DNA of 64,000 bases from Hymenobacter sp. 15J16-1T3B. GTDB lineage: Bacteria; Bacteroidota; Bacteroidia; Cytophagales; Hymenobacteraceae. The notes under the pieces were generated by a model. It saw only the letters and a program-made list of their open reading frames with translations. It was not told the DNA's origin and ran no database searches. Position numbers and translations under genes: made by a program. Each line of letters starts with the position of its first letter. Position 1 is the first letter of the stretch. Shown piece after piece: positions 1 through 64,000 of this stretch. The stretch covers positions 558,001 to 622,000 of the forward strand of contig NZ_JAJFAV010000001.1 of the NCBI RefSeq assembly GCF_020711235.1, read 5' to 3'.

Positions 1-369
1 GCCGCGGCGCAGCCCTTCGGTGCGGATGCTGGCCAGGTGGCGGGTGGCCGTGCCGTGAAACAGCTGCTCGGGCGGCGTCTCTGGAGTATAGCCCAACTCT
101 ACCTGCACCGAGTGGCCCTGGTTGGCGCGGATGCGCCGGCCGTCGGGGCTGAGGGCGAAGCGCTGTTTGTCGCTGTCGGCCACGAGCTTGTCGAGCAGGG
201 CGCGGTCGACGGCGTGGCCGTGCTGGTTGAGGCGGTGGAGCAGGTCGTCTACGTCGGCCCAGCCGGCCGCGTCGAGGGCGAGGCCAATGGACTGGGGCTC
301 GTGGCGCAAGACCAGGGAGAGGAACTTGCTGAGGCGGCGCAGCGGGTCGGGGGCGGCGGAAGTAGCCAT
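1..369 (-). CDS. kptA: RNA 2'-phosphotransferase KptA/Tpt1 family, C-terminus cut by window start
   Basis: Reading the minus strand from the ATG at 369 gives 123 residues open to the window edge, so the C-terminal part is missing. The N-terminal winged-helix part contains SKFLSLVLRHEP and a GWADVDDLL stretch, followed by DKQRFALSPDGRRIRANQGH and, near the edge, LFHGTA, which is the start of the NAD-binding catalytic domain. These are the hallmark blocks of Tpt1/KptA, which moves a 2'-phosphate from spliced RNA to NAD, giving ADP-ribose 1'',2''-cyclic phosphate. The yeast enzyme finishes tRNA splicing; the bacterial role is not settled. It is divergent from the lipoprotein gene at 474, with about 100 bp between. 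The family assignment is firm; intactness cannot be judged. Confidence 0.9.
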   Translation of the reverse strand, partial: MATSAAPDPLRRLSKFLSLVLRHEPQSIGLALDAAGWADVDDLLHRLNQHGHAVDRALLDKLVADSDKQRFALSPDGRRIRANQGHSVQVELGYTPETPPEQLFHGTATRHLASIRTEGLRRG

Positions 370-441
370 AACGGGAGCGGATTACGTAGGCGAAAATACC
401 GTAAGGTAAGCTTGCGCCGGCCGCATTCTGGCCCGCGCTTG

Positions 442-449
442 TACATTTG
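442..449 (+). promoter_or_regulatory. Bacteroidota -7 element TAnnTTTG
   Basis: The sequence TACATTTG matches the Bacteroidota sigma-70 -7 consensus TAnnTTTG and ends 24 bp before the ATG at 474. I do not see a well-spaced -33 TTG, so this is a candidate only. Confidence 0.5.
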
Positions 450-473
450 CCGCCCTTTCCTAGCGAGAAGCCT

Positions 474-944
474 ATGCGCTCAGTTGCCGCTCTTACCTGT
501 GTTGCGCTCTTGTTGGCCGGGGCCTGCGCCCGCCGCGTCGACCTGACCACCCCCACCGATACCTCGGAGCCCCGGGCTACGGCCAATCCCTCGACGCCCG
601 CCCCCACGACCACGCCCACCACCATTCCGGTGCCCGAAACCAGCATCAAGGACCTGCCCTTCGACCAGCGCAATCGGCCTAAGTGGCTGGACGACAAGAT
701 TCAGGCGCACCTGAACGCCAAGGCCGAAAACCCGCGCATCCGCATCCTGAGCTACCAGTACCGCGGCCAGACGGTGTACTACGAAACGTCGCCCTGCTGC
801 GACCAGTACACCACGCTCTACGACGCCAAAGGCAACGTGCTCTGCGCCCCCGACGGCGGCATCACCGGCCGCGGCGACGGCAAATGCCCCGATTTCGAGA
901 AAAACCGAACCGCCGAACAATTGGTTTGGCAAGACCCGCGCTGA
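474..944 (+). CDS. Hypothetical secreted lipoprotein
   Basis: The protein is 156 residues from the ATG at 474, which lies just after a TAnnTTTG element; an in-frame upstream start at 447 would overlap that element and is less likely. It has a short hydrophobic signal ending in LLLAGAC, a good lipobox, so it is probably a lipidated outer-membrane or periplasmic protein. A Thr/Pro-rich linker (about residues 25-55) follows, then a compact domain with RILSYQYRGQTVYY, a CC pair and two further cysteines (LCAPDGG, GKCPDF). The family looks like small Bacteroidota lipoproteins with a conserved C-terminal Cys-containing domain. I do not recognise a function. Confidence 0.75.
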   Translation: MRSVAALTCVALLLAGACARRVDLTTPTDTSEPRATANPSTPAPTTTPTTIPVPETSIKDLPFDQRNRPKWLDDKIQAHLNAKAENPRIRILSYQYRGQTVYYETSPCCDQYTTLYDAKGNVLCAPDGGITGRGDGKCPDFEKNRTAEQLVWQDPR

Positions 945-1033
945 CGGGGAGTTGGTGGGTTAAGGCAGTGGTGGGTGTCGTTCAATTCACCAACACCTCA
1001 AACTCACTAGTTCCCTATTTCACTATTTCACCT

Positions 1034-1513
1034 ATGATCAACACCATCGAAAAGCTCGGTGCCTACAACGTGTGGGCCAACGCCAAGCTCCTCGCTCACC
1101 TCGACGGCATCGTGGCCTCGGGCGCCGAACTGCCGGCCAAAGCTTTGCGTCTGTTTTCTCACGTACTCAATGCCCAGGCCATTTGGCTGGCCCGCCTCAC
1201 CGGCACCCAGAGCCCGGTGAAAGTGTGGCAGGAACACGACCTGGCCGGCCTGCACAAGCTGCACCAGCAAACCTCGCCCTCCCTGCACCAGTACATCCGC
1301 GACGCCGACGACGCGGAGATGACTCGCATGATCAGCTACGCCAACTCCCAGGGCAACAGCTACGACAGCCAGGTGTCGGACATCCTGACCCACGCCTGCG
1401 TGCACGCCAACTACCACCGCGCCCAGGTGGCCACCAGCCTGCGCGAAAGCGGCCTGGAGCCCATCAACACCGACTTCATCACCTACTGCCGCGAGCTGGC
1501 CGGGCAGGCCTAA
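1034..1513 (+). CDS. DinB family protein (metal-dependent four-helix bundle)
   Basis: The product is 159 residues from the ATG at 1034; longer in-frame starts run back into the preceding gene and are rejected. The sequence MINTIEKLGAYNVWAN, a histidine near residue 43 (LFSHVLNA) and the pattern THACVHANYHRAQ (His 120, 124, 128) fit the DinB/YfiT-like fold, in which three histidines bind a divalent metal. Family members include thiol transferases and damage-inducible proteins of unknown activity, so no substrate can be assigned. It is a single gene closed by a good terminator at 1548-1576. Confidence 0.85.
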   Translation: MINTIEKLGAYNVWANAKLLAHLDGIVASGAELPAKALRLFSHVLNAQAIWLARLTGTQSPVKVWQEHDLAGLHKLHQQTSPSLHQYIRDADDAEMTRMISYANSQGNSYDSQVSDILTHACVHANYHRAQVATSLRESGLEPINTDFITYCRELAGQA

Positions 1514-1547
1514 GCGCTGCGCTTACCTGCAGCTCACCGCCCCCACG

Positions 1548-1576
1548 AAACCCTTCCGCCCCCGGAAGGGTTTTTT
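1548..1576 (+). terminator. Rho-independent terminator after the DinB gene
   Basis: The arms CCCTTCCG (1551-1558) and CGGAAGGG (1563-1570) are joined by four bases and followed by six T (1571-1576). The flanking AAA and TTT extend the stem. Confidence 0.85.
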
Positions 1577-1610
1577 GCTGACTTTTACCGGCCTACCAGC
1601 CGTTCTGCTT

Positions 1611-2249
1611 ATGACTTCGTCTGCTGCTTCCGCCGCCACTGCCGCGCCCGTGCTCACGCCGGAGCGCCTGGCCTCGGCCTACACCTACCTCACTTACCGC
1701 CAGCTCATCGACGAGCTGCTGGCCCAGGGCCGCACCACCGGCCCGAACCAGTCGGAGGCCCTCACGGCCTACGCCAAGCTCAACGAGCAGCGCATGTCGC
1801 GGCTTGACAAGACCGTGCAGCTGCTGCCGGAGCTGACCGACGAGCTGGCGCGCCTGCAGGGCCAGTACGTGTGGCTGGTGCTCACCGAAGGCTGGTGCGG
1901 CGACGCGGCCCAGATCGTGCCGGTGCTCGACACCATTGCCCGGGCCAGCGGCGGCCACCTGAGCACCCGCTACCTGCTGCGCGACGAAAACCTGGACCTG
2001 ATGGACCGCTACCTCACCGGCGGCACCAGCCGCTCCATTCCGAAGCTGGTGGTGCTGCGCGCCGATACGCTGACGGAAGTGGCCCAGTGGGGCCCGCGGC
2101 CGGCCGAAGCCCAGGCCCTGCTGCTGGCACTCAAGGCCCAGGGCGCCACCCACGAAGAGTACGCCGAGCGCATTCACGCCTGGTACGCCAAGGACAAAAC
2201 CCGCAGCACCCAGCAGGAGCTGGTGGCCTTGCTGCGGCAGCTGGCGTAA
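1611..2249 (+). CDS. Thioredoxin-fold protein with a WCGDA active-site variant
   Basis: The product is 212 residues from the ATG at 1611. An alternative start at 1575 would sit in the preceding terminator, so I reject it. The centre reads YVWLVLTEGWCGDAAQIVP, the position of the thioredoxin CxxC, but only the first cysteine is kept (Cys 96). The later SIPKLVVL contains the cis-proline typical of the fold. Such WCGDA proteins are a recognised Bacteroidota group annotated as thioredoxin family; loss of the resolving cysteine implies something other than classical dithiol-disulfide exchange. There is no signal peptide, so it is likely cytoplasmic. It sits just upstream of a nitroreductase (61 bp gap) in the same orientation. 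Confidence 0.85.
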   Translation: MTSSAASAATAAPVLTPERLASAYTYLTYRQLIDELLAQGRTTGPNQSEALTAYAKLNEQRMSRLDKTVQLLPELTDELARLQGQYVWLVLTEGWCGDAAQIVPVLDTIARASGGHLSTRYLLRDENLDLMDRYLTGGTSRSIPKLVVLRADTLTEVAQWGPRPAEAQALLLALKAQGATHEEYAERIHAWYAKDKTRSTQQELVALLRQLA

Positions 2250-2310
2250 GCCCTTCTTTTTTGCTGTTTTCTCGGCGGGCCGGTACCGGCTCCCGCCTTT
2301 TCTTTTTCGC

Positions 2311-2901
2311 ATGTCTGCTCACAAGCACGCCCAAACCCACTACCCCGTCGTCGACGTCATCAAGCACCGCTGGAGCCCGCGGGCCTTCACCCCGCAGCCC
2401 CTCAGCGACGACGACCTGCGCACCCTCTTTGAAGCCGCGGCCTGGGCCCCCAGCGCCATGAACGAGCAGCCCTGGCGCTTCATCTACGCCCACCGCGAGC
2501 AGACCGAGGCGTTTCAGCGCATCTGGAACTGCCTGCTACCCGGCAACCAGCCCTGGGCCAAGCACGCCGCCGTGCTGGTGGTGGTGCTGGCCCGCAAGAC
2601 CATGGGCGCCAACGACGCGCCTAACCGCCACTACCTGCACGACACCGGCATGGCTACCGCCAACCTGCTGCTGCAAGCCGCCAGCATGGGCATTCACGGC
2701 CACGTGATGGGCGGCTTCGACATGGCCAAAACCCAGGAGGCCCTGCACCTGCCCGCCGACCTGGAGCCGGCCACCTTCCTGGCCTTGGGCTACGTGGGCG
2801 AAGCCGAGCAGCTCGAAGAGCCGTTCCGCTCGCGCGAGCTGGCGCCCCGCTCGCGCAAGCCGCTAAGCGAGTTTGTGTTCGAGAACGAATTACCGGCATA
2901 A
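2311..2901 (+). CDS. Nitroreductase family FMN-dependent oxidoreductase
   Basis: The protein is 196 residues, the usual length for this family. The N-terminal block HRWSPRAFTPQPLSDDDL supplies the Arg/Ser residues that contact FMN phosphate. It is followed by AAAWAPSAMNEQPWRFIY and by the late glycine-rich GIHGHVMGGFD region that completes the flavin site. Members are homodimers that reduce nitro, quinone or enone compounds with NAD(P)H; the physiological substrate cannot be read from the sequence. It follows the thioredoxin-like gene in the same direction, and a long palindromic repeat begins 15 bp after its stop. Confidence 0.9.
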   Translation: MSAHKHAQTHYPVVDVIKHRWSPRAFTPQPLSDDDLRTLFEAAAWAPSAMNEQPWRFIYAHREQTEAFQRIWNCLLPGNQPWAKHAAVLVVVLARKTMGANDAPNRHYLHDTGMATANLLLQAASMGIHGHVMGGFDMAKTQEALHLPADLEPATFLALGYVGEAEQLEEPFRSRELAPRSRKPLSEFVFENELPA

Positions 2902-2916
2902 CACCGGGGTTTAGAA

Positions 2917-3021
2917 CGTCATGTCGAGCTTGTCGAGACATCTCGCGTGCTGACTCCTGATAGTGACCCTCAAGGTGGGAATTACTATCCGGCGAGATGT
3001 CTCGACAAGCTCGACATGACG
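2917..3021. repeat. Intergenic palindromic repeat 1 (perfect 30-bp arms)
   Basis: The arms at 2917-2946 and 2992-3021 are exact reverse complements over 30 bases, separated by a 45-bp loop. Each arm begins CGTCATGTCGAGC and ends CATCTCGC. The loop contains ATAGT and ACTAT, a smaller nested inverted pair. It sits between the nitroreductase and pirin genes. Related elements are at 3794, 11851, 13022, 58404 and 59398. Confidence 0.9.
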
Positions 3022-3062
3022 GCCCGAGTTTACTTTATCGTCTTCCCACACCTCCTTCTTCC

Positions 3063-3773
3063 ATGCACACCCAACGTTTCCCCGCGGCTGAGCGCGGCCT
3101 GAAAGACATCGGCTGGCTGCAAAGCAACTTCACGTTCAGCTTCAGCTCCTACCCCAACCCGGTGCGTGCCGGCTTCGGGCTGCTGCGCGTGTTCAACGAC
3201 GACTACGTGCAGCCCGGCAACGGCTTCGGCATCCACCCGCACCAGAACATGGAAATCATTTCGGTGATGCTGGCCGGCAAGATGAACCACCTCGACTCGC
3301 TGGGCTACAAGGAAGTGGTGGAGGCGGACTGGGTGCAGATCATGAGCGCCGGCGCGGGCCTGCGCCACGAGGAGCACAACGTGGGCGACGACGAGGTGAA
3401 CTTCCTGCAGATCTGGATTGAGCCCAAGCTGCAAAACATCAACCCGCGCTACCAGCGCCGCTCCTTTCCGCGCGCCAAGCGCCGCAACCAGCTCACCACC
3501 ATCGTCTCGAACGAGGAGGGCCAGGGCCACTGCTGGATCAACCAGAACGCCCGGCTCAGCCTGGGCTACTTCGAGGCCGGCAGCACGGTGACGTACGCGC
3601 TGAACCCCACCAACAAATGCGTGTTCGTCTTTGTCATCGAGGGCGAGGTGCGCATCGGCGGCGAAACCGTGCCCCGGCGCGACGCGCTGGGCCTCTGGGG
3701 CACGGCCGAGTTTACCGTCGAATGCGCGCAGGAAAGCCAGTTCTTGCTCATCGAGGTGCCAATCAACCACTGA
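3063..3773 (+). CDS. Pirin family protein (bicupin, YhhW-like)
   Basis: The product is 236 residues, the usual pirin length. The first cupin carries GFGIHPHQNMEI and later GAGLRHEEHN, giving the conserved metal ligands His 58, His 60, His 102 and Glu 104. The second cupin lacks an obvious metal set, as is usual. Bacterial pirins bind iron or another metal and some show quercetin 2,3-dioxygenase activity; the physiological role is generally redox sensing or unknown. The ATG at 3063 is preferred because an earlier in-frame start at 2997 lies inside repeat 1. It is flanked on both sides by palindromic repeats. Confidence 0.9.
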   Translation: MHTQRFPAAERGLKDIGWLQSNFTFSFSSYPNPVRAGFGLLRVFNDDYVQPGNGFGIHPHQNMEIISVMLAGKMNHLDSLGYKEVVEADWVQIMSAGAGLRHEEHNVGDDEVNFLQIWIEPKLQNINPRYQRRSFPRAKRRNQLTTIVSNEEGQGHCWINQNARLSLGYFEAGSTVTYALNPTNKCVFVFVIEGEVRIGGETVPRRDALGLWGTAEFTVECAQESQFLLIEVPINH

Positions 3774-3793
3774 GGCTGCTTGTACCGAAGAAG

Positions 3794-3910
3794 AACGTCA
3801 GGTCGAGCGAAGCCGAGACATCTCCCGTACTGACGCCTGAGGGTAACCGGTTCGTTCAACGAAAAGGTTAGTACCCACGCGAAATGCCTCGACAAGCTCG
3901 ACCTGACGTT
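3794..3910. repeat. Intergenic palindromic repeat 2
   Basis: This is an imperfect inverted repeat. The left arm starts AACGTCAGGTCGAGC (3794) and the right arm ends with GCTCGACCTGACGTT (3910). The outer 15 bases match exactly. Inside, the left arm reads GAAGCCGAG where the complement of the right arm reads TTGTCGAG, so the element combines two arm variants. It lies between the pirin gene and a small membrane protein gene. Confidence 0.85.
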
Positions 3911-3971
3911 CGGGCAAGGCGGCTGATTGGCCCTGAACCGCCGCGGTTTAGCAACTTTTCCGGCCACTGGC

Positions 3972-3979
3972 TAGTTTTG
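3972..3979 (+). promoter_or_regulatory. Bacteroidota -7 element TAnnTTTG
   Basis: TAGTTTTG ends 8 bp before the ATG at 3988. If used, the leader would be very short or nearly absent. A GTG start at 3979 would overlap it, which favours the ATG. Confidence 0.4.
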
Positions 3980-3987
3980 TGCTCGTT

Positions 3988-4185
3988 ATGCTCGTCCAAC
4001 AGCTCATTATCCTCGCGCTTTTCCTCGGCGCGGCCTTCTACATCGGCCGGCGCCTGTGGCAGAGCTTCTTTGCCAAATCCGACGGCGGCTGCCCCAAGGG
4101 CTGCGGCGCCTGCAGCGCCATCGACGTGGACGCTATGCAGCGCACCATCGAAAAGGCTCAGCGCCAAGCTCAACACGCCGGCTAG
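3988..4185 (+). CDS. Small Cys-rich membrane protein (FeoB-associated type)
   Basis: The protein is 65 residues with one N-terminal transmembrane helix (about residues 4-20, MLVQQLIILALFLGAAF) and a short cytoplasmic tail containing GCPKGCGACSA. The layout of one helix followed by a Gly/Cys cluster matches the FeoB-associated Cys-rich membrane proteins, which accompany ferrous iron transport in many Bacteroidota. No feoA or feoB is visible in this window, so an iron role is an inference from the motif only. A strong hairpin follows at 4214-4250. Confidence 0.7.
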   Translation: MLVQQLIILALFLGAAFYIGRRLWQSFFAKSDGGCPKGCGACSAIDVDAMQRTIEKAQRQAQHAG

Positions 4186-4213
4186 CTGAACATTTTGGTT
4201 CGGCCATATAACC

Positions 4214-4258
4214 CGCCCCGCCCGTGGCTGCGTATAGCCCGGGCGGGGCGGCGCATTT
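4214..4258 (+). terminator. GC-rich hairpin, probable terminator
   Basis: CGCCCCGCCCG (4214-4224) and CGGGCGGGGCG (4240-4250) form an 11-bp stem. The following bases GCGCATTTTA hold only a weak T run. Confidence 0.5.
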
Positions 4259-4313
4259 TACGCCCGTTCCGGATTCCTTCTCTCAATCCCTCTACTCCAA
4301 AGCACCCGACGTC

Positions 4314-4655
4314 ATGCAAGACAAAGAAGAAGAACGCGCCCTGGTCAACGTGGAAAAAAAGCTGACGGCTGACGGCTTCACCGCCGACTTTGCCGTGCAA
4401 GACGGCCGCCTCTGCGTGATGGGCTCCGACAAAAATGTGAGCTATGCCCCCGAGGAAGTAACCATCGTCGATTTCTACCGCTTCGAGGGCGAATCCAACC
4501 CCGACGATATGTCCATCCTCTACGCCATCGAGGCGCACGACGGCACCCGCGGGACCATTTCCAACGCCTTCGGTACCTACGGCGACGACCAAATCGACAC
4601 CTTCCTGCGCAAGGTCGAAGACCTGGGTAAGAACCTCGACAAAGCCCACAAATAG
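4314..4655 (+). CDS. Conserved hypothetical protein, about 113 aa
   Basis: The ATG at 4314 is chosen over a non-ATG start at 4224, which would overlap the upstream hairpin. The product is acidic and soluble, with the blocks DGFTADFAVQ, IVDFYRFEGESNPDD and SILYAIEAHDGTRGTI. These match a small Bacteroidota family that is often labelled phosphoribosylpyrophosphate synthetase in databases, although it is far too short to be that enzyme and lacks its PRPP loop. No function can be stated. It stands alone between two hairpins. Confidence 0.7.
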   Translation: MQDKEEERALVNVEKKLTADGFTADFAVQDGRLCVMGSDKNVSYAPEEVTIVDFYRFEGESNPDDMSILYAIEAHDGTRGTISNAFGTYGDDQIDTFLRKVEDLGKNLDKAHK

Positions 4656-4730
4656 CCCGCCGCCCCGCCTACCCGCTCTTCCTTACCTAGCCGCGCCGCC
4701 ATCGGATGTGTTTTCCCACTCGGGAAAGTC

Positions 4731-4756
4731 GCCGCGGGTGACGCGGCTTGTTTTTT
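4731..4756 (+). terminator. Short hairpin with T run
   Basis: GCCGC (4731-4735) and GCGGC (4743-4747) form a short stem followed by TTG and six T. It is a plausible weak terminator for the 4314 gene. Confidence 0.4.
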
Positions 4757-4780
4757 CACCACACCTATTCACGCCGTGTT

Positions 4781-6067
4781 ATGCCCGCCCAACTACCTCA
4801 TCATCCCCTGCAGTCGGCAGCGGACCTCGACCCCTTACTGGCCCAAATCGGCGACGCCCGCGTGGTGCTGCTGGGCGAAGCTTCCCACGGCACTCACGAG
4901 TACTACACCTGGCGCGCGGCCATTACCAAGCGCCTGATCGAGGAGAAAGGCTTTCACTTCGTGGCCGTGGAGGGCGACTGGCCCGACTGCTTCGAGGTGA
5001 ACGTGGCCATCAAGCAGCCCCACGACGGCAAGCCGGCCGCCCAGCTGCTGCAAACCTTTAACCGCTGGCCCACCTGGATGTGGGGCAACTGGGAAATAGC
5101 GGCGCTCATCGATTGGCTGCGGCGGCACAACGCCGCCCTGCCCTCGGGCCACAAAACCGGTTTTTACGGGCTCGACGTCTACTCGCTCTGGGAGTCGTTG
5201 GAGCAAATCATGCAGTACGCCGGGCGCAAGGGCGAGGCGGCTGCCCTGGCCGCCCAACGGGCCTACAAGTGCTTCGAGCCCTACAGCGCCGACCCGCAGG
5301 AGTATGCCGAGGCCGTGGCCTTCGTGAGCGAGGACTGCGAAGACGAAGTGCTGACCATGCTGCGCACCCTGCAGCGCCGCACGCCCGCCACCAACCCCGA
5401 TGGGCTGGCCGTGGAAATCGAGTTTGCGGCCGAGCAAAACGCGCTGGTGGCCGTGAATGCCGAGCGGTACTACAAGGCCATGCTGCGCGGCGGGGGCTCG
5501 TCGTGGAACGTGCGCGACCATCACATGATGGAAACCCTCACCCGCCTGCTGGAGCTGCACGGCCCCGAGAGCAAGGCCATCGTGTGGGAGCACAACACCC
5601 ACGTGGGCGACGCCCGCTACACCGACATGGTGGCCGACGGCATGGTGAACGTGGGGCAGCTGGCCCGGCAGCAGTTCGGCCGCGACAAGGTGTACATCGT
5701 GGGCTTTGGCTCGTACCAGGGCTCGGTCGTGGCCGGCAAAAGCTGGGGCGCCCCGCTGGAAAAGATGCCCGTGCCCGAGGCCCGGCTCAACTCTTGGGAA
5801 GCCCTGCTGCACACCGACATCGGGCAAGATGCGCTGCTGCTGTCTTCGGAGCTGCGCCCGCTGCCGGCCCTGCAGGAGCACCTGAACCACCGCGCCATCG
5901 GGGTGGTGTACCGGCCCGAGCGCGAAAAGTACGGCAACTACGTGCCCACCGTGGTGCCGGAGCGCTACGACGCCTTCCTCTACCTCGACCAGACCCGGGC
6001 CCTGCACCCGCTGCCCACCCCCGCCGACGAGCACGTGCCGCCGGACCTGTACCCCTGGGGGGTGTAA
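4781..6067 (+). CDS. Erythromycin esterase-like family protein
   Basis: The product is 428 residues from the ATG at 4781; the earlier non-ATG start at 4748 lies in the T run of the preceding hairpin. The N-terminus has VVLLGEASHGTHEYY (Glu 33, His 36) and FVAVEGDWPDC (Glu 64), and the second half has AIVWEHNTHVGDAR. Together these supply the Glu/His active site of the EreA/succinoglycan-biosynthesis-like superfamily. True Ere enzymes hydrolyse the macrolide lactone, but most chromosomal homologues, especially in environmental bacteria, are not proven resistance genes. No signal peptide is present. A good terminator follows at 6092-6122. Confidence 0.9.
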   Translation: MPAQLPHHPLQSAADLDPLLAQIGDARVVLLGEASHGTHEYYTWRAAITKRLIEEKGFHFVAVEGDWPDCFEVNVAIKQPHDGKPAAQLLQTFNRWPTWMWGNWEIAALIDWLRRHNAALPSGHKTGFYGLDVYSLWESLEQIMQYAGRKGEAAALAAQRAYKCFEPYSADPQEYAEAVAFVSEDCEDEVLTMLRTLQRRTPATNPDGLAVEIEFAAEQNALVAVNAERYYKAMLRGGGSSWNVRDHHMMETLTRLLELHGPESKAIVWEHNTHVGDARYTDMVADGMVNVGQLARQQFGRDKVYIVGFGSYQGSVVAGKSWGAPLEKMPVPEARLNSWEALLHTDIGQDALLLSSELRPLPALQEHLNHRAIGVVYRPEREKYGNYVPTVVPERYDAFLYLDQTRALHPLPTPADEHVPPDLYPWGV

Positions 6068-6091
6068 GAGCCGCTCCCGGGCCACCACGCG

Positions 6092-6122
6092 AAGCCCGGT
6101 CTGATTCAGGCCGGGCTTTTTT
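6092..6122 (+). terminator. Rho-independent terminator after the esterase-like gene
   Basis: AAGCCCGG and CCGGGCTT pair around an 11-base loop, followed by four further T. Confidence 0.85.
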
Positions 6123-6250
6123 GCGGGCATTCCGGCCGGTCGCTACGGTTGAGCTTGCTCCATACGCGGACTGATGCCGCGCGCAACTTTGCAGCAACCA
6201 ATTATTCATCAGCCCGTTAACTACTCCCTCACAATTCAATTGCCAGCTGC

Positions 6251-6706
6251 ATGGACAAGAAGCATTCTGCCTCCGCCCACCACGCCGAGGCCCACTCCAG
6301 TGCCCGCATCTACACCCAACCCGAGCTGCGCGAGCGACTAAAAGACGACATCATGGCGGGCGACCGGGGCGGCGCGCCCGGTCAGTGGAGCGCCCGCAAG
6401 GCCCAGTTGCTGGCGCAGGAATACCGGCAGGCCGGCGGCGGTTACACCTTCGCCAAGCGCAGCCACGAGCAGCAGCATTTGCAGGACTGGACCACGCAAG
6501 ATTGGCAAACCGCCGACGGCCACCCGGCCGCGGGGCGCGAGGGCGGCACCGCCCGCTACTTGCCCAAGCAGGCCTGGACCGACCTCACGCCCGCCCAGCG
6601 CAAGGCCACCAACGCCAAAAAACAGGCCGGTTCCCGCGCCGGCGAGCAGCACGTGCCCAACACGGCCGCGGCCCGCAACGCCCGCAAAAAAGCTACCGAC
6701 GAGTAG
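6251..6706 (+). CDS. DUF5872-like basic protein
   Basis: The protein is 151 residues, hydrophilic and Lys/Arg/Ala/Gln-rich. Its core reads GAPGQWSARKAQLLAQEY, then GGGYTF, LQDWTTQDWQT, ARYLPKQAWTDLTPAQRKAT and a tail with several ARNARKK-like stretches. This order matches the DUF5872 domain, found in bacteria, large viruses and some eukaryotes and often linked to DNA-associated proteins; its biochemical role is unknown. It converges on the flavoprotein gene with only one base between the two stops, so they may share a termination region. Confidence 0.75.
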   Translation: MDKKHSASAHHAEAHSSARIYTQPELRERLKDDIMAGDRGGAPGQWSARKAQLLAQEYRQAGGGYTFAKRSHEQQHLQDWTTQDWQTADGHPAAGREGGTARYLPKQAWTDLTPAQRKATNAKKQAGSRAGEQHVPNTAAARNARKKATDE

Positions 6707-6707
6707 G

Positions 6708-7991
6708 CTAGCTGCCCAAAATAGCGTCGGCAACCTCCCGCCCCGTGGCCATAGCCGCGTTCAGCGAGGGGTACGCGGCCCAGTCGCCGCAGCGGTACAG
6801 GCCCTCGGCCAGCCGCCGCGGCTGCTGGGCCGTTTGGCTTACTTGCCCGGCTTCGTATACCGGCAGCGCGTGCTCGATGTGGTAGGTACCCAGGCGGCGC
6901 CAGCTGTTGGCTGAGGCGCCAAACCAGCCCGCCAGCTCCTGCCGCAAGCGTTGAGCCAATGCCTCGTCGCTGAGGCCGTGCGGGCCGTGGGTGCTCACGG
7001 ATATCAGCGCCTGCCCGGCCGGGGCGTATTCCGGGGCCACGTCGCTGGGAAAGGCCACGTTATGGACCAAAGCGCCGGGAGCGGCATTTAGGCGCAGCAG
7101 CTTGTCGCCGCGGCCGGGCGAAGGGCCGTCGGCGGCGAAGTAGGTGCAGGTGGTGCGGCGCGCGGCAGTGGGCTCGGTGGCCGTCAGCGCGGGCAGCAAG
7201 TGGTGGGCGGCGGGGCCGTCGGTGGCCAGCACCACGGCGCTGCCCTGCAGGGTGCGGCCGTCGGTCAGGCGCACCGTGGTGCCCTCGATGGCGGCTACGC
7301 GGGCGTGCAGCTGCACGGCGCCGGCGGGCAGGCGGGCGGCCAGTTGCTTCGGAATTTCCTGAATGCCGCGGGCCGGCAGCGCAGCGTCGCCTTCCACGAA
7401 CTGCTTGAACACAAACTCGAAAAAGTTGCTGGCCGTGGTCAGCTCCCGGTCGAGGTAAATGCCGCCGAAGAAGGGCCGGAAAAACGTCTCAATCATCTGC
7501 TCGCTCCAGCCGTAGCGCCGCAGAAAGCTCAGCGTATCGGTGGCCGGGCGGGCCAGTAGTTCCTCGCTGCTGTGCTGTTTCACGTGCTGGGCCAGGCTCA
7601 CCAGCCGCAGCTTGTCGGCCCAGGAGCCGATAGGGGCCGTAGCCGCCGACAGGCCCCGTAGCGGCTGGCGCAGGGGGTTGCGCAGGGTTGTTTGCCGGCC
7701 GTCGGGCAGGCGGATGACGGCGCCGGAAGTAAACGGCTGCAGCTGCAGGGCGCCGTAATCGATGAGGCGCTGCACCTCGGGGTAGCGCGTGAGCAGGATC
7801 TGAAAGCCGTGGTCGAGGCGGAAGCCGTCGGGCGTGAGGTCGGTGCGCACGCGGCCGCCCACGGCATCGGCGGCTTCGAGCACCTGCACCGGGCGGCCGG
7901 CGCGGTGCAGGTAGCAGGCGCAGGTAAGCCCGGCCATGCCGGCACCGATGATGAGGACGGGGGCTTGCGGAGAGAGGTCGGCAGCGTTCAT
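6708..7991 (-). CDS. NAD(P)/FAD-dependent amine oxidase-type oxidoreductase
   Basis: The product is 427 residues from the ATG at 7991. The N-terminal dinucleotide fold is VLIIGAGMAGLTCACYL with the downstream LEAADAVGGRVRTD (GGR motif), and the C-terminal FAD block reads LYRCGDWAAYPSLNAAMATG. This is the flavin-containing amine oxidase / phytoene-desaturase-like superfamily; the single-domain layout and FYFGG-type middle resemble protoporphyrinogen oxidase- and carotenoid-desaturase-related proteins of unknown substrate. It is preceded on the same strand by an uncharacterised gene (gap 39 bp). No carotenoid genes are adjacent, so a pigment role is not claimed. Confidence 0.85.
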   Translation of the reverse strand: MNAADLSPQAPVLIIGAGMAGLTCACYLHRAGRPVQVLEAADAVGGRVRTDLTPDGFRLDHGFQILLTRYPEVQRLIDYGALQLQPFTSGAVIRLPDGRQTTLRNPLRQPLRGLSAATAPIGSWADKLRLVSLAQHVKQHSSEELLARPATDTLSFLRRYGWSEQMIETFFRPFFGGIYLDRELTTASNFFEFVFKQFVEGDAALPARGIQEIPKQLAARLPAGAVQLHARVAAIEGTTVRLTDGRTLQGSAVVLATDGPAAHHLLPALTATEPTAARRTTCTYFAADGPSPGRGDKLLRLNAAPGALVHNVAFPSDVAPEYAPAGQALISVSTHGPHGLSDEALAQRLRQELAGWFGASANSWRRLGTYHIEHALPVYEAGQVSQTAQQPRRLAEGLYRCGDWAAYPSLNAAMATGREVADAILGS

Positions 7992-8030
7992 ACCCTGCCC
8001 AAACTGCAAAACCGGGGCGAAGGTTGGGAG

Positions 8031-8627
8031 CTAGTCGCTCAGGCTGACGCCGTATTTGCGCTTGAACGCCTGGATTTCCTCGTAGCGCATGTGCGGATTG
8101 AGCAGAAACGTGCGCTGCCCCCGAACCCACTCCCGCACCGGCACGCCGCGCTCATACCAAGCGTCCAGTAGCTCCACCAGCCGCTGTTGCTCCGGCCGCC
8201 CCCGCACAATGACTCCATCGGCGGGCCACTCTCCCACTTGAATGCGGTTCATCAGCTTCCGCTCCGGGGTTGCCCAGAGGAAAGCCGCTGTGTCATGGTA
8301 ATACGCCTCAGGCGAATACCCATTATGCTCCACCCGCACGGGCGCCTGAGCCGGCAACTGCTGCTGTTGCCACCGGCCCCGTACTTCCCGGTAAGCCATG
8401 CCGACCCCTAGCACCAGCGCCCCCAGCGGCACCGCTACGGGACTGAACACGTCCTCCAGCACGAGGCGGGTCAGGCCTCCGTCGAACCAGGAAGGCGACC
8501 CGGCGGGGGGCGGGTCCACCGGCACGATGGGCAGCCAGAGCCAGGGCTCGTCGAGGTACAGGTATTCGCCGCGGCGGGCGGCTTGGCTGATGCGGTCCAG
8601 CTGGGCGGACGTCAGGGCAGTTGTCAT
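8031..8627 (-). CDS. Hypothetical protein with one possible membrane segment
   Basis: The protein is 198 residues from the ATG at 8627. I do not recognise a family. It has a Trp/Pro-rich N-terminal part (EPWLWLPIVPVDPPP), a moderately hydrophobic segment near residues 60-80 (VFSPVAVPLGALVLGVGM) and a hydrophilic C-terminal half. It lies directly upstream of the flavoprotein gene and probably shares its transcript. Codon usage is like its neighbours. Confidence 0.6.
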   Translation of the reverse strand: MTTALTSAQLDRISQAARRGEYLYLDEPWLWLPIVPVDPPPAGSPSWFDGGLTRLVLEDVFSPVAVPLGALVLGVGMAYREVRGRWQQQQLPAQAPVRVEHNGYSPEAYYHDTAAFLWATPERKLMNRIQVGEWPADGVIVRGRPEQQRLVELLDAWYERGVPVREWVRGQRTFLLNPHMRYEEIQAFKRKYGVSLSD

Positions 8628-8694
8628 CTGAGCCTTCGCAGAGGATATAATAACAATAACCGATTATCGGTCAGCACTTAGGGTTCTGGGGCCG

Positions 8695-10005
8695 TCAAGG
8701 GGTTTTGCCCAATTCCCGCGCCAGCACCGCTTCCCAATATGCCTGCACCAATTGCGGCGTCCAGGCTATCTGTCCGGTGTTAGCCATGGGATTGATGCGC
8801 ACTTGGTCGCGGCCACGGTCGAGGCGCACTACGAAGCCGCACAAGGCATAGTGGCCGCGTACGGTAGCGGGCGTCCAGCGCGGCAGGTCTTTCACCGCTT
8901 CCCGGACCACGGCCTGCAGTGGCCCGCTGGCCGCCAGCACGGTCGTAACGTTGCCCAGCGAATCAATGCCGCACACCACGGGCGCGTTGGCGGGCAGTTG
9001 GGCGTACCAGGGCTGGTTGCTAAAATTCAGCAGCTTGCGGTGCAGCTGCTGGCCGTAGGCCTCGAAGCTGAGGGCATTTTTGGGCATGGCCAGCTGCTCA
9101 AACTCCGCCCGCAGTTGCTGCCGCCGCTCCCGCTCGGCGCAGGCCAGCCCCAGCCGAAACCGCTCGGCCGTCGCGCCGGGCGCTTCCATTTCCAGCACCA
9201 CCTTGGGTGTCGTCAGCACGGCGCTGCCGTAGCGGGGCTTGGTGCTGAGCTGCCCGCTGCGAAACCGGCCGCGCGAAAACATTTCGTCGCTGAACGGCTG
9301 GTTGGTGCGCGTATCGATGCTCTGCCACTGCCCGTGGGGCAGGCCCTCGGCCACGGGGCCGCGGAACCGGAAGTAGGTCCGCTCCGGCAGCCACGCCCCG
9401 CTCCCGCTCGTCACGTAGTTCGGCGGCGGGGCGCCCTCCCAGTAGCCGTTTCCGTCGGTGGCGCGCCGGGCGCCCGTCGAGTCCCAGTAAGCAACGATGC
9501 GGAAGCCGCCTTCGGCCGGGAAGCGGAGCACCTGCCGCGGCTGCCCGTTGGCGTACCAGTAGTGCCACTCGCCGGTGGGCACGCCCTGCGCCAGCTGCCC
9601 GCGCACGACTGGTTTGCCGCTGCGCGCAAACTGCTCAATCGGCCCGTCGGCCTTGCCGTTGACGTAGCGCACGCGCAGGGCCAGCACGTTTTCGTCCATC
9701 CAGTAGTCGCGCGCCTCGCCGGTGAAGTTGCCGTCGGGGGTGATGCGCGTGAGCCGGCGGATGCTGGCGCAAGCCGAGGGCGTGAGCAGATAATCCGCGT
9801 CGTAAAACAACCGCACGCTGTCGTTGCGGATGACCTGGTAGCAGTCCTTGAAGTTGGGCTTGGCGGCGGTGCCCTCGCCGATGGCTACGCGCGGCACCAC
9901 CGTGGCCGTCTGGGCCTGGGCCAGCACCGGCACGCCGAGCAAAAGCAGCAATCTGCAGGATATCAATTTCACTAGCAATAGCTTGTTAACCGTCTGAAAG
10001 GCCAC
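8695..10005 (-). CDS. Secreted protein with MORN/YwqK-like repeats
   Basis: The product is about 436 residues; the listed start is a GTG at 10005, and a GTG at 9972 is also possible, since both leave a hydrophobic signal ending VLAQAQ. The middle part contains repeated units such as GPIEQFARSGKPVVRGQL and GEWHYWYANGQPRQVLRF, the GxxxxYxxNGxxxxxxxY pattern of toxin-antitoxin YwqK/MORN-variant repeats, which in Bacteroidota are usually extracytoplasmic. The C-terminal third (VVCGIDSLGNVTTVLAA) resembles the periplasmic TonB C-terminal style of domain, but this is weak. It begins 6 bp after the stop of the haem-motif lipoprotein gene, so the two are probably one operon. Confidence 0.65.
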   Translation of the reverse strand: MAFQTVNKLLLVKLISCRLLLLLGVPVLAQAQTATVVPRVAIGEGTAAKPNFKDCYQVIRNDSVRLFYDADYLLTPSACASIRRLTRITPDGNFTGEARDYWMDENVLALRVRYVNGKADGPIEQFARSGKPVVRGQLAQGVPTGEWHYWYANGQPRQVLRFPAEGGFRIVAYWDSTGARRATDGNGYWEGAPPPNYVTSGSGAWLPERTYFRFRGPVAEGLPHGQWQSIDTRTNQPFSDEMFSRGRFRSGQLSTKPRYGSAVLTTPKVVLEMEAPGATAERFRLGLACAERERRQQLRAEFEQLAMPKNALSFEAYGQQLHRKLLNFSNQPWYAQLPANAPVVCGIDSLGNVTTVLAASGPLQAVVREAVKDLPRWTPATVRGHYALCGFVVRLDRGRDQVRINPMANTGQIAWTPQLVQAYWEAVLARELGKTP

Positions 10006-10011
10006 CCAGGC

Positions 10012-10659
10012 TTAAAACAGGTTATGCCGCTTCGGAATCTTGCGCGTCTTCTGGGTGTAGAACTCGGCCACGCCCTTGCGCGTCATCGGAATGGTCCAGC
10101 GGCCGATGAGCTGCCCGGCTTGGTAGCCGGTCAGGGCCTTGCCGGGGTGGGTGGTGGCCAGCAACTTGGCGTCTTCGGGCTTCACGTCGGGGCCCACCTG
10201 GCCGTGGCAGCGCAGGCAGGTGGCGTCGGTGGGCAGTAGCACCAGGGGCTCCTGCACCAGAAACTGGTCCTGCTTGGGGCGCTGGGTGCGCACGGTATCT
10301 TCCTCGGTGATGAAGCGCGGCGGGCTGATCAGCTCCCGCGTGGGCTGGGCTTCCAGCTCGCGGGCCAGCTTCACCACGGCGGGCAGCTTTTCGGGCTGGC
10401 AGTACGGGTGCGCGGCGGCCACGCCTCCGGCGGCCAGCCGCTCGTTGAGCTGGGCCCGCCAGCCGCGGTCGGCGGTGCGGATGAGCGAGTCGGCCGCCCA
10501 GCGCGCCCCTTGCAGCAGTTGCGCGGGCTTGATGAGCTTGGGCTGGAAGTTTTCGGCTTCGCGGGCCAGCTCCTTGGTGTTGTCGAGGTGGTCGACGTCC
10601 TCGGGGCGGCAGGCCACGAGCAGCGGCAGCAGGGCCAGCAACGATAGGCTTCGGCGCAT
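10012..10659 (-). CDS. DUF3365-type lipoprotein with CxxCH haem-binding motif
   Basis: The product is 215 residues from the ATG at 10659; longer starts would cross the prfA promoter. A signal peptide ends in LLPLLVAC, a lipobox. Near the C-terminus is TDATCLRCHGQVGP, a CxxCH c-type haem attachment site, followed by GYQAGQLIGRWTIPM. This arrangement is that of the DUF3365 (Tll0287-like) family, putative single-haem sensors or redox proteins. It probably acts in the periplasm, anchored by lipid. It is divergent from prfA and lies 6 bp upstream of the secreted repeat protein. Confidence 0.8.
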   Translation of the reverse strand: MRRSLSLLALLPLLVACRPEDVDHLDNTKELAREAENFQPKLIKPAQLLQGARWAADSLIRTADRGWRAQLNERLAAGGVAAAHPYCQPEKLPAVVKLARELEAQPTRELISPPRFITEEDTVRTQRPKQDQFLVQEPLVLLPTDATCLRCHGQVGPDVKPEDAKLLATTHPGKALTGYQAGQLIGRWTIPMTRKGVAEFYTQKTRKIPKRHNLF

Positions 10660-10710
10660 ATAGAGTTTGGCCAACGCGCGCGGAACCTGCTGTGGCCCCG
10701 CCGGGTTTTG

Positions 10711-10718
10711 TACCTTTG
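10711..10718 (+). promoter_or_regulatory. Bacteroidota -7 element upstream of prfA
   Basis: TACCTTTG matches TAnnTTTG and ends 35 bp before the prfA ATG. It supports the start at 10754 against an in-frame extension back to 10667. Confidence 0.65.
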
Positions 10719-10753
10719 CAAAAGTACCGCCCAAATTCGGACCCCAACGACCG

Positions 10754-11827
10754 ATGCTTGACAAATTAGAGGCTATCAACCAGCGCTTCAACGACGTGGG
10801 CCAGCAACTGCTGGACCCCGAGGTCATGAGTGACATGAAGCGCTACAAGGCCCTGAACAAAGAATACAAGGACCTCAACAAGATTGTGGTCGAGTATAAA
10901 GCCTACCAGAACATCCTCTCCAACATCGAAGGGGCCCGCGAGGTCATTGCCACCGAAAAGGACGAGGACTTCCGCCAGATGGCCAAGGACGAGCTGGAAA
11001 CGCTGCTGCCCGAGCAGGAGCGCCTCGAAGCCGTCATCAAAGACCTGCTGATTCCAAAGGACCCGAACGACTCCAAGGACATCATCCTCGAAATCCGGGC
11101 CGGCGCCGGCGGCGACGAAGCCGCGCTGTTTGCCGGCGACCTGCAGCGCATGTACATGCGCTTTGCCGAAAAGCAGGGCTGGAAGATGGAACTCGTGGAC
11201 GCCATGGAAGGCACCGCGGGCGGCTACAAGGAAATCATCCTGGCCATGCGCGGCGAAGACGTGTACGGCAAGATGAAGTTCGAATCGGGCGTGCACCGCG
11301 TGCAGCGCGTGCCGGCCACCGAAACCCAAGGCCGCATCCACACCTCCGTGGCGTCGGTGGTGGTGATGCCCGAGGCCGAAGAATTCGACATCGAGCTGGA
11401 CATGAACGACATCCGCAAGGACCTGTTCATGTCGTCGGGCCCCGGCGGGCAGTCGGTAAACACGACCTACTCGGCCGTGCGCCTCACGCACATTCCGACG
11501 GGCATCGTGGCGCAGTGCCAGGACCAAAAGTCGCAGCTAAAGAACTTCGACAAGGCCTTGCAGGTGCTCCGCTCGCGCATTTTCGAAATCGAGCTGGCCA
11601 AGAAAAACGAGGCCGAAGGCGCCGCCCGCAAGAGCATGATTGGCGGCGGCGACCGGTCGGACAAAATCCGCACCTACAACTACCCGCAGGGACGCGTGAC
11701 CGACCACCGCATCGGCTACACCGTGTACAACCTGAGCGCGGTGATGGACGGCGGCATCGAGGACTTCATCGAACAGCTGCGCATCGCCGAAAACGCCGAG
11801 CGACTGAAGGAAGGCACCACGGCCTAA
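10754..11827 (+). CDS. prfA: Peptide chain release factor 1
   Basis: The protein is 357 residues, standard for RF1. It recognises UAA and UAG stop codons and triggers peptidyl-tRNA hydrolysis. The anticodon-like tripeptide PAT is at 187-189 (RVPATETQGR), which marks RF1 against the SPF of RF2. The catalytic GGQ is at 231-233 within SSGPGGQSVN. The ATG at 10754 follows the TACCTTTG element and begins the usual MLDKLE N-terminus. A palindromic repeat with a T tract follows and may serve as terminator. Confidence 0.97.
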   Translation: MLDKLEAINQRFNDVGQQLLDPEVMSDMKRYKALNKEYKDLNKIVVEYKAYQNILSNIEGAREVIATEKDEDFRQMAKDELETLLPEQERLEAVIKDLLIPKDPNDSKDIILEIRAGAGGDEAALFAGDLQRMYMRFAEKQGWKMELVDAMEGTAGGYKEIILAMRGEDVYGKMKFESGVHRVQRVPATETQGRIHTSVASVVVMPEAEEFDIELDMNDIRKDLFMSSGPGGQSVNTTYSAVRLTHIPTGIVAQCQDQKSQLKNFDKALQVLRSRIFEIELAKKNEAEGAARKSMIGGGDRSDKIRTYNYPQGRVTDHRIGYTVYNLSAVMDGGIEDFIEQLRIAENAERLKEGTTA

Positions 11828-11850
11828 GTCGGGCTGCAGTTACCGCATTT

Positions 11851-11967
11851 AGAACGTCATTCCGAGCGAAGTCGAGGAATCTTGCGTGCTGACGATAGAT
11901 AGTAACTTTACTATCCCAACGTCAGCAGTAGAGATGCTTCGACGCGCTCAGCATGACGTTCTTTTTT
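11851..11967. repeat. Intergenic palindromic repeat 3, with T tract
   Basis: The arms at 11851-11882 and 11932-11962 pair imperfectly; both start AGAACGTCAT on their own strand, but one arm continues TCCGAGCGAAG and the other GCTGAGCGCG. The loop has an ATAGTAAC...TTACTAT nested pair, like repeat 1. Six T follow on the plus strand, so it could terminate prfA. Confidence 0.85.
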
Positions 11968-11996
11968 ATTCTGGTTCTGCCTCGCTTCGCTACCCG

Positions 11997-12593
11997 ATGG
12001 ACTGCACCCGCCCGATTACGCTCGAAAACAGCCGCGCCCGCCTGCGGCCCCTGGAAGCCTCCGACTTCGAGGCCCTTAAGCAGATTGCCTTCGACGCCGA
12101 CATCTGGCGCTACACCCTCACGCCGGCCCCGCAGGACAGCGTGGGCCTGGCGGCTTACCTGGCTCAGGCCCTGCAGGAGCGCGAAGCCGGCCGCCGCTAC
12201 CCTTTCGCCATCATCGATCTGGAAACCGGCCGCCTGGCGGGCAGCACCAGCTACGGCTCCTTCGCCATGGCCGACCGGCGCCTGGAAATCGGTTGGACCT
12301 GGCTGGGCAAGGACTTTCAGCGCACCGGCCTGAACCGGGCGGCCAAGCACCTGCTGCTGCAATACGCCTTCGGGGAGCTGGGCTGCGAGCGGGTGGAGTT
12401 GAAAACCGACGCCCGCAACCACCAGTCGCAGGAGGCCATGCGGCGCATGGGCGCGGTGCAGGAAGGCACCCTGCGCAGCCACTGCTACACCCAGGGCGGG
12501 CGGCGCCGCGACACGGTGTATTTCAGCGTTCTGCGCCCCGAGTGGGAGCAGCTGCGCCGCTCGGTCTTCAGCCAGTTCGACACACGTGGGTAA
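11997..12593 (+). CDS. GNAT family N-acetyltransferase (RimJ/RimL type)
   Basis: The product is 198 residues from the ATG at 11997, chosen because in-frame upstream starts would lie within repeat 3. The fold is shown by RLRPLEASDFEALKQI, LEIGWTWLGKDFQRTGLNR (the acetyl-CoA loop region) and VELKTDARNHQSQEAMRRMG, the ending typical of RimJ/RimL-like enzymes. These transfer acetyl from acetyl-CoA to protein N-termini, amino acids or small molecules; the substrate is unknown. Its end overlaps the dgkA start by 8 bp, which suggests translational coupling. Confidence 0.88.
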   Translation: MDCTRPITLENSRARLRPLEASDFEALKQIAFDADIWRYTLTPAPQDSVGLAAYLAQALQEREAGRRYPFAIIDLETGRLAGSTSYGSFAMADRRLEIGWTWLGKDFQRTGLNRAAKHLLLQYAFGELGCERVELKTDARNHQSQEAMRRMGAVQEGTLRSHCYTQGGRRRDTVYFSVLRPEWEQLRRSVFSQFDTRG

Positions 12594-12990
12594 GGCCCCG
12601 CAACGCCACCGCACCCGCTGGCGCCACGAAGTGGCCTCGTTCGGCTACGCCATTCAGGGCATCCGCGAGGCGTTGCTGTCGGAGCCACACCTGCGTTTCC
12701 ACGCCCTGGCCACGGCCACCGTGCTGGTCCTGGCCACTTGGCTGCAGGTGTCGCGCCACGACTGGGCCTTGCTGGCCCTGGCCGTCGGCGCCGTCTGGAC
12801 GGCCGAGCTGATGAATACGGCCGTGGAAACCATCATCGACCTCGTTTCCCCCGATTTCCACCCGCTGGCCGGCCGCGCCAAGGACGTGGCCGCCGGCGCC
12901 GTGCTGCTCATGGCCCTGGCCGCCGTGGTAGTCGGCCTGCTGGTGCTGGGGCCACCGCTGTGGGCGAAGGTTGTGGCGCTTAATTCTTAG
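12586..12990 (+). CDS. dgkA: Diacylglycerol/undecaprenol kinase family protein
   Basis: The protein is 134 residues starting at GTG 12586, inside the end of the GNAT gene; no ATG is available nearby. It has the small three-helix membrane layout of DgkA. The signature ELMNTAVETIIDLV carries the conserved Glu and Asn, followed by HPLAGRAKDVAAGAVLL. In Gram-negative bacteria the enzyme phosphorylates diacylglycerol, while in others the substrate is undecaprenol; Bacteroidota members cannot be split from sequence. It acts in the inner membrane. Repeat 4 follows 32 bp downstream. Confidence 0.88.
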   Translation: MGKAPQRHRTRWRHEVASFGYAIQGIREALLSEPHLRFHALATATVLVLATWLQVSRHDWALLALAVGAVWTAELMNTAVETIIDLVSPDFHPLAGRAKDVAAGAVLLMALAAVVVGLLVLGPPLWAKVVALNS

Positions 12991-13021
12991 GGTTGCCGAA
13001 GTAACGCTAATAAAAGGATCG

Positions 13022-13107
13022 GTCATCCTGAGCGAAGCGAAGGACCTTATCACGCCAGATACAGATCCAACCAACGTGATAAGGTCCTTCGCCTTGCTCA
13101 GGAAGAC
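13022..13107. repeat. Intergenic palindromic repeat 4
   Basis: The arms at 13022-13054 and 13075-13107 match at 30 of 33 positions. Each begins with a GTCxTCCTGAGC core and ends GACCTTATCACG. It belongs to the same subfamily as repeat 6 at 59398. It lies between the converging dgkA and TPR genes. Confidence 0.88.
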
Positions 13108-13142
13108 AGACGACTATCCGCAAGCAGGTCCCCGAGCCCGCG

Positions 13143-14984
13143 TTACATGGCCTCGCCGCGCAGCTTGCGCACCCGCTTGCGGGCTTCGGCGGCGTAGATG
13201 CTGCCCGAGTACTTGGTCAGCAGCTGGGTATACAGCTCTTGGGCCTTGGCTTTGTCCTGGCGGTTTTGCTCCTCGATTTCAGCCGTCAGAAACAGCGCGT
13301 CGTCGGAAAGGATGTCGTACTTGGGGTTGCTGGTGATGCGCGCCAGGGTTTCCACGGCCCCGGCGTAGTCGCCGGTGCGGCGCTGCAGCTGGCCTTTCAA
13401 AAACCAGGCTTCGTCGGTGAGGGCGTGGCCGGGGTACTTGGTCAGTAGCTGGTCGAGGCTCTTGATGGCCTGCGGCAGCTTGTTCTGGAACACCAGCAGC
13501 TCGGTGGCGGCGTAGTCTTTCAGGGCCAAGCCCGCGGTATCCATGGCCGTGTTGTCGCCGATGAGCAGGCTGAGCTGCATGGCGTCGTTGGCAATTTCGC
13601 GGCTGGTGGCCTGCTTCAGAATATCGAGGTGCGACTGCGCCAGCTTGAAGTCCCCGGCGTAGTAGCTCAGGCGGGCGTTGCGCAGCTTGGCCTCGTAGCC
13701 CAAGGGCGAGTCCTTGCGCGATTTTTCCACCTGCGAGTACAGTAAGGTGGCCTCCCAGGGCTCGGCGCGCAGCACGTATATGTCTCCCAGGGCAATTTTG
13801 GCCTCGTCGACGAGCTGCGGATCGGCCCGCGGCAGGTCGATTACCTCCTGCAGCAGCTGCATGCCCTTGTCTTTCTGGTCGAGCTGGAAGGCGTAGAGCA
13901 AAGCCAGATTGCGCAGCACCCCGGCCGTCTGGGCCGTGCGGCCCGCTTCGGTCAGCAGTTGCTCGTATTCGCCCACGAGGTTGCGCAGCTTAGCCTGGTC
14001 TACCGGGAAGGTGTTGCGCACCTGCTCTTCGCGGGCGGCAATGAGCTGCTGCCGGGCCGGTTGGTAGTACTCCCCGCCGCGGTACTGCTGGGCCACGTAC
14101 TGGTAGCCTTCGATGGCGGTTTCGTAGTCTTTGTTTTGCTGAGCAATGACGGCCAGGTCCATCACCCGGCGCCCCTCGCTGTGCTGGCGCCGGTCGAGGG
14201 CGCGGGCCTGCACCAAGGCCCCGGCGAAGTCGCGGCGCTGCAGGTGCAGCCACAGCAGCAGCTCGCTCCAGGTAGCCTGCTCGGGCTGCTGCTGGGTGCG
14301 GGTGATGAGCAGCTTCTCCAGGGTATCAAAATCGGCGTCGGTTTTCAGCGCGTTCTGCAGCATGTTGCGCACGAAGCTCAGCTGCTCCCGGTCCGGGTTC
14401 TGCTCGGCCATGCGCAGCGTCTCCTTCAGCACGCCCTCCTTTTGCCCGTTGGTGGTGTACAGCTGCACCAGTTGGGCGCTGTACTCCGCCTCGTTTTTGG
14501 CCAGCGCCCGGCCGCGTAGGTAGCTGCGCTCGGCCCAGCGCGGCAGCTGCCGCTGCTGAAACTCCTGGGCCACGGGCTGCACCTGATCGGGCGCAAGGCC
14601 AGCCACCACCTTTTCGTACTGCTTGCGGGCCGCGGTGGTGTCGCCGGCGGCCGTGTACACCGCGCCCAGGGCCACGCCCAGCGCCGGCTCGTTGGGGCTG
14701 CGCTTCACGGCCTTGCGGGCCAGCTTCTCGGCGTCCTTGTACTTCTTCAGCTCCACCAGCGTGCGCAGGTAGTCGGGCAGCACGTTGGGGGCCATCTGCA
14801 CGTCGGCGGGCAGGTCGTCGTACACGGCCTCTGCCTTCACCCATTCACCTTTGCGGGCGTATTCGCGCGCCACGTTCACCAATCCGCCGCCGTCCTGGGC
14901 TAGGGCCGGGCCGGCGGCCAAGACTAGCCCCAGCAGGCTGATTTGGCTTTTCTTCCACAGGGCGGACAGGGGCAGTAGGCTCAT
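13143..14984 (-). CDS. Periplasmic tetratricopeptide repeat protein
   Basis: The product is 613 residues from the ATG at 14984. A signal peptide ends GLVLAAGPALAQ. The rest is almost all TPR-like helical repeats: YARKGEWVKAEAVYDDL, LVELKKYKDAEKLARKAV, AARKQYEKVV and, at the C-terminus, the pair KGQLQRRTGDYAGAVETL and AKAQELYTQLL. Such proteins are scaffolds in the periplasm or outer membrane; the C-terminal repeats resemble YbgF/BamD-type modules. It may be co-transcribed with nothing else, since the preceding gene is 15 kb upstream of no neighbour on its 5' side but a 276-bp spacer to ppiD. The specific partner is unknown. Confidence 0.8.
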   Translation of the reverse strand: MSLLPLSALWKKSQISLLGLVLAAGPALAQDGGGLVNVAREYARKGEWVKAEAVYDDLPADVQMAPNVLPDYLRTLVELKKYKDAEKLARKAVKRSPNEPALGVALGAVYTAAGDTTAARKQYEKVVAGLAPDQVQPVAQEFQQRQLPRWAERSYLRGRALAKNEAEYSAQLVQLYTTNGQKEGVLKETLRMAEQNPDREQLSFVRNMLQNALKTDADFDTLEKLLITRTQQQPEQATWSELLLWLHLQRRDFAGALVQARALDRRQHSEGRRVMDLAVIAQQNKDYETAIEGYQYVAQQYRGGEYYQPARQQLIAAREEQVRNTFPVDQAKLRNLVGEYEQLLTEAGRTAQTAGVLRNLALLYAFQLDQKDKGMQLLQEVIDLPRADPQLVDEAKIALGDIYVLRAEPWEATLLYSQVEKSRKDSPLGYEAKLRNARLSYYAGDFKLAQSHLDILKQATSREIANDAMQLSLLIGDNTAMDTAGLALKDYAATELLVFQNKLPQAIKSLDQLLTKYPGHALTDEAWFLKGQLQRRTGDYAGAVETLARITSNPKYDILSDDALFLTAEIEEQNRQDKAKAQELYTQLLTKYSGSIYAAEARKRVRKLRGEAM

Positions 14985-15205
14985 GGCAATCGGAGACGAG
15001 AAGTAAAGCCGGCCGCTACACCAGCGCCGGCGGGGGCAGAACAACGCGCGGTCGGGTTTCATTCACCCGGCGCGGCCGGCACCGCCCAAAGACCGTACCG
15101 CCCGCCGGGCGTTGCGCCGGGGCCGCGGGCCGTACCCGGTGAAGATACGTGCCGCGGCCCCTTGCCCGATGTCGGCCGGGCCGACTTTCCCCTACCGGCT
15201 AACAA

Positions 15206-15239
15206 AAAACGGTCCCTGCCGCGGGGCAGGGACCGTTTT
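15206..15239 (-). terminator. Terminator after ppiD
   Basis: ACGGTCCCTGCC and GGCAGGGACCGT form a 12-bp stem with a short loop, extended by A/T pairs on both sides. On the minus strand a run of T follows. Confidence 0.88.
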
Positions 15240-15260
15240 GATACGCGAATCCGAAGCGGT

Positions 15261-17369
15261 TTAGAAGAAGCGCACGCGCTCGTCCTTCACGTCGGCCTGC
15301 TTGCGCACGGCTTCGTAGATGGCGCCGCTGGAGCGGTTGCCGCGCTGCTGCTGCAGTTGGTTGCGCACGGCTTTCAGGTCCTGCGTGGGGGCGGTGGGCT
15401 CGGTCTTGTTCACCAATTGCATCACCAGTACACCCTGCTCGCCCTGAATCGGGGCCGATACTTGGTTGGGCTTCAGGCCGAAGGCAGTGCCCACGGCAAC
15501 CGGCTCGCTGCCCACGCCCGGAATCACGCCCTGCCCCAGCACGAGGTCGTTGGCGTCCTTCACTTGGGCGCTGGGGCCGTAAGCGGCGGCCATGGCCTCC
15601 AGGGTGTTGCCCTTCAGCTTGGCCATGATCTGCTTGGCCTTTTCCTCGTTGCGCACGTAGGTCGATACCTCGGGCTTCACGGCGGCCACGTCGGCGGTGC
15701 CCTCCTTGCGGGTGCCGGTGAGCACGGCCACCACGTACTGGTCGTTCACGGTGAACACGTCCGATACGTCGCCGATGTTGGTGTCCTTGTTGAAGGCCCA
15801 GCGCACGGCTTCGCGGGCGTTGGGCAGGCTGCCGAGGTTGGCCGAGGACTTATCCACGCCCTTGGCTTCCTGCTTCTGCAAGGTCTTGTCGGCGGCCACA
15901 GCCTTGCGGAACGACTCCAGGTCGGTGGCCTTGGCCTTCAGGTCCTGGGCGCGCTGGTAGGCGGCTTCGTTGGTCGCGTCCGAAGGCGTAATGTTCTTCG
16001 TGACGGTGGCTACCTGGTAGGTCTGGTTAGTTTTCGGCGCCGTCACCTTGATGATGTGGTAGCCGAAGGAGGTCTTGGTCAAGGTGGGCAGCAGGCCGGC
16101 CGAGGTAGCGCCGAACACGGCCTTCTCGAACTCGGGCACCATGCGGCCGCTCGTAAACCAGCCCAGGTCGCCGCCCTGCGGGGCGGTGCCGTCGGTGCCG
16201 TACTGGCGGGCCATGGCGGCGAAGTCGGCGCCGTTCTTGATCTGGTTCAGGATGCCCTGGGCCTTGGCTTTGGCAGCGGCATCCGCCTCGGGCGTGCTGC
16301 CTTCGGGCTTGATGAGGATGTGGCTGGCGCGGGCGGCCTGGGCAGCCCCGGCTTTGGCCCCGATTACCTTGTAAATAGAGTAGGTACCGTTCTCCGCGTA
16401 GGGCCCGTACACCTGGCCGGTTTGCAGCGGCGCTTGCTGGCGCAGCTTCTCGGGCAGGTCAGCCGGCGAGAGGTAGCGGCCGTTGTAGGGCTGGTCGGAG
16501 TTCAGGCGCACGAACAGCGAGTCGTTCGGGGCCGAGCGGAACTGCGTGGTCAGCTGGTCCACGGTCTGGCGCACGGCGGCCGAGTCCTCCTTCGAAGGCG
16601 TCACGGGTACTACCACGTACTCCAGGTCGCGGCCGTCCTGCACCTTATAGCGCGACTGGTGGCGCGTGATATATTCCTGCAGCTGCGTATCCGAGACCTT
16701 CACGGCCGAATCGGAAATGCTGAAGTAGGGCACGAACAGGTAGCGCACGTTGGCCTTGGCCTGCTGGGCCGCGTCGAAGCGCTGGGCTTCGGCGGTGGTC
16801 ACGTACTCGGTGTTTTTCAGCAGGGCGTAGTACTTGCTGCCCATGCGGTCCTGCGGCAGGTTCTGCTCGAAGGTGTACCAGGCCACTTGCTGCTGCGGGG
16901 GCATCTTGTCGAGGTTGCGCAGGTACTCGATAACCTTGGCGCGGTCGAACTGCCCGGTTTGCGGGTCGGTGAAGGCCTGCTTGATGGTCGGGTGAATGTT
17001 CTTGCCCTGCACCATGTCGGTCAGCTCCTCGTCGGTCACTTTCAGGCCCAGCTTGTCGAACTGCGGCTGGAAGGCGCGCTTGAACACAATCTGGTTCCAG
17101 GCCTGGTCGCGGATGCCTTGTAGCTCCTGCTCGGAGGGCTGGCGGCCGTTTTGCGCCACGTACCCCTGCTTGGCCTGCTCCACCGCAGCGTTAAACTCTT
17201 CAATGCTGATGTCGTCGCCGTTGACTTCGCCGACGGTGGTGTCCTGACGATTGAACAGGCGGTTTTTTCCGCCGATCAGGTCGCCGCCCACGATGAAAAG
17301 CAACATCCCGACGGCTACGGTGCCAACGGCCCAGCCTGATTTTTCGCGGATGGTGTTGATTAAAGCCAT
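15261..17369 (-). CDS. ppiD: Peptidylprolyl isomerase, PpiD/SurA type
   Basis: The product is 702 residues. The start MALINTIREKSGWAVG followed by one transmembrane helix (about residues 13-30) is the PpiD layout, an inner-membrane-anchored periplasmic chaperone for outer-membrane proteins. A SurA-N-like region spans about 40-150. A parvulin domain near 340-440 reads ASHILIKPEG, AMARQYGTDGTAPQGGDLGW and SFGYHIIKV. A second, divergent parvulin-like unit may lie further on. It closes the coaX-OMP-lptC-small membrane protein cluster and fits an envelope role. The terminator follows 22 bp after its stop. Confidence 0.9.
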   Translation of the reverse strand: MALINTIREKSGWAVGTVAVGMLLFIVGGDLIGGKNRLFNRQDTTVGEVNGDDISIEEFNAAVEQAKQGYVAQNGRQPSEQELQGIRDQAWNQIVFKRAFQPQFDKLGLKVTDEELTDMVQGKNIHPTIKQAFTDPQTGQFDRAKVIEYLRNLDKMPPQQQVAWYTFEQNLPQDRMGSKYYALLKNTEYVTTAEAQRFDAAQQAKANVRYLFVPYFSISDSAVKVSDTQLQEYITRHQSRYKVQDGRDLEYVVVPVTPSKEDSAAVRQTVDQLTTQFRSAPNDSLFVRLNSDQPYNGRYLSPADLPEKLRQQAPLQTGQVYGPYAENGTYSIYKVIGAKAGAAQAARASHILIKPEGSTPEADAAAKAKAQGILNQIKNGADFAAMARQYGTDGTAPQGGDLGWFTSGRMVPEFEKAVFGATSAGLLPTLTKTSFGYHIIKVTAPKTNQTYQVATVTKNITPSDATNEAAYQRAQDLKAKATDLESFRKAVAADKTLQKQEAKGVDKSSANLGSLPNAREAVRWAFNKDTNIGDVSDVFTVNDQYVVAVLTGTRKEGTADVAAVKPEVSTYVRNEEKAKQIMAKLKGNTLEAMAAAYGPSAQVKDANDLVLGQGVIPGVGSEPVAVGTAFGLKPNQVSAPIQGEQGVLVMQLVNKTEPTAPTQDLKAVRNQLQQQRGNRSSGAIYEAVRKQADVKDERVRFF

Positions 17370-17452
17370 TTAGTTGAAAGTAAGCAGCAAAGAAAACGCA
17401 GTAAGTCGCGCAAAATAACCCTTTTTAAGCCAACGGACAAAAGCTGCGGGCG

Positions 17453-17704
17453 TTAGCGGCGCTTCTTGCCCTTGCCGGGCGCCTTGCGCGCGGGCTTGGC
17501 CGGCTCGGCAGGGGTGGGGGCTTTTTCGGGCAGCTTCAGCAAGCGGTACAGCAGCAGGCAAATGCTGGCCAGCATGAACAGCTCGTAGTTGCGCAGCACG
17601 CTGTTTTGCAGAATGCTCTGGTAGATGCCGATAACGACCAGCACCACCGCTACCGAGAAGAGCACGGTGCGCGCCAAGTCGCGGTCAAACGCCGGAAACT
17701 TCAT
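17453..17704 (-). CDS. Small two-helix membrane protein in the lptC operon
   Basis: The protein is 83 residues from the ATG at 17704. Two hydrophobic stretches, LARTVLFSVAVVLVVIGIY and LFMLASICLLLYRLL, are joined by QSILQNSVLRNYE; the tail is Lys/Ala/Pro-rich (KPARKAPGKGKKRR). The gene is short and sits between lptC and ppiD, a position at which many Cytophagales genomes carry a similar small membrane protein. Function is unknown; a role beside LptC in lipopolysaccharide export is only suggested by position. Confidence 0.75.
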   Translation of the reverse strand: MKFPAFDRDLARTVLFSVAVVLVVIGIYQSILQNSVLRNYELFMLASICLLLYRLLKLPEKAPTPAEPAKPARKAPGKGKKRR

Positions 17705-17778
17705 GGGCAAATAAAAAAAGCCGTCCGCCAGCTCGCCGCCCGTGGCGGGCAGCCGGGCCGGCGCACGGCGCCAAAGGC

Positions 17779-18366
17779 TTAGTTGGTCGGGGCGGCGTTG
17801 ACGGAAAAGACGCCGGTGGGCTTGCGGATTTTGTAGCGCGAGAAATCTTCGTTGGCTTCCATACCGAAGCCCGTCAGCACCTCCGTCGGCGTTTCGATGC
17901 GCACGGCCGTGGTCGTGTCGTTGTAGATGCGCTGCCGCGGCTGGTCGTAGAACAGCTCCTCGGTTTCCAGGCTCTGCTGCTTTTCCTTGTTGTTCACCCG
18001 CACGTGGCCGCGCACGGTGTAGCGGTTTTCGGCCCGTACGTACTTGCCGTAGTCGCCGCGCAGGGTGTTGACGAGCGTGCCGTCCTTGGCGTAGAAATTC
18101 ATGTTCATGCCCTTGGGGTACACCTGGTCGCCGTTTTCGAACAGCTGCTCCAGCTTGGCCGTCAGCCGCACCTGCAGGCGGGCCGAGTCGCTGAAGAGGG
18201 TCAGCACGTTGGTGGTTTCCAGCGTCGGGCCGGTGTACTGCACCTTCTTCTTGGGCGCGGTCGACTTGTCCTGGCAACCGCCGAGCAGGGCGGCCGCCAC
18301 CAGCAGCGCACCAGCTGCCATGCTTCGCGTACGAGTCGACCGGGTGTGCACGGGCGTACTACTCAA
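17779..18366 (-). CDS. lptC: LPS export ABC transporter periplasmic protein LptC
   Basis: The product is 195 residues from the ATG at 18366, which overlaps the stop of the upstream OMP gene by 8 bp. A second ATG at 18321 would also leave the signal and the lipobox-like LLGGC at about residue 31. The core shows the LptC/OstA beta-jellyroll strand pattern: YTGPTLETTNVLTLFSDSA, GMNMNFYAKDGTLVNTL, DYGKYVRAENRYTVRGHV and TEELFYDQPRQRIYND. LptC receives lipopolysaccharide from LptBFG and passes it to LptA. The lipoprotein form instead of a transmembrane anchor is usual in Bacteroidota. Confidence 0.88.
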   Translation of the reverse strand: MSSTPVHTRSTRTRSMAAGALLVAAALLGGCQDKSTAPKKKVQYTGPTLETTNVLTLFSDSARLQVRLTAKLEQLFENGDQVYPKGMNMNFYAKDGTLVNTLRGDYGKYVRAENRYTVRGHVRVNNKEKQQSLETEELFYDQPRQRIYNDTTTAVRIETPTEVLTGFGMEANEDFSRYKIRKPTGVFSVNAAPTN

Positions 18367-19693
18367 TGCGGCGCTTGAGGAACCAGCGGTTGTTCAACGA
18401 CACGCCGACCTGCGCCCGCAGGTAATTCTCCTTGATGTTGGACTGGCGGTTGTCGCCGCTGCCGATGACGGTGGTGTTGCCGCGCTGCCCGTAGGTAAAC
18501 GAGAGGTTCAGCGTGGTGGCATCCAACGGCGACGACGTGGGGAAGGGGAAGCTAAAGCCCCAGCTCACAGCCCGGTCGTAGAGCGTCTCGCCGCCGGGGC
18601 GGTAGGGCAGCTGCGCCATGCTCAGGCCCACCCGGTACGACACGCGCTGGAAGTAGTTGGTCACCGACGTCGGGTCGGGCGTCAGTTCGCCGCCCACGCC
18701 CGCCCGCCAGGTATCCGACAGCGCCAGGGTATTGCTCACGCCGAAGTCGCGGAACTTCGACCACTGCTGCTGCGCCACGTCGACGTTCAGGCTCCAGTTT
18801 TTGTTGTTGTCGAGGCTGACGCCCGCCTGCCAGCCGCCCGGCAGCACCGTGCTACCCGAGGCCGTGCTCAGCTGCACCGGCGTCACCAGCACCGACGTGC
18901 CGTTGATGTCCTGCTCGTCCTGCTGCTGCGTGCGCGTGCCGCTCAGCTTGGTCTTGAAGGCGTACACGCCGCCCACGTTCACGGCCAGCTTCTTCGACGC
19001 GTCGAAGCGGTAGTGCACGCCGGGACGGAACGTGAAGTCGTTGTACTGCACGTGGTCGATGACGGCCACTTTCTTCAGCGCTTCGGTAGGCGAGGCATTG
19101 TCCGGCGACACCAGCGCCGACGTCGTCCGGTCGATGGAGCCGAACACATACGACGAGGTCAGGCCCACGGTCAGCCCCTTGGTCACCCGCACGCCCTGCG
19201 ACAGGGCGACTTCCGTCAAGCCCCCCGAGCCGGAATACTCCGTCAGCACCTGGGCCGACTGGCTGCCGGAAGTCAGCCGCGTCACCTGCTGCGACTTGTA
19301 GTCGACGGTGGTAACGGGGCGCAGGGCTACGGCCGTGGCCCAGCGCCGCGAAATCGGCACGCTGAAGGCCAGGTAGCCGAGGTTGCCGCTGCCGGTGCGC
19401 TGCGAGGCCGTGGCGCTGCGCAGCTGCTTGAGCTGCCCCGTAAACGCGGCTTCGTAGGTTGTGCGGTTGCTGTAGTACACCAGGGCCGGGTTCAGGTCGT
19501 TGACCTGCACCGCGTTGGGTGCGGCCAGCCCGACGCCGCCCATGCCTTGCTGACGGATGCCGCCAGTGTTGGGGTTGTATTCGCCCAGGCCCAGGCGGGA
19601 GTAGGGCGAGTTGCCCAGTCCTTGCCCGTACGCCGCGGAAGAAGCGGTCAGTAGGCCCAGCAGGGCCAGAGCGGTCAGGTTATTAGCCGACAT
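18359..19693 (-). CDS. Outer-membrane beta-barrel protein
   Basis: The product is 444 residues from the ATG at 19693, which overlaps the end of coaX by 11 bp. A signal peptide ends in SSAAYGQ. The mature part begins GLGNSPYSRLGLGEYNP, the opening found in Bacteroidota barrels of the FadL/PorV-like class, and continues with alternating amphipathic strands to a C-terminal RWFLKRRIE. No plug or ligand motif is recognised. Its position between coaX and lptC, with overlaps at both ends, is a tight operon and points to envelope assembly rather than nutrient uptake. Confidence 0.82.
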   Translation of the reverse strand: MSANNLTALALLGLLTASSAAYGQGLGNSPYSRLGLGEYNPNTGGIRQQGMGGVGLAAPNAVQVNDLNPALVYYSNRTTYEAAFTGQLKQLRSATASQRTGSGNLGYLAFSVPISRRWATAVALRPVTTVDYKSQQVTRLTSGSQSAQVLTEYSGSGGLTEVALSQGVRVTKGLTVGLTSSYVFGSIDRTTSALVSPDNASPTEALKKVAVIDHVQYNDFTFRPGVHYRFDASKKLAVNVGGVYAFKTKLSGTRTQQQDEQDINGTSVLVTPVQLSTASGSTVLPGGWQAGVSLDNNKNWSLNVDVAQQQWSKFRDFGVSNTLALSDTWRAGVGGELTPDPTSVTNYFQRVSYRVGLSMAQLPYRPGGETLYDRAVSWGFSFPFPTSSPLDATTLNLSFTYGQRGNTTVIGSGDNRQSNIKENYLRAQVGVSLNNRWFLKRRIE

Positions 19694-20426
19694 TAAGCAC
19701 CAAAATTCGGTGAAGACCGAGCAAAACCAGCTCGGAAACTGCAAAGATGCGGCCTTTGAGCCGCGATTCAAAAAACGCCGCGTCGCCGCCGGTCAGCACC
19801 ACCGCCAGCGCCGGGTACTCGGCCCGGTAGCTGGCAATCATGCCGTTGACTTCGAGCGCAGCCCCGTTCAGCGCTCCGCTGAGCATGGCTGTCCGGGTAT
19901 CGTTGCCGCAGAGCGCGAGCTGAACCGCCTCCGCCGCTGCCGGCAGCGGCAGGTCGGGCAGGCGCCCGGTGAAGGCGTGCATGGCCTGTAGGCGCATGCG
20001 GAGCCCCGGTGCAATGCTGCCGCCGCGGTACGTGGCGTCTGGCGTCACCAGGTCGCACTTGATGCACGTGCCCGCGTCGATGACCACCACCGGGCGGGCG
20101 GGCAGCAGGTATGCCGCACCCACGGCCGCCGCCAAGCGGTCGGCCCCGAGGGTGTGGGGCGTGGCGTAGGCGTTGGTCAGCGGCACCGGTGTGGTACCGG
20201 GCTTAAACACGAGCACCTGTGCCAGCTCCTCCCCTGCCAGCGCCGCGGCCCACTCTTCGGCCGGCACGGCCACCGAGGCCAGCAGCACGTGGGTGGCCCG
20301 GGTGCGGCGCAGCACCGTCCGCAGCTCTTCCACCGACGCCACGCTGCCGGCTTCGGCCAACGCCGCGCCGTCGAAACAGCCGTACTTGGCCGCTGTGTTG
20401 CCGATATCGAGAACCAAGGAAATCAT
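19683..20426 (-). CDS. coaX: Type III pantothenate kinase
   Basis: The protein is 247 residues and catalyses the first step of CoA synthesis, ATP-dependent phosphorylation of pantothenate. The ASKHA nucleotide-binding motifs are present: DIGNT at 7-11, TLGADRLAA, and DAGTCIKCD; the C-terminal end has VVLTGGDAAFF. Type III enzymes need a monovalent cation and are not inhibited by CoA. It leads the coaX > OMP > lptC > small protein > ppiD cluster. rluB lies 88 bp upstream and is separated by a hairpin. Confidence 0.95.
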   Translation of the reverse strand: MISLVLDIGNTAAKYGCFDGAALAEAGSVASVEELRTVLRRTRATHVLLASVAVPAEEWAAALAGEELAQVLVFKPGTTPVPLTNAYATPHTLGADRLAAAVGAAYLLPARPVVVIDAGTCIKCDLVTPDATYRGGSIAPGLRMRLQAMHAFTGRLPDLPLPAAAEAVQLALCGNDTRTAMLSGALNGAALEVNGMIASYRAEYPALAVVLTGGDAAFFESRLKGRIFAVSELVLLGLHRILVLNVG

Positions 20427-20441
20427 GAGCGGGGAAGAAAC

Positions 20442-20474
20442 GGCGGTCCGGCCCCGCGTTGGAGCCGGACCGCC
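20442..20474 (-). terminator. Hairpin after rluB
   Basis: GGCGGTCCGGC (20442-20452) and GCCGGACCGCC (20464-20474) are perfect 11-bp arms. The T content after it on the minus strand is low (GTTTCTT), so termination may be partial. Confidence 0.6.
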
Positions 20475-20514
20475 ATTGGTATAGAGCCCGGGCGCTGCCG
20501 CGGAGGTTGCGTGC

Positions 20515-22359
20515 CTACATGAAATATTTCAGACGAATGACCTCCTGCTCGGTGAGGTAACGCCAGTTGCCGCGGGGCAGGTCCTTCTTGGTCAGGCCGG
20601 CGTACTGCACGCGGTCCAGTGCCTTCACCTCGTAGCCCAGGTGCTCGAAGATGCGGCGCACGATGCGGTTGCGGCCGATGTGAATTTCCACGCCCACAAA
20701 CTTGGGGTTGCCGGCTACCACTGCCACGTCATCGACTTCCGCTTTACCGTCTTCCAGCTCCAGGCCGGCGGCAATCTGCGCGAGGTGCTCTTCCTCCAGC
20801 GGCTTGTCCAGCTCCACTTGGTACACCTTTTTGTTGCGGTGCGAGGGGTGGCTGAGCTTCTGCGCCACTTCGCCGTCGTTGGTGAAGAGCAGCAGGCCGG
20901 TGGTGTTGCGGTCGAGGCGGCCCACCGGGAAGATGCGCTCCTTGGAGGCGTTCTGCACCAGTTCCATTACGGTCTTGCGGCCGTCCGGGTCTTCAGTAGT
21001 CGTCAGGAAGTCCTTGGGCTTGTTGAGCAGCACGTACACCTGCTTCTCGCGCTTCAGATTGGTCTTGCCGTAGTGCACCGTGTCGGAGGGCTTCACTTTG
21101 TAGCCCAACTCCGTCACCACTTCGCCGTTGACGCGGATTTCACCCGACTCAATCAGCGAATCGGCCTCGCGCCGCGAGCAAATGCCCGCGTTGGCGATGT
21201 AGCGGTTCAGACGAATCGAGCCGTCGGTTTCCGGCTCCTCGCGCCGGCGCTTGTTGCCGCGGGTTTTGTCCTCTTCGTAGTAGCGCAGGTTCTTATATGC
21301 CGGAGCTTCGCTGGGCTCTTGGCTTTGGCCAAAGCGCGTATCGCGCGAACCTTTTTTCAGGCCGGGTTTGCTGGCGAAAGTGTCGCGGCCCGGCTTGCGT
21401 CCGAAAGCCGGCCGTTCGTCGCGCCCAAACCGGTCGGCCCGCTCGCCGCGGTTGTCGCGGGCGGGCCGCTCAAAGCGGTTGCCGCGCTGCTCGTCGTATG
21501 CGCGCGGCGTCCGTTCCTCACCCGCACGCTCGGGTCGCGGACCGTCGCCGTCGAAGCGGCGCTTGGCTTTGGTTTCGTCGGCGAAAGAGCTGCGCTGGCC
21601 CCGGGCCGGACGATTGTCGCCTTCCGGGCGGTTGAAGCTGCGGGCCGGCCGCTCGTCGCCGTCGAAGCGACGGAATCCATCGCGCGGCGGCCGTTCCGAG
21701 GCGTTGCCTTCAAAGCGCCGCGCCGGCCGCTCGCCGCGGTCGTTGCCAAACTTGTCACTGCGCGGGCCGCCGAAGCCGCCGGGGCGGCTGTTGCCGTAGC
21801 CGCCGCGCTCTTCCCGGTCGCCGCCGAAGCTGCGCCGCGGGCGCTCCTGGTCGTTGCCGAAGCTGCGACGGGGGCGTTCTTGGTCGTTGCCTTCGAAGCG
21901 GCGTCCGTAGCTGGGCCGTTCGCCTCGGTCGTTCCGGTCGCGGTCGAAGCTGCGGCGCGGGGCGTCGCCCTCCGGACGCTCCTCCTTGCGGAAGTCCGGC
22001 TTATTCAGGCGGCCGCGCATGAAGTCGGCCGCATCGTCTTTCTCTTCGGGCTTGTCGAACGAACGACGCGGGCGCTCGAAGCGACGGTCGTCGCCGCCGG
22101 GGCGGCTGCCGTAGCTAGGGCGGTTGTTGCCGAAGCCGGGTTTGCTACCGCCACCGGTCGGGCGGCCAAATGGGGTGCGCGAGGGAAACTCGCTGCCGCC
22201 CTCGCGGCGGCTACCCCCAGCAGGGCGCCGGTCGTCGCCCCCGAAGCGGCCACGGTCGTTGCCGCCGGCGTTGAAGGAAGGTTTACCGCCGCGTTGCGGG
22301 GCGGAATCGGGGCGGCCCGGACGGCGGCTGCCGGGGCCAGAAGAATGCTGCTTACCCAT
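20515..22359 (-). CDS. rluB: Pseudouridine synthase RluB/RsuA family with long RG-rich N-terminus
   Basis: The product is 614 residues from the ATG at 22359 (MGKQHSSGPG). The C-terminal 240 residues are a normal RluB/RsuA enzyme: an S4 RNA-binding domain (RLNRYIANAGICSRREADSL) and the catalytic block GRLDRNTTGLLLFTNDG, whose Asp is the nucleophile. It would isomerise a uridine of 23S rRNA. The first 370 or so residues are low-complexity, rich in Arg, Gly, Asp, Glu, Phe and Ser, with degenerate units such as ERPRRSFGNDQ and DERPARSFNRPEGD. Such tails occur in Bacteroidota RluB but this one is long. They are charged and disordered and may bind RNA. Confidence 0.92.
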   Translation of the reverse strand: MGKQHSSGPGSRRPGRPDSAPQRGGKPSFNAGGNDRGRFGGDDRRPAGGSRREGGSEFPSRTPFGRPTGGGSKPGFGNNRPSYGSRPGGDDRRFERPRRSFDKPEEKDDAADFMRGRLNKPDFRKEERPEGDAPRRSFDRDRNDRGERPSYGRRFEGNDQERPRRSFGNDQERPRRSFGGDREERGGYGNSRPGGFGGPRSDKFGNDRGERPARRFEGNASERPPRDGFRRFDGDERPARSFNRPEGDNRPARGQRSSFADETKAKRRFDGDGPRPERAGEERTPRAYDEQRGNRFERPARDNRGERADRFGRDERPAFGRKPGRDTFASKPGLKKGSRDTRFGQSQEPSEAPAYKNLRYYEEDKTRGNKRRREEPETDGSIRLNRYIANAGICSRREADSLIESGEIRVNGEVVTELGYKVKPSDTVHYGKTNLKREKQVYVLLNKPKDFLTTTEDPDGRKTVMELVQNASKERIFPVGRLDRNTTGLLLFTNDGEVAQKLSHPSHRNKKVYQVELDKPLEEEHLAQIAAGLELEDGKAEVDDVAVVAGNPKFVGVEIHIGRNRIVRRIFEHLGYEVKALDRVQYAGLTKKDLPRGNWRYLTEQEVIRLKYFM

Positions 22360-22471
22360 GTGGGAGAGGTTCAGACGCACGGCATCGCTGCCGGGCAATG
22401 GATGTTGTTGCTGCTACGGCGGACAACGCCGCCGGGATGGTTTTCGTGCACCGCTGCGGGTGCTAAAACAG

Positions 22472-22535
22472 CGCCCGGATTTGCCCAGCGGCCTCGCTCC
22501 TCGCGGAACGAGTACCGACCGCGCAAATCCGGGCG
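22472..22535 (-). terminator. Large nested hairpin after the DksA-like gene
   Basis: Outer arms CGCCCGGATTTGC (22472-22484) and GCAAATCCGGGCG (22523-22535) pair over 13 bp. Inside, CTCGCTCC and GGAACGAG form a second hairpin with one mismatch (22493-22512). A TTTT run follows on the minus strand, so it probably ends the 22558-22941 transcript. Confidence 0.6.
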
Positions 22536-22557
22536 GTTTAAGAATGGCGTAGCCGTG

Positions 22558-22941
22558 TTAGTCGCGGCGGGCCATTTTGGCTTCGATGGAATGCTGGGTG
22601 TGGGGCACGGCCCGCAGACGCTCCTTCGGAATCAGCTTGCCCGTGCCAATGCACACGCCGTAGGTGCCGTTCTTGATGCGAATCAGGGCGTTTTCGAGCT
22701 GCTGGATAAACTTCATCTGGCGCGAGGCCAGTTGGTTTAGGCTTTCCTTCTCGGCGGTGTCAGCGCCGTCCTCCAGCACTTTGCTGGGCGAGGCGGTGGT
22801 ATCGGTACCCGAGTCGTTGCGGCGGCTCAGCGTTTCCTTGATGAAGGATACTTCTTTCCGGGCGGCGGCCAGCTTTTCCTGAATGATGGCTTCAAATTCA
22901 GCCAGCTCTTCCCGGGAGTAGCGCAGGTTTTCTTCACTCAT
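22558..22941 (-). CDS. TraR/DksA family protein lacking the zinc-finger cysteines
   Basis: The product is 127 residues. The N-terminal part is a helical hairpin (REELAEFEAIIQEKLAAARKE) and the C-terminal block is GTYGVCIGTGKLIPKERLRAVPHT. Canonical DksA has four zinc cysteines here; only one is kept, as in many Bacteroidota homologues. DksA proteins enter the RNA polymerase secondary channel and modulate transcription with ppGpp; whether this variant does so is uncertain. It is transcribed alone between rluB and ribH, with a long hairpin downstream. Confidence 0.85.
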   Translation of the reverse strand: MSEENLRYSREELAEFEAIIQEKLAAARKEVSFIKETLSRRNDSGTDTTASPSKVLEDGADTAEKESLNQLASRQMKFIQQLENALIRIKNGTYGVCIGTGKLIPKERLRAVPHTQHSIEAKMARRD

Positions 22942-23126
22942 GGTGGGGCAGGAAAAAGATGTAATCAGTTGAAGATAAGTGACTTACCAAGTACACTTCA
23001 GTGTTGGTATACCGCTAGGCAAGCAAGGAGGCAACAGCGCGGGGCTTTGTTTAGTGCCGCAACGCGCAGGGCTTCAAACGCCTACGTCGATAAACCAGCT
23101 ACTCAAGCAGCCCGGTTTTCCGGCCG

Positions 23127-23134
23127 CAAAGCTA
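23127..23134 (-). promoter_or_regulatory. Bacteroidota -7 element, minus strand
   Basis: CAAAGCTA reads TAGCTTTG on the minus strand. It is 185 bp upstream of the DksA-like start, so a long leader would be needed; no other gene fits. Confidence 0.35.
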
Positions 23135-23175
23135 CGGTTTTGGTGGCACTCTAACCACTAGGGCTTATCTAAGGT

Positions 23176-23652
23176 TCAGAAACCGAGCATGTGAATGGCC
23201 GTCACGGCTGCCTCTACGCCCTTATTGCCGTGCTTACCGCCGGCCCGGTCCCAAGCTTGCGCCTCGTCCTCGGTGGTGAGTACCCCGAAGATAACCGGTT
23301 TGTTAAACTTCAAGCCTACGTTCATCAACCCCTGCGCCACGGCGTGGGCAATAAACTCGTCGTGCCGAGTTTCCCCCTTGATAATGACACCCAAGCAGAT
23401 GACGGCGTCGATTTCTTCGTGCTGGGCCAATAACTGCGCCCCCAGCCCGAGCTCGAAGCTACCCGGCACCGTATTGCGGTAAATGTTGTCGGTCTTGGCG
23501 CCGTGCTGCACAAGGGTATCGTAGGCGCCCTGGGCCAAGGTGTCGGTAATAGCGCGGTTCCACTCCGCCACCACTAGCCCAAACCGCTTGTCGCTGATAT
23601 CGGGGAATTGGTCGGAAGTGTAGCTGCTCAGGTTTTTCAGGGAAGTAGCCAT
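23176..23652 (-). CDS. ribH: 6,7-dimethyl-8-ribityllumazine synthase
   Basis: The protein is 158 residues, the normal length. It condenses 5-amino-6-ribitylaminouracil with 3,4-dihydroxy-2-butanone 4-phosphate, the penultimate step of riboflavin synthesis. The sequence shows VVAEWNRAITDTL, NTVPGSFELGLGAQLL and the phosphate/catalytic stretch VIIKGETRHDEFIAHA, with the conserved His in the latter. The enzyme assembles as a pentamer or 60-mer. No other rib genes are adjacent and I see no FMN riboswitch in front. It follows the 23805 TPR gene in the same direction. Confidence 0.96.
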   Translation of the reverse strand: MATSLKNLSSYTSDQFPDISDKRFGLVVAEWNRAITDTLAQGAYDTLVQHGAKTDNIYRNTVPGSFELGLGAQLLAQHEEIDAVICLGVIIKGETRHDEFIAHAVAQGLMNVGLKFNKPVIFGVLTTEDEAQAWDRAGGKHGNKGVEAAVTAIHMLGF

Positions 23653-23752
23653 GCCGGTCGTTGAGGTCGATGCTGATTGAGCCGCAAATATCCGCTTATG
23701 TCGGCAGATGAGCGGTGCAGGTGGAAATGGCAGGCATTACCCGTAAAACAGT

Positions 23753-23784
23753 AGCGCCGCTCCCCGGAATCGGGAGGCGGCGCT
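23753..23784 (-). terminator. Hairpin after the TPR gene
   Basis: AGCGCCGC and GCGGCGCT pair around TCCCCGgaatCGGGA, giving a long nearly continuous stem just downstream of the gene at 23805. Confidence 0.65.
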
Positions 23785-23804
23785 GCGTAGGCTTTGCCCT
23801 TGGC

Positions 23805-24578
23805 TTACTTACCTGCCATGGCCTTGTCGCGGGCCTGGTAGATCTTGGCTTCGTTGGCTTCGGCCGACAGCGGGTAGTCGTTCACGATTTTGTCGTAAGC
23901 AGTACCGGCAGCGGCGTAGTCTTTCTGCATTTCCTTGGCTACAGCCAGCTTCAGCAAGTAACCGGGCGTGAAATACTCGTTGGTTTTGTAGTCGGCGGCT
24001 TTCTGGTAGTAGTCGGACGCTTCCTTGTACTTCTTCAGCTCCATGTTGGCGTCGCCGATGAGGGCGTAAGCTCGAGCCTGCAACAGCAGGTCGTCGGAGC
24101 TGAAATCTTCCAAGTAGTCGATGGCCTGCTGGTATTTTCCTTCCTTCAGCGAAGCAGCCCCGGCGTAGAAGTTAGCCAAGTTGCCTGCCTTCGTACCGCC
24201 GTACTCGCTGGCCACAGCTTCCAGGCCGGGAGCTTGTCCGTCGCCCTTCAGCGCCTTGCGCAGCGAGTCAGCTTCCCAGTAGTTCACCGCCTGGAACATC
24301 GTAGCCTGAGCTTTGTCGTCCTGCGACTGGCGCCAGGTGTAGTAGCCGAAGCCCCCCACTACCGCCAACACGAGCGCGGCCAGCAAACCGAACACGATGT
24401 TTTTGTTGCGGCGTACGAACAGCTCCGAATCCTCGAGCCGGTTGGCCAAGGCATTGGGGTCTTCTAGCAGGGGATGCTCGTAGGGCGCATTGGGGTCCGG
24501 CTGACCCTCCTGGGGCTGCTGGGGCGTCTGATTTTGGCGCGCCTGCGGCGAATTGCGCGTAAAGGGAATCTTCGACAT
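23805..24578 (-). CDS. Membrane-anchored TPR protein (YfgM-like)
   Basis: The product is 257 residues from the ATG at 24578. An N-terminal cytoplasmic tail rich in Gln/Pro is followed by one helix (NIVFGLLAALVLAVVGGFGY) and then several TPR motifs such as GKYQQAIDYLEDF and LKKYKEASDYYQKAADY. This is the YfgM layout, a single-pass membrane protein with periplasmic repeats that helps SecYEG-associated chaperones. Lineage-specific variants are common, so the partner is uncertain. It lies 60 bp downstream of pdhA on the same strand. Confidence 0.8.
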   Translation of the reverse strand: MSKIPFTRNSPQARQNQTPQQPQEGQPDPNAPYEHPLLEDPNALANRLEDSELFVRRNKNIVFGLLAALVLAVVGGFGYYTWRQSQDDKAQATMFQAVNYWEADSLRKALKGDGQAPGLEAVASEYGGTKAGNLANFYAGAASLKEGKYQQAIDYLEDFSSDDLLLQARAYALIGDANMELKKYKEASDYYQKAADYKTNEYFTPGYLLKLAVAKEMQKDYAAAGTAYDKIVNDYPLSAEANEAKIYQARDKAMAGK

Positions 24579-24638
24579 GAGAAAGGAAAAGAGGGGCGGC
24601 CGGAACGCGCCGGCCACCCGGCTTAGCGTAAGCGGTGG

Positions 24639-25799
24639 TTACTCGCGGATGAAGGGGTAGTCCGACTGCACGTACACGTCTTGGTACAGCTCCTCGGCGG
24701 GCGGGAAGGGGGACTTCTCGGCAAACTCCACCGACTCGGCTACCACGGCTTTGATGCGGTCATCAATGGCCTGCAGTTCTTCTTCGGTGGCGTACTGGCG
24801 CTCCAGGATGACGGCGCGCACATTCTCGATGGTGTCGCGCTGACGGTAGCCTTCTACTTCCTCCTTGGTGCGGTACTTGGCCGGGTCCGACATGGAGTGG
24901 CCTTTGTAGCGGTAGGTCTTAAACTCAAGGAAGGTCGGGCCTTCGCCGGCACGGGCGCGCTCCGCAGCACGTGCTACGGCATTGTGTACCTCTTCCACCT
25001 GCATGGCGTCCACCGGTTCCGAAGGCATGTCGTAAGCTTCGCCGATGGTGTAGAGGTCCGTCACGTTGGACGTGCGCTGCACCGAGGTACCCATGGCGTA
25101 GCCGTTGTTCTCCACCACGAAAATGACCGGCAGTTTCCACAGCATAGCCATGTTGAAAGCTTCGTGCAGAGCGCCTTGGCGCACGGCCCCGTCGCCCATG
25201 TAGCAAATGCAGAGGTTTCCGGTTTTGTTGTATTTCTCGGCGAAGGCCAAACCAGCGCCCAGCGGCACCTGACCGCCTACAATGCCGTGGCCACCCACGA
25301 AGTTGACAGCTTTGTCGAACATGTGCATGGAACCGCCTTTGCCCTTAGAGCAGCCGGTTTCCTTCGCAAACAGTTCGGCCATCAGGGCGTTGGGCGAGGT
25401 ACCCAGCGCCAGCGGGTGGGCGTGGTCACGGTAAGCGGTAATCCACTTGTCGTCCTTATGCAAGGCCGATACGGCCCCAGCCACGCAAGCTTCCTGTCCG
25501 ATGTAGAGGTGGCAGAAGCCTTTGATCTTTTGCTGACCATAGAGCTGGCCGGCCTTTTCCTCGAAGCGGCGCATGAGCATCATGCTCTCGAACCACTTCA
25601 TGTAGGTCTCCTTGTCGAAGGCCTGGTTGGCTTGCGTGGCTTGCACCGGCGCCTTGCCCTGGGGCGTAGGCTGCTGGCCCGAGTCAGGCTGCTGCACGGT
25701 TTCTACCTGCGGCTCCTGGGCCGATTGCTGGGCTTGGGCTTTCGCCTTGCTGGCCGAATTGGATGCCTTCGAGGCAGCCTTTACCTTCGTATCCGCCAT
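24639..25799 (-). CDS. pdhA: Pyruvate dehydrogenase E1 component, alpha subunit
   Basis: The product is 386 residues. The thiamine diphosphate motif GDGAVRQGALHEAFN, the FEEKAGQLYGQQKIKGF region and GEGPTFLEFKTYRYKGHSM identify the E1 alpha subunit of the pyruvate dehydrogenase complex, which decarboxylates pyruvate and acetylates lipoyl-E2. The first 50 or so residues are an Ala/Gln/Pro-rich extension (AKAQAQQSAQEPQ) not needed for catalysis. The beta subunit and E2 are not in this window. It is divergent from recF with only 74 bp between the starts. Confidence 0.95.
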   Translation of the reverse strand: MADTKVKAASKASNSASKAKAQAQQSAQEPQVETVQQPDSGQQPTPQGKAPVQATQANQAFDKETYMKWFESMMLMRRFEEKAGQLYGQQKIKGFCHLYIGQEACVAGAVSALHKDDKWITAYRDHAHPLALGTSPNALMAELFAKETGCSKGKGGSMHMFDKAVNFVGGHGIVGGQVPLGAGLAFAEKYNKTGNLCICYMGDGAVRQGALHEAFNMAMLWKLPVIFVVENNGYAMGTSVQRTSNVTDLYTIGEAYDMPSEPVDAMQVEEVHNAVARAAERARAGEGPTFLEFKTYRYKGHSMSDPAKYRTKEEVEGYRQRDTIENVRAVILERQYATEEELQAIDDRIKAVVAESVEFAEKSPFPPAEELYQDVYVQSDYPFIRE

Positions 25800-25873
25800 T
25801 AGTTGCTCTTCTAGTTCGGGTTTTGGAATGCGAAAGTACGTAAAAGCATGGCAACTCCGAAACCTCGCTTAGC

Positions 25874-26983
25874 ATGACGCTGGACTCGCTGCACCTACTT
25901 TTTTTCAAGAATTACGACGAAGCCAACCTCACGCTTTCGCCTCACATCAACTGTTTTATCGGTGAGAACGGTAGCGGCAAGACCAACTTGCTTGATGCCA
26001 TCCATTACCTGTCGATGACCAAGAGTGCCTTCGCGGCCTCGGATGCTCAATGCTTGAAACAGGGGGGCGATTTTTTCCTCGTCAAAGGCCGCTTCAGCCT
26101 TCCCTCCTCTCTTACTCCCGATACCATTCAGTGCAGCTTGCGGGCCGGCCAGAAGAAGCTGGTCACGCACAACAAGCAGCCCTACGAGCGTATCTCCGAC
26201 CACATCGGCCGTTACCCGGTCGTCCTTATCTCCCCCTACGATACCGACCTTATACGACAGGGAAGCGAAGAACGCCGGAAGTATTTTGACAGTCTTATAT
26301 CCCAACTCGACCATTCTTACCTAGAGCTGCTTATTCAGTATAGCTTCGCCCTCAAGCAGCGCAATGCGCTACTCAAGCAGTTTGCCGAACGCCATACTTT
26401 CGACCGGGACTACTTGCAGGTATTGGACGAGCAGCTGGTGGTAGCCGGTACTCAGTTAGTAGTCATTCGGCAAAGTTTCCTGGAAGAGTTCGTACCGGTT
26501 TTCCAGCGTCATTACTTGGAGCTGGCTGATGGCCGCGAGGCTGTCACATTGGACTATAAGAGCCAGCTACCCGGTGAAGACTTTGCGCAGCTTTTGCGCC
26601 AGCAAGAGCGAAAAGATATAGCGTTGCAACGCACTTCGGTAGGTCCTCATAAAGACGACTACGTTTTCTTGATGGATGGTTCGCCGGTCAAAGGCTTCGG
26701 CTCGCAAGGGCAGCAGAAATCATATGCCATTGCGCTCAAGTTGGCCCAGTTCGAAATTATGGCCTCCAAGAAGCAGCATAAGCCTTTGCTCCTACTCGAC
26801 GACATCTTCGACCGTCTGGATGAGCGACGCATTAAACGCCTGCTGCAGCTGGTAGCGAACCACACCTTTGGCCAAGTATTTCTTACCGATACGCACCTCG
26901 ACCGCACTGACCAGGCCCTGGCTGGCTTATCAGAACAGGTAGCGCGTTTTCGAGTGGAAAACGGTAGAGTACATCCCCTATAG
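25874..26983 (+). CDS. recF: DNA replication/repair protein RecF
   Basis: The protein is 369 residues and an SMC-like ABC ATPase that loads RecA at gapped or stalled DNA. Walker A is GENGSGKTNLLDA near residue 30, the signature region holds TSVGPHKDDY and GSQGQQKS, and Walker B is LLLLDDIFDRLDERR. The gene is noticeably less GC-rich than its neighbours. It leads into the DUF721 gene 69 bp downstream, a pairing common in Bacteroidota. A nearby parS site at 27740 fits an origin-proximal position. Confidence 0.96.
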   Translation: MTLDSLHLLFFKNYDEANLTLSPHINCFIGENGSGKTNLLDAIHYLSMTKSAFAASDAQCLKQGGDFFLVKGRFSLPSSLTPDTIQCSLRAGQKKLVTHNKQPYERISDHIGRYPVVLISPYDTDLIRQGSEERRKYFDSLISQLDHSYLELLIQYSFALKQRNALLKQFAERHTFDRDYLQVLDEQLVVAGTQLVVIRQSFLEEFVPVFQRHYLELADGREAVTLDYKSQLPGEDFAQLLRQQERKDIALQRTSVGPHKDDYVFLMDGSPVKGFGSQGQQKSYAIALKLAQFEIMASKKQHKPLLLLDDIFDRLDERRIKRLLQLVANHTFGQVFLTDTHLDRTDQALAGLSEQVARFRVENGRVHPL

Positions 26984-26996
26984 GGGCTCCAGCCCG

Positions 26997-27004
26997 TACC
27001 TTTG
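26997..27004 (+). promoter_or_regulatory. Bacteroidota -7 element for the DUF721 gene
   Basis: TACCTTTG ends 48 bp before the proposed TTG start at 27053. It overlaps an in-frame TTG at 27002, which is therefore a poor start. Confidence 0.6.
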
Positions 27005-27052
27005 TTGCACGCAGCTGCCTGTAACTCTGCGCGATATTATAGCTCTTTTGCC

Positions 27053-27370
27053 TTGAAATCCCGCGCTAAAAACGAGTTTTCCCGCCAAGCCGAAGTAGTG
27101 CCGTTGAAGGATGGCATCCAGGCTTTGCTCAAAGCCTACCGCTTGCAAGGGAAAATGAACGAGGTATATGTGGTTTCTTCCTGGGAGCGAATCATGGGCC
27201 GGGCGGTAGCCCTAAAGACCCAAGAAGTCTACTTCCGCAATGGTAAGCTTTTTGTTCGCCTGACCTCCGCCCCACTTAAGCACGAGTTGGTCATGGCTAA
27301 AACTCGCGTGGCGGAAATTATCAACGCGGAAGTTGGAGAAGCCTTGGTGCAGGAAGTAGTGTTCCTATAA
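27053..27370 (+). CDS. DUF721 domain protein
   Basis: The product is about 105 residues. There is no ATG at the expected place; TTG at 27053 gives a start near KSRAKNEFSRQAEVVPLKD, which agrees with typical DUF721 lengths, while the upstream TTG at 27002 lies on the promoter. The conserved IQALLKAYRLQGKMNEVYVV, SWERIMGRAVAL and PLKHELVMAK blocks are all present. The function is unresolved; the gene often travels with recF. The hairpin at 27399 ends the unit. Confidence 0.82.
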   Translation: MKSRAKNEFSRQAEVVPLKDGIQALLKAYRLQGKMNEVYVVSSWERIMGRAVALKTQEVYFRNGKLFVRLTSAPLKHELVMAKTRVAEIINAEVGEALVQEVVFL

Positions 27371-27398
27371 CGCCTCGCAACCCCTGCTCATATCCGGC

Positions 27399-27432
27399 GA
27401 GCCTCTTTCCTATGGGAAGGGGCTCTTTCTTT
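27399..27432 (+). terminator. Terminator after the recF-DUF721 unit
   Basis: GAGCCTCTTTCC pairs with GGAAGGGGCTC around TATG, with TTTCTTTT behind it. Confidence 0.75.
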
Positions 27433-27563
27433 TGATACCACTATCAACCGGGTACCAAGCGGGGCAATTGGCTAAGGACATAGCAACTCTTTCAGCTCTC
27501 TAGCTACTGTCTGATTCGCTAAGCTAGTAGTGCCAATAGGCGTTGTTCAATCCGTGTGATGGA

Positions 27564-27594
27564 TTAACCTTTTAAGCATTTTGGATAAGGTTAA
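27564..27594. repeat. Inverted repeat TTAACCTT / AAGGTTAA
   Basis: Perfect 8-bp arms are separated by 15 bp, in the 330-bp non-coding stretch between the recF unit and parS. The rest of that stretch holds no gene that I can see. Confidence 0.5.
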
Positions 27595-27739
27595 GTTGAC
27601 CTGCCTTGGCATTTCCCTCTGCCTTATCTGCTCAAGAACTCCCTCTATTCCTGCCTTCCATAACTGCTGTTGTCAGCGACAATTGTGTCAACTCTTCTGC
27701 TCCTGTCTAGGTATAAAACTGTACGCTTGGAAGACACAA

Positions 27740-27755
27740 TGTTCCACGTGAAACA
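27740..27755. promoter_or_regulatory. parS centromere site (ParB binding)
   Basis: TGTTCCACGTGAAACA matches the consensus TGTTNCACGTGAAACA at all fixed positions. parS sites are bound by ParB, which spreads and loads SMC, and they usually lie near the origin. No parA or parB gene is in this window. It sits 8 bp beyond the end of the HTH gene. Confidence 0.9.
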
Positions 27756-27762
27756 TTGGTGT

Positions 27763-28158
27763 TTACTTCGGCCCGTACACTTTTAACAGGAGCTCATTAT
27801 AGGCCTCAAGTAGGGCAATGTATTTGGCCTGCAGAGCCATCAAAGCCTTCACAGGATCCTGATCAACAGACTGTAATGCATTTTCCTTTACAGAGGCGGA
27901 ACGTGTTACGTTGTTAACCGAAGACGTTACAGATACAGGTGTAAAAGGCAAATGAGACTGTACAGGTGTATCAAAATCTTGTGTAAAATCGTGCTGTATC
28001 ACCTCACCAACACGCTTGACAAAATTGTAGTCAAGAGTTGTCTCTTTGAATTTACGATAAATAGTAGGTCGTGTAATACCGAGCTCCTGCACAATGCGAC
28101 TAATGGAAATACCACTGTTTTTGATGGCTTCCTGCAGAATTTCGCCTTGATGGGTCAT
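27763..28158 (-). CDS. Helix-turn-helix DNA-binding protein, AT-rich gene
   Basis: The protein is 131 residues from the ATG at 28158. The N-terminal helix-turn-helix reads ISISRIVQELGITRPTIYRK (about residues 17-36), Fis/resolvase-like in pattern. The middle is Ser/Thr/Val/Asn-rich and probably flexible. The C-terminal 30 residues (ALMALQAKYIALLEAYNELL) look helical or coiled-coil, perhaps for dimerisation. It is markedly AT-rich against its GC-rich neighbours. The upstream region carries an array of TGTAAC/GTTACA motifs and the parS site is just past its 3' end. I do not recognise the family; autoregulation or a segregation role are inferences. Confidence 0.75.
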   Translation of the reverse strand: MTHQGEILQEAIKNSGISISRIVQELGITRPTIYRKFKETTLDYNFVKRVGEVIQHDFTQDFDTPVQSHLPFTPVSVTSSVNNVTRSASVKENALQSVDQDPVKALMALQAKYIALLEAYNELLLKVYGPK

Positions 28159-28167
28159 GAAAAGGGC

Positions 28168-28353
28168 TGTAACGGAGCTAGAGTGTAAAGATGACAAATT
28201 TGTTAGATGTTGCAAAGAGACAATACAAAATCATATACAATACAAACTGTAACATCAACACTAATATGTAATGCGTAACAATGTTACATAACGTAATTTA
28301 CAGTTACACGTTGATAACTATGTTACAAATACGTGTAATACATATAGTGTAAC
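28168..28353. promoter_or_regulatory. TGTAAC/GTTACA motif array, probable operator region
   Basis: Six exact copies of TGTAAC or its complement occur in 186 bp at 28168, 28248, 28283, 28303, 28322 and 28348, against about 0.1 expected. Near-copies are at 28184, 28267 and 28334. GTAACAATGTTAC at 28275-28287 is a perfect palindrome about one base. The region is AT-rich and lies directly upstream of the HTH gene. Confidence 0.75.
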
Positions 28354-28421
28354 AGCTTCACACAGCGCTATTTTTTAGCTCTTTGCGCCGTCAACAGGGA
28401 GCTAAGGTGACCAGTATGTAA

Positions 28422-28448
28422 AAAGCGCCTGCTTTTGGCAGGCGCTTT
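28422..28448 (-). terminator. Terminator after the GDPD gene
   Basis: AAAGCGCCTGC and GCAGGCGCTTT form an 11-bp stem with a TTTTG loop; A/T runs lie on both sides. Confidence 0.75.
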
Positions 28449-28483
28449 AGCATGGGTACGACAAGTACGAGAACGGAATTGCG

Positions 28484-29341
28484 TTACGGTCGCAGCAGCT
28501 GTCTTATTCTATCTGGGTAATCAGTGGTGATACCATGTATCCCCATGGCGGCAACACGTTCAATGGCTGCCACGTCGTTGACAGTCCAAGTAATAATGGG
28601 GAGCTGGTGCGTGGCGCAAACATGCAGAAACGATTCATCGAGCAGTTGGTAGTCGGGGCCCAGAAAGTCGGGCTGGAATCCGAGTAGTTGTAGGTGGTTA
28701 GAAACAGGCAAATTGTCCTCGATAAGCAGGCATACAGGGTAAGGCAAAGCGCCACGGGCGCCCTGCACCACACGATGGTCAAACGACATTAGCAGGACCC
28801 GAAGGGACGCGGAAAGTTGACGCTGCGCCTGCGCAATAGCCTGCCCGACCCGTTCGACGAACTGGTGGGGCGTAGGCTGATAAAGCCCGTCGGCATCGGG
28901 GGCACTCTTCAGCTCAATGGAAAAAACCGGCAACGGACGGCCCAGCACTGCACACCGCGCCGCAACACTGCCGAATACCTCTGCCAGAGTGGGTTTATAT
29001 GCCGCACACGGTTGCTGCTCCGGGAAGTTTGGGTGGCGCAAGCGGCCACAGTCGCAGCTGCGTATGACGGCGTAGGGTTGCTGAAAGAGATTGAAAGCAC
29101 GGCCTTCTGCAGGCGTAAGAAGGGCGCCGTCGGGCCCCGTGCAGATGGCAGCGTTCAGCCACGGTTCATGAGAAACGACGACTTCGTTGTCGGCGGAGAT
29201 GACAACGTCCAGCTCCAGCCCATCAACGCCCCAATCAAGAGCGTGCAGGAAAGCAGGGAGGGTATTTTCGGGGCGCAGGCCGCGGCAGCCGCGGTGACCG
29301 AAGACCAAAGGGAGGTTGGGAAAATCAGAGGCTGCTAGCAT
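28484..29341 (-). CDS. Glycerophosphodiester phosphodiesterase family protein
   Basis: The product is 285 residues from the ATG at 29341; an upstream GTG two codons earlier is less likely. The TIM-barrel active site shows FGHRGCRGLRPENTLPAF (catalytic His and Arg-Pro-Glu-Asn), DGLELDVVIS (metal-binding Glu and Asp) and VVSHEPWL (second His). The C-terminal part has ITWTVND and GITTDYPDRI. These enzymes hydrolyse glycerophosphodiesters to glycerol 3-phosphate and an alcohol. No signal peptide is visible, so a cytoplasmic site is likely. It is divergent from the DUF2939 gene. Confidence 0.92.
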   Translation of the reverse strand: MLAASDFPNLPLVFGHRGCRGLRPENTLPAFLHALDWGVDGLELDVVISADNEVVVSHEPWLNAAICTGPDGALLTPAEGRAFNLFQQPYAVIRSCDCGRLRHPNFPEQQPCAAYKPTLAEVFGSVAARCAVLGRPLPVFSIELKSAPDADGLYQPTPHQFVERVGQAIAQAQRQLSASLRVLLMSFDHRVVQGARGALPYPVCLLIEDNLPVSNHLQLLGFQPDFLGPDYQLLDESFLHVCATHQLPIITWTVNDVAAIERVAAMGIHGITTDYPDRIRQLLRP

Positions 29342-29410
29342 GGTCACGCATACGCAGGCCGCGTCGACGCAGACATTGGACGGCCAGCTAGCAAGACTAG
29401 GGCAAAGCGG

Positions 29411-29418
29411 TATTTTTG
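29411..29418 (+). promoter_or_regulatory. Bacteroidota -7 element before the DUF2939 gene
   Basis: TATTTTTG fits TAnnTTTG and ends 40 bp before the ATG at 29459. Confidence 0.5.
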
Positions 29419-29458
29419 GCGACGCTTTGCTTCGAACTCATTCTTTTTTGACTCTTAC

Positions 29459-30088
29459 ATGAAACGTTTACTCCTGCTTCTGGCGCTAGCGGTGCTGCTA
29501 ATCGGAGGCTATTTGTATTACCGCGAGGTGACGACCGGTCCAAAATTCGCCTTAGGCCAAGCCGTGAAAGCCCTGCACGACCACGACGTGAGCAGCTTCG
29601 AAAAGTACGTGGACGTGGAGAGCGTGACGGGCAGTCTGGTCGACCAAGTAGCCGACCAGGGCAAAGCATTGGGCTTCGTGCTGCCAGGCGGCGGCATGGT
29701 GGCCAAGGGTGTATTGGGACTGGCCAAGCCGCAGCTGGCCAAAGCTGCCCGTAAGGAGATGCAGCGCTTCGTTGAAACGGGCTCCTTAGAAGCCGCAGTT
29801 GCCAGCCAGCCGCAACGTCTGGTGAAGGTGTCGATGGCCGGATTGGCGAGCAAGGTCATCAGCCCAGAGAGCAGCTTCAAGGGCGTGAAATACGTGAACG
29901 AGCAGGGCGAGCAGGCGCTGGTCGGGCTGGAATTCACGCAGCCGAAATTCGACACGACGATGGTGCTGGAGGTGAAGATGCGCGACCGAGGCGACTACTG
30001 GCAGGTCACGGAAATCACCAACCTCGGCCAGACGCTGGGCCACGTGGCGCGGCTGGAAAAGCAGAAGCTGATGGGCGGCAAGAAGTAA
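29459..30088 (+). CDS. DUF2939 domain protein, membrane-anchored
   Basis: The protein is 209 residues. One N-terminal helix (RLLLLLALAVLLIGGYLYY) is followed directly by GPKFALGQAVKALHDHDVSSFEKYVD, the start of DUF2939, which has the look of a cystatin/NTF2-like fold. The domain is widespread and has no established role. The protein is probably anchored in the inner membrane and faces the periplasm. It is a single gene between two divergent or convergent neighbours, ended by a bidirectional terminator. Confidence 0.75.
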   Translation: MKRLLLLLALAVLLIGGYLYYREVTTGPKFALGQAVKALHDHDVSSFEKYVDVESVTGSLVDQVADQGKALGFVLPGGGMVAKGVLGLAKPQLAKAARKEMQRFVETGSLEAAVASQPQRLVKVSMAGLASKVISPESSFKGVKYVNEQGEQALVGLEFTQPKFDTTMVLEVKMRDRGDYWQVTEITNLGQTLGHVARLEKQKLMGGKK

Positions 30089-30138
30089 GCGCCCGGCCTG
30101 CTTCCGGCGGGTGGTTTCCCACCCAAATTCCAATAAAC

Positions 30139-30174
30139 AAAAGAGGCCCGCTGCGTAGTGCAGCGGGCCTCTTT
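30139..30174. terminator. Bidirectional terminator between converging genes
   Basis: AAAGAGGCCCGCTGC and GCAGCGGGCCTCTTT form a 15-bp stem with a five-base loop; the A and T ends let it work for both the DUF2939 gene and the minus-strand gene at 30196. Confidence 0.85.
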
Positions 30175-30195
30175 GCTTGGGCAGGCACAGTCGAC

Positions 30196-30477
30196 TTAGG
30201 ACTTGCCGCGACCAGATATGAGGTAGTATAGAATCAGACCCAACACCGGCAGGAAGTAGATGATGGCAATCCAGAGAATCTTCTTGCCTAGCGACCAGGG
30301 CTGACGCAGCGCGTCGATCATGGCAATTACGTCGAGGATCAGCACGAGGGCGCCCCAGATCGTGTAGGAGCCATAATCGTCGCGGCGGCTGCAGCTGGTG
30401 AGCGTGAGCGAAGCAAAGAAGGCCATCAGCGCGGCGAGGGGCCGGAAGGGCGCGCGAAGAGTGGTAAGGCGGTTCAT
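30196..30477 (-). CDS. Small membrane protein with PLD-nuclease N-terminal domain
   Basis: The product is 93 residues from the ATG at 30477. A first hydrophobic stretch ends LTLTSC and may be a lipoprotein signal; it is followed by two helices, YTIWGALVLILDVIAMIDAL and LWIAIIYFLPVLGLILYYLI. The latter pair, with Pro and Gly, matches the PLDc_N domain, a two-helix module found in short stand-alone proteins and in cardiolipin synthases. Function alone is unknown. Confidence 0.75.
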   Translation of the reverse strand: MNRLTTLRAPFRPLAALMAFFASLTLTSCSRRDDYGSYTIWGALVLILDVIAMIDALRQPWSLGKKILWIAIIYFLPVLGLILYYLISGRGKS

Positions 30478-30581
30478 GGGTGCTTGGTTTGGAAGTAAGG
30501 AGAAGGGGTTTGTGCGTCTTCTTACGCAAGCATGGCCCAATGGATATACCTTCGAGCTTTTTCTATAGTTAATTGCCTGAT

Positions 30582-31217
30582 TTACAGATACTTTTCACTG
30601 ATTTGCCGCCAAAAAATGAGCGCCGATTCCGGAATGGCCACGAGCGTGAACAGAATACCGTAGATGGCGCCGTAGAGGTGGGCATCGTGGTTGACGTTGT
30701 CGCCCATGCGCCGGCCCTGGTAGTAGGAGTACAGCAGGTACAGTATGCCGAAGATGAAGCTCGGAATGTCGATGGGCAGGAACATCACGCGGATGCTGCC
30801 GAGGGGATTGAATAAAATGGCGGCAAACATCACCGAGGCCACCCCGCCCGAGGCACCCAGGCTGCGGTAGTCGTAGTCAGCGCGGTGCTTGAAGTACGAG
30901 GGAATGTCGGAGGCGATGATGCCGGTGAGGTAGAGCAGCAGAAACAGGCCAGCGCCGAGCACCTCGCCGAAGTAGCTGCCAAAAATGAGCTCAACCACCT
31001 GAGCGAAAGAGTAAAAAGCAACCATGTTGAAGAACAGGTGGCTGACGTCGGCGTGCAAGAAGCCGGAGGACACGAAGCGGTACCACTGCCGCCGCTTCCG
31101 CACGAGGTAGGGCGACATGATCCACCGCTCGTACAGTTCGGGGTGCGACCAGGCGTAAACGGAAATGATGACGGTGACGATGATCAGCAGCAGCGACACG
31201 GCAATGGGTTCGGACAT
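30582..31217 (-). CDS. Rhomboid family intramembrane serine protease
   Basis: The product is 211 residues with six hydrophobic segments. The catalytic serine motif is GASGG (LGASGGVASVMFA) and the histidine is in NHDAHLYGAIYG; HADVSHLFFNMVAF, early on, is the usual second-helix motif with the oxyanion Asn. Rhomboids cleave transmembrane helices of other proteins in the membrane; the substrate cannot be inferred. It lies 25 bp downstream of the polyprenyl synthase gene on the same strand. Confidence 0.92.
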   Translation of the reverse strand: MSEPIAVSLLLIIVTVIISVYAWSHPELYERWIMSPYLVRKRRQWYRFVSSGFLHADVSHLFFNMVAFYSFAQVVELIFGSYFGEVLGAGLFLLLYLTGIIASDIPSYFKHRADYDYRSLGASGGVASVMFAAILFNPLGSIRVMFLPIDIPSFIFGILYLLYSYYQGRRMGDNVNHDAHLYGAIYGILFTLVAIPESALIFWRQISEKYL

Positions 31218-31242
31218 AGATCGAACGGAGAAGTGGAAGAAA

Positions 31243-32220
31243 TCAGTTTTCGCGCTCCATCAGTTGCAGGGCCAGACCGCGGAGCAGGGCTTTGCGGTCG
31301 GCGGGAGCCTGCACGGCGTCGAGGTGGGCCAGCGCGTCCTGGAAGTAGTAGTTGATAAGAGCCTCGGTGCGGGGGCGGATGCTTAGCTCGTCGTAAACGG
31401 CCGTTACGGCCGCCACCTTGGCCTCGGCGGTTTCGGGTGCGTTCTGACCCATCCACTGGCGCAGCGTGGCTTCCTGGGCCTCGTTTGCGCTTTCCAGGGC
31501 CGTCAGCAGTAGGTAAGTCTTCTTGTCGGAGACGATGTCGCCGCCCACGCGCTTGCCGAAGGTGGCCGCGTCGCCGTAGACGTCGAGCAAATCGTCGCGC
31601 AGCTGAAACGCCAGACCGATGTCGACGCCGAAGCGGCGCAGGTGGTCGGCGTCGGCCGCGCTGGCGCCGCCGAGTCGGGCGCCTAACTCCAGCGCAAAGC
31701 CCAGGAGCACGGCCGTCTTCAGGCGGATCATGTCGAGGTACTGCGCAATGCTGACCTGGGCGCGGGTCTCAAAGTTCATGTCGAGCTGCTGGCCTTCGCA
31801 GACTTCGGCGGCCGTCTGGCTGAAGCGCTGCAGCACCTCGCGCAGTAGGGAGGGCTCGATATCGAAGAGCAACTCGTAGGCGCGCACCAGCATCACGTCG
31901 CCGGAGAGAATGGCCACGTTGGGGTTCCACTTGACGTGCACCGTGGGCTGCCCGCGGCGCAGCGGGGCCTGATCCATGATGTCGTCGTGCAGCAGGGTGA
32001 AGTTGTGGAAGACCTCGACGGCCAGAGCAGGCTTTAGGGCCTGCTGCTCCCAATGGTCGGAGTAGAGGTGGGCGCCAAGCAGGGTAAGCAGCGGGCGGAT
32101 GCGCTTGCCCCCCATGCTCATGCTGTAGCGAATGGGCTCGTAGAGTTCGGGGGGCTCGGTGCCGTATTGTTCGGCAGCCAGGGCCCGGGTGATGGGCGTC
32201 AGGAAACGGGAAAGGTCCAC
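31243..32220 (-). CDS. Polyprenyl diphosphate synthase family protein
   Basis: The product is 325 residues starting at GTG 32220 (MDLSRFLTPIT). The two Asp-rich motifs are both present: LLHDDIMDQAPLRRGQPTVH (first, DDxxD) and QLRDDLLDVYGD (second). This family joins isopentenyl diphosphate to an allylic substrate to give farnesyl, geranylgeranyl or longer chains; the chain length cannot be read with certainty, and short- or medium-chain products such as octaprenyl for menaquinone are possible. The protein is cytoplasmic and often membrane-associated. Confidence 0.9.
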   Translation of the reverse strand: MDLSRFLTPITRALAAEQYGTEPPELYEPIRYSMSMGGKRIRPLLTLLGAHLYSDHWEQQALKPALAVEVFHNFTLLHDDIMDQAPLRRGQPTVHVKWNPNVAILSGDVMLVRAYELLFDIEPSLLREVLQRFSQTAAEVCEGQQLDMNFETRAQVSIAQYLDMIRLKTAVLLGFALELGARLGGASAADADHLRRFGVDIGLAFQLRDDLLDVYGDAATFGKRVGGDIVSDKKTYLLLTALESANEAQEATLRQWMGQNAPETAEAKVAAVTAVYDELSIRPRTEALINYYFQDALAHLDAVQAPADRKALLRGLALQLMEREN

Positions 32221-32551
32221 GGATTAGAGGCGGCGTATGGTGGCTTGCAAGGTACGGAGGGACGACGGCACGTGGCCGGGTGGCGCGCTTCACAGGACCT
32301 GTTGGTGCACTGTCGGAGCTGGGCTCTGCGGGGACGCGCCCGTGCCTGGCGGAAGTCCGGATCCGCTCTGCAGTCGGACTGGCGCTCAATGAAACTTGGA
32401 TGGAAAGCGGCGACGTTGAGAAGCGAATTTATCCCACTCTTTTTTCTACCGACCAGCCAACCTTTTTGGCTGAAAATGACCCTTCGCATGAGACCGAAGC
32501 AGTAAATAGCCCGTGCTTCTGAGCTACCTTTCCTTCCAACCCCTTCCTCCA
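32221..32551. other. Non-coding stretch without recognised features
   Basis: This 331-bp gap separates the divergent polyprenyl synthase and lipoprotein genes and should hold both promoters. I see no convincing -7 element, only TACCTTTC at 32524, one mismatch from TAnnTTTG, 20 bp before the lipoprotein ATG. No RNA gene or repeat is apparent. Confidence 0.5.
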
Positions 32552-33163
32552 ATGAACCACCGTCTTTTTGTTTGTGCCGCCCTGTTTTCCCTGCTTGGGC
32601 TTGGCGCCTGCGAGAAAGCCTGCGACACCAAAAACCTGCCGCAATACTCCCTGACCGCCGGGCAACAGGCCTGGGTAGCCGCTGCGCAACCCGGCACCGT
32701 CTGGCGGTTTAGCAACGCGGCCGGCCTGGAGCGGGCGTACCGGGTGCAAGCCCGCGAGACGAACATGCAGGGCGCCGGCGGCGGCAAGTCAAGCTTCTGC
32801 CCTTCGTGGTACCAACAAGAGCAGGTCGTCACGCTGGCCCGCACCGATTCGGCCGATATGGCCCCGTACGACATCTATCTGAAGGCGGCCAATCCAACTG
32901 TGCAAAACTCTCCCTATGGCTTCGTCGGCGGCATGCGCTGGGGCTCAACGAGCTTCAGCCTCGAAATCCTCGAAGAATACGACAACCAGCCGGGGCTGCC
33001 GGCGCGCACCGTCAATGGGCACACTTACGCGAACGTGCTGGAGCTGTCGGGCAACCTCACCTTGCCGAACGCCGGCCGCCGCGTTGTGCGCCTCTTTCTG
33101 GCCAAGGACGACGGGGTAATCGAATTCGAAGAGCAGGGCGGAACGGTCTGGAGCCGGATTTAG
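32552..33163 (+). CDS. Hypothetical lipoprotein
   Basis: The product is 203 residues from the ATG at 32552. The signal peptide ends in SLLGLGAC, a clean lipobox, so the protein is lipidated. The mature part has extended strand-like regions (GTVWRFSNAAGLERAYRVQ, VVRLFLAKDDGVIEF) and two cysteines. I do not recognise a family. It is probably a periplasmic or surface protein. It ends before a bidirectional terminator shared with rnr. Confidence 0.72.
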   Translation: MNHRLFVCAALFSLLGLGACEKACDTKNLPQYSLTAGQQAWVAAAQPGTVWRFSNAAGLERAYRVQARETNMQGAGGGKSSFCPSWYQQEQVVTLARTDSADMAPYDIYLKAANPTVQNSPYGFVGGMRWGSTSFSLEILEEYDNQPGLPARTVNGHTYANVLELSGNLTLPNAGRRVVRLFLAKDDGVIEFEEQGGTVWSRI

Positions 33164-33178
33164 CCTGTCCCATACGAC

Positions 33179-33213
33179 AACGGCCCCGCCAGCGCAGTGC
33201 TGGCGGGGCCGTT
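33179..33213. terminator. Bidirectional terminator between the lipoprotein and rnr
   Basis: AACGGCCCCGCCAGC and GCTGGCGGGGCCGTT pair over 15 bp around a five-base loop, with T and A runs outside. It suits the converging genes on both sides. Confidence 0.88.
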
Positions 33214-33232
33214 TGCTTTTGCCGAAAGCGGC

Positions 33233-35890
33233 TTAGCCGTGGAAGCGGCTGCGGCCTTTCTTGCCACCGCCTTTGCCCGCCTTGGGCGGACGGCTGCCGG
33301 CCGGTTTGTCGCCGCGGCCTTCCGAACGTCCGCCACCACCCGAGCGGCCCCGACCACCGCTTCGCTCGTCGCGGGCGGCGTAGCCATCGGACTTCGAGCG
33401 GCCAGCGCGGCGCTGGTTGCTACCGGTGCCGGAGGTTACCAGGTCCAGGTCGATGGTGCGGTCGAGCAGGTTGGCGGCTTTGATGATGACCTGCACATTG
33501 TCGCCGAACTTGATGATACGGCCGGTGCGCTGGCCCACCATGCGCATGCGCTCCTTGTCGTACTCGAAGTAATCCTCGTCGATGTCGGAGAGACGGACCA
33601 TGCCTTCGCTCTTGGTTTCGCCCATTTCCACGTACATGCCGCGCTCGTTGAAGCCCGACACCACGCCGGTGAACTGCTCACCCACGTGCTCGGCCATGAA
33701 CTCGACCTGCTTGTACTTAATGCTAGCGCGCTCGGCCTGGGCGGCCCGCTTCTCGCGCTCCGAGGAGTGCTTGCAGTCGGCTTCCAGCTCCACCGCGTCG
33801 GCGCTCTTGGCCCCGTGCAGGTAGTCTTCGAGCAGGCGGTGGGCCATCATGTCGGGGTAGCGACGGATGGGCGAAGTGAAGTGCGAGTAGTGGTCGAAGG
33901 CCAGGCCGAAGTGGCCCAGTGGCTCGGTGGTGTAGATGGCCTTGGACATGGCCCGCACCGCCAGCGCCTGAATCACCGACTGCTCGGGCTTGCCCTCCAC
34001 GGCGGCCGTCAGGTTGTTCAGCTCCTTGCTCACGTTGGCGTTTTCGCCGAACTGCAGCGAGTGGCCGAACTGCCGGGCAAACTGCGCAAAGTTCTCCAGG
34101 CGGTCGGGGTCGGGCGCGTCGTGGGTGCGGTACACCATCGTGAGGCGCGGCTTGCGGGGCTTCAGGCGGAACACAAACTCGGCCACCTTCCGGTTGGCCA
34201 GCAGCATGAATTCCTCGATGAGCTTGTGCGCGTCCTTGCGCTCCTTGATGAACACGCCCACCGGCTTGCCGTCGGCGTCGAGCTTGAACTTCACCTCCGG
34301 CGCTTCGAAGCTGATGGCCCCTTTGCGGAACCGCTCGGCCTGCAGCTTCTTGGCAATCGAGTTGAGCAGGTTGATGTCGGCGGCGTAGTCGCCCTCGCCC
34401 GATACGATGCGCTCCTGGGCCTCCTCGTAGGTGAAGCGGCGGTCGGAGTGGATGACGGTGCGGCCGTACCAGGAGTTGTAGAGCTTGCCCTTCTCGTCGA
34501 GCTCAAACACGGCCGAGAAGGTCAGCTTGTCTTCGTTGGGGCGCAGCGAGCAAAGCCCGTTTGACAGCCGCTCGGGCAGCATCGGGATGGTGCGGTCGAC
34601 CAGGTACACCGAGGTGGCGCGGTGCTTGGCTTCCTTCTCCAGGCGGGTGCCGGGCTGCACGTAGTGCGTCACGTCGGCGATGTGCACACCGATTTCCCAG
34701 TGGCCGTTTTCCAGCTGCCGAATCGAGAGGGCATCGTCGAAGTCCTTCGCGTCGACGGGGTCGATGGTGAAGGTGGTGATGGGGCGGAAGTCGCGGCGCT
34801 TGGCAATTTCCTCCTTGCTGATGCTGGCCGGAATAGCGTTGGCCTCGGCTTCCACTTCCTCCGGGAATTCGAAAGGCAGGCCGTACTCGGCCATGATGGC
34901 GTTAATCTCCGCCTCGTGGCCACCGGCCTGCCCGAAGCTGCGCACCACCTCGCCCACAGGCTGGCGGCCGGCCTCGGTGGGCCACTCCGTCACGCGCACG
35001 AGCACCTTGTCGCCGTTCTCCGCGCCGTTGAGCGCGTGGCCGGGCACGAACACGTCGAAGTAGAGCTTCTTGTAATCGGGGTGCACGAAGCCGAAGCCGC
35101 CCTGCACCTGCAGGCGCCCTACGACTTCCTCCTTCACCCGCTCCACGATTTCCACCACGTCGCCGGTGGGCTTGCCGTCACGGTTCTGGCCGAGGCGCAC
35201 GCGCACCGTGTCGCCGTCCATGGCGAAGGCCAGGCGGTCGGTGTAGACGCGCAGGTCCTCGGGCAGCTCCTCGCTCACGATGAAGGCAAACTTGGGCGTG
35301 GCCAGGTCTACAGTGCCGGTGATGGTGGGGCCTGCTTGGTAGCTGGCCTCGCGTCGCTCCCGGTAGCCCGGGCGGTGGCTGCGGTCGGTGGTGCCGGGCA
35401 TGTCGAAGCCGGCCGAGCGGCGGCGGTGCACGATGGGGCCTTCTTCCAGGCCCTCGCCCGGCGACTCCATCGGCCGCTGGCGGCGGGGCTGATAGCCTCC
35501 TTCGGGGGCAGCTTCCAGGCTGCCTTTGCCGCGGCGCGGGGCGAGCTCAGCGGTGGGCTGGCTTGGGTCAGCGGGTTGGTCCTGATCGGGACGCTCAGTC
35601 GAGCTGCGGCCCGGAATTTCCACGAGGCGGTAGTCGTCGTTCTGAAGCAGGGCAATGTGCCCACTTTTCTTGAGGGCCTTGAGCGTGTCGAACAGTTGGT
35701 CGCGTTGGTCTTTATCGACCACGCCGAGGCGGCGCGCGAGTTGGCGGTAGTTGAACACCTTGCCGGGGTTGTCGGCGAAAATGCGGAAGACCTGGGTCTT
35801 GTTGATGACGGCCGGCTGAGCGGCTTGGTCGCGGCGGCGGGCCGGGTCGCGCTGAGGGCGCGGGGCGTCCGAGTCGTTATTTCTCTTCAT
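33233..35890 (-). CDS. rnr: Ribonuclease R
   Basis: The product is 885 residues. It is a 3'-5' exoribonuclease of the RNB family that degrades structured RNA. An N-terminal winged-helix-like part (VFRIFADNPGKVFNYRQLARR) and OB-fold regions come before the catalytic RNB domain (TIDPVDAKDFDDALSIR, with the metal-binding Asp cluster, and RYPDMMAHRLL). A C-terminal S1 domain (GVVSGFNERGMYVEMGE) follows. The tail is Lys/Arg/Gly-rich (RSGGRGRSGGGGRSE), probably for RNA binding. The start is MKRNNDSDAPRPQ. It ends beside the bidirectional terminator. Confidence 0.96.
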   Translation of the reverse strand: MKRNNDSDAPRPQRDPARRRDQAAQPAVINKTQVFRIFADNPGKVFNYRQLARRLGVVDKDQRDQLFDTLKALKKSGHIALLQNDDYRLVEIPGRSSTERPDQDQPADPSQPTAELAPRRGKGSLEAAPEGGYQPRRQRPMESPGEGLEEGPIVHRRRSAGFDMPGTTDRSHRPGYRERREASYQAGPTITGTVDLATPKFAFIVSEELPEDLRVYTDRLAFAMDGDTVRVRLGQNRDGKPTGDVVEIVERVKEEVVGRLQVQGGFGFVHPDYKKLYFDVFVPGHALNGAENGDKVLVRVTEWPTEAGRQPVGEVVRSFGQAGGHEAEINAIMAEYGLPFEFPEEVEAEANAIPASISKEEIAKRRDFRPITTFTIDPVDAKDFDDALSIRQLENGHWEIGVHIADVTHYVQPGTRLEKEAKHRATSVYLVDRTIPMLPERLSNGLCSLRPNEDKLTFSAVFELDEKGKLYNSWYGRTVIHSDRRFTYEEAQERIVSGEGDYAADINLLNSIAKKLQAERFRKGAISFEAPEVKFKLDADGKPVGVFIKERKDAHKLIEEFMLLANRKVAEFVFRLKPRKPRLTMVYRTHDAPDPDRLENFAQFARQFGHSLQFGENANVSKELNNLTAAVEGKPEQSVIQALAVRAMSKAIYTTEPLGHFGLAFDHYSHFTSPIRRYPDMMAHRLLEDYLHGAKSADAVELEADCKHSSEREKRAAQAERASIKYKQVEFMAEHVGEQFTGVVSGFNERGMYVEMGETKSEGMVRLSDIDEDYFEYDKERMRMVGQRTGRIIKFGDNVQVIIKAANLLDRTIDLDLVTSGTGSNQRRAGRSKSDGYAARDERSGGRGRSGGGGRSEGRGDKPAGSRPPKAGKGGGKKGRSRFHG

Positions 35891-36588
35891 GGTGAAAAGG
35901 GTCGCCGCCGGGCTGCTTTGGGTATCTCTGACGGGCGGCGAGTTTGCGGAAAAAAGGCAGGCAAATCAGCGCACCGAAATGGGCGGGCCTGCGGGGTGAA
36001 TATGCGCGTCGGGCCGATTTTGTTGCGTCCGGCGCGGGCTGGTCGACCTACGTTGCGCGGGCTGACCGGGTTAAGTTGTGCGAAAGAAACAGAACTTCTG
36101 AATATTTCTCTTTTTCCTAGGGGTATAGGACTGGGTAACACGTACGGCCGCAATAGAGTTGCGCAGACAAGGCTTTTAGGCCCTGTAGGCCTATTTGCAT
36201 GCACGAGGTTGGTCCCGGGGTAAAGTGGCCGTGGGTGGTTCAGAAAGGCTGTAGTTACCTCGTTAAGCTGATAGAACTAGGTAGGAATATGCCCTCGTGT
36301 AAACCAATAAAGACCCACATAAGCGGTAATGCTAGCAGTAAGGAACCACACGGCGGAAAGACACCACACTGTCATTCGGCCGACAATCAGCTTGGTTTGC
36401 TTTAGTATGGTGACCTGCGACTGTAGGGAGCAAGGTAATGGCCATTTATTGCCAAAAACTATCAGCCTTTTTGACTACCGGAAGCAACGTCATAAAGATG
36501 ATAAGGCTGGATGGCCAAGTGATGTAAGCACATATCACCCGCCGGTTAGGCTCTCCTCGATTGAATTGAATCGTAGAGAATTTCCTGC
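35891..36588. other. 700-bp non-coding, lower-GC stretch
   Basis: This gap lies between rnr and the ABC ATPase gene. Short plus-strand open frames at about 36199-36592 have no family look and no good start context, so I do not call them. No tRNA or clear hairpin is apparent. The region is less GC-rich than its surroundings and may hold the rnr promoter or a degraded gene. Confidence 0.5.
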
Positions 36589-38595
36589 TTAAGCCAACTG
36601 CCGCCGGGCTACCGCAGCCCGAATATCCTCTGGCGAGTCTTTGGGAATGGCGGCCAACAGACGCTTGGTGTATTCGTGCTGGGGGTTGGCGTAGATGTCG
36701 GCGGCGTTGCCTTGCTCCACGATTTGTCCGGCGTTCATCACCAGCAGCCGGTCCGACATAAAGCGGGCCACCGACAGGTCGTGGGTGATGAAGAGGTAGG
36801 TAATGCCGAAGTCGCGCTTAAGGTCGTTGAGCAAGTTCAGTACCTGGGCCTGCACCGAGACATCCAGCGCCGAGACGGATTCGTCGCAGATGATGCACTT
36901 GGGTTGCAAGGCCAGCGCCCGGGCAATGCAGATGCGCTGCCGCTGGCCGCCGCTGAACTCGTGCGGGTAGCGCAAGTAATGTTCCTCCTTCAGCCCCACC
37001 GTGCGCAGCAGCTCCAGCACCCGCGCCTTTTGTTGGGCCTTGGTGCCGCCGACGTTGTGCACGCGCATCGGCTCCAAGATGGCTTCGCCCACGGTGAGCA
37101 TGGGGTTCAACGCCGCGTAGGGGTCCTGGAAGACCATTTGAAAGTCGCGGCGACGACGGCGCAGTTCCCCGGTTGAGAGCTTGGCCCAATCATCCCCTTC
37201 GAACAGAATGCTGCCGCTGGTGGGTTCTACCAACCGGAGGAGCGTCCGGCCGAGTGTGGTCTTGCCGCAGCCCGACTCACCCACCAGCCCCACTGTTTCG
37301 CCGCGGCGCACGTCGAAGCTTACGCCGTCGACGGCGCGCACTACTTCGGTAGCCCGTCCAAAGAAGCCCTTGCGCACAGGGTAGTGCACGCGCAGATCCT
37401 GCACGCGCAGCAGCACTTCCCCGGCCGGAGCGGCAGTAGCACTTGAGTCCTCCGCTCCTATCTCACTGAACGACGGCGCTGAAGTATCGGCCGGAACGAA
37501 GTTCACGGGTGCTGACGAAGCAGCTGGTGGCAGCTGTCCGGTTTCCAATAGTGGCGCATTTTCGAAGCCTTCAAAGGTATTGTCGAGCCGTGGAACAGCT
37601 GAATGTTCCACGGGAAACAATTTGCCAATGTCCTCGCTGTTCTGAGGGGACTCGACCGTTTGCGCAGCCACTTCGTTTGCAGGACTTTGCAGGACGGCAG
37701 CTTCTGTAACCGAGAAGCTACCCGAAGCGTCTTCCTGCATGAAATCGGCTACCGTCGGAAGTTTTTTTCGGCCCAGCGAAAGTTTTGGGCGGCAAGCCAG
37801 CAGCCCCTTGGTATAGGGGTGCTGGGGGTTGGTGAAGATGTCGAGCACCTTTCCCTGCTCCACCACCTTGCCGCGGTACATCACCAGGATGCGGTCAGCA
37901 ATTTCCGCCACCACGCCCAGGTCGTGGGTAATAAAGAGCACGGCCGTGTTGCGCTGCCGGCGCAGGTCGTCGATGAGTTGCAGGATGCGGGCCTGCACTG
38001 TCACGTCGAGGGCGGTGGTGGGCTCGTCGGCAATGAGGACGGCGGGCTGGCAGGCCATAGCCATGGCAATCATCACCCGCTGCTTTTGCCCGCCGCTGAT
38101 TTCGTGGGGGTAGCTCTTGAAGATTTTCTCCGGCCGGGGCAGCTGCGCTTCGGTGAACAACTCAATGGTGCGGGCCTCGGCTTCCTGCTTGCTAAGCGTG
38201 GTGTGCAGCCGTAGAGCTTCCACGACTTGCGCCCCGCAGGTGTGCACGGGGTTCAAAGAGGTCATGGGCTCCTGGAAGATGAACGATATTTCGTTGCCGC
38301 GCACCCGCTGCAGCTCGGTTTCGGAGAGACGCAGCAAATCAACTTCCCTGCCCAGCGCTTCGGACTGAAAGCGTGCTTCTCCCCCACTCAGCCGGCCGGG
38401 CGGCATAGCAATCAGCCCGAGCATGGCCAGCGAGGTCACCGACTTGCCCGAACCCGACTCGCCCACGATGGCCACCGTCTCGCCGGCGCGCAGCTGAAAC
38501 GACACACCTTCCACGGCCCGCGTCAGGCCGTACTGCGAGGCAAAGTCGATGGTCAGGTCGCGGACGTCGAGAAGCACGGAATTGGCGGTTTGCAC
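36589..38595 (-). CDS. Double ABC-ATPase of peptide/nickel transport type
   Basis: The product is 668 residues with two nucleotide-binding domains in one chain, each with Walker A (GESGSGKS and GESGCGKT), a signature (SGGQKQR and SGGQRQR) and a Walker B ([11 protein letters not shown] and [11 protein letters not shown]). The layout is that of DppD-DppF fusions such as GsiA/YejF, which energise uptake of oligopeptides or similar solutes. A 120-residue variable linker (about 280-395) separates them. No permease or binding protein gene is adjacent. The start is taken as GTG 38595; no ATG is near. Its linker carries a parS-like sequence at 37604. Confidence 0.92.
37604..37619. promoter_or_regulatory. 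parS-like sequence, one mismatch, inside the ABC gene
   Basis: TGTTCCACGGGAAACA differs from the parS consensus only at one central base (CACGTG to CACGGG). It lies in the variable linker of the ABC ATPase gene, 9.9 kb from the perfect site at 27740. A chance match is possible but unlikely. Confidence 0.45.
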
Positions 38596-38667
38596 GGGTT
38601 TCGCAGGCGAAGGTGAGGTTGGCTTCGGGTAAATGAAGTTGAGGCGCTTAAAAGCCCTAAAAAGCGC

Positions 38668-39054
38668 TTAAACGCAGGCTTCGAGCTGATGCAGCTGCTC
38701 CTGCAGATACGCAAAGGTACGCGGGGCGCGGGTAGGCAGCTCGGCTAGGCCGGTACCTAGGCCGTCCTCGGGAAGCACTACGTGGCCGCCGGCCCGCAAA
38801 TGGTCAAAAACTGGCGCTGAATCCTCGGCAATCATCTGGCAGTTCTGCTCGCAGGTGTCGTCGGTCCAGAAGTCGTCGGACGCGGTGCGGGCGGGCTTGC
38901 GCTTGGTCCTCACTCCTACCGCGTTCAGCTCGCCGCGCATGGCCTTGGCTTGCCCGCCGTAACCGCGCCGCCGCTCGTTGTCCCCGAAGACGTAGAGCGT
39001 GTTAGGGTTAGCTTTTAAGTCTTCGGGAGTGATGAATTTCTGTTTGCGGAGCAT
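38668..39054 (-). CDS. Phage-type hypothetical protein with FGDN motif
   Basis: The product is 128 residues from the ATG at 39054; a longer start would add an Arg/Tyr-rich tail with no family look. The core is NTLYVFGDNERRRGYGGQAK, followed by MRGELNAVGVRTKRKP and a long hydrophilic end. This block resembles small phage and plasmid proteins with a macro-like nucleotide-binding beginning; it may be a stray from a mobile element. The gene lies in a lower-GC pocket. Confidence 0.6.
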   Translation of the reverse strand: MLRKQKFITPEDLKANPNTLYVFGDNERRRGYGGQAKAMRGELNAVGVRTKRKPARTASDDFWTDDTCEQNCQMIAEDSAPVFDHLRAGGHVVLPEDGLGTGLAELPTRAPRTFAYLQEQLHQLEACV

Positions 39055-39343
39055 ATCAGCGGTGATAAAGAGGCGCTCTAGCTGGCTTGCAATAATTGGC
39101 TGGTACCGTCGATACTTCAGGAGGTAGCAGTACCCGCGCCGCCTTCTGAAACACGTTTTTGCGATTCTAAGCCAAACCAGACGGCTAAATGGACTTCCGA
39201 ATGGCTGTAATGTTTTCATCTGGAAGACCTACTACGCCGATTAAGCCATCAAACTCGATAAAGCTTCCAATTCTAACGTCTATACTGCTCATGAGCAGCC
39301 TCTATGCGGTCTTACAAGAACGGCAGTAATTAGCTTAAAACAG
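39055..39343. other. Lower-GC intergenic pocket
   Basis: This stretch between the FGDN gene and lspA has reduced GC and no recognised site apart from the small open frame at 39185-39292. It may hold remnants of a transferred segment. Confidence 0.45.
39185..39292 (-). CDS. Possible very short protein
   Basis: The frame of 35 codons begins MSSIDVRIGSFIEFDGLIGV. The pattern VRIGSFIEFDGLIGVVG looks like the start of a small SH3-like beta domain, so this may be a real mini-protein or the broken 5' end of a longer gene. It is directly upstream of the FGDN gene on the same strand. Evidence is thin. Confidence 0.3.
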   Translation of the reverse strand: MSSIDVRIGSFIEFDGLIGVVGLPDENITAIRKSI

Positions 39344-39373
39344 AACGGCCCGCACCAAGTGATGCAGGCCGTT
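39344..39373 (-). terminator. Terminator after lspA
   Basis: AACGGCCCGCA pairs with TGCAGGCCGTT with one mismatch, with a T-rich stretch behind it on the minus strand. Confidence 0.65.
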
Positions 39374-39396
39374 GAAAATGAGTATTTAAGGAGCTT

Positions 39397-40047
39397 CTAC
39401 ACTGCTTCGGCAGCGTCTTGCCGGGGCGTAGTGGGCTCGTGCGGTTCGCGGGCCAGGTGCTGCACGTCCTCGTGGTGCTTAAAGAACTTGCCCTGGTTCA
39501 GCAGGATGAAGACCACGCCCAGAAAAATGGCTGAATCGGCGATGTTGAAGATGGGCCAGAGCGAGAGGTGCATGTTGCCCACCAGCGGCCAGGAAGCGGG
39601 CAGAAAGCCCTCGTACAGGTCCAGGTAGAGCATGTCGATAACCTGCCCGTGCAGCCAGGGCGTGGGCGCGCCGAAGGGGGCGTTGTTGTAGACGATGCCG
39701 TAGAAAATCGAGTCCACCAGGTTGCCGATGGCCCCGCCGAGAATGGCGGCAATGCACCAGATCAGGCCCCGCGGCGCGCCGGATTTCCACAGCTTGTAGA
39801 TGTAGTAGCCGATGCCCGTCACGGCCAGCAGGCGGAACAGCGTAAGGATGACTTTGCCATAGGGCGGCGGCAGTTCTACGCCGAAAGCCATGCCGGGATT
39901 CAGCGTGTAGTGGAGCTTAAACCAGTCGCCAATCAGCGGGATTTCGCCCGGCATGCCCGGCTGCATGTAGGTGTGCACGGCCCACTTCGAGAGTTGGTCG
40001 ATGGCAATTACGAGCAGGGCAAACAGGTAGTACTTCCAGTATTTCAT
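39397..40047 (-). CDS. lspA: Signal peptidase II (prolipoprotein signal peptidase)
   Basis: The product is 216 residues from the ATG at 40047. It removes signal peptides from lipidated prolipoproteins in the inner membrane and has four transmembrane helices. The two catalytic aspartates are seen as Asp 112 in GAIGNLVDS and Asp 171 in FNIADSAI. The C-terminal tail is longer than usual and rich in His, Glu and Pro. It serves the many lipoproteins in this window and follows ileS on the same strand. Confidence 0.95.
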   Translation of the reverse strand: MKYWKYYLFALLVIAIDQLSKWAVHTYMQPGMPGEIPLIGDWFKLHYTLNPGMAFGVELPPPYGKVILTLFRLLAVTGIGYYIYKLWKSGAPRGLIWCIAAILGGAIGNLVDSIFYGIVYNNAPFGAPTPWLHGQVIDMLYLDLYEGFLPASWPLVGNMHLSLWPIFNIADSAIFLGVVFILLNQGKFFKHHEDVQHLAREPHEPTTPRQDAAEAV

Positions 40048-40272
40048 GAATTCGCTGATTTGGCGGCCGGGATGAAATTGCACAGTGCAAAGCACAACGC
40101 TCACCCCAATCTTATGCTGCCCCGGCACAAAACTCGGCGGGGATTTATGCTGATGGATTTGGCCTGGGCGGGCCGGAAACGGGTATTTTGGACTGTTTCA
40201 GACTAAACGGCCGGCATTTTGTGCGCCGGTGTGCCGGGCGGCGAATGTACGTCGCCGCCCGGCACCTGTAGC

Positions 40273-43701
<3,429 letters not shown>

Positions 43702-43848
43702 CGGGATTGGGGCCTCAGCTCCTAGCTTTTCTCCGGTTGAGAAAGGGAAAATCGGCGCGCACGAGCGGCCTGGATCGGGCTAGGAAAGTCGGTTATCGAG
43801 TGCAAACAAAGATGCGGGCAAAAAGGCTCACGGGCAGCGACTAAGCGC

Positions 43849-46386
43849 CTACGCCTCACCGGGCAACTCCGCATCCGGAGGGGCCACCGGCAGCGAGGCG
43901 CCGGGCTTCACCTTGATGCGGTTCAGGTTCAGCTCCAGGTCGTCGTCTTCCTCGTGGTACTGCTCGTCGTAGTGCTGAATCAGGGCGCTGTCGATGGTTT
44001 CGTCCTTGCCGTGTTCGAAGGTGACGAGCAGGGCCGGCAGCAGAATCAGGTTCGAGAAGTTGGTAATCAGCAGCGAGGCCGACATGAGCAGACCCAGCGC
44101 CTTGGTGCCGCCGAACTCAGAGAAGGCGAAGATGCTGAAGCCCACGAAGAGCACGATGCTGGTGTAAATCATGCTGGTGCCGGCCTCGCTCAGCGTGGTG
44201 CTGATGGCGGCCCGCACGCGGCGGCCGTTGGCGGCCATTTCCTGGCGGAACTTGGCCAGCAGGTGAATGGAGTTGTCGCCGTCGATGCCCAGCGCGATGC
44301 AGAAAATCAGGGCCGTGGCGGGCTTCAGCGCAATGCCGAAGAAGCCCATGATGCCGGCCGTGAGCAGCAGCGTCACGAAGTTGGGCAGCAGGGTGAAGAA
44401 CACCGAGCGGATGGAGCGGAACAGAATCAGCACGATCAGGCCCACCAGCGCAAAGGCCAGCACCAAGCTTTCCTTGAGCGTGCCGATGACGTATTCGTTG
44501 CCCTTGGTGAAGAGAATGGTGGTGCCCGTCATGCGCACTTCCATGCCCGTGCCCTTGAAAATTTCGTTGATCTGGGGCTGAATCTTGGTGATGAGCAGCG
44601 TGTCGAGGTTGCGCGAACCGATATCGGCAATCTTGAGGCTGATGCGGGCTTTCTGGCCAAGCGAGTCGGTGAAAGAGCGCAGCAGCTTGTCATTCATGCT
44701 GGCGGCAGCTTTGGGGCTGCCCACGGAGGCCGTTTGGGTGCTGTCAGCCCCGGCCGCGGCGCTGTCGGCAGCGGGCGCCGCGCTGCGCGAGCGGGCCAAG
44801 TAACTCAGGATAAAGTTCTTTTCCGAGTTGTCCGGCAGCCGGTAGTAGGTGGGGTCGCCGTTGTAGAAGGTCTGCGTGGCGGCCTTCAGGAAGGTCACGA
44901 TGCTGATGGGCGAGGTGAGCTGGGGCTGGGTGCGCAGGTAGTTTTCAAGCCGGTCGATGCGCTCCAGGTTGCTCAGCTTCAGGATGCCGCGCTTCTTACC
45001 CGTGTCCACCACGATTTCCAGCGGCATTACCCCGTTGAAGTGCTCCTCGAAGAACTTCAGGTCGGAGTTGACCGAGGAGTTTTTGGGCAGATCATCCACC
45101 ATGTACGACACGGCCTGCAGGCGCGAGGCCCCCAGCGCGCCCAGCGCGCAGAGCACGAAGGCAATGCCGTAGACCGTGCCGCGGCGCTCCAACACGAGGT
45201 AGTCGAAGAACTCCAGCAGCTTGGTCAGCGGCTTGGCGTCGAGGTGCTCCAACTGCTTTTCGGTGGGCGGCGGCAGGTAGGTGAAGACTATCGGGACGAG
45301 GATAATCGAGATGAAAAACGCCGCGAAAATGCTGATGGTGGCCACCCAGCCGAACTGGTAGAGAATGGCAATGTTGGTGAAGCAGAACACGAAGAAGCCG
45401 ATGGCCGTCGAGGTGTTGTTCATCAAGGTCACCAGCCCGATTTTGCGGATAACGCGCACCATGGCCAGCACCTGGTTGCCCGAAATGCGGTAGTCGTAGT
45501 GGTAGCGGGAGAGCAGGTAAGTGCAGTTCGGAATGCCGATTACAATCAGAATACTCGGAATCAGACCCGTCAGCAGGGTGATTTTGTAGCCCAGCAGCAC
45601 GATGGTGCCCACGCACCACACCACCGCCACGCCCACGATGAGCAGCGGAAACACCACCGCCGACCACGTCCGGAAGAACACCAGCAACGTGACGCTGGTG
45701 ACCAGAGCCGCCAGCATCAGGAAAAACTTCATTTCGCCCGCCACCTTGGTCGTCATGGTGGAGCGCACGTAGGGCAGGCCGGCGTAGTGCAGCTTGATGC
45801 CCGTTTTCTTGGTAAACCGCTCGGCGTGGCCCAGGATGTTTTTCATCACCGCCTGCCGCTTCGAGGAGTTCAGGTACTTCGGGTCCATGGTCAGGGCCAG
45901 CAGCGTGGCCCCGGTGGTGGGGCTGATGAGCTGGCCCTTGTAGAACTCTTGCCGGTTTACGATGCGCATCAAGGAGTCCAGTTCCTTCTGCGTTTGCGGG
46001 AAGGTGCGGAAGATGGGCGCCGCGGCGAAGCGCTGGCCCGCGGTGTCCTTGGTGAGCTGGATGAGCTTGGTCACCGACAGCACCCCGCTCACGCCTTCCT
46101 CCTTGCTCAGGGTGTCGGTGAGCAGGCGCAGCTCGTTGAAGTTGCCCAGCTTGTACACCGAACTATCCTGCAGCCCGAGCACGAGCACGTTGCCGTCCTC
46201 GCCGAAGGTTTTCTTGAACTGCTGGAAGTACACCATGTCCGGGTCGTCGGGCGACACGACTTGGGCAAAATCGTAGGTCATTTCCACGTCCTTGGCCTTC
46301 CAGGCCATGAACACGGTGATAATGCTCAGCAGCCCAACGAGCAGGCGGCGGTTCTTGATTATCAGCAGGGCAAGCTTACTCCACAT
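43849..46386 (-). CDS. MMPL/RND family transporter
   Basis: The product is 845 residues. It has the duplicated RND plan: a first helix, a large periplasmic loop (about 40-210), a five-helix bundle (FFLMLAALVTSVTLLVFF onward), a middle helix, a second loop and a second bundle with ALGIDGDNSIHLLAKF, where Asp residues could carry protons. The family exports lipids, hopanoids or other hydrophobic molecules. No periplasmic adaptor or outer-membrane partner is adjacent, which suits the MMPL/HpnN type. The substrate is unknown. Confidence 0.88.
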   Translation of the reverse strand: MWSKLALLIIKNRRLLVGLLSIITVFMAWKAKDVEMTYDFAQVVSPDDPDMVYFQQFKKTFGEDGNVLVLGLQDSSVYKLGNFNELRLLTDTLSKEEGVSGVLSVTKLIQLTKDTAGQRFAAAPIFRTFPQTQKELDSLMRIVNRQEFYKGQLISPTTGATLLALTMDPKYLNSSKRQAVMKNILGHAERFTKKTGIKLHYAGLPYVRSTMTTKVAGEMKFFLMLAALVTSVTLLVFFRTWSAVVFPLLIVGVAVVWCVGTIVLLGYKITLLTGLIPSILIVIGIPNCTYLLSRYHYDYRISGNQVLAMVRVIRKIGLVTLMNNTSTAIGFFVFCFTNIAILYQFGWVATISIFAAFFISIILVPIVFTYLPPPTEKQLEHLDAKPLTKLLEFFDYLVLERRGTVYGIAFVLCALGALGASRLQAVSYMVDDLPKNSSVNSDLKFFEEHFNGVMPLEIVVDTGKKRGILKLSNLERIDRLENYLRTQPQLTSPISIVTFLKAATQTFYNGDPTYYRLPDNSEKNFILSYLARSRSAAPAADSAAAGADSTQTASVGSPKAAASMNDKLLRSFTDSLGQKARISLKIADIGSRNLDTLLITKIQPQINEIFKGTGMEVRMTGTTILFTKGNEYVIGTLKESLVLAFALVGLIVLILFRSIRSVFFTLLPNFVTLLLTAGIMGFFGIALKPATALIFCIALGIDGDNSIHLLAKFRQEMAANGRRVRAAISTTLSEAGTSMIYTSIVLFVGFSIFAFSEFGGTKALGLLMSASLLITNFSNLILLPALLVTFEHGKDETIDSALIQHYDEQYHEEDDDLELNLNRIKVKPGASLPVAPPDAELPGEA

Positions 46387-46409
46387 CGGCTACAGCAGGA
46401 AAATTGGGG

Positions 46410-46417
46410 CAAAGGTA
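46410..46417 (-). promoter_or_regulatory. Bacteroidota -7 element for the MMPL gene
   Basis: CAAAGGTA reads TACCTTTG on the minus strand and ends 23 bp before the MMPL ATG. Confidence 0.65.
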
Positions 46418-46592
46418 CGCATTGACCGTTGGGGGAATTTTCCGGGGAAATAGCACCTGAACCAGAAAAAGAAATATTTCGGCAAGTATCTGTAACTCAC
46501 TATCTTAAAAACTGCGTATACCGTCGTAGATTTTGTCGCCGTCATTTCCGCGCCCGTACAACCCTCACCGTTCCCGGCGGCTCTTGCCTTCG

Positions 46593-46997
46593 ATGACCCT
46601 ATACTACTCGCCCGCAGCCTCGCTGACCTACAACGCGGCCGATGAAATGCTGCACCTGAGCTTTAACGCTACCCACCTCGACCTCTCCTTCGGCCAGGCG
46701 TACCAGTGCGCCCTGCAGGAGATGTTGACCAAGAACGTGGGCAAGCTCCTGCTCGACCTCAAACGCAACGCCCCGTCCTCCGACGACCACGAGCAGTGGC
46801 TGGTGGAGCCGCTGCAGGCGCACTTGCCCGCCCGCGTGCCCCGGCCGGTGTTCATTGCCGCCGTGCTCAGCGAAGGGCAGTACCAGTACCAGATCAGCAA
46901 CTGCCCGGCCAGCGGCAGCACCTTCGTGCCCGAGCAGGTCGAGTTCAATTACTTCACCTCGCGCCGCGAAGCCGCCGCTTGGCTGAACGGCCGCTAG
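46593..46997 (+). CDS. Hypothetical protein, STAS-like pattern
   Basis: The product is 134 residues from the ATG at 46593. The sequence alternates short strands and helices: LTYNAADEMLHLSFNAT, SFGQAYQCALQEML and VGKLLLDLKRNAP, a layout that recalls the STAS/SpoIIAA fold seen in several Hymenobacter proteins of this size. There are no catalytic motifs. It is alone and divergent from the MMPL gene. Function is unknown. Confidence 0.65.
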   Translation: MTLYYSPAASLTYNAADEMLHLSFNATHLDLSFGQAYQCALQEMLTKNVGKLLLDLKRNAPSSDDHEQWLVEPLQAHLPARVPRPVFIAAVLSEGQYQYQISNCPASGSTFVPEQVEFNYFTSRREAAAWLNGR

Positions 46998-47015
46998 TCG
47001 GCCCAACCGGCCACA

Positions 47016-47043
47016 AAAAAGCCCCGGACGGATGCCCGGGGCC
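47016..47043. terminator. Terminator between the STAS-like gene and glyS
   Basis: AGCCCCGG and CCGGGGC pair around a short loop; A-rich bases at its left give T on the minus strand for glyS. Confidence 0.7.
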
Positions 47044-47072
47044 TATTGTCGCGTAGCAGGCTGCGCCGACGA

Positions 47073-48593
47073 TTACAGCTGCTCGAAGATGCGCGAGAGG
47101 CTCACCGCCTCGCCGATGTAGCCGCGCAGCGCCGAAATGGGCATGCGCGTCTGCTCCCGCGAGTCGCGGTGGCGCACCGTCACGGTGTCGTCCTCCAGGG
47201 TCTGGTGGTCGACGGCAATGCAGAAGGGCGTGCCGATGAGGTCCTGACGGGTGTAGCGCGTGCCGATGCTATCCTTCTCCTCCACCACCAAGCGGAAATC
47301 GTGGCGCAGCGAGTTGTAGATTTCGTTGGCCTTTTCGGGCAGGCCGTCCTTTTTCACCAGCGGGAAGATGGCCGCCTTCACCGGCGCCACGGCCGGGTGC
47401 AGGCGCAGCAGCTTGCGCGTCTTGGTCTTCTGCTCCTCGCCTTCGCCCTCCACGATGGTTTCTTCCTGGAACGCCTGGCAGAGCGTGGCCAGGAACAGGC
47501 GGTCGGCGCCCACGGAGGTTTCCACCACGTAGGGCACGTAGTTGCCGTAGGGCTTGCCAGTTTCCGGGTTCACGTCGTTGTCGAAGTACTGCTGCTTTTT
47601 GCGGCTGTACTGCTGGTGCTGGGTCAGGTCGAAGTCGGAGCGGGAGTGGATGCCCTCGATTTCCTTGAAGCCGAAGGGGAATTCAAACTCGATGTCGACG
47701 GCGGCCTTGGCGTAGTGGGCCAGCTTTTCGTGGTCGTGGAAGCGCAGCTTGTCGGCGGGCAGGCCCATCACCTCGTGCCAGCGGCGGCGGGCGGCTTTCC
47801 AGTGCTGGTACCACTCGTTTTCGGTACCAGGCCGCACGAAGAACTGCATTTCCATCTGCTCAAACTCCCGCATGCGGAAGATGAACTGGCGCGCCACAAT
47901 CTCGTTGCGGAAGGCTTTACCGATCTGGGCAATGCCGAAGGGCACCTTCTGGCGGGCCGACTTCTGCACGTTCAGGAAGTTGACGAAGATGCCCTGGGCC
48001 GTTTCAGGGCGCAGGTAGATTTCGCTGGAGCCCTCGGCCACGGCGCCCATCTGCGTCGAGAACATCAAGTTGAACTGGCGCACGTCGGTCCAGTTGGCCG
48101 TCTTGCTGATCGGGCAGAGAATTTTCTCGTCGATGATGAGCTGCTTGACGCCGGGCAGGTCGTTGTCGGTGAGCAGGCGGCCCAGCTCGGCCAGCAAGGC
48201 GTCGGCGCGGGCTTGGTCGCCGGCTTTTTCGTACTCGGCGGCTTTTTCCTCCACCAGCACGTCGGCGCGGTAGCGTTTCTTGCTGTCGAGGTTGTCAATG
48301 AGCGGATCGGAGAAGCCGTCGACGTGGCCGGAAGCTTTCCAGGTGGTCGGGTGCATGAAGATGGCCGCGTCGATGCCCACCACGTTCTGGTTGAGCTGGG
48401 TCATGGCCTTCCACCAGAGCTGCTTGAGGTTGTTTTTCAGCTCCACGCCGTTGGGGCCGTAGTCGTACACGGCGGCCAGGCCGTCGTAGATTTCGGAGGA
48501 GGGGAACACGAAGCCGTATTCCTTGGCGTGGGCTACGATGTCGGCCAGGGTGCCTTCGGTGGTATTGGCGGCTTGCTGCGCGGGCTTGCTCAT
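47073..48593 (-). CDS. glyS: Glycine--tRNA ligase
   Basis: The protein is 506 residues, the single-chain dimeric class II type shared by eukaryotes, archaea and Bacteroidota, rather than the alpha2-beta2 E. coli form. The block YLRPETAQGIFVNFLNVQ is motif 2 with its activating Arg and Glu. EMQFFVRPGTEN and ETSVGADRLFLATL, the latter with motif 3 style, are also present. It attaches glycine to tRNA-Gly. The start at 48593 is followed by EGTLADIVAHAKEYGFVFPS, the normal N-terminus. A -7 element lies at 48717. Confidence 0.97.
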   Translation of the reverse strand: MSKPAQQAANTTEGTLADIVAHAKEYGFVFPSSEIYDGLAAVYDYGPNGVELKNNLKQLWWKAMTQLNQNVVGIDAAIFMHPTTWKASGHVDGFSDPLIDNLDSKKRYRADVLVEEKAAEYEKAGDQARADALLAELGRLLTDNDLPGVKQLIIDEKILCPISKTANWTDVRQFNLMFSTQMGAVAEGSSEIYLRPETAQGIFVNFLNVQKSARQKVPFGIAQIGKAFRNEIVARQFIFRMREFEQMEMQFFVRPGTENEWYQHWKAARRRWHEVMGLPADKLRFHDHEKLAHYAKAAVDIEFEFPFGFKEIEGIHSRSDFDLTQHQQYSRKKQQYFDNDVNPETGKPYGNYVPYVVETSVGADRLFLATLCQAFQEETIVEGEGEEQKTKTRKLLRLHPAVAPVKAAIFPLVKKDGLPEKANEIYNSLRHDFRLVVEEKDSIGTRYTRQDLIGTPFCIAVDHQTLEDDTVTVRHRDSREQTRMPISALRGYIGEAVSLSRIFEQL

Positions 48594-48716
48594 GGGGTAG
48601 GGAGAGAATGAAGAGCTGAGAACTCAGAGCTGGGAACTTAGACCACAAGGCCGCTGGCCGAAACACCGGCCGGGCTCTTGGTTCTCACTTCTAAGCTCTC
48701 AATTCTAAATCAGGGG

Positions 48717-48724
48717 CAAAAGTA
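48717..48724 (-). promoter_or_regulatory. Bacteroidota -7 element for glyS
   Basis: CAAAAGTA reads TACTTTTG on the minus strand, 123 bp before the glyS start. Confidence 0.5.
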
Positions 48725-48904
48725 GGGCGAAGATGCGAAGGGCCGCACCCGGCGGCCCCAAGCCCGTGCGTACGAAGTACGGGCCCGGTAAGCTACTATT
48801 GTTAAACTTTTTGCAGAAGCCTTGGTACAAGGCCTGACCCGCGGGTGCCCGGGCCAGCTTGCGGAGTAACAATTTCATAATCTTGCGCCCCTTTTTGGTG
48901 CCCG

Positions 48905-48912
48905 TACTTTTG
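48905..48912 (+). promoter_or_regulatory. Bacteroidota -7 element for the phosphate permease
   Basis: TACTTTTG ends 37 bp before the ATG at 48950. Confidence 0.6.
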
Positions 48913-48949
48913 GCGGCCCATTTCCCTTCGCTCACCAACCCTTTCCCAT

Positions 48950-50350
48950 ATGCTTGGCTTAGAGCCTCAAGTGCTCCTGCTACTGCTGGTGTGTTTGATT
49001 GCCGCTTGCGCGTTTGAATTCGTCAACGGCTTTCACGACACGGCCAACGCCGTAGCAACCGTCATTTACACGAATACCCTGCGGCCCTGGGTGGCCGTTA
49101 TCTGGTCCGCGTTCTGGAACTTCATCGGCGTGTTCGGCGGCGGAATCGGCGTGGCCATGGGCATCGTGTACCTCTTGCCCGTCGAGAGTTTGGTCGACCA
49201 GAACATCTACCACGGCATTGCCATGGTGGGCTCCCTGATCTTGGCGGCCATCATCTGGAACGTGGGCACCTGGTACTACGGCATCCCGGCTTCCAGCTCC
49301 CACGCGCTCATCGGCTCCATCCTGGGCGTGGGCATTGCCTTCTCGCTGCTGCCCGATACCAACGGCGCCGCCGTGAACTGGAGCAAGGCTTCCGAAACCG
49401 GCATTGCCCTGCTCGTAGGCCCGCTGTTCGGCTTCACCTTGACCATCATCCTGATGTTCGTCTTAAAGCGCTTCGTCAAGTCCAAGGCCATCTTCAAGGA
49501 ACCGCACAAACGCAAGCCCCCACCCCTCTGGATTCGCCTGATCCTGATTGCCACCTGCACGCTGGTGAGCTTTTTCCACGGCTCCAACGACGGGCAGAAG
49601 GGCGTCGGCCTGATCATGCTCATCCTCATCGGCATCCTGCCCTTCAAGTTCGCCCTCGACGCCTCCAAGAATCCGCTCGACATGCGCGCCTCCTTGGCCA
49701 AGGTGGAGCAGGTGATGAGCCGCGTGAATGCCGCCGAACTGGCCCCCGACGAACAGAAGGCCCTGCAGGAAGTCAACCAGCAAACGGCCACGCTGGACCG
49801 CATCTTCGCCGGCAAAACCGACGTGAAGCAGCTGCCCGAATCCGACCGGTTTCAGATTCGCAAAGCCATTCTGCTCACCTACAGCCGCGCCAAAAAGCTC
49901 ACCGGCAGCGAGCGGGTGAGCCTGAGCCCCCAAGACCGCAAAACCTACGACGCGGCCATTGAGGACATGCGCGGCTTCACCGACTACGCCCCCAAGTGGG
50001 TTATCCTCATCGTGTCCTTGTCGCTGGGCATCGGCACCATGGTGGGCTGGAAGCGCATCGTGGTAACCATCGGCGAGCGAATCGGCAAGGAGCACCTGAC
50101 CTACGCCCAAGGCGCCTCCTCGGAGCTGGTAGCGGCCACCATGATTGGCCTGAGCACCCAGCTGCATCTGCCCTCCTCCACCACGCACGTGCTGTCGTCG
50201 GCCATTGCCGGCTCGATGGTGGCCAACCGCGGCATCAAGAACCTGAACCCGCAAATGGTGCGCAACATCGCCCTGGCCTGGGTGCTCACGCTGCCCGTGA
50301 CCATGGTGCTGTCGGGCGTGCTGTTTCTACTGTTCCGCGCGCTGCTGTAA
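48950..50350 (+). CDS. Inorganic phosphate transporter, Pit family
   Basis: The protein is 466 residues with ten or more hydrophobic segments. The family repeats are present: EFVNGFHDTANAVATVIYT near the start, GIPASSSHALIGSILGVGIA and, in the second half, FFHGSNDGQKGVGLIML and STQLHLPSSTTHVLSSAIAG. Pit permeases import metal-phosphate with protons. A long hydrophilic insertion (about residues 245-335) divides the two halves, which is common in the Bacteroidota and PiT-like members. A terminator follows. Confidence 0.95.
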   Translation: MLGLEPQVLLLLLVCLIAACAFEFVNGFHDTANAVATVIYTNTLRPWVAVIWSAFWNFIGVFGGGIGVAMGIVYLLPVESLVDQNIYHGIAMVGSLILAAIIWNVGTWYYGIPASSSHALIGSILGVGIAFSLLPDTNGAAVNWSKASETGIALLVGPLFGFTLTIILMFVLKRFVKSKAIFKEPHKRKPPPLWIRLILIATCTLVSFFHGSNDGQKGVGLIMLILIGILPFKFALDASKNPLDMRASLAKVEQVMSRVNAAELAPDEQKALQEVNQQTATLDRIFAGKTDVKQLPESDRFQIRKAILLTYSRAKKLTGSERVSLSPQDRKTYDAAIEDMRGFTDYAPKWVILIVSLSLGIGTMVGWKRIVVTIGERIGKEHLTYAQGASSELVAATMIGLSTQLHLPSSTTHVLSSAIAGSMVANRGIKNLNPQMVRNIALAWVLTLPVTMVLSGVLFLLFRALL

Positions 50351-50378
50351 GCGCCTCGGTCACCGCGCTACCCACGCA

Positions 50379-50411
50379 AAAGCGCCGCTCCCAGCCGGGG
50401 GCGGCGCTTTT
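50379..50411 (+). terminator. Terminator after the phosphate permease
   Basis: AAAGCGCCGC and GCGGCGCTTT form a 10-bp stem around a 12-base loop, ending TTTTG. Confidence 0.75.
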
Positions 50412-50503
50412 GCATTGAGGGGTTTCGCTTACAAAACCGGGGGTATACGGGCGTTGTACTTATCCGGTTACGTTTGCACTACGAAATCTTTACTATCAAT
50501 AAC

Positions 50504-50546
50504 TTATCCACTTATCAACATCAAAAAGAGCTGATTTTGTGGATAA
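50504..50546. promoter_or_regulatory. DnaA-box cluster A
   Basis: Three DnaA-box-like sites lie within 43 bp: TTATCCACT (50504-50512), TTATCAACA (50512-50520) and TGTGGATAA (50538-50546), the last a perfect TTATCCACA on the minus strand. The surrounding bases are AT-rich. It is 1.4 kb to the left of the main origin-like region. Confidence 0.7.
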
Positions 50547-50553
50547 CTACTGA

Positions 50554-51033
50554 TTACGCAGGCCATTGCACCTCCAAGTCGTCGTTGATGAACACGCCGA
50601 AGTTGATAAACTGCAGTTCATTCTCGTCGAAATAGAGGTCAATCATTTCCTTTTCGTAGGAAAGGCGCACTTCGCCGGTGTCCACCTTTTCCATTTCGCC
50701 TTGCTCGTGGCCGTGGCGGCGCATCAGCTCCTGGATTTCCTCCAGCGACTTGCCGTGGATGGCCTCGCCGTACAGGCGCATGCCGGGGTGGTCGGTTTCG
50801 ATGCAGGAGAGGCGGTAGTCGTCTTCGCGGTCGAAGTACAGCGAGTAGCCTTCTTCGAGGTAGTTCCAGGCTTGGTGCTCGAACTCGTCGTCGTCTTCCG
50901 ACTCTTCAATTTCTTCCGGCTCGCCCATCAGGGTCCGGACTTCGTCCATGCTGGCGCCAAACTTAAGCGGGCCCATGCCTTGGCCCAGCACGATTTCGTT
51001 TTCGTCGGTGCTGCGGGGTTGGGGCGTATTCAT
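50554..51033 (-). CDS. Acidic hypothetical protein within the origin region
   Basis: The product is 159 residues from the ATG at 51033, a start that leaves the rest of the upstream spacer free. It is very acidic (IEESEDDDEFEHQAWNYLEE) and soluble, with GMGPLKFGASMDEVRTLMG at the N-terminus and KEMIDLYFDENELQFINFGV near the end. I do not recognise the family. It lies between two DnaA-box clusters, which may be coincidental. Confidence 0.7.
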   Translation of the reverse strand: MNTPQPRSTDENEIVLGQGMGPLKFGASMDEVRTLMGEPEEIEESEDDDEFEHQAWNYLEEGYSLYFDREDDYRLSCIETDHPGMRLYGEAIHGKSLEEIQELMRRHGHEQGEMEKVDTGEVRLSYEKEMIDLYFDENELQFINFGVFINDDLEVQWPA

Positions 51034-51194
51034 ATCGGGAGGAGGTTTGGAGGTTGGTAGCTGGGTAAAGGTAGGAGTCTGAGGGCGCGTTTGGCGTTGT
51101 TTGTTTTTCGTCGCTCGTCCCGGGCAGTTATGCACCAGTCAACCACAATACCGTGGATAAGCGGCGGCGAAAACCCGATCAACGAAAAACGAAC

Positions 51195-51686
51195 TCACTT
51201 GCCGTAACGCTGCTCGAAGGCTTCTTTCTGGCGCAGGTAGTCGGGATGGTGCTTGGCTTCGTCCCACTTGGCTTTGAAGATGGCGGCGGCTTCGGCTTTT
51301 TCGGGGTCTTCCGGGTCGCGGGGGAGTTCGGCCCGGCCGTGGGCGCCGCTCTGGCCCTTCTTGTCGTCGGGCACGGGGCCTTCGTACTTTTTGCCGCCGC
51401 GGTGATTGGCGTAGCGCCGGGCCCGGGTAAAGCCCATCTGCAGAAACTTCCGGGCCATGTCAGCCCCCACAAAGTCGTCGGCCTTCAGATAGGCCAGAAA
51501 CAGCCCGTAAATCGTCTCGGATGACTCACGGGCTACGGCGGGACTCTTAAAGCGCCAGAAGGGCAGGATTTCGCTCTTATAGGGCTGCACGAGCAATACG
51601 CCTTGCTCCCCCTTGCCCACCCGGTACAGTTCCGGGTGCTGGCGGAAGTCGACGTGGTGAAAGTCCTGGTCGTAGTTGAACGGCAT
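51195..51686 (-). CDS. DUF4385 domain protein
   Basis: The product is 163 residues from the ATG at 51686. The sequence MPFNYDQDFHHVDFRQHPEL and GKGEQGVLLVQPYKSEILPF with ADMARKFLQMGFTRARRYAN matches DUF4385, a family of about 150 residues in bacteria and phages with no known activity. The start codon is chosen because it matches the family's MPFNYD-like N-terminus. Confidence 0.82.
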   Translation of the reverse strand: MPFNYDQDFHHVDFRQHPELYRVGKGEQGVLLVQPYKSEILPFWRFKSPAVARESSETIYGLFLAYLKADDFVGADMARKFLQMGFTRARRYANHRGGKKYEGPVPDDKKGQSGAHGRAELPRDPEDPEKAEAAAIFKAKWDEAKHHPDYLRQKEAFEQRYGK

Positions 51687-51839
51687 AGCAGCACTCCGAC
51701 ACGCGTCGGCGGGCTGTATACGCACGCGCGGCGCCGGCGGCTGAACCCTCGGCTTGCCCGGGCCGGCTTTTCCTTGCGGCCCCGTTCGGCTGTCCGCTGC
51801 GCCGGCGGCCCGGCCGCTTGCCGAGCGGAACGCACAGGG

Positions 51840-52460
51840 TTACAGGCGTTCATCCTCCTGTGAGCCTGTGAGTTCTGGCCGGGGTTTTCCACGGGACTAA
51901 TAACTTTTCATTAAATAAAATTTTAAAGCTCTTTTCTATTTCCACTCGTTATGGCTGTTCATAAGTGGATATCTAACAGGCTTATACACAGGGCTTGATA
52001 ACATGTGTACAAGAACCGGCTTATGCACCGGCTATCCACATAGGATGTGCAAATTACAGGGGTGATACTCTGTCAATTAACAGGCTTTTCGACAATCCAC
52101 ACACTTGTGCACAACCCTGTGAATTAACACGTTAGTGGAAAGTGGAAAGCCCCAAAATCGTGGGGAAGTTGTCCACGGCTGTCCACAGGCCGCGGGCACT
52201 GGTATGGGCTCAACAGGACCAAAAAATCTTTTCCCCTGTTTATCCCCTGTTGTTCACAGGTTATCAAAGCGTTATCCACGCGTTATCCCCTGTCGACTGA
52301 CCAAGCCGGGTTTGGAGGGTCAAGAATTCCACAATAGGCTGTGGAAACGTGGATAAGTGCCTGTGAGCCTGTAAGAAGGCCCTTGATAATCAGGGTATAG
52401 TTACCTGTTCGAATATGGATTGGCGCGGCCTGGTCGGACCTATGCCACAGGTTCACAGGT
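51840..52460. other. Candidate chromosomal replication origin (oriC), main cluster
   Basis: A 620-bp non-coding stretch holds an AT-rich block (about 51898-51950, unusual in this GC-rich DNA) and many DnaA-box-like sites. The closest to TTATCCACA are TTATACACA (51982-51990), CTATCCACA (52032-52040), TTATCCACG (52272-52280) and CGTGGATAA (52348-52356), each one base off; further 7-of-9 sites lie at 52105, 52169, 52179 and 52250. It also has 19 copies of ACAGG or CCTGT. An mnmG gene lies 4 kb to the right, as often near origins. No dnaA is in this window, so the assignment rests on sequence pattern alone. Confidence 0.85.
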
Positions 52461-52597
52461 AGATAGCGCGGCTGGCCGGCACCGGGCGGGCGGCCGCCGC
52501 AAACGCCTCGGCCGCGGCTACTAGCGGTGTGCTGGTGGGCGGTATCTAGCGGCTAGGGCGGCCTCGCGCTTGGCCGTTATTGGGGCCGGCTGCTCGC

Positions 52598-52632
52598 ACA
52601 AAAAAGCCCCGGCGCTGACAGCGCCGGGGCTT
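52598..52632 (-). terminator. Terminator after the Ig-like lipoprotein gene
   Basis: AAGCCCCGGCGCT and AGCGCCGGGGCTT pair over 13 bp around GAC. An A run at its left gives T on the minus strand. Confidence 0.88.
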
Positions 52633-52654
52633 GGTTCGGCAAGGCCGAAATAGA

Positions 52655-54283
52655 TTAAAAGGTCAGCACCACGTTTTCGATTTCCCAATTGGCGCGCACC
52701 TGCTGGGTTTGCGGCAGCAGGTACATGGGTTCAGCGGGAATCCGCAGCTTCGGGTCCCCGCCGCGCCAGCGGCCGTTATTGTCGGCGTCGATGAGCACGC
52801 GCAGGCGGTAGGTACCGGGGTCCACGTTGTCGAACCGGAACGTGCGGGGCCCACCCGGGACGGTGCGCACAATCTGGTAGTTCTGGTCCAGCAGCTGCAG
52901 CTCGTAGCTGCGGTATTTGGAGTTGATGGTGCCCGAAAGGCTGCCGGTCGTGGATTGCTCCGTCACGCGCAGACGCACGGGGCGCAGGCGTAGCGCTTGC
53001 CCGCTAACGGAGAGGATGGCCGTCGTATCGGGCACGAAGGTGACGGTTTTGCGGGCCTTGGTATTCACGTTTACCGTGAGCAGGGTGCGGTCGGGGCTCA
53101 GGGTGCCGTCAGCCGGCAGGCGCAGCGGGCGGCGCGTCACCGAGTCTTCGACCAAGGTGCCGAAGGGCTTGTCGGAACCCACGCGCACCGGCGCCACAAA
53201 CTGCAGCTTGAGCTGGCCCTGGCGGTAAATGTCGCGCGGGTTGCCCACCACTTGGTACTGCGCCCCGCGCCGGGTGGTGGCCTGGGGCTTTTCGTCGAAG
53301 CGCACATTCACGGTATCGACGCCGCGGTTGCCGGCGCTGTCAATGGCCGTGAGCAAGTAACGGCCGGCGGGCACGGCCGGGGCACGCAGAATGCTGAGCG
53401 TACGGCCCCGTTCCAGCAGCGTGGCGGTTTCAGCCAGCGCCGGCGTGGGCGCTTGGCCTAGCGCGGCCAGCGTGAACTGCTGCAGACCCTCGTTGAAGCC
53501 GATTTTAAACTGGTCAGCGCCGGCCTGCTGCGAGAGAATCAGCGGGCGCCGCGAGTCGGGCCGCACCGTAACCAAGCGCAGCGTATCGAGGCGCGGGCGA
53601 AGCTCAATGGGCTGGGGCAGGTAGCCGATGCGCTCTGGCTCTTCGTAACGGCCGTTGTTGTTTTTGTCGAGCAGGGCGTAGACGCGGTACGGACCTTCGC
53701 GCAAGTTGCGCAGCTGAAACTTGCCGCTCTTGTCGGTGCGCGTCTGATAGTAGGGCGGGTTGCGGAAGATGTCGGCCGTGTCGCCGGCGGGGTAAAGGGC
53801 AATGACGGCGTCGGCGTCAGGCTGGCCGTTGAGCAGCTGCGTGACCGAGCCGCTCACCCGGCCCGAATCCAGGGCCGCGCCGGTGCTGAAGGCCAGAATC
53901 ACGTCGCGGGCGGGGTTGCTTTCGGTGATGTCGACCACCGCGTCGCGGAAGTTGAACACGTAAGTGGTGTTCGGCTCCAGCGGCTTTTCGAAGCGCAGTT
54001 CGATGGAACGTCGCTCCTCGCGCAGCTTGTAGGGGTTTTTGTCGGAAATGGTGGGCGTGATGAGCAGATTTTTGCTCAGGTCCTTGAGCTGCACCGATTC
54101 CGAAAATTCCAGCCGGATGTTCTGTTCCTTGACGTTGGTGGCTCCGTTGGCCGGGTTGCTGCTGACGAGCGTGGGGGCCTCCGTGTCGCGGGCTCCGCCT
54201 TCGGGCTGGCTGATGGCGGCGCACCCGGCCAGCAACAGGCCGGCCGGCAGCAAAAACAGAGCGGAACTAACGCGAACGAACAT
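52655..54283 (-). CDS. Ig-like-domain lipoprotein
   Basis: The product is 542 residues from the ATG at 54283. The signal peptide ends in AGLLLAGCAA, a lipobox. The first domain (about residues 40-140) is of the Ig-like type, with PTLVSSNPANGATNVKEQNI and FSESVQLKDLSKNLLITP. Further on are strand-rich parts (GKFQLRNLREGPYRVYALLD, a SpaA/CarboxypepD-reg-like unit) and a C-terminal region with FRFDNVDPGTYRLRVLIDAD. This is a common Bacteroidota surface or periplasmic lipoprotein class of unknown role. Its start overlaps the upstream gene by 17 bp. Confidence 0.82.
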   Translation of the reverse strand: MFVRVSSALFLLPAGLLLAGCAAISQPEGGARDTEAPTLVSSNPANGATNVKEQNIRLEFSESVQLKDLSKNLLITPTISDKNPYKLREERRSIELRFEKPLEPNTTYVFNFRDAVVDITESNPARDVILAFSTGAALDSGRVSGSVTQLLNGQPDADAVIALYPAGDTADIFRNPPYYQTRTDKSGKFQLRNLREGPYRVYALLDKNNNGRYEEPERIGYLPQPIELRPRLDTLRLVTVRPDSRRPLILSQQAGADQFKIGFNEGLQQFTLAALGQAPTPALAETATLLERGRTLSILRAPAVPAGRYLLTAIDSAGNRGVDTVNVRFDEKPQATTRRGAQYQVVGNPRDIYRQGQLKLQFVAPVRVGSDKPFGTLVEDSVTRRPLRLPADGTLSPDRTLLTVNVNTKARKTVTFVPDTTAILSVSGQALRLRPVRLRVTEQSTTGSLSGTINSKYRSYELQLLDQNYQIVRTVPGGPRTFRFDNVDPGTYRLRVLIDADNNGRWRGGDPKLRIPAEPMYLLPQTQQVRANWEIENVVLTF

Positions 54284-54590
54284 TGTAGAGCAGCAGCGTG
54301 GAAAGCGTAAGCAGGGCGCAGGCCCCGAGAATGGTCCAGCGCGCCCGCCCCGACACCGGGCCGGGCGTGGGCTCGGCGTCCGGCGGCGGCTCGGGCGGGG
54401 CCGCCGGGCGGCGCACCGTATCGGGCACCGCGGCGGCCGCGGACGAAGGTACAACGACGGAATCGGGGCGAACGGGTATGTGCTGGGCCGGGGCCGGACC
54501 GCTCAGCAGCGCCGTCACGCCCAGCGCCGGCCCCAGCCGGCGCAGCGCGCGGGAAGCAAACCAGGAGGGCGGGAAACGACGAGCGAGCAT
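54267..54590 (-). CDS. Small membrane protein with Pro-rich linker
   Basis: The product is 107 residues. An N-terminal signal (ALGVTALLSGPAPAQ) is followed by a long Pro/Ala/Glu-rich stretch (RRPAAPPEPPPDAEPTPGP) and one C-terminal helix (WTILGACALLTLSTLLLY). It ends inside the start of the Ig-like lipoprotein gene, so the pair is probably co-translated. I know no function. The frame could be spurious, but the signal, linker and helix order is sensible. Confidence 0.55.
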   Translation of the reverse strand: MLARRFPPSWFASRALRRLGPALGVTALLSGPAPAQHIPVRPDSVVVPSSAAAAVPDTVRRPAAPPEPPPDAEPTPGPVSGRARWTILGACALLTLSTLLLYNVRSR

Positions 54591-54644
54591 GGCCGAGCGG
54601 TGACGATGAGCGGGTTGGCCCCTCCCCTACCCCACCGGGCGGGA

Positions 54645-55568
54645 TTAGGAAGTTGCCGCCGCGGTGGGCGACTGGGCCGAGCGTTCGGCCACGAAAATCA
54701 GGCTGGAATACTGCCCGCCGTTTTGCGAGGCCTGCCGGTTCGACTCATAGCCCGAGCGCAGCGCGGCCATCATGCCACCGTTGCGCTCGGCGCGGTACTG
54801 TTCGCTGAGCAGGCTGATGTAAAACGCGTCGAGCTTCATGGGCAAGGTGCGGCGCAGCTGCAAGTGGTGCTTGCCCAGCAGCTGGCCAACGGTCTTGGCC
54901 GTAAAGTGATAGAGGTGGCGCGGCACGTCGAAGGCGGCCCACTGCTCGCGGTAGTACTGCGCGTCGGGGCTGTCGGCGTTGGGCACGGCAATGACGAGGA
55001 TGCCGTCGGGCTTGAGCAGCGCAACGAGTTGCTCCAGCGTGGCGTTCAGGTCGAGAATGTGCTCCAGCACGTGCCAGAGCGTGATGACGTCGAAGGAGCC
55101 GGGCGCAAACTGGCTTAGCTCGCCGTGGGCAATGGGCTGGCCGGTGTTCTGCTCGGCGAGGCGCCGGGCCGAGTCGTTGGGCTCGAAGCCCGATATCTGC
55201 CAGCCGGCCTGCTGGCAGGCCACCAGGAAGTAGCCGGTGCCGCAGCCGTAGTCGAGCACGCGGCCGCGGCGCGGGGCTTCGCGGCCCAGCAAGGACACTT
55301 TCTGGCGCACGGTAAACTTGCGCGCTACTTTGTAGACCTGGTTGATAAGGCCCTGGTGGGTGTCGGAGTGCGAGATATACGCCGGGCTTTCGTAGTAGCG
55401 GCCGAGGCTGGCTTCGTCGGGGCGCGGGTTGGTCAGCAGCAGGCTGCAGGAGGTGCACTGCGTGATGGCAAAGCTTTCGTGGCTGACGGAATAGTCTTCC
55501 ACGACCATTTTCGGCCGAAACTCACTTTTCCCGCAAATCGGGCACTGTTCTACGCGTACGTTCGACAC
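54645..55568 (-). CDS. Class I SAM-dependent methyltransferase with N-terminal zinc-ribbon
   Basis: The product is about 307 residues from GTG 55568; no ATG is near and a start further back adds a Cys-rich run without family look. The N-terminus has CPICGKSEF and QCTSCSLL, a four-cysteine zinc-ribbon typical of sugar or lipid O-methyltransferase relatives. The SAM fold reads GRVLDYGCGTGYFLVACQQ, DVITLWHVLEHILDLNATL and LLKPDGILVIAVPNADS. The family (methyltransferase 11/23) often works on O-antigen or surface polysaccharides; the substrate is unknown. Confidence 0.87.
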   Translation of the reverse strand: MSNVRVEQCPICGKSEFRPKMVVEDYSVSHESFAITQCTSCSLLLTNPRPDEASLGRYYESPAYISHSDTHQGLINQVYKVARKFTVRQKVSLLGREAPRRGRVLDYGCGTGYFLVACQQAGWQISGFEPNDSARRLAEQNTGQPIAHGELSQFAPGSFDVITLWHVLEHILDLNATLEQLVALLKPDGILVIAVPNADSPDAQYYREQWAAFDVPRHLYHFTAKTVGQLLGKHHLQLRRTLPMKLDAFYISLLSEQYRAERNGGMMAALRSGYESNRQASQNGGQYSSLIFVAERSAQSPTAAATS

Positions 55569-55783
55569 CAAGCAGCTAATCAGACAGCAAACAAAACAGC
55601 CGGACGCGGGCGCCGGCTGCAACTACCAGTACAAAAATAACGGAATGGTTTGGGTGGCAAGTACGAGGTGACAGGTAACAGGTAATAAGGGCCCCGCGGG
55701 GCAACATTAGAAGGCGGCGACATGCCCCCGGCGTGCCTGCCTTGGCTCTGCAAGGGAAGGCGACCAGGCCGCAGCCACGCCGC

Positions 55784-56173
55784 TTACAAGTTGTTCACGC
55801 CCGGCGGGTCGCCGACGGAAGGTGCGCCGCCAAAAACCACCATAGCCAGCACGACGCTGCCACCGACGAGCACCAGCAACGCCCAGGCGGTGAACAGCAG
55901 CCAAACCACGGCCCGACCGAAGCGCCGGCGCCAGGCAGCCCGCACCGTACCAACCAGTCCCCACAATGCCAACGGCGCCTGCACTGCCCAGGCGGCCGCC
56001 GCCAGATGATCCGCCCAGGTAATGTCGAGGCGCAGTTGGCCCCACTCAAACACCACGATGTAGGCCAGCGTCAGCCCGAAGACGCCGCCCGTGCCAACAA
56101 CCAGCCCGCCAAACCAACCTAGGAGGTCGGCTTGGCGGGCTGGTTGTTGGCACGGGGCGGTGGAATAGTCCAC
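55784..56173 (-). CDS. Hypothetical membrane protein coupled to mnmG
   Basis: The product is about 129 residues starting at GTG 56173, only 6 bp after the mnmG stop. Three hydrophobic segments (GWFGGLVVGTGGVFGLTLAYI, WAVQAPLALWGLVGTV, VVWLLFTAWALLVLVGG) make up most of it. I do not recognise a family. Its position suggests translation linked to mnmG. Confidence 0.6.
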   Translation of the reverse strand: MDYSTAPCQQPARQADLLGWFGGLVVGTGGVFGLTLAYIVVFEWGQLRLDITWADHLAAAAWAVQAPLALWGLVGTVRAAWRRRFGRAVVWLLFTAWALLVLVGGSVVLAMVVFGGAPSVGDPPGVNNL

Positions 56174-56179
56174 GTCCCC

Positions 56180-58045
56180 CTACTTGCCCAAGTACACCAT
56201 CAGCACCGAGATGTCGGCGGGCGAGATGCCGCTGATGCGCGAGGCCTGCCCGATGGTTTCGGGCTGGATGCGCAGCAGCTTTTCGCGGGCTTCGTGCGAG
56301 AGGGCCGGCATGGCCTTGTAGTCCAGCTTACCCACGATGCGCAGGTCTTCCATCTGGCCCATGCGCTCGGCTTGCTGGTGCTCCTTCTCGATGTAGGTTT
56401 CGTACTTGACGTGGATGCTGGCCTGCTTCAGCACTTCTGCGCCGTAGCTGCTCAGGTACTCGTTCAGCTCCGGCAGGGCGCGCTGCAGGTCGGGCAAATC
56501 GAGCTGCGGGCGGCGCAGCAGGTTCACCACGCGGGTTTTCTCGTGAATGGGGGCCGAACCCAGCTCTTCCAGCAAGCCGTTGATTTCGCCCGGCTCCACC
56601 GGCTTCTTGCTCAGGTAATCGAGCACGTCGGCGGTTTGCTGGCGCTTCTGCTCCACCCGGGCCATGCGCTCATCCGAGGCCAGCCCAAGCTTGTGGGCCA
56701 GCGGGGTGAGGCGCAGGTCGGCGTTGTCCTGGCGGAGCAGGATGCGGTGCTCGGCCCGGGAAGTAAACATGCGGTAGGGCTCGTCGGTGCCTTTGTTGAC
56801 GAGGTCGTCAATGAGCACGCCGATGTAGGCCTCCGAGCGGCGCAGGATGAACGGCTCCAGCTCCCGCACCCGCTGGTGGGCGTTGATGCCGGCCATCAGG
56901 CCCTGGCAGGCAGCTTCCTCGTAGCCCGTCGTGCCGTTGATCTGGCCGGCGAAGTAGAGGTTGCGCACCGGCTTGGTCTCCAGCGTCAAGTGCAGCTGCG
57001 TGGGCGGGAAGAAGTCGTACTCGATGGCGTAGCCGGGGCGGAACATCTTCGCGTTTTCGAAGCCCGCAATCTGGCGCAGCGCCTCGTACTGCACGTCTTC
57101 GGGCAAGCTGCTGCTAAAGCCGTTTACGTACACTTCCACCGTGCTCCAACCCTCGGGCTCCACGAAAATCTGGTGGCGGTCCTTGTCGGCGAAGCGGTTG
57201 ATTTTGTCTTCCACCGAAGGGCAATAGCGCGGCCCCAGGCCCTTGATGCGGCCTTGGAACATCGGCGACTTTTCGAAGCCGGTGCGCAGGATGTCGTGCA
57301 CCTTCTCGTTGGTGTAGGTGATGTAGCAGGGGCGCTGCTTGGTGAGCTGGGGCGTATCGAGGTAGGAGAACTTGCTCGGGTTTTCGTCACCGGCCTGCTC
57401 CTCCATCTTCGAGTAGTCGAGCGTGCGGCCGTCCACGCGGGGCGGGGTGCCCGTCTTCATGCGGCCCGTCTCGAAGCCCAGCTCCCGCAGCTGCTCGGTG
57501 ATGCCGGTGCTTTTGCGCTCCGCCGCCCGGCCGCCGCCGAAGTTTTTCTCGCCGATGTGGATGAGCCCGTTCAGGAAGGTGCCGTTGGTCAGCACCACGG
57601 TTTTGCTCCGAAATTCGATACCGAGCTGGGTGCGCACGCCCACGCAGGTGCCGTCTTCCACCAGCAGGCCGGTCACGGCTTCCTGCCAGAAGTCCACGTT
57701 GCGGATGCCTTCCAGCGTCAGGCGCCATTCTTCGGCGAAGCGCATCCGGTCGCTCTGGGCGCGGGGGCTCCACATGGCGGGGCCCTTCGAGCGGTTGAGC
57801 ATCCGGAACTGAATCATCGTTTTGTCGGTGATGATGCCCGACTGCCCGCCCAGCGCGTCCACCTCGCGCACAATCTGTCCCTTGGCCACCCCGCCCATGG
57901 CCGGGTTGCACGACATCTGCGCGATGGTGTTCATGTTCATGGTCACGAGCAGCACCGAGGAGCCAAGATTGGCTGCCGCCGCGGCCGCTTCGCAGCCGGC
58001 GTGGCCGGCGCCTACCACAATTACATCGTATTCCTGGGTCAGCAT
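56180..58045 (-). CDS. mnmG: tRNA uridine-5-carboxymethylaminomethyl(34) synthesis enzyme MnmG
   Basis: The protein is 621 residues, usual for MnmG (GidA). With MnmE it adds the carboxymethylaminomethyl group to U34 of several tRNAs. The FAD fold reads VIVVGAGHAGCEAAAAAANL, and the conserved MSCNPAMGGVAKGQIVREVD, YCPSVEDKINRFADKDRHQI and ATGITEQ-type segments follow, ending in ISGISPADISVLMVYL. The gene often lies near oriC, in keeping with the origin-like region 4 kb away. The start at 58045 is the normal MLTQEYDVIVVGAGH. Confidence 0.97.
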   Translation of the reverse strand: MLTQEYDVIVVGAGHAGCEAAAAAANLGSSVLLVTMNMNTIAQMSCNPAMGGVAKGQIVREVDALGGQSGIITDKTMIQFRMLNRSKGPAMWSPRAQSDRMRFAEEWRLTLEGIRNVDFWQEAVTGLLVEDGTCVGVRTQLGIEFRSKTVVLTNGTFLNGLIHIGEKNFGGGRAAERKSTGITEQLRELGFETGRMKTGTPPRVDGRTLDYSKMEEQAGDENPSKFSYLDTPQLTKQRPCYITYTNEKVHDILRTGFEKSPMFQGRIKGLGPRYCPSVEDKINRFADKDRHQIFVEPEGWSTVEVYVNGFSSSLPEDVQYEALRQIAGFENAKMFRPGYAIEYDFFPPTQLHLTLETKPVRNLYFAGQINGTTGYEEAACQGLMAGINAHQRVRELEPFILRRSEAYIGVLIDDLVNKGTDEPYRMFTSRAEHRILLRQDNADLRLTPLAHKLGLASDERMARVEQKRQQTADVLDYLSKKPVEPGEINGLLEELGSAPIHEKTRVVNLLRRPQLDLPDLQRALPELNEYLSSYGAEVLKQASIHVKYETYIEKEHQQAERMGQMEDLRIVGKLDYKAMPALSHEAREKLLRIQPETIGQASRISGISPADISVLMVYLGK

Positions 58046-58109
58046 AGCTGGAGGTTTGTTGTCGGAGGGTATGAACAGGCGAGGCCTGCGTTTTGTGCCC
58101 GAGGGGCCG

Positions 58110-58382
58110 TTATTCCAGCACCCGCGCCGTAGCGCCGATAATCTGCTGGTCGAGTAATTCCTGCCGGGAAGTGAACTGCAGCGGAATTAGCAAGCCAAAT
58201 TTCTCGCTTTGGCTCCTTGTGTTGATGAAGTTGACGCCAATAATTGGTAACACCAATCCTGTGGAAAATGCCAAGCAGTTACCGCTTGATACTTGTCCGG
58301 TTAGTTCTCCAACCAACGCCCAACCGCGACCCGCCAGCTGGAAAGCCTCCTCTACAGAGTAAGTGCCGACTTCAGTAGACAT
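58110..58382 (-). CDS. Stand-alone EF-Tu domain-II-like protein
   Basis: The product is 90 residues. The order SVEEAFQLAGRGWALVGELT, then GQVSSGNCLAF, IIGVNFINTR and FGLLIPL, follows the translation-factor domain II pattern (FxIxxxFxIxGRGxVxxGxI...G.xxxGd...GIE...AGL). No GTPase domain is present; the gene is complete and small. Stand-alone domain II proteins are rare; a role in a translation-related or unrelated beta-barrel context is possible. It starts at ATG 58382 and lies in front of mnmG. Confidence 0.6.
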   Translation of the reverse strand: MSTEVGTYSVEEAFQLAGRGWALVGELTGQVSSGNCLAFSTGLVLPIIGVNFINTRSQSEKFGLLIPLQFTSRQELLDQQIIGATARVLE

Positions 58383-58403
58383 GGAGCTTTTTTACACTGT
58401 TGC

Positions 58404-58506
58404 AGAACGTCATGCTGAACTTGTCGAAGCATCTCTACCGCGTCGTTGAGATTAGTATCTGCCGTCAGCCCGCGAGATTCCTCGACTTCGCTCGGAATGA
58501 CGTTCT
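58404..58506. repeat. Intergenic palindromic repeat 5
   Basis: The arms at 58404-58435 and 58474-58506 begin with AGAACGTCAT on their own strands. The right arm, read on the minus strand, is the same as the left arm of repeat 3 over 31 bases, while the left arm resembles the right arm of repeat 3. So it is the same element type in the opposite orientation. Confidence 0.87.
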
Positions 58507-58531
58507 TGAGGAACGGTCTTTAAAAAATAAA

Positions 58532-58558
58532 ACCGTTTCCACGCTCGGCGGAAACGGT
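58532..58558 (-). terminator. Terminator after the arginyl-transferase-like gene
   Basis: ACCGTTTCC and GGAAACGGT pair over nine bases, and the minus strand continues TTTTATTTTTTA. Confidence 0.85.
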
Positions 58559-58607
58559 AGTCGGGTTTCGGGGAGAAAACGCGAGGCTAACCCGCTCAGA
58601 ACGTGCG

Positions 58608-58615
58608 CAAAGATA
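58608..58615 (-). promoter_or_regulatory. Bacteroidota -7 element, minus strand
   Basis: CAAAGATA reads TATCTTTG on the minus strand. The next gene on that strand is the small protein starting at 58382, 226 bp on, with a terminator between, so its use is doubtful. Confidence 0.25.
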
Positions 58616-58647
58616 CGCACTTCGGCGTTTTGCCGCGGCGGTCGGGC

Positions 58648-59373
58648 TTATTCGGCGTCGTACCGCTCGTTTTCCCGCTCCCGCCAAGCCGCCAGCAGCT
58701 CGGCCGAGTGCGCGTCGACGGCTTTCCAGTCGAAGGGCTGCCAGTGGCCGCGGTAGCTGTCGAATACCTCCGTGGCGGGGCGGCAGGCGAAGAGCTTGTA
58801 GTCGAACTTGGGGTAGCTGTGGACGAGGTAGCCGGGGTAGTAATGTGTCAGGCCCTGCTGCCGGGCGTAGTTGATTTTGAGCAGCATCAGGTACTTGCCC
58901 AGGCTGTAGCGGCGGTAGTCCGGGTCGTAGAAGTTCATGATGCCGGCCATGGTTTGCTCGCCCTGGTCGAAAATGCCGACGGCAATCAGGCGCCCGGCGT
59001 CGCGCAGCTCGATGACACCGCTGGGAAAGACGTTGTGGCGGGCGCCGGCCAGGATAAAGGCTTCTACCGTTTCGGGCGCGTCGAAGTCGATGGCGGCGCG
59101 GTAGCGGGCGTAGAGGTCTTCGTACTCGTCGGTGAGGCGGAAGGGGCGCAGCGTAACGTTAAACCGCTCGTTCAGGCGCAGCAGGCGGCGCTGCTCCGGG
59201 CCCCAGGTCACGTCGGCCAGCACCACGCGCAGCCAGTGCACCGTGTAGAAGCCGCCGTCGATGGGCAGAAACTGGCAGGTAAACAGGTCCTGGTGCATGC
59301 GGTAGTAGCCCAGGCTGAGGTAGTAGTCCAGCACGCGGCCGGGAATGATTTCCGGCAGATGGGAAGCGGTCAT
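58648..59373 (-). CDS. Arginyl-tRNA--protein transferase-like protein
   Basis: The product is 241 residues from the ATG at 59373; an earlier start would lie in repeat 6. It shows LDYYLSLGYYRMHQDLFTCQ, TVHWLRVVLADVTW, FNVTLRPFRLTDEYEDLYAR and, near the end, YYPGYLVHSYPKFDYKLF. These are the blocks of the bacterial/eukaryotic arginyl (or leucyl) transferase C-terminal domain, a GNAT-like fold that attaches an amino acid to protein N-termini for N-degron turnover. The N-terminal Cys-rich region of the eukaryotic enzyme is absent. The amino acid used cannot be stated. Confidence 0.8.
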   Translation of the reverse strand: MTASHLPEIIPGRVLDYYLSLGYYRMHQDLFTCQFLPIDGGFYTVHWLRVVLADVTWGPEQRRLLRLNERFNVTLRPFRLTDEYEDLYARYRAAIDFDAPETVEAFILAGARHNVFPSGVIELRDAGRLIAVGIFDQGEQTMAGIMNFYDPDYRRYSLGKYLMLLKINYARQQGLTHYYPGYLVHSYPKFDYKLFACRPATEVFDSYRGHWQPFDWKAVDAHSAELLAAWRERENERYDAE

Positions 59374-59397
59374 AGCGGTGGAAACGGGCCGATCAGA

Positions 59398-59503
59398 ACT
59401 GTCATCCTGAGCAACGCGAAGGACCTTATAGGATAAGCACGACTGGCGTAACAACGGCTCATTCTGGCGTGATAAGGTCCTTCGCGTTGCTCAGGATGAC
59501 AGT
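59398..59503. repeat. Intergenic palindromic repeat 6 (perfect 32-bp arms)
   Basis: The arms at 59398-59429 and 59472-59503 are exact reverse complements over 32 bases, starting ACTGTCATCCTGAGC. They share the GTCATCCTGAGC...GACCTTAT core with repeat 4. It lies between the arginyl-transferase-like gene and ybeY. Confidence 0.9.
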
Positions 59504-59554
59504 CCCGAGTCAAGAACAGGTAGCAGCAATTTACGGCCACCATTGGTTCCAAAA

Positions 59555-59588
59555 AGCAAAACGCCCGCACAATGGCGGGCGTTTTGCT
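59555..59588 (-). terminator. Terminator after ybeY
   Basis: AGCAAAACGCCCGC and GCGGGCGTTTTGCT form a 14-bp stem with six bases between, downstream of ybeY on its strand. Confidence 0.85.
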
Positions 59589-59611
59589 TCAGGGCAGTTG
59601 TACCAAAAAGG

Positions 59612-60097
59612 CTAGAACGTGCGCAGCGAAAGGCAGTCGTCCTCTTTCTTGCGCATGGCCGTCTGGCTCAGCAGATCTTTGTCCTTGTAACCTAGCAGGT
59701 GCAGCACGCCGTGAATCATCACGCGGTGCAGCTCGTCGCGGAAGGTGACGTGGTGCGTTTCGGCGTTTTCCTTGATGCGGTCCACCGAGATGAAAATGTC
59801 GCCCTCGATGATGTCCGCGTCGTCGGCGTTGTCGAAGGTGATGACGTCGGTGTACGTGTCGTGGTCGAGGTACTCCACGTTCACCTTGTGCAGGTACTCG
59901 TCGGAGCAGAAGATGTAGGTCAGCTGCACGATTTTGTGCTCGTGCACCGCGGCCACGCGCTCAATCCATTCCGTCAGCTCCGTGGCGTTGCCCAGCTCGA
60001 ATTCCACGTCCTCGACGACAAATTCGATACCCGGCGCCTCGTGCATGGGGTCGTACTCGTCATGGTGGTCGGGCGGCAACTGGTCGGCTTCGGACAT
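59612..60097 (-). CDS. ybeY: Endoribonuclease YbeY (rRNA maturation)
   Basis: The product is 161 residues. YbeY takes part in 16S rRNA 3' processing and late 70S quality control and uses zinc held by three histidines. The signature here is HGVLHLLGYKDKD: His 129 and His 133 are kept, but the usual third His (GYDH) is Asp 139. The same change is found in many Bacteroidota, so the protein is probably active with an Asp ligand. Its neighbours downstream are a repeat and a terminator; the RsbW-like ATPase gene lies 37 bp upstream. Confidence 0.9.
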   Translation of the reverse strand: MSEADQLPPDHHDEYDPMHEAPGIEFVVEDVEFELGNATELTEWIERVAAVHEHKIVQLTYIFCSDEYLHKVNVEYLDHDTYTDVITFDNADDADIIEGDIFISVDRIKENAETHHVTFRDELHRVMIHGVLHLLGYKDKDLLSQTAMRKKEDDCLSLRTF

Positions 60098-60133
60098 AAA
60101 GCTAAGCGGGAAAGAAGGTGCGGCGAAAGAAAC

Positions 60134-60571
60134 CTAGGCGACGGCGTGGCCCTGCGTTTCGCCGGTGGCGGGCGGCAGGAAGAAGGTCAGCTCCACCTTG
60201 CGGCCGTCCTTGGTGAATTCCACCTCGTCGGCCAGGTGGCGGATGAGGAAGATGCCGCGGCCGCCGGGGTTTTCCAGGTTTTCGGGGGCGGTGGGGTCCT
60301 GCAGGTTGTTGTAGTCGAAGCCGGGGCCCTGGTCCTCGATTTCAAACTTCACGCGGTCCTGATCAATGGACAAGCACAGCAGCACGGTCTTGTCCTTGTC
60401 GAACTTGTTGCCGTGGCGGATGGCGTTGTTCACCGCTTCGGTGACGGCCACCATGATGTTGCCGTAGATATCGTCCTCGATGTGGAAGGTATCCTTCGAG
60501 TTGTCGATGAAGCTTTCAACGACGCGAATGTTCTCGACGAGGGACGGAATCTGGATTTTTACCTGCTTCAT
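60134..60571 (-). CDS. ATP-binding protein, RsbW/HATPase_c_2 type
   Basis: The product is 145 residues. It has a GHKL ATPase fold: N box AVTEAVNNAIRHGN, G1 DQGPGFDY and G2 GGRGIFLIRHLADEV. Stand-alone proteins of this type are serine kinase/anti-sigma factors (RsbW, SpoIIAB) or related sensors. No anti-anti-sigma or sigma gene is adjacent, so its partner is unknown. It is followed by ybeY after 37 bp, and DUF4175 lies upstream, so the three may share a transcript. Confidence 0.88.
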   Translation of the reverse strand: MKQVKIQIPSLVENIRVVESFIDNSKDTFHIEDDIYGNIMVAVTEAVNNAIRHGNKFDKDKTVLLCLSIDQDRVKFEIEDQGPGFDYNNLQDPTAPENLENPGGRGIFLIRHLADEVEFTKDGRKVELTFFLPPATGETQGHAVA

Positions 60572-60613
60572 GGAGTGGTGAAAGGGGGCAACGGGGCGTA
60601 AAAATAGGCAGCG

Positions 60614-63600
60614 CTATTTCATTTTCTGAAAATACTCGCTCACCTCCCGTTGGTAGTACGGAGTGAGGGCCGGCGGTACCGTACGTAGCAACTCCGTCTG
60701 GCGGTTACGCTGCTCCCGATATTTCTCGAACGCGGGCGGAAAACCGGGCGGCACCGTCTTGGCCGTCTCGGCTTCGCGCTTGTTGTCGAGGTCCCGTTCC
60801 CGGGCCGATTTTTCGGCTTCCAGGAGGCGGCTCAGGATCTGACGCTGGCGCATAACGGTTTGCTCCGTCAAGCGCTTGTTTACGAGGTCCTGCTCGGTTT
60901 GTTCCATCATTTTCTTGAGCTCCCCCATGCCGCCCATGCCCTGCTCGCCCTTCTCTTTGCCGTCCTTGCCGAGCTTGCCCTGCTTGGCGGCTTGCTGCTG
61001 CATTTTCTCCAGCTGCTGCAGGGCTTCGCGCAGCATTTGCTGCTGAGCGGCCATCTTGGCCAGGTCCTCGGAGAGCTGCCGGCCCTGCTTGCCGCTCTGT
61101 TGCAGCTGCTGAATCTGCTGGTTGAGCTGCTGCTGCAATTTGCCGAGCTGCCCGGACCCGGGGCTGGGCTGCTGGCCTTTCTTTTTCTTGCCCGGCTTGC
61201 CCGAGCCCGACTTGCTTTGCTGCGACTGGCGCTGCTGCTCCTGCATCTGCTGCAGGGCGTCGTTGAGCATCAGGGCGAGGTTGTTCATGCTCGTCATGGC
61301 CAGCTGCTGGGCGCCGGTGGCGCGGGGCACGTTGCGCTGCAACAGCTGCTGCATGGCCTGGTCCATCTGCCCGTTCATCTCCCCTACTTCGCGCGTCACG
61401 AAGGATTGCAGCTGAAACACGCGCTTGGCCAGGGCATACAGCGAGTCCTGAATCACCACGGCGTCGTCGCGGAGCTTGCGCTGGTTCTGGCTGAGCTGCT
61501 GGTAGCGCGGGTCCGACTGGTCCACCTGCCGGAACTGCTTCATCAGGTTTTCCTGGTCGAAGGAGAGTTTCAAAAGGTTTTCGAGGATGTCGCGCAGGTG
61601 GTCGATGTTTTCCTGCTGCTTATCCGATTCCTCTTCCTCCATGTTCTGGCGCATCTTCTGCGCCATCTGCTTCATGTTTTGGGCGGCCTGCTTCTGGTTT
61701 TGGGCCGCTTTCTGGTTCTGGTTTTTGCCGAGCTGCTCCTGACTTTCCTGCATCTGCTGGTCGGTCTGTTGCTGCTCCTGCTGCATGGGGTCCAGGTTGT
61801 TCTGGTTGTCGAGCTGCTGGTCCATCTTCTGCAGTTCCTGCAGCTCCTTCTTCACCTCCTCGAAGGCCTTTTGGGCTTCCTGCTGCTGCTCTTTCAACTG
61901 CTGGTTTTCCTGCTGGCGCTGGTCGTTGGGCTTGTCGGCGGCTTTTTCGGTTTGCTCGGCCAGCTTCTGCTCCTGCTCGGCCAGCTTTTCCAGCTGCTCG
62001 GTGGTGCTTTCCATCTTCTGCTCCAGCTGCAGCTGCTTGAAGAGGTCCATGGCGCGCTCCAGCTCCTTCTCCATGGTTTCCTCCTTGTTTTCCAGCTTGT
62101 CGAGCAGCTTCTGCAGCTCGCCCTCGGGGGCTTTCTGCTGTTGCAGTAGCTTCTGCAGCTCCTCGTAGAGCTTTTTGGTTTCGGGGTCCATCATGGAGTC
62201 CATGAGCTTTTGCAGCTCCTGGGCTTTTTCGGCCAGCTGCTGGCTCCGCGGATCGAGCTGCTCCTGCTTCTGCTGCAGTTGCTCAAACATCTGCTTCATC
62301 TGGTTCAGCTGGGCGTCCATTTGCTGCTTCTGCTCGAGCATCTGCTGCATTTCCTTGCGGTCGGAGTAACTCAGCTCGCGCTTGCTCTTGAGCTTTTCCT
62401 CGGCCTTGGCCAGCTCCCGCTGCAGCTTTTTGCTCTGCTCCTGGGCGCTGGTCATCTTGTTTTGCATCGACTGCGCATCGGCGTTCAGCTGCTCGCGCAG
62501 CTGGGCCCGGCTGGGCAGGCGGTAGGTAATGGGCCGGGTGCGCGCCGACTTGGGGCCGTGCACGCCGTCGTTGTCCCACACCTCCACGGCGTATTCGAGC
62601 TGGTCGCCGGCCTTGAGGCGCAGCGGGGCCAAATCCCACTGGTGGGTATACGTCTGGGTCGGGCCGTTACCTGCCAGAGCCATGGGCGCGGTGCGCCAAG
62701 TACCGGGGCGCTGGGCGGTACCCACGCGGTAGTGCAGCGCCAAGCGCGTGAGGCCGTAGTCGTCGCGCAGGGTGCCGGCCAGGGCCAGGTAGCGGCGCGT
62801 GGCCGTATCGGCAAAGGCTTCGACGGTGATGCTGGGCGCCTGGTCGGGCACCACGGTGAGCTGGTACTCGATGGGGTCCCGGTTCGGGCTGATGCTGTTG
62901 CGCAAATCCACCCGGTAGGGCTGGCTGCGCAGCACCTGCCGCGTGACGGTGAACTGGTCATCATCGGCGGCCTGGGCCGTCACCGTTTCGCTCGGGTCGC
63001 GGAACAAGAGCTTCACCGATTCGGTGGCGGCCGTGTTAAAGCGCCAGGTCAGGCGGGTGCCTTCGGGCACGGTCAGGTTGCCATCGTTGCTCAGGTCCTC
63101 GGCGGCGCGGCGCAGGTAGCTCGGGTACTCGGCCCGCACGCGGAAGTCGCGCAGGTTGGGCCGCTCCAGCACTTTCAGCTGGTAGTCATCGGACGTAAAG
63201 CCAGCGGCAGCCAGCTGAAACTCGGTGCTGCGCTGGGGCTGTTGGAAGGTGAAGGCAAAGCGGCCCGGGGCCACCTTGGTCAGGCGCCGCTCCCGGCCGT
63301 CGTAGAGCACCGATACCTCGTTGGGCACGGCCTCGCCCTCGACTTCCACTTCCAGCTTGAAATCCTCGTTTTTGAAGGTCTGCAGCGCCCGGTTGCCGAG
63401 CACGAAGCGGAAGGGCATGGGCTTGGCGTAGGCGCGCGAGTAGTGGAAAATGCGCTCGGTGCCCTGCACAAACAGGCTGGGCCACACCAGCAGCAGCCCG
63501 GCGGCCACCAGCGCCGGGATGGCCGCGTACTTCCACAGCGGCCGGGTTTCCTCCTTGATGCGGATGCGCTCGGCAAACTCCAGGCCCGACAGCTGCCCGG

Positions 63601-64000
63601 CGCGTTGCTCCAGGCTAGCCGCAATCAGGGCGTTGTCGCGGGCCTGCCCCTGCAGCTGCAGGGCGTTCAGCAGCTTGTCCTGCACCTCCGGAAACAGCTG
63701 GCCCACGCGCTCGGCGGCCTGCTCGTCGGAGAGCAGGCGGCGCAGGTTGCTCAGCGCCGCCAGGGGCTGCCAGATCCAGCGCACGAAGGCCCAGACCGTC
63801 AAACCCAGGAAGCCGAACAGCAAGCCGCCGCGCACCCAGGTGGGCAGGTACAGGAAGTATTCGAGCAGGTTGAAGACGACGAAGAACGTCAGCAGCAAGC
63901 CGCCGGCCACCAGCGCGCCGCGCAGCAGCAGGCTGAGGTAGAACTTGCGCTTAAACGCCTCCAAATGCTGCCGCACCTGCTGCCACGTGGCAGTGGAAGC
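60614..64000 (-). CDS. DUF4175 family protein, N-terminus cut by window end
   Basis: At least 1128 residues are open to the window edge; the frame continues as ASTATWQQ before an internal GTG at 63976, so the true start is outside. Near the visible N-terminus are two helices (LVAGGLLLTFFVVFNLLEYF and GGLLFGFLGLTVWAFVRW) and a third (ALVAAGLLLVWPSLFV). A large middle domain follows (FRFVLGNRALQTFKNEDFKL, an Ig-like/beta-rich region). The last 600 residues are an extremely Gln/Glu/Lys-rich coiled coil with many QQLKEQQ-like runs. The protein is a typical Bacteroidota membrane protein with a large coiled-coil, of unknown function. Confidence 0.85.
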   Translation of the reverse strand, partial: ASTATWQQVRQHLEAFKRKFYLSLLLRGALVAGGLLLTFFVVFNLLEYFLYLPTWVRGGLLFGFLGLTVWAFVRWIWQPLAALSNLRRLLSDEQAAERVGQLFPEVQDKLLNALQLQGQARDNALIAASLEQRAGQLSGLEFAERIRIKEETRPLWKYAAIPALVAAGLLLVWPSLFVQGTERIFHYSRAYAKPMPFRFVLGNRALQTFKNEDFKLEVEVEGEAVPNEVSVLYDGRERRLTKVAPGRFAFTFQQPQRSTEFQLAAAGFTSDDYQLKVLERPNLRDFRVRAEYPSYLRRAAEDLSNDGNLTVPEGTRLTWRFNTAATESVKLLFRDPSETVTAQAADDDQFTVTRQVLRSQPYRVDLRNSISPNRDPIEYQLTVVPDQAPSITVEAFADTATRRYLALAGTLRDDYGLTRLALHYRVGTAQRPGTWRTAPMALAGNGPTQTYTHQWDLAPLRLKAGDQLEYAVEVWDNDGVHGPKSARTRPITYRLPSRAQLREQLNADAQSMQNKMTSAQEQSKKLQRELAKAEEKLKSKRELSYSDRKEMQQMLEQKQQMDAQLNQMKQMFEQLQQKQEQLDPRSQQLAEKAQELQKLMDSMMDPETKKLYEELQKLLQQQKAPEGELQKLLDKLENKEETMEKELERAMDLFKQLQLEQKMESTTEQLEKLAEQEQKLAEQTEKAADKPNDQRQQENQQLKEQQQEAQKAFEEVKKELQELQKMDQQLDNQNNLDPMQQEQQQTDQQMQESQEQLGKNQNQKAAQNQKQAAQNMKQMAQKMRQNMEEEESDKQQENIDHLRDILENLLKLSFDQENLMKQFRQVDQSDPRYQQLSQNQRKLRDDAVVIQDSLYALAKRVFQLQSFVTREVGEMNGQMDQAMQQLLQRNVPRATGAQQLAMTSMNNLALMLNDALQQMQEQQRQSQQSKSGSGKPGKKKKGQQPSPGSGQLGKLQQQLNQQIQQLQQSGKQGRQLSEDLAKMAAQQQMLREALQQLEKMQQQAAKQGKLGKDGKEKGEQGMGGMGELKKMMEQTEQDLVNKRLTEQTVMRQRQILSRLLEAEKSARERDLDNKREAETAKTVPPGFPPAFEKYREQRNRQTELLRTVPPALTPYYQREVSEYFQKMK

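Follow-up and report, generated by a model that had tools for sequence, protein, structure and literature searches.

KfrA of plasmid RA3 is described as an autoregulator made of an N-terminal helix-turn-helix (HTH) and a helical tail, with an operator of five 9-bp repeats that overlap the promoter, occur in both orientations and are absent elsewhere in the plasmid (PMC7783346). The same source reports contact of KfrA with KorB (ParB), a weaker one with IncC (ParA), and a requirement for its DNA binding in stable plasmid maintenance (PMC7783346). RacA of Bacillus subtilis is an HTH protein that oligomerises and binds centromere-like ram sites near the origin, and these sites are dense there yet spread over the chromosome (PMC6593407). 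RocS and pSK1 Par are single DNA-binding proteins that act in segregation; both are reported to hold DUF536, and RocS to join an HTH and a coiled coil to a membrane-binding amphipathic helix (PMC11500499). In addition, according to a review, ParB is stopped from spreading by proteins that bind DNA tightly (PMC7333895).

The locus analyzed here lies in the window, by which we mean the whole 64,000-nucleotide stretch that was studied, and it joins a small HTH gene to a parS site and to an array of short repeats.

25874-26983, plus strand: recF, a conserved neighbour
27002-27370, plus strand: dciA (PF05258), a conserved neighbour on the parS side
27740-27755: parS, TGTTCCACGTGAAACA, 7 bp past the stop codon of the HTH gene and the sole match to TGTTYCACGTGRAACA in the genome
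27763-28158, minus strand: HTH gene of 131 aa, with its ATG at 28158
27926-28000: four TGTAWC/GWTACA sites in the HTH gene (codons 53, 63, 74 and 76), in the linker and just before it
28168-28353: irregularly spaced and oriented array of six TGTAAC/GTTACA sites upstream of the HTH gene; seen from parS, it lies towards the DnaA-box cluster
28185-28216, minus strand: putative Bacteroidetes-type promoter (TTTG at 28213-28216, a 19-bp spacer, and CATCTTTAC at 28185-28193)
28484-29347, minus strand: gdpd (glycerophosphodiester phosphodiesterase), the neighbour on the array side

We identified 27740-27755 with the parS consensus, and such a site is nearly always single in the genomes searched for it. 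The TGTTYCACGTGRAACA pattern occurred exactly once in 16 of 17 genomes and was absent from the remaining one, and in one genus (g5) 119 of 120 genomes had exactly one match to the YGTTYCACGTGRAACA pattern. The exception in that genus, G143, is 83% complete and matches only an HTH paralog; a match to the HTH protein was found in 120/120 g5 genomes, counting G143 (the paralog) and G152, where the gene is apparently split between contigs. Among the 80 loci described below, the parS palindrome carries at most one mismatch in 74 and two in 6. The ParB family TIGR00180 scored above its cut-off in all eight genomes searched, five of them in the Hymenobacter group, and the ParB gene is located away from the HTH/parS locus. 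Separately, a weaker parS-like site with two mismatches, TGTTCCACGGGAAACA, was seen at 37604-37619, about 10 kb from parS and inside an ABC-transporter gene. Sites of this type occur in five of the eight g1 genomes (the window, L066:10570, L088:19078, L063:11574 and L065:11218) and may be mere coding conservation. At L009-L011, L104 and L108, parS forms the centre of a longer near-palindrome that overlaps the stop codon and is perhaps also a terminator hairpin.

Conservation of the module was followed in two sets of genomes. A first survey found a match to the HTH protein in 23 of 58 genomes, the source genome included, and 14 of the matches were close orthologues, from all eight g1 genomes and all six g5 genomes. 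The HTH gene is surrounded by dciA, gdpd, the motif and parS in 14/14 of these, and recF falls within the 3.4-kb locus in 13. A second scan found 94 relatives, from which 80 loci were kept, all from Hymenobacter or Solirubrum; eight of the 14 first-survey loci appear to be among the 80 as well. Here the parS start lies 5-8 bp past the HTH stop codon in 80/80 loci (at 6 bp in 63), at least two motif sites stand upstream of the gene in 80/80, recF and dciA are near it in 80/80 and gdpd in 73/80, counts that are not independent because the loci share ancestry. Around the g3 HTH homologues of L076, L077 and L079 no parS was found in the 20-kb stretches taken, and upstream k-mers gave no array ahead of five g3 homologues. 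As a further observation on this family, two DnaA boxes stand just upstream of the g3 homologues at L076:10199 and 10326, L077:10180 and 10200, and L079:9607 and 9735.

The upstream array is best described by its density. TGTAAC/GTTACA occurs at 28168, 28248, 28283, 28303, 28322 and 28348, which bears out the six copies in 186 bp that the first-pass annotation of this DNA had reported. Its expectation of about 0.1 copies ignored the local AT-richness, as dinucleotide shuffles of the 186-bp stretch held 0.70 copies on average, but the clustering that it described stands, with a maximum of 4 copies in the shuffles and six reached in 0/5000. The perfect palindrome with a one-base centre that it had placed at 28275-28287 was found there as GTAACA-A-TGTTAC. 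The window as a whole shows no enrichment of the motif (14 copies vs. 13 expected), and clustering is what stands out. The enriched unit is TGTAWC followed by A or G, that is TGTAWC(R), so TGTATC also counts. No single dimer spacing or orientation of TGTAWC sites is fixed in either the 14 or the 80 loci; in the 80 loci, pairs that face each other (minus then plus) are modestly over-represented at 15-16 and 26-27 bp, an excess that shared ancestry could produce.

All 80 loci have the array, with 2-10 sites per 260 bp upstream of the HTH gene (mean 5.2) as compared to 0.06 elsewhere in the loci, and site density peaks at -200 to -50 and at +200 to +300 relative to the gene. A weaker tail of 41 sites in the 80 loci falls within 200 bp past the HTH stop codon, mostly beyond parS, and the array is therefore not strictly one-sided. 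When six whole genomes were searched for close pairs, the largest TGTAWC site cluster was the HTH/parS locus in each, and the site pairs outside it were scattered at roughly the rate of control patterns. In 20-kb stretches, clusters of at least four sites were all at the HTH/parS locus, with a single exception in the g3 genome L079, where the cluster lies about 0.5 kb beyond the HTH homologue. Five smaller groups of 3-4 sites each (G028:C16:231874, G016:C2:444435, G005:C1:3040811, G004:C1:3729494 and G020:C1:3096221) imply that the HTH protein may have other targets. One three-site TGTAAC group is alike in two genera (G005:C1:3040811-3040867 and G016:C2:444435-444491) and is a possible second target. 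Three near-identical palindromes of the form TGTAACACTTTAAAGTGTTACA, at G016:C1:1629128, 2285528 and 2314565, are perhaps the sites of another regulator.

Sites also occur inside the reading frame, at a frequency beyond that given by codon use. The 80 genes hold 347 in-gene sites, whereas 500 synonymous shuffles averaged 130 and never exceeded 153, and linker codons hold 302 of the 347. For the 14-genome set the sum was 56 vs. 18.7, a value reached in 0/2000 synonymous shuffles; gene by gene, the same test gave p < 0.05 in 10 of the 14 and missed it in 4. The linker contains 236 Val-Thr pairs across the 80 loci where 76 are expected from composition, and 193 of the 236 are coded GTTACA or GTAACA, with the GTAACA codon pair making a site only when a T precedes it. 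The protein, with its Val-Thr-rich disordered linker, seems to have been moulded by the DNA array that its own codons carry.

We then consider the protein itself. Its first Met is invariant among 54 aligned sequences, and in the model a four-helix HTH domain lies within residues 4-54, a single C-terminal helix of 27 residues spans 102-128, and the linker is disordered (pLDDT below 50 at 69-97). Foldseek with the HTH domain placed SinR, HipB and 434 Cro near the top, at a probability of about 0.89-0.99 and weak E values of about 0.09-0.3, with none at E ≤ 0.001. HTH_7 (resolvase type) was the sole Pfam family above its cut-off, and the 15 Pfam families at E ≤ 1 included no match to the KfrA family, MerR, DUF536 or Rep families. 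A PDB sequence search was uninformative (best E 0.054), and no informative relative came from searches of plasmids, phages, NCBIfam or PHROG, which gave zero phage matches and one weak plasmid match. GC content in the 80-locus set is 0.43 for the HTH gene and 0.37 for its upstream region vs. 0.56 for the loci, and paralogs are present in some genomes, both of which would suit a recently acquired AT-rich gene, such as a mobile-element regulator, with an array that only reflects AT-rich foreign DNA. We consider this very improbable: the gene sits in the same place in all 80 loci, a conserved synteny that speaks strongly against it, the phage and plasmid searches point the same way, and the motif is enriched above both dinucleotide and synonymous shuffles.

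The paralogs bear on what binds the array. We fetched 20 of 23 paralog rows, which are more distant HTH family members. Where the recognition helix is SRPTLYRR or close to it, a site occurs in the 270 bp upstream in 11 of 14 paralogs, compared with 0 of 6 with other helices, although the paralogs were sorted by helix post hoc, after the sites had been seen, and close paralogs share upstream DNA. Overall, paralog upstream regions hold 0.77 sites per 260 bp vs. 0.10 elsewhere. The presence of the motif upstream of paralogs with alike recognition helices supports self-binding, and the post hoc sorting and kinship of the paralogs weaken that support. We infer, with the paralogs in support, that the HTH protein binds the array. 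A different protein, such as a nucleoid or origin-region factor, could in principle bind it with the HTH gene merely lying inside, and the array does span both the gene and its upstream region; the split of upstream motifs by recognition helix, post hoc as it is, argues against such a factor, which we regard as improbable. Several paralogous HTH genes (L207-L226) share a palindrome like TGAGACAAATATGATACATAAATGTCTCA near -120, which is likely an operator family.

Many HTH proteins autoregulate, and the main rival to a centromeric role is that this one is a plain regulator that represses or activates transcription from its own promoter, and possibly from a small number of other promoters, through clusters of sites. 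On this view parS lies beside it because the intergenic spot is origin-proximal and was fixed there once, with no functional link. A putative promoter does lie between the upstream array and the ATG. It was assigned with the Bacteroidetes promoter consensus, and the loose pattern TTTG-N18-20-nATnTTT, which was picked after the alignment had been viewed, occurs upstream of the HTH gene in 55/80 loci vs. 0.75/80 in base-shuffled ones. Paralogs elsewhere carry 1-3 upstream sites in 11 of 20 cases, some of them palindromic, and the small group shared by G005 and G016 may be a further target. As these paralogs lie away from parS, autoregulation alone accounts for part of the array. It leaves unexplained, however, the unbroken tie of 5-8 bp to the only parS in 80/80 loci, the roughly ten sites where paralogs have 0-3, and the enrichment in linker codons, and we think it unlikely as the whole account. 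The paralogs point to autoregulation in the HTH family, with the parS-linked member having apparently expanded its operator. Autoregulation, which the first-pass annotation had raised and then set aside, is thus favoured by the paralogs and is probably part of the truth.

We placed the origin with DnaA boxes because GC skew, sampled as 20 pieces of 20 kb from G020, was too noisy to locate it.

51801-52400: DnaA-box cluster, probable oriC, 20 boxes with at most two mismatches in 600 bp, about 24 kb from parS

A cluster of this kind lies 22.3-28.0 kb from parS in 10/10 group genomes (the source and nine others), with a weight of 24-43, while no weight above 11 was seen in 43 other 20-kb stretches. 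This background omits L074 and L075, with weights of 13 and 17, in which the parS region of two relatives lies. Seen from parS, the array lies towards the DnaA-box cluster in every one of the ten genomes. The dnaA gene was tried as an origin marker and rejected, being on another contig in the source genome and far off on the same long contig in four other group genomes searched. Beside a phosphate transporter, the 43 bp at 50504-50546 hold three more DnaA boxes, one of them exact and the other two with a single mismatch; the main cluster is about 1.3 kb away.

The proximity of the array to recF and dciA and its AT-richness could suggest an iteron-type origin opened by the HTH protein as a replication initiator. 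We give this very little credence, as the DnaA-box cluster is 22-28 kb away and only five boxes with at most two mismatches lie between 27300 and 28500, the Pfam scan found no Rep family, and the sites are irregularly spaced, unlike iterons. The likeness to iterons that the first-pass annotation had seen fails on the same irregular spacing and orientation and the lack of a Rep match. Its other statements on the setting agree with our results: a parS does adjoin the gene, at 27740-27755; relatives keep the gene, its array and parS side by side, as the check that it proposed required, in all 80 loci and all 14 first-survey orthologues; the module is origin-proximal by the DnaA-box cluster in 10/10 genomes; and, as its term undescribed suggested, we found no paper on Hymenobacter and parS or ParB in the open-licence literature. 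The annotation did not include the TGTATC variant, the four sites within the gene, the uniqueness of the parS match in the genome or the DnaA-box cluster some 24 kb away. Its interpretation is thus partly supported by our results, with the segregation role a proposal.

The position of parS differs in related genera. Outside the group, an exact parS was found in 21 of 28 relatives and none in 7, and it adjoins mnmG in 21/21 of those that have it. The distance from parS to the first aligned codon of mnmG is 15-30 bp in 20 of the 21 and about 450 bp in L198, a genome with two parS sites.

56180-58045, minus strand: mnmG, with no parS beside it in the window

The dciA gene was found in 8/8 outside relatives searched, with recF beside it in 7/8, and neither an HTH gene nor gdpd lay within 1.5 kb of dciA in any of the eight. 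Since parS stands beside mnmG in the relatives, the centromere has apparently moved. The mnmG side is likely the older place (L178-L197), and in the simplest history that these sequences allow, parS apparently left mnmG for a new HTH module in the ancestor of the Hymenobacter group. In the open-licence PMC literature we found nothing on point about mnmG relocation, gidA in Bacteroidetes or conserved synteny.

Based on the array, its conservation and the paralogs, we propose that the HTH protein would control its own transcription by binding about ten TGTAWC(R) half-sites, which are spread across the region upstream of its gene and across its linker codons. The C-terminal helix would drive assembly of a nucleoprotein complex that abuts the sole parS, mainly on the oriC side. 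This complex would serve as an accessory partition factor. It could limit or direct how ParB spreads and SMC is loaded, or it could bridge or tether the centromere. The sequences themselves show the conserved linkage, the array and its in-frame enrichment above codon usage, the lone parS and a place for it unlike that in related genera; oligomerisation, an effect on ParB and a role in segregation are steps that we infer. Because the array lies mostly on one side of parS and tight binders block ParB spreading, it is plausible as a boundary to that spreading. We lean, with confidence a little above even, towards an autoregulated, self-targeting HTH nucleoprotein array that serves as an accessory partition factor in the centromere module of the Hymenobacter group.

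A fuller account can be offered more tentatively, and we rate it somewhat short of an even chance. At the base of the group, the sole centromere would have left mnmG and become linked to a gene that is itself bound, within its coding sequence, by the protein it encodes. Such a gene would be both source and seat of a centromere chromatin common to the whole group, which would help to fix where the ParB domain ends towards oriC. This DNA-level function would have shaped the protein, whose Val-Thr-rich linker is spelled by the sites. With a single parS and a single large array in each genome, the module would make a simple natural system for studying what bounds or directs the spreading of ParB and why a bacterial centromere relocates, and the arrangement suggests that a disordered linker can be moulded by binding sites in its codons.

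In comparison with known systems, the locus has two features of a chromosomal ParABS partition locus, with a canonical parS near oriC (by DnaA boxes) and a chromosomal ParB present. XRE/Cro-C1-like regulators such as SinR and HipB rank near the top for the HTH domain in Foldseek, at weak E values, and upstream sites occur as they do in the paralogs; unlike such regulators, the gene has about ten sites extending into its own reading frame and a fixed parS alongside. RacA has a MerR-like domain and the HTH protein has no MerR match; unlike the ram sites, its sites form one large cluster at one locus in six genomes. It also differs from RocS and pSK1 Par in having no DUF536 match and in coexisting with a canonical ParB and a single parS. 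RacA and RocS are therefore looser analogues than KfrA, with which the HTH protein shares, by sequence, an HTH followed by a helical tail and a repetitive set of short sites at its own promoter. KfrA is plasmid-borne with a tail of about 300 residues, whereas the HTH gene is chromosomal and encodes 131 aa with one 27-residue tail helix (102-128) in place of a long coiled coil, carries sites inside its reading frame, has parS 5-8 bp past its stop codon and shows no KfrA family match. If our reading is correct, the module would be a chromosomal counterpart of plasmid KfrA, with a dedicated self-targeting protein at the centromere.
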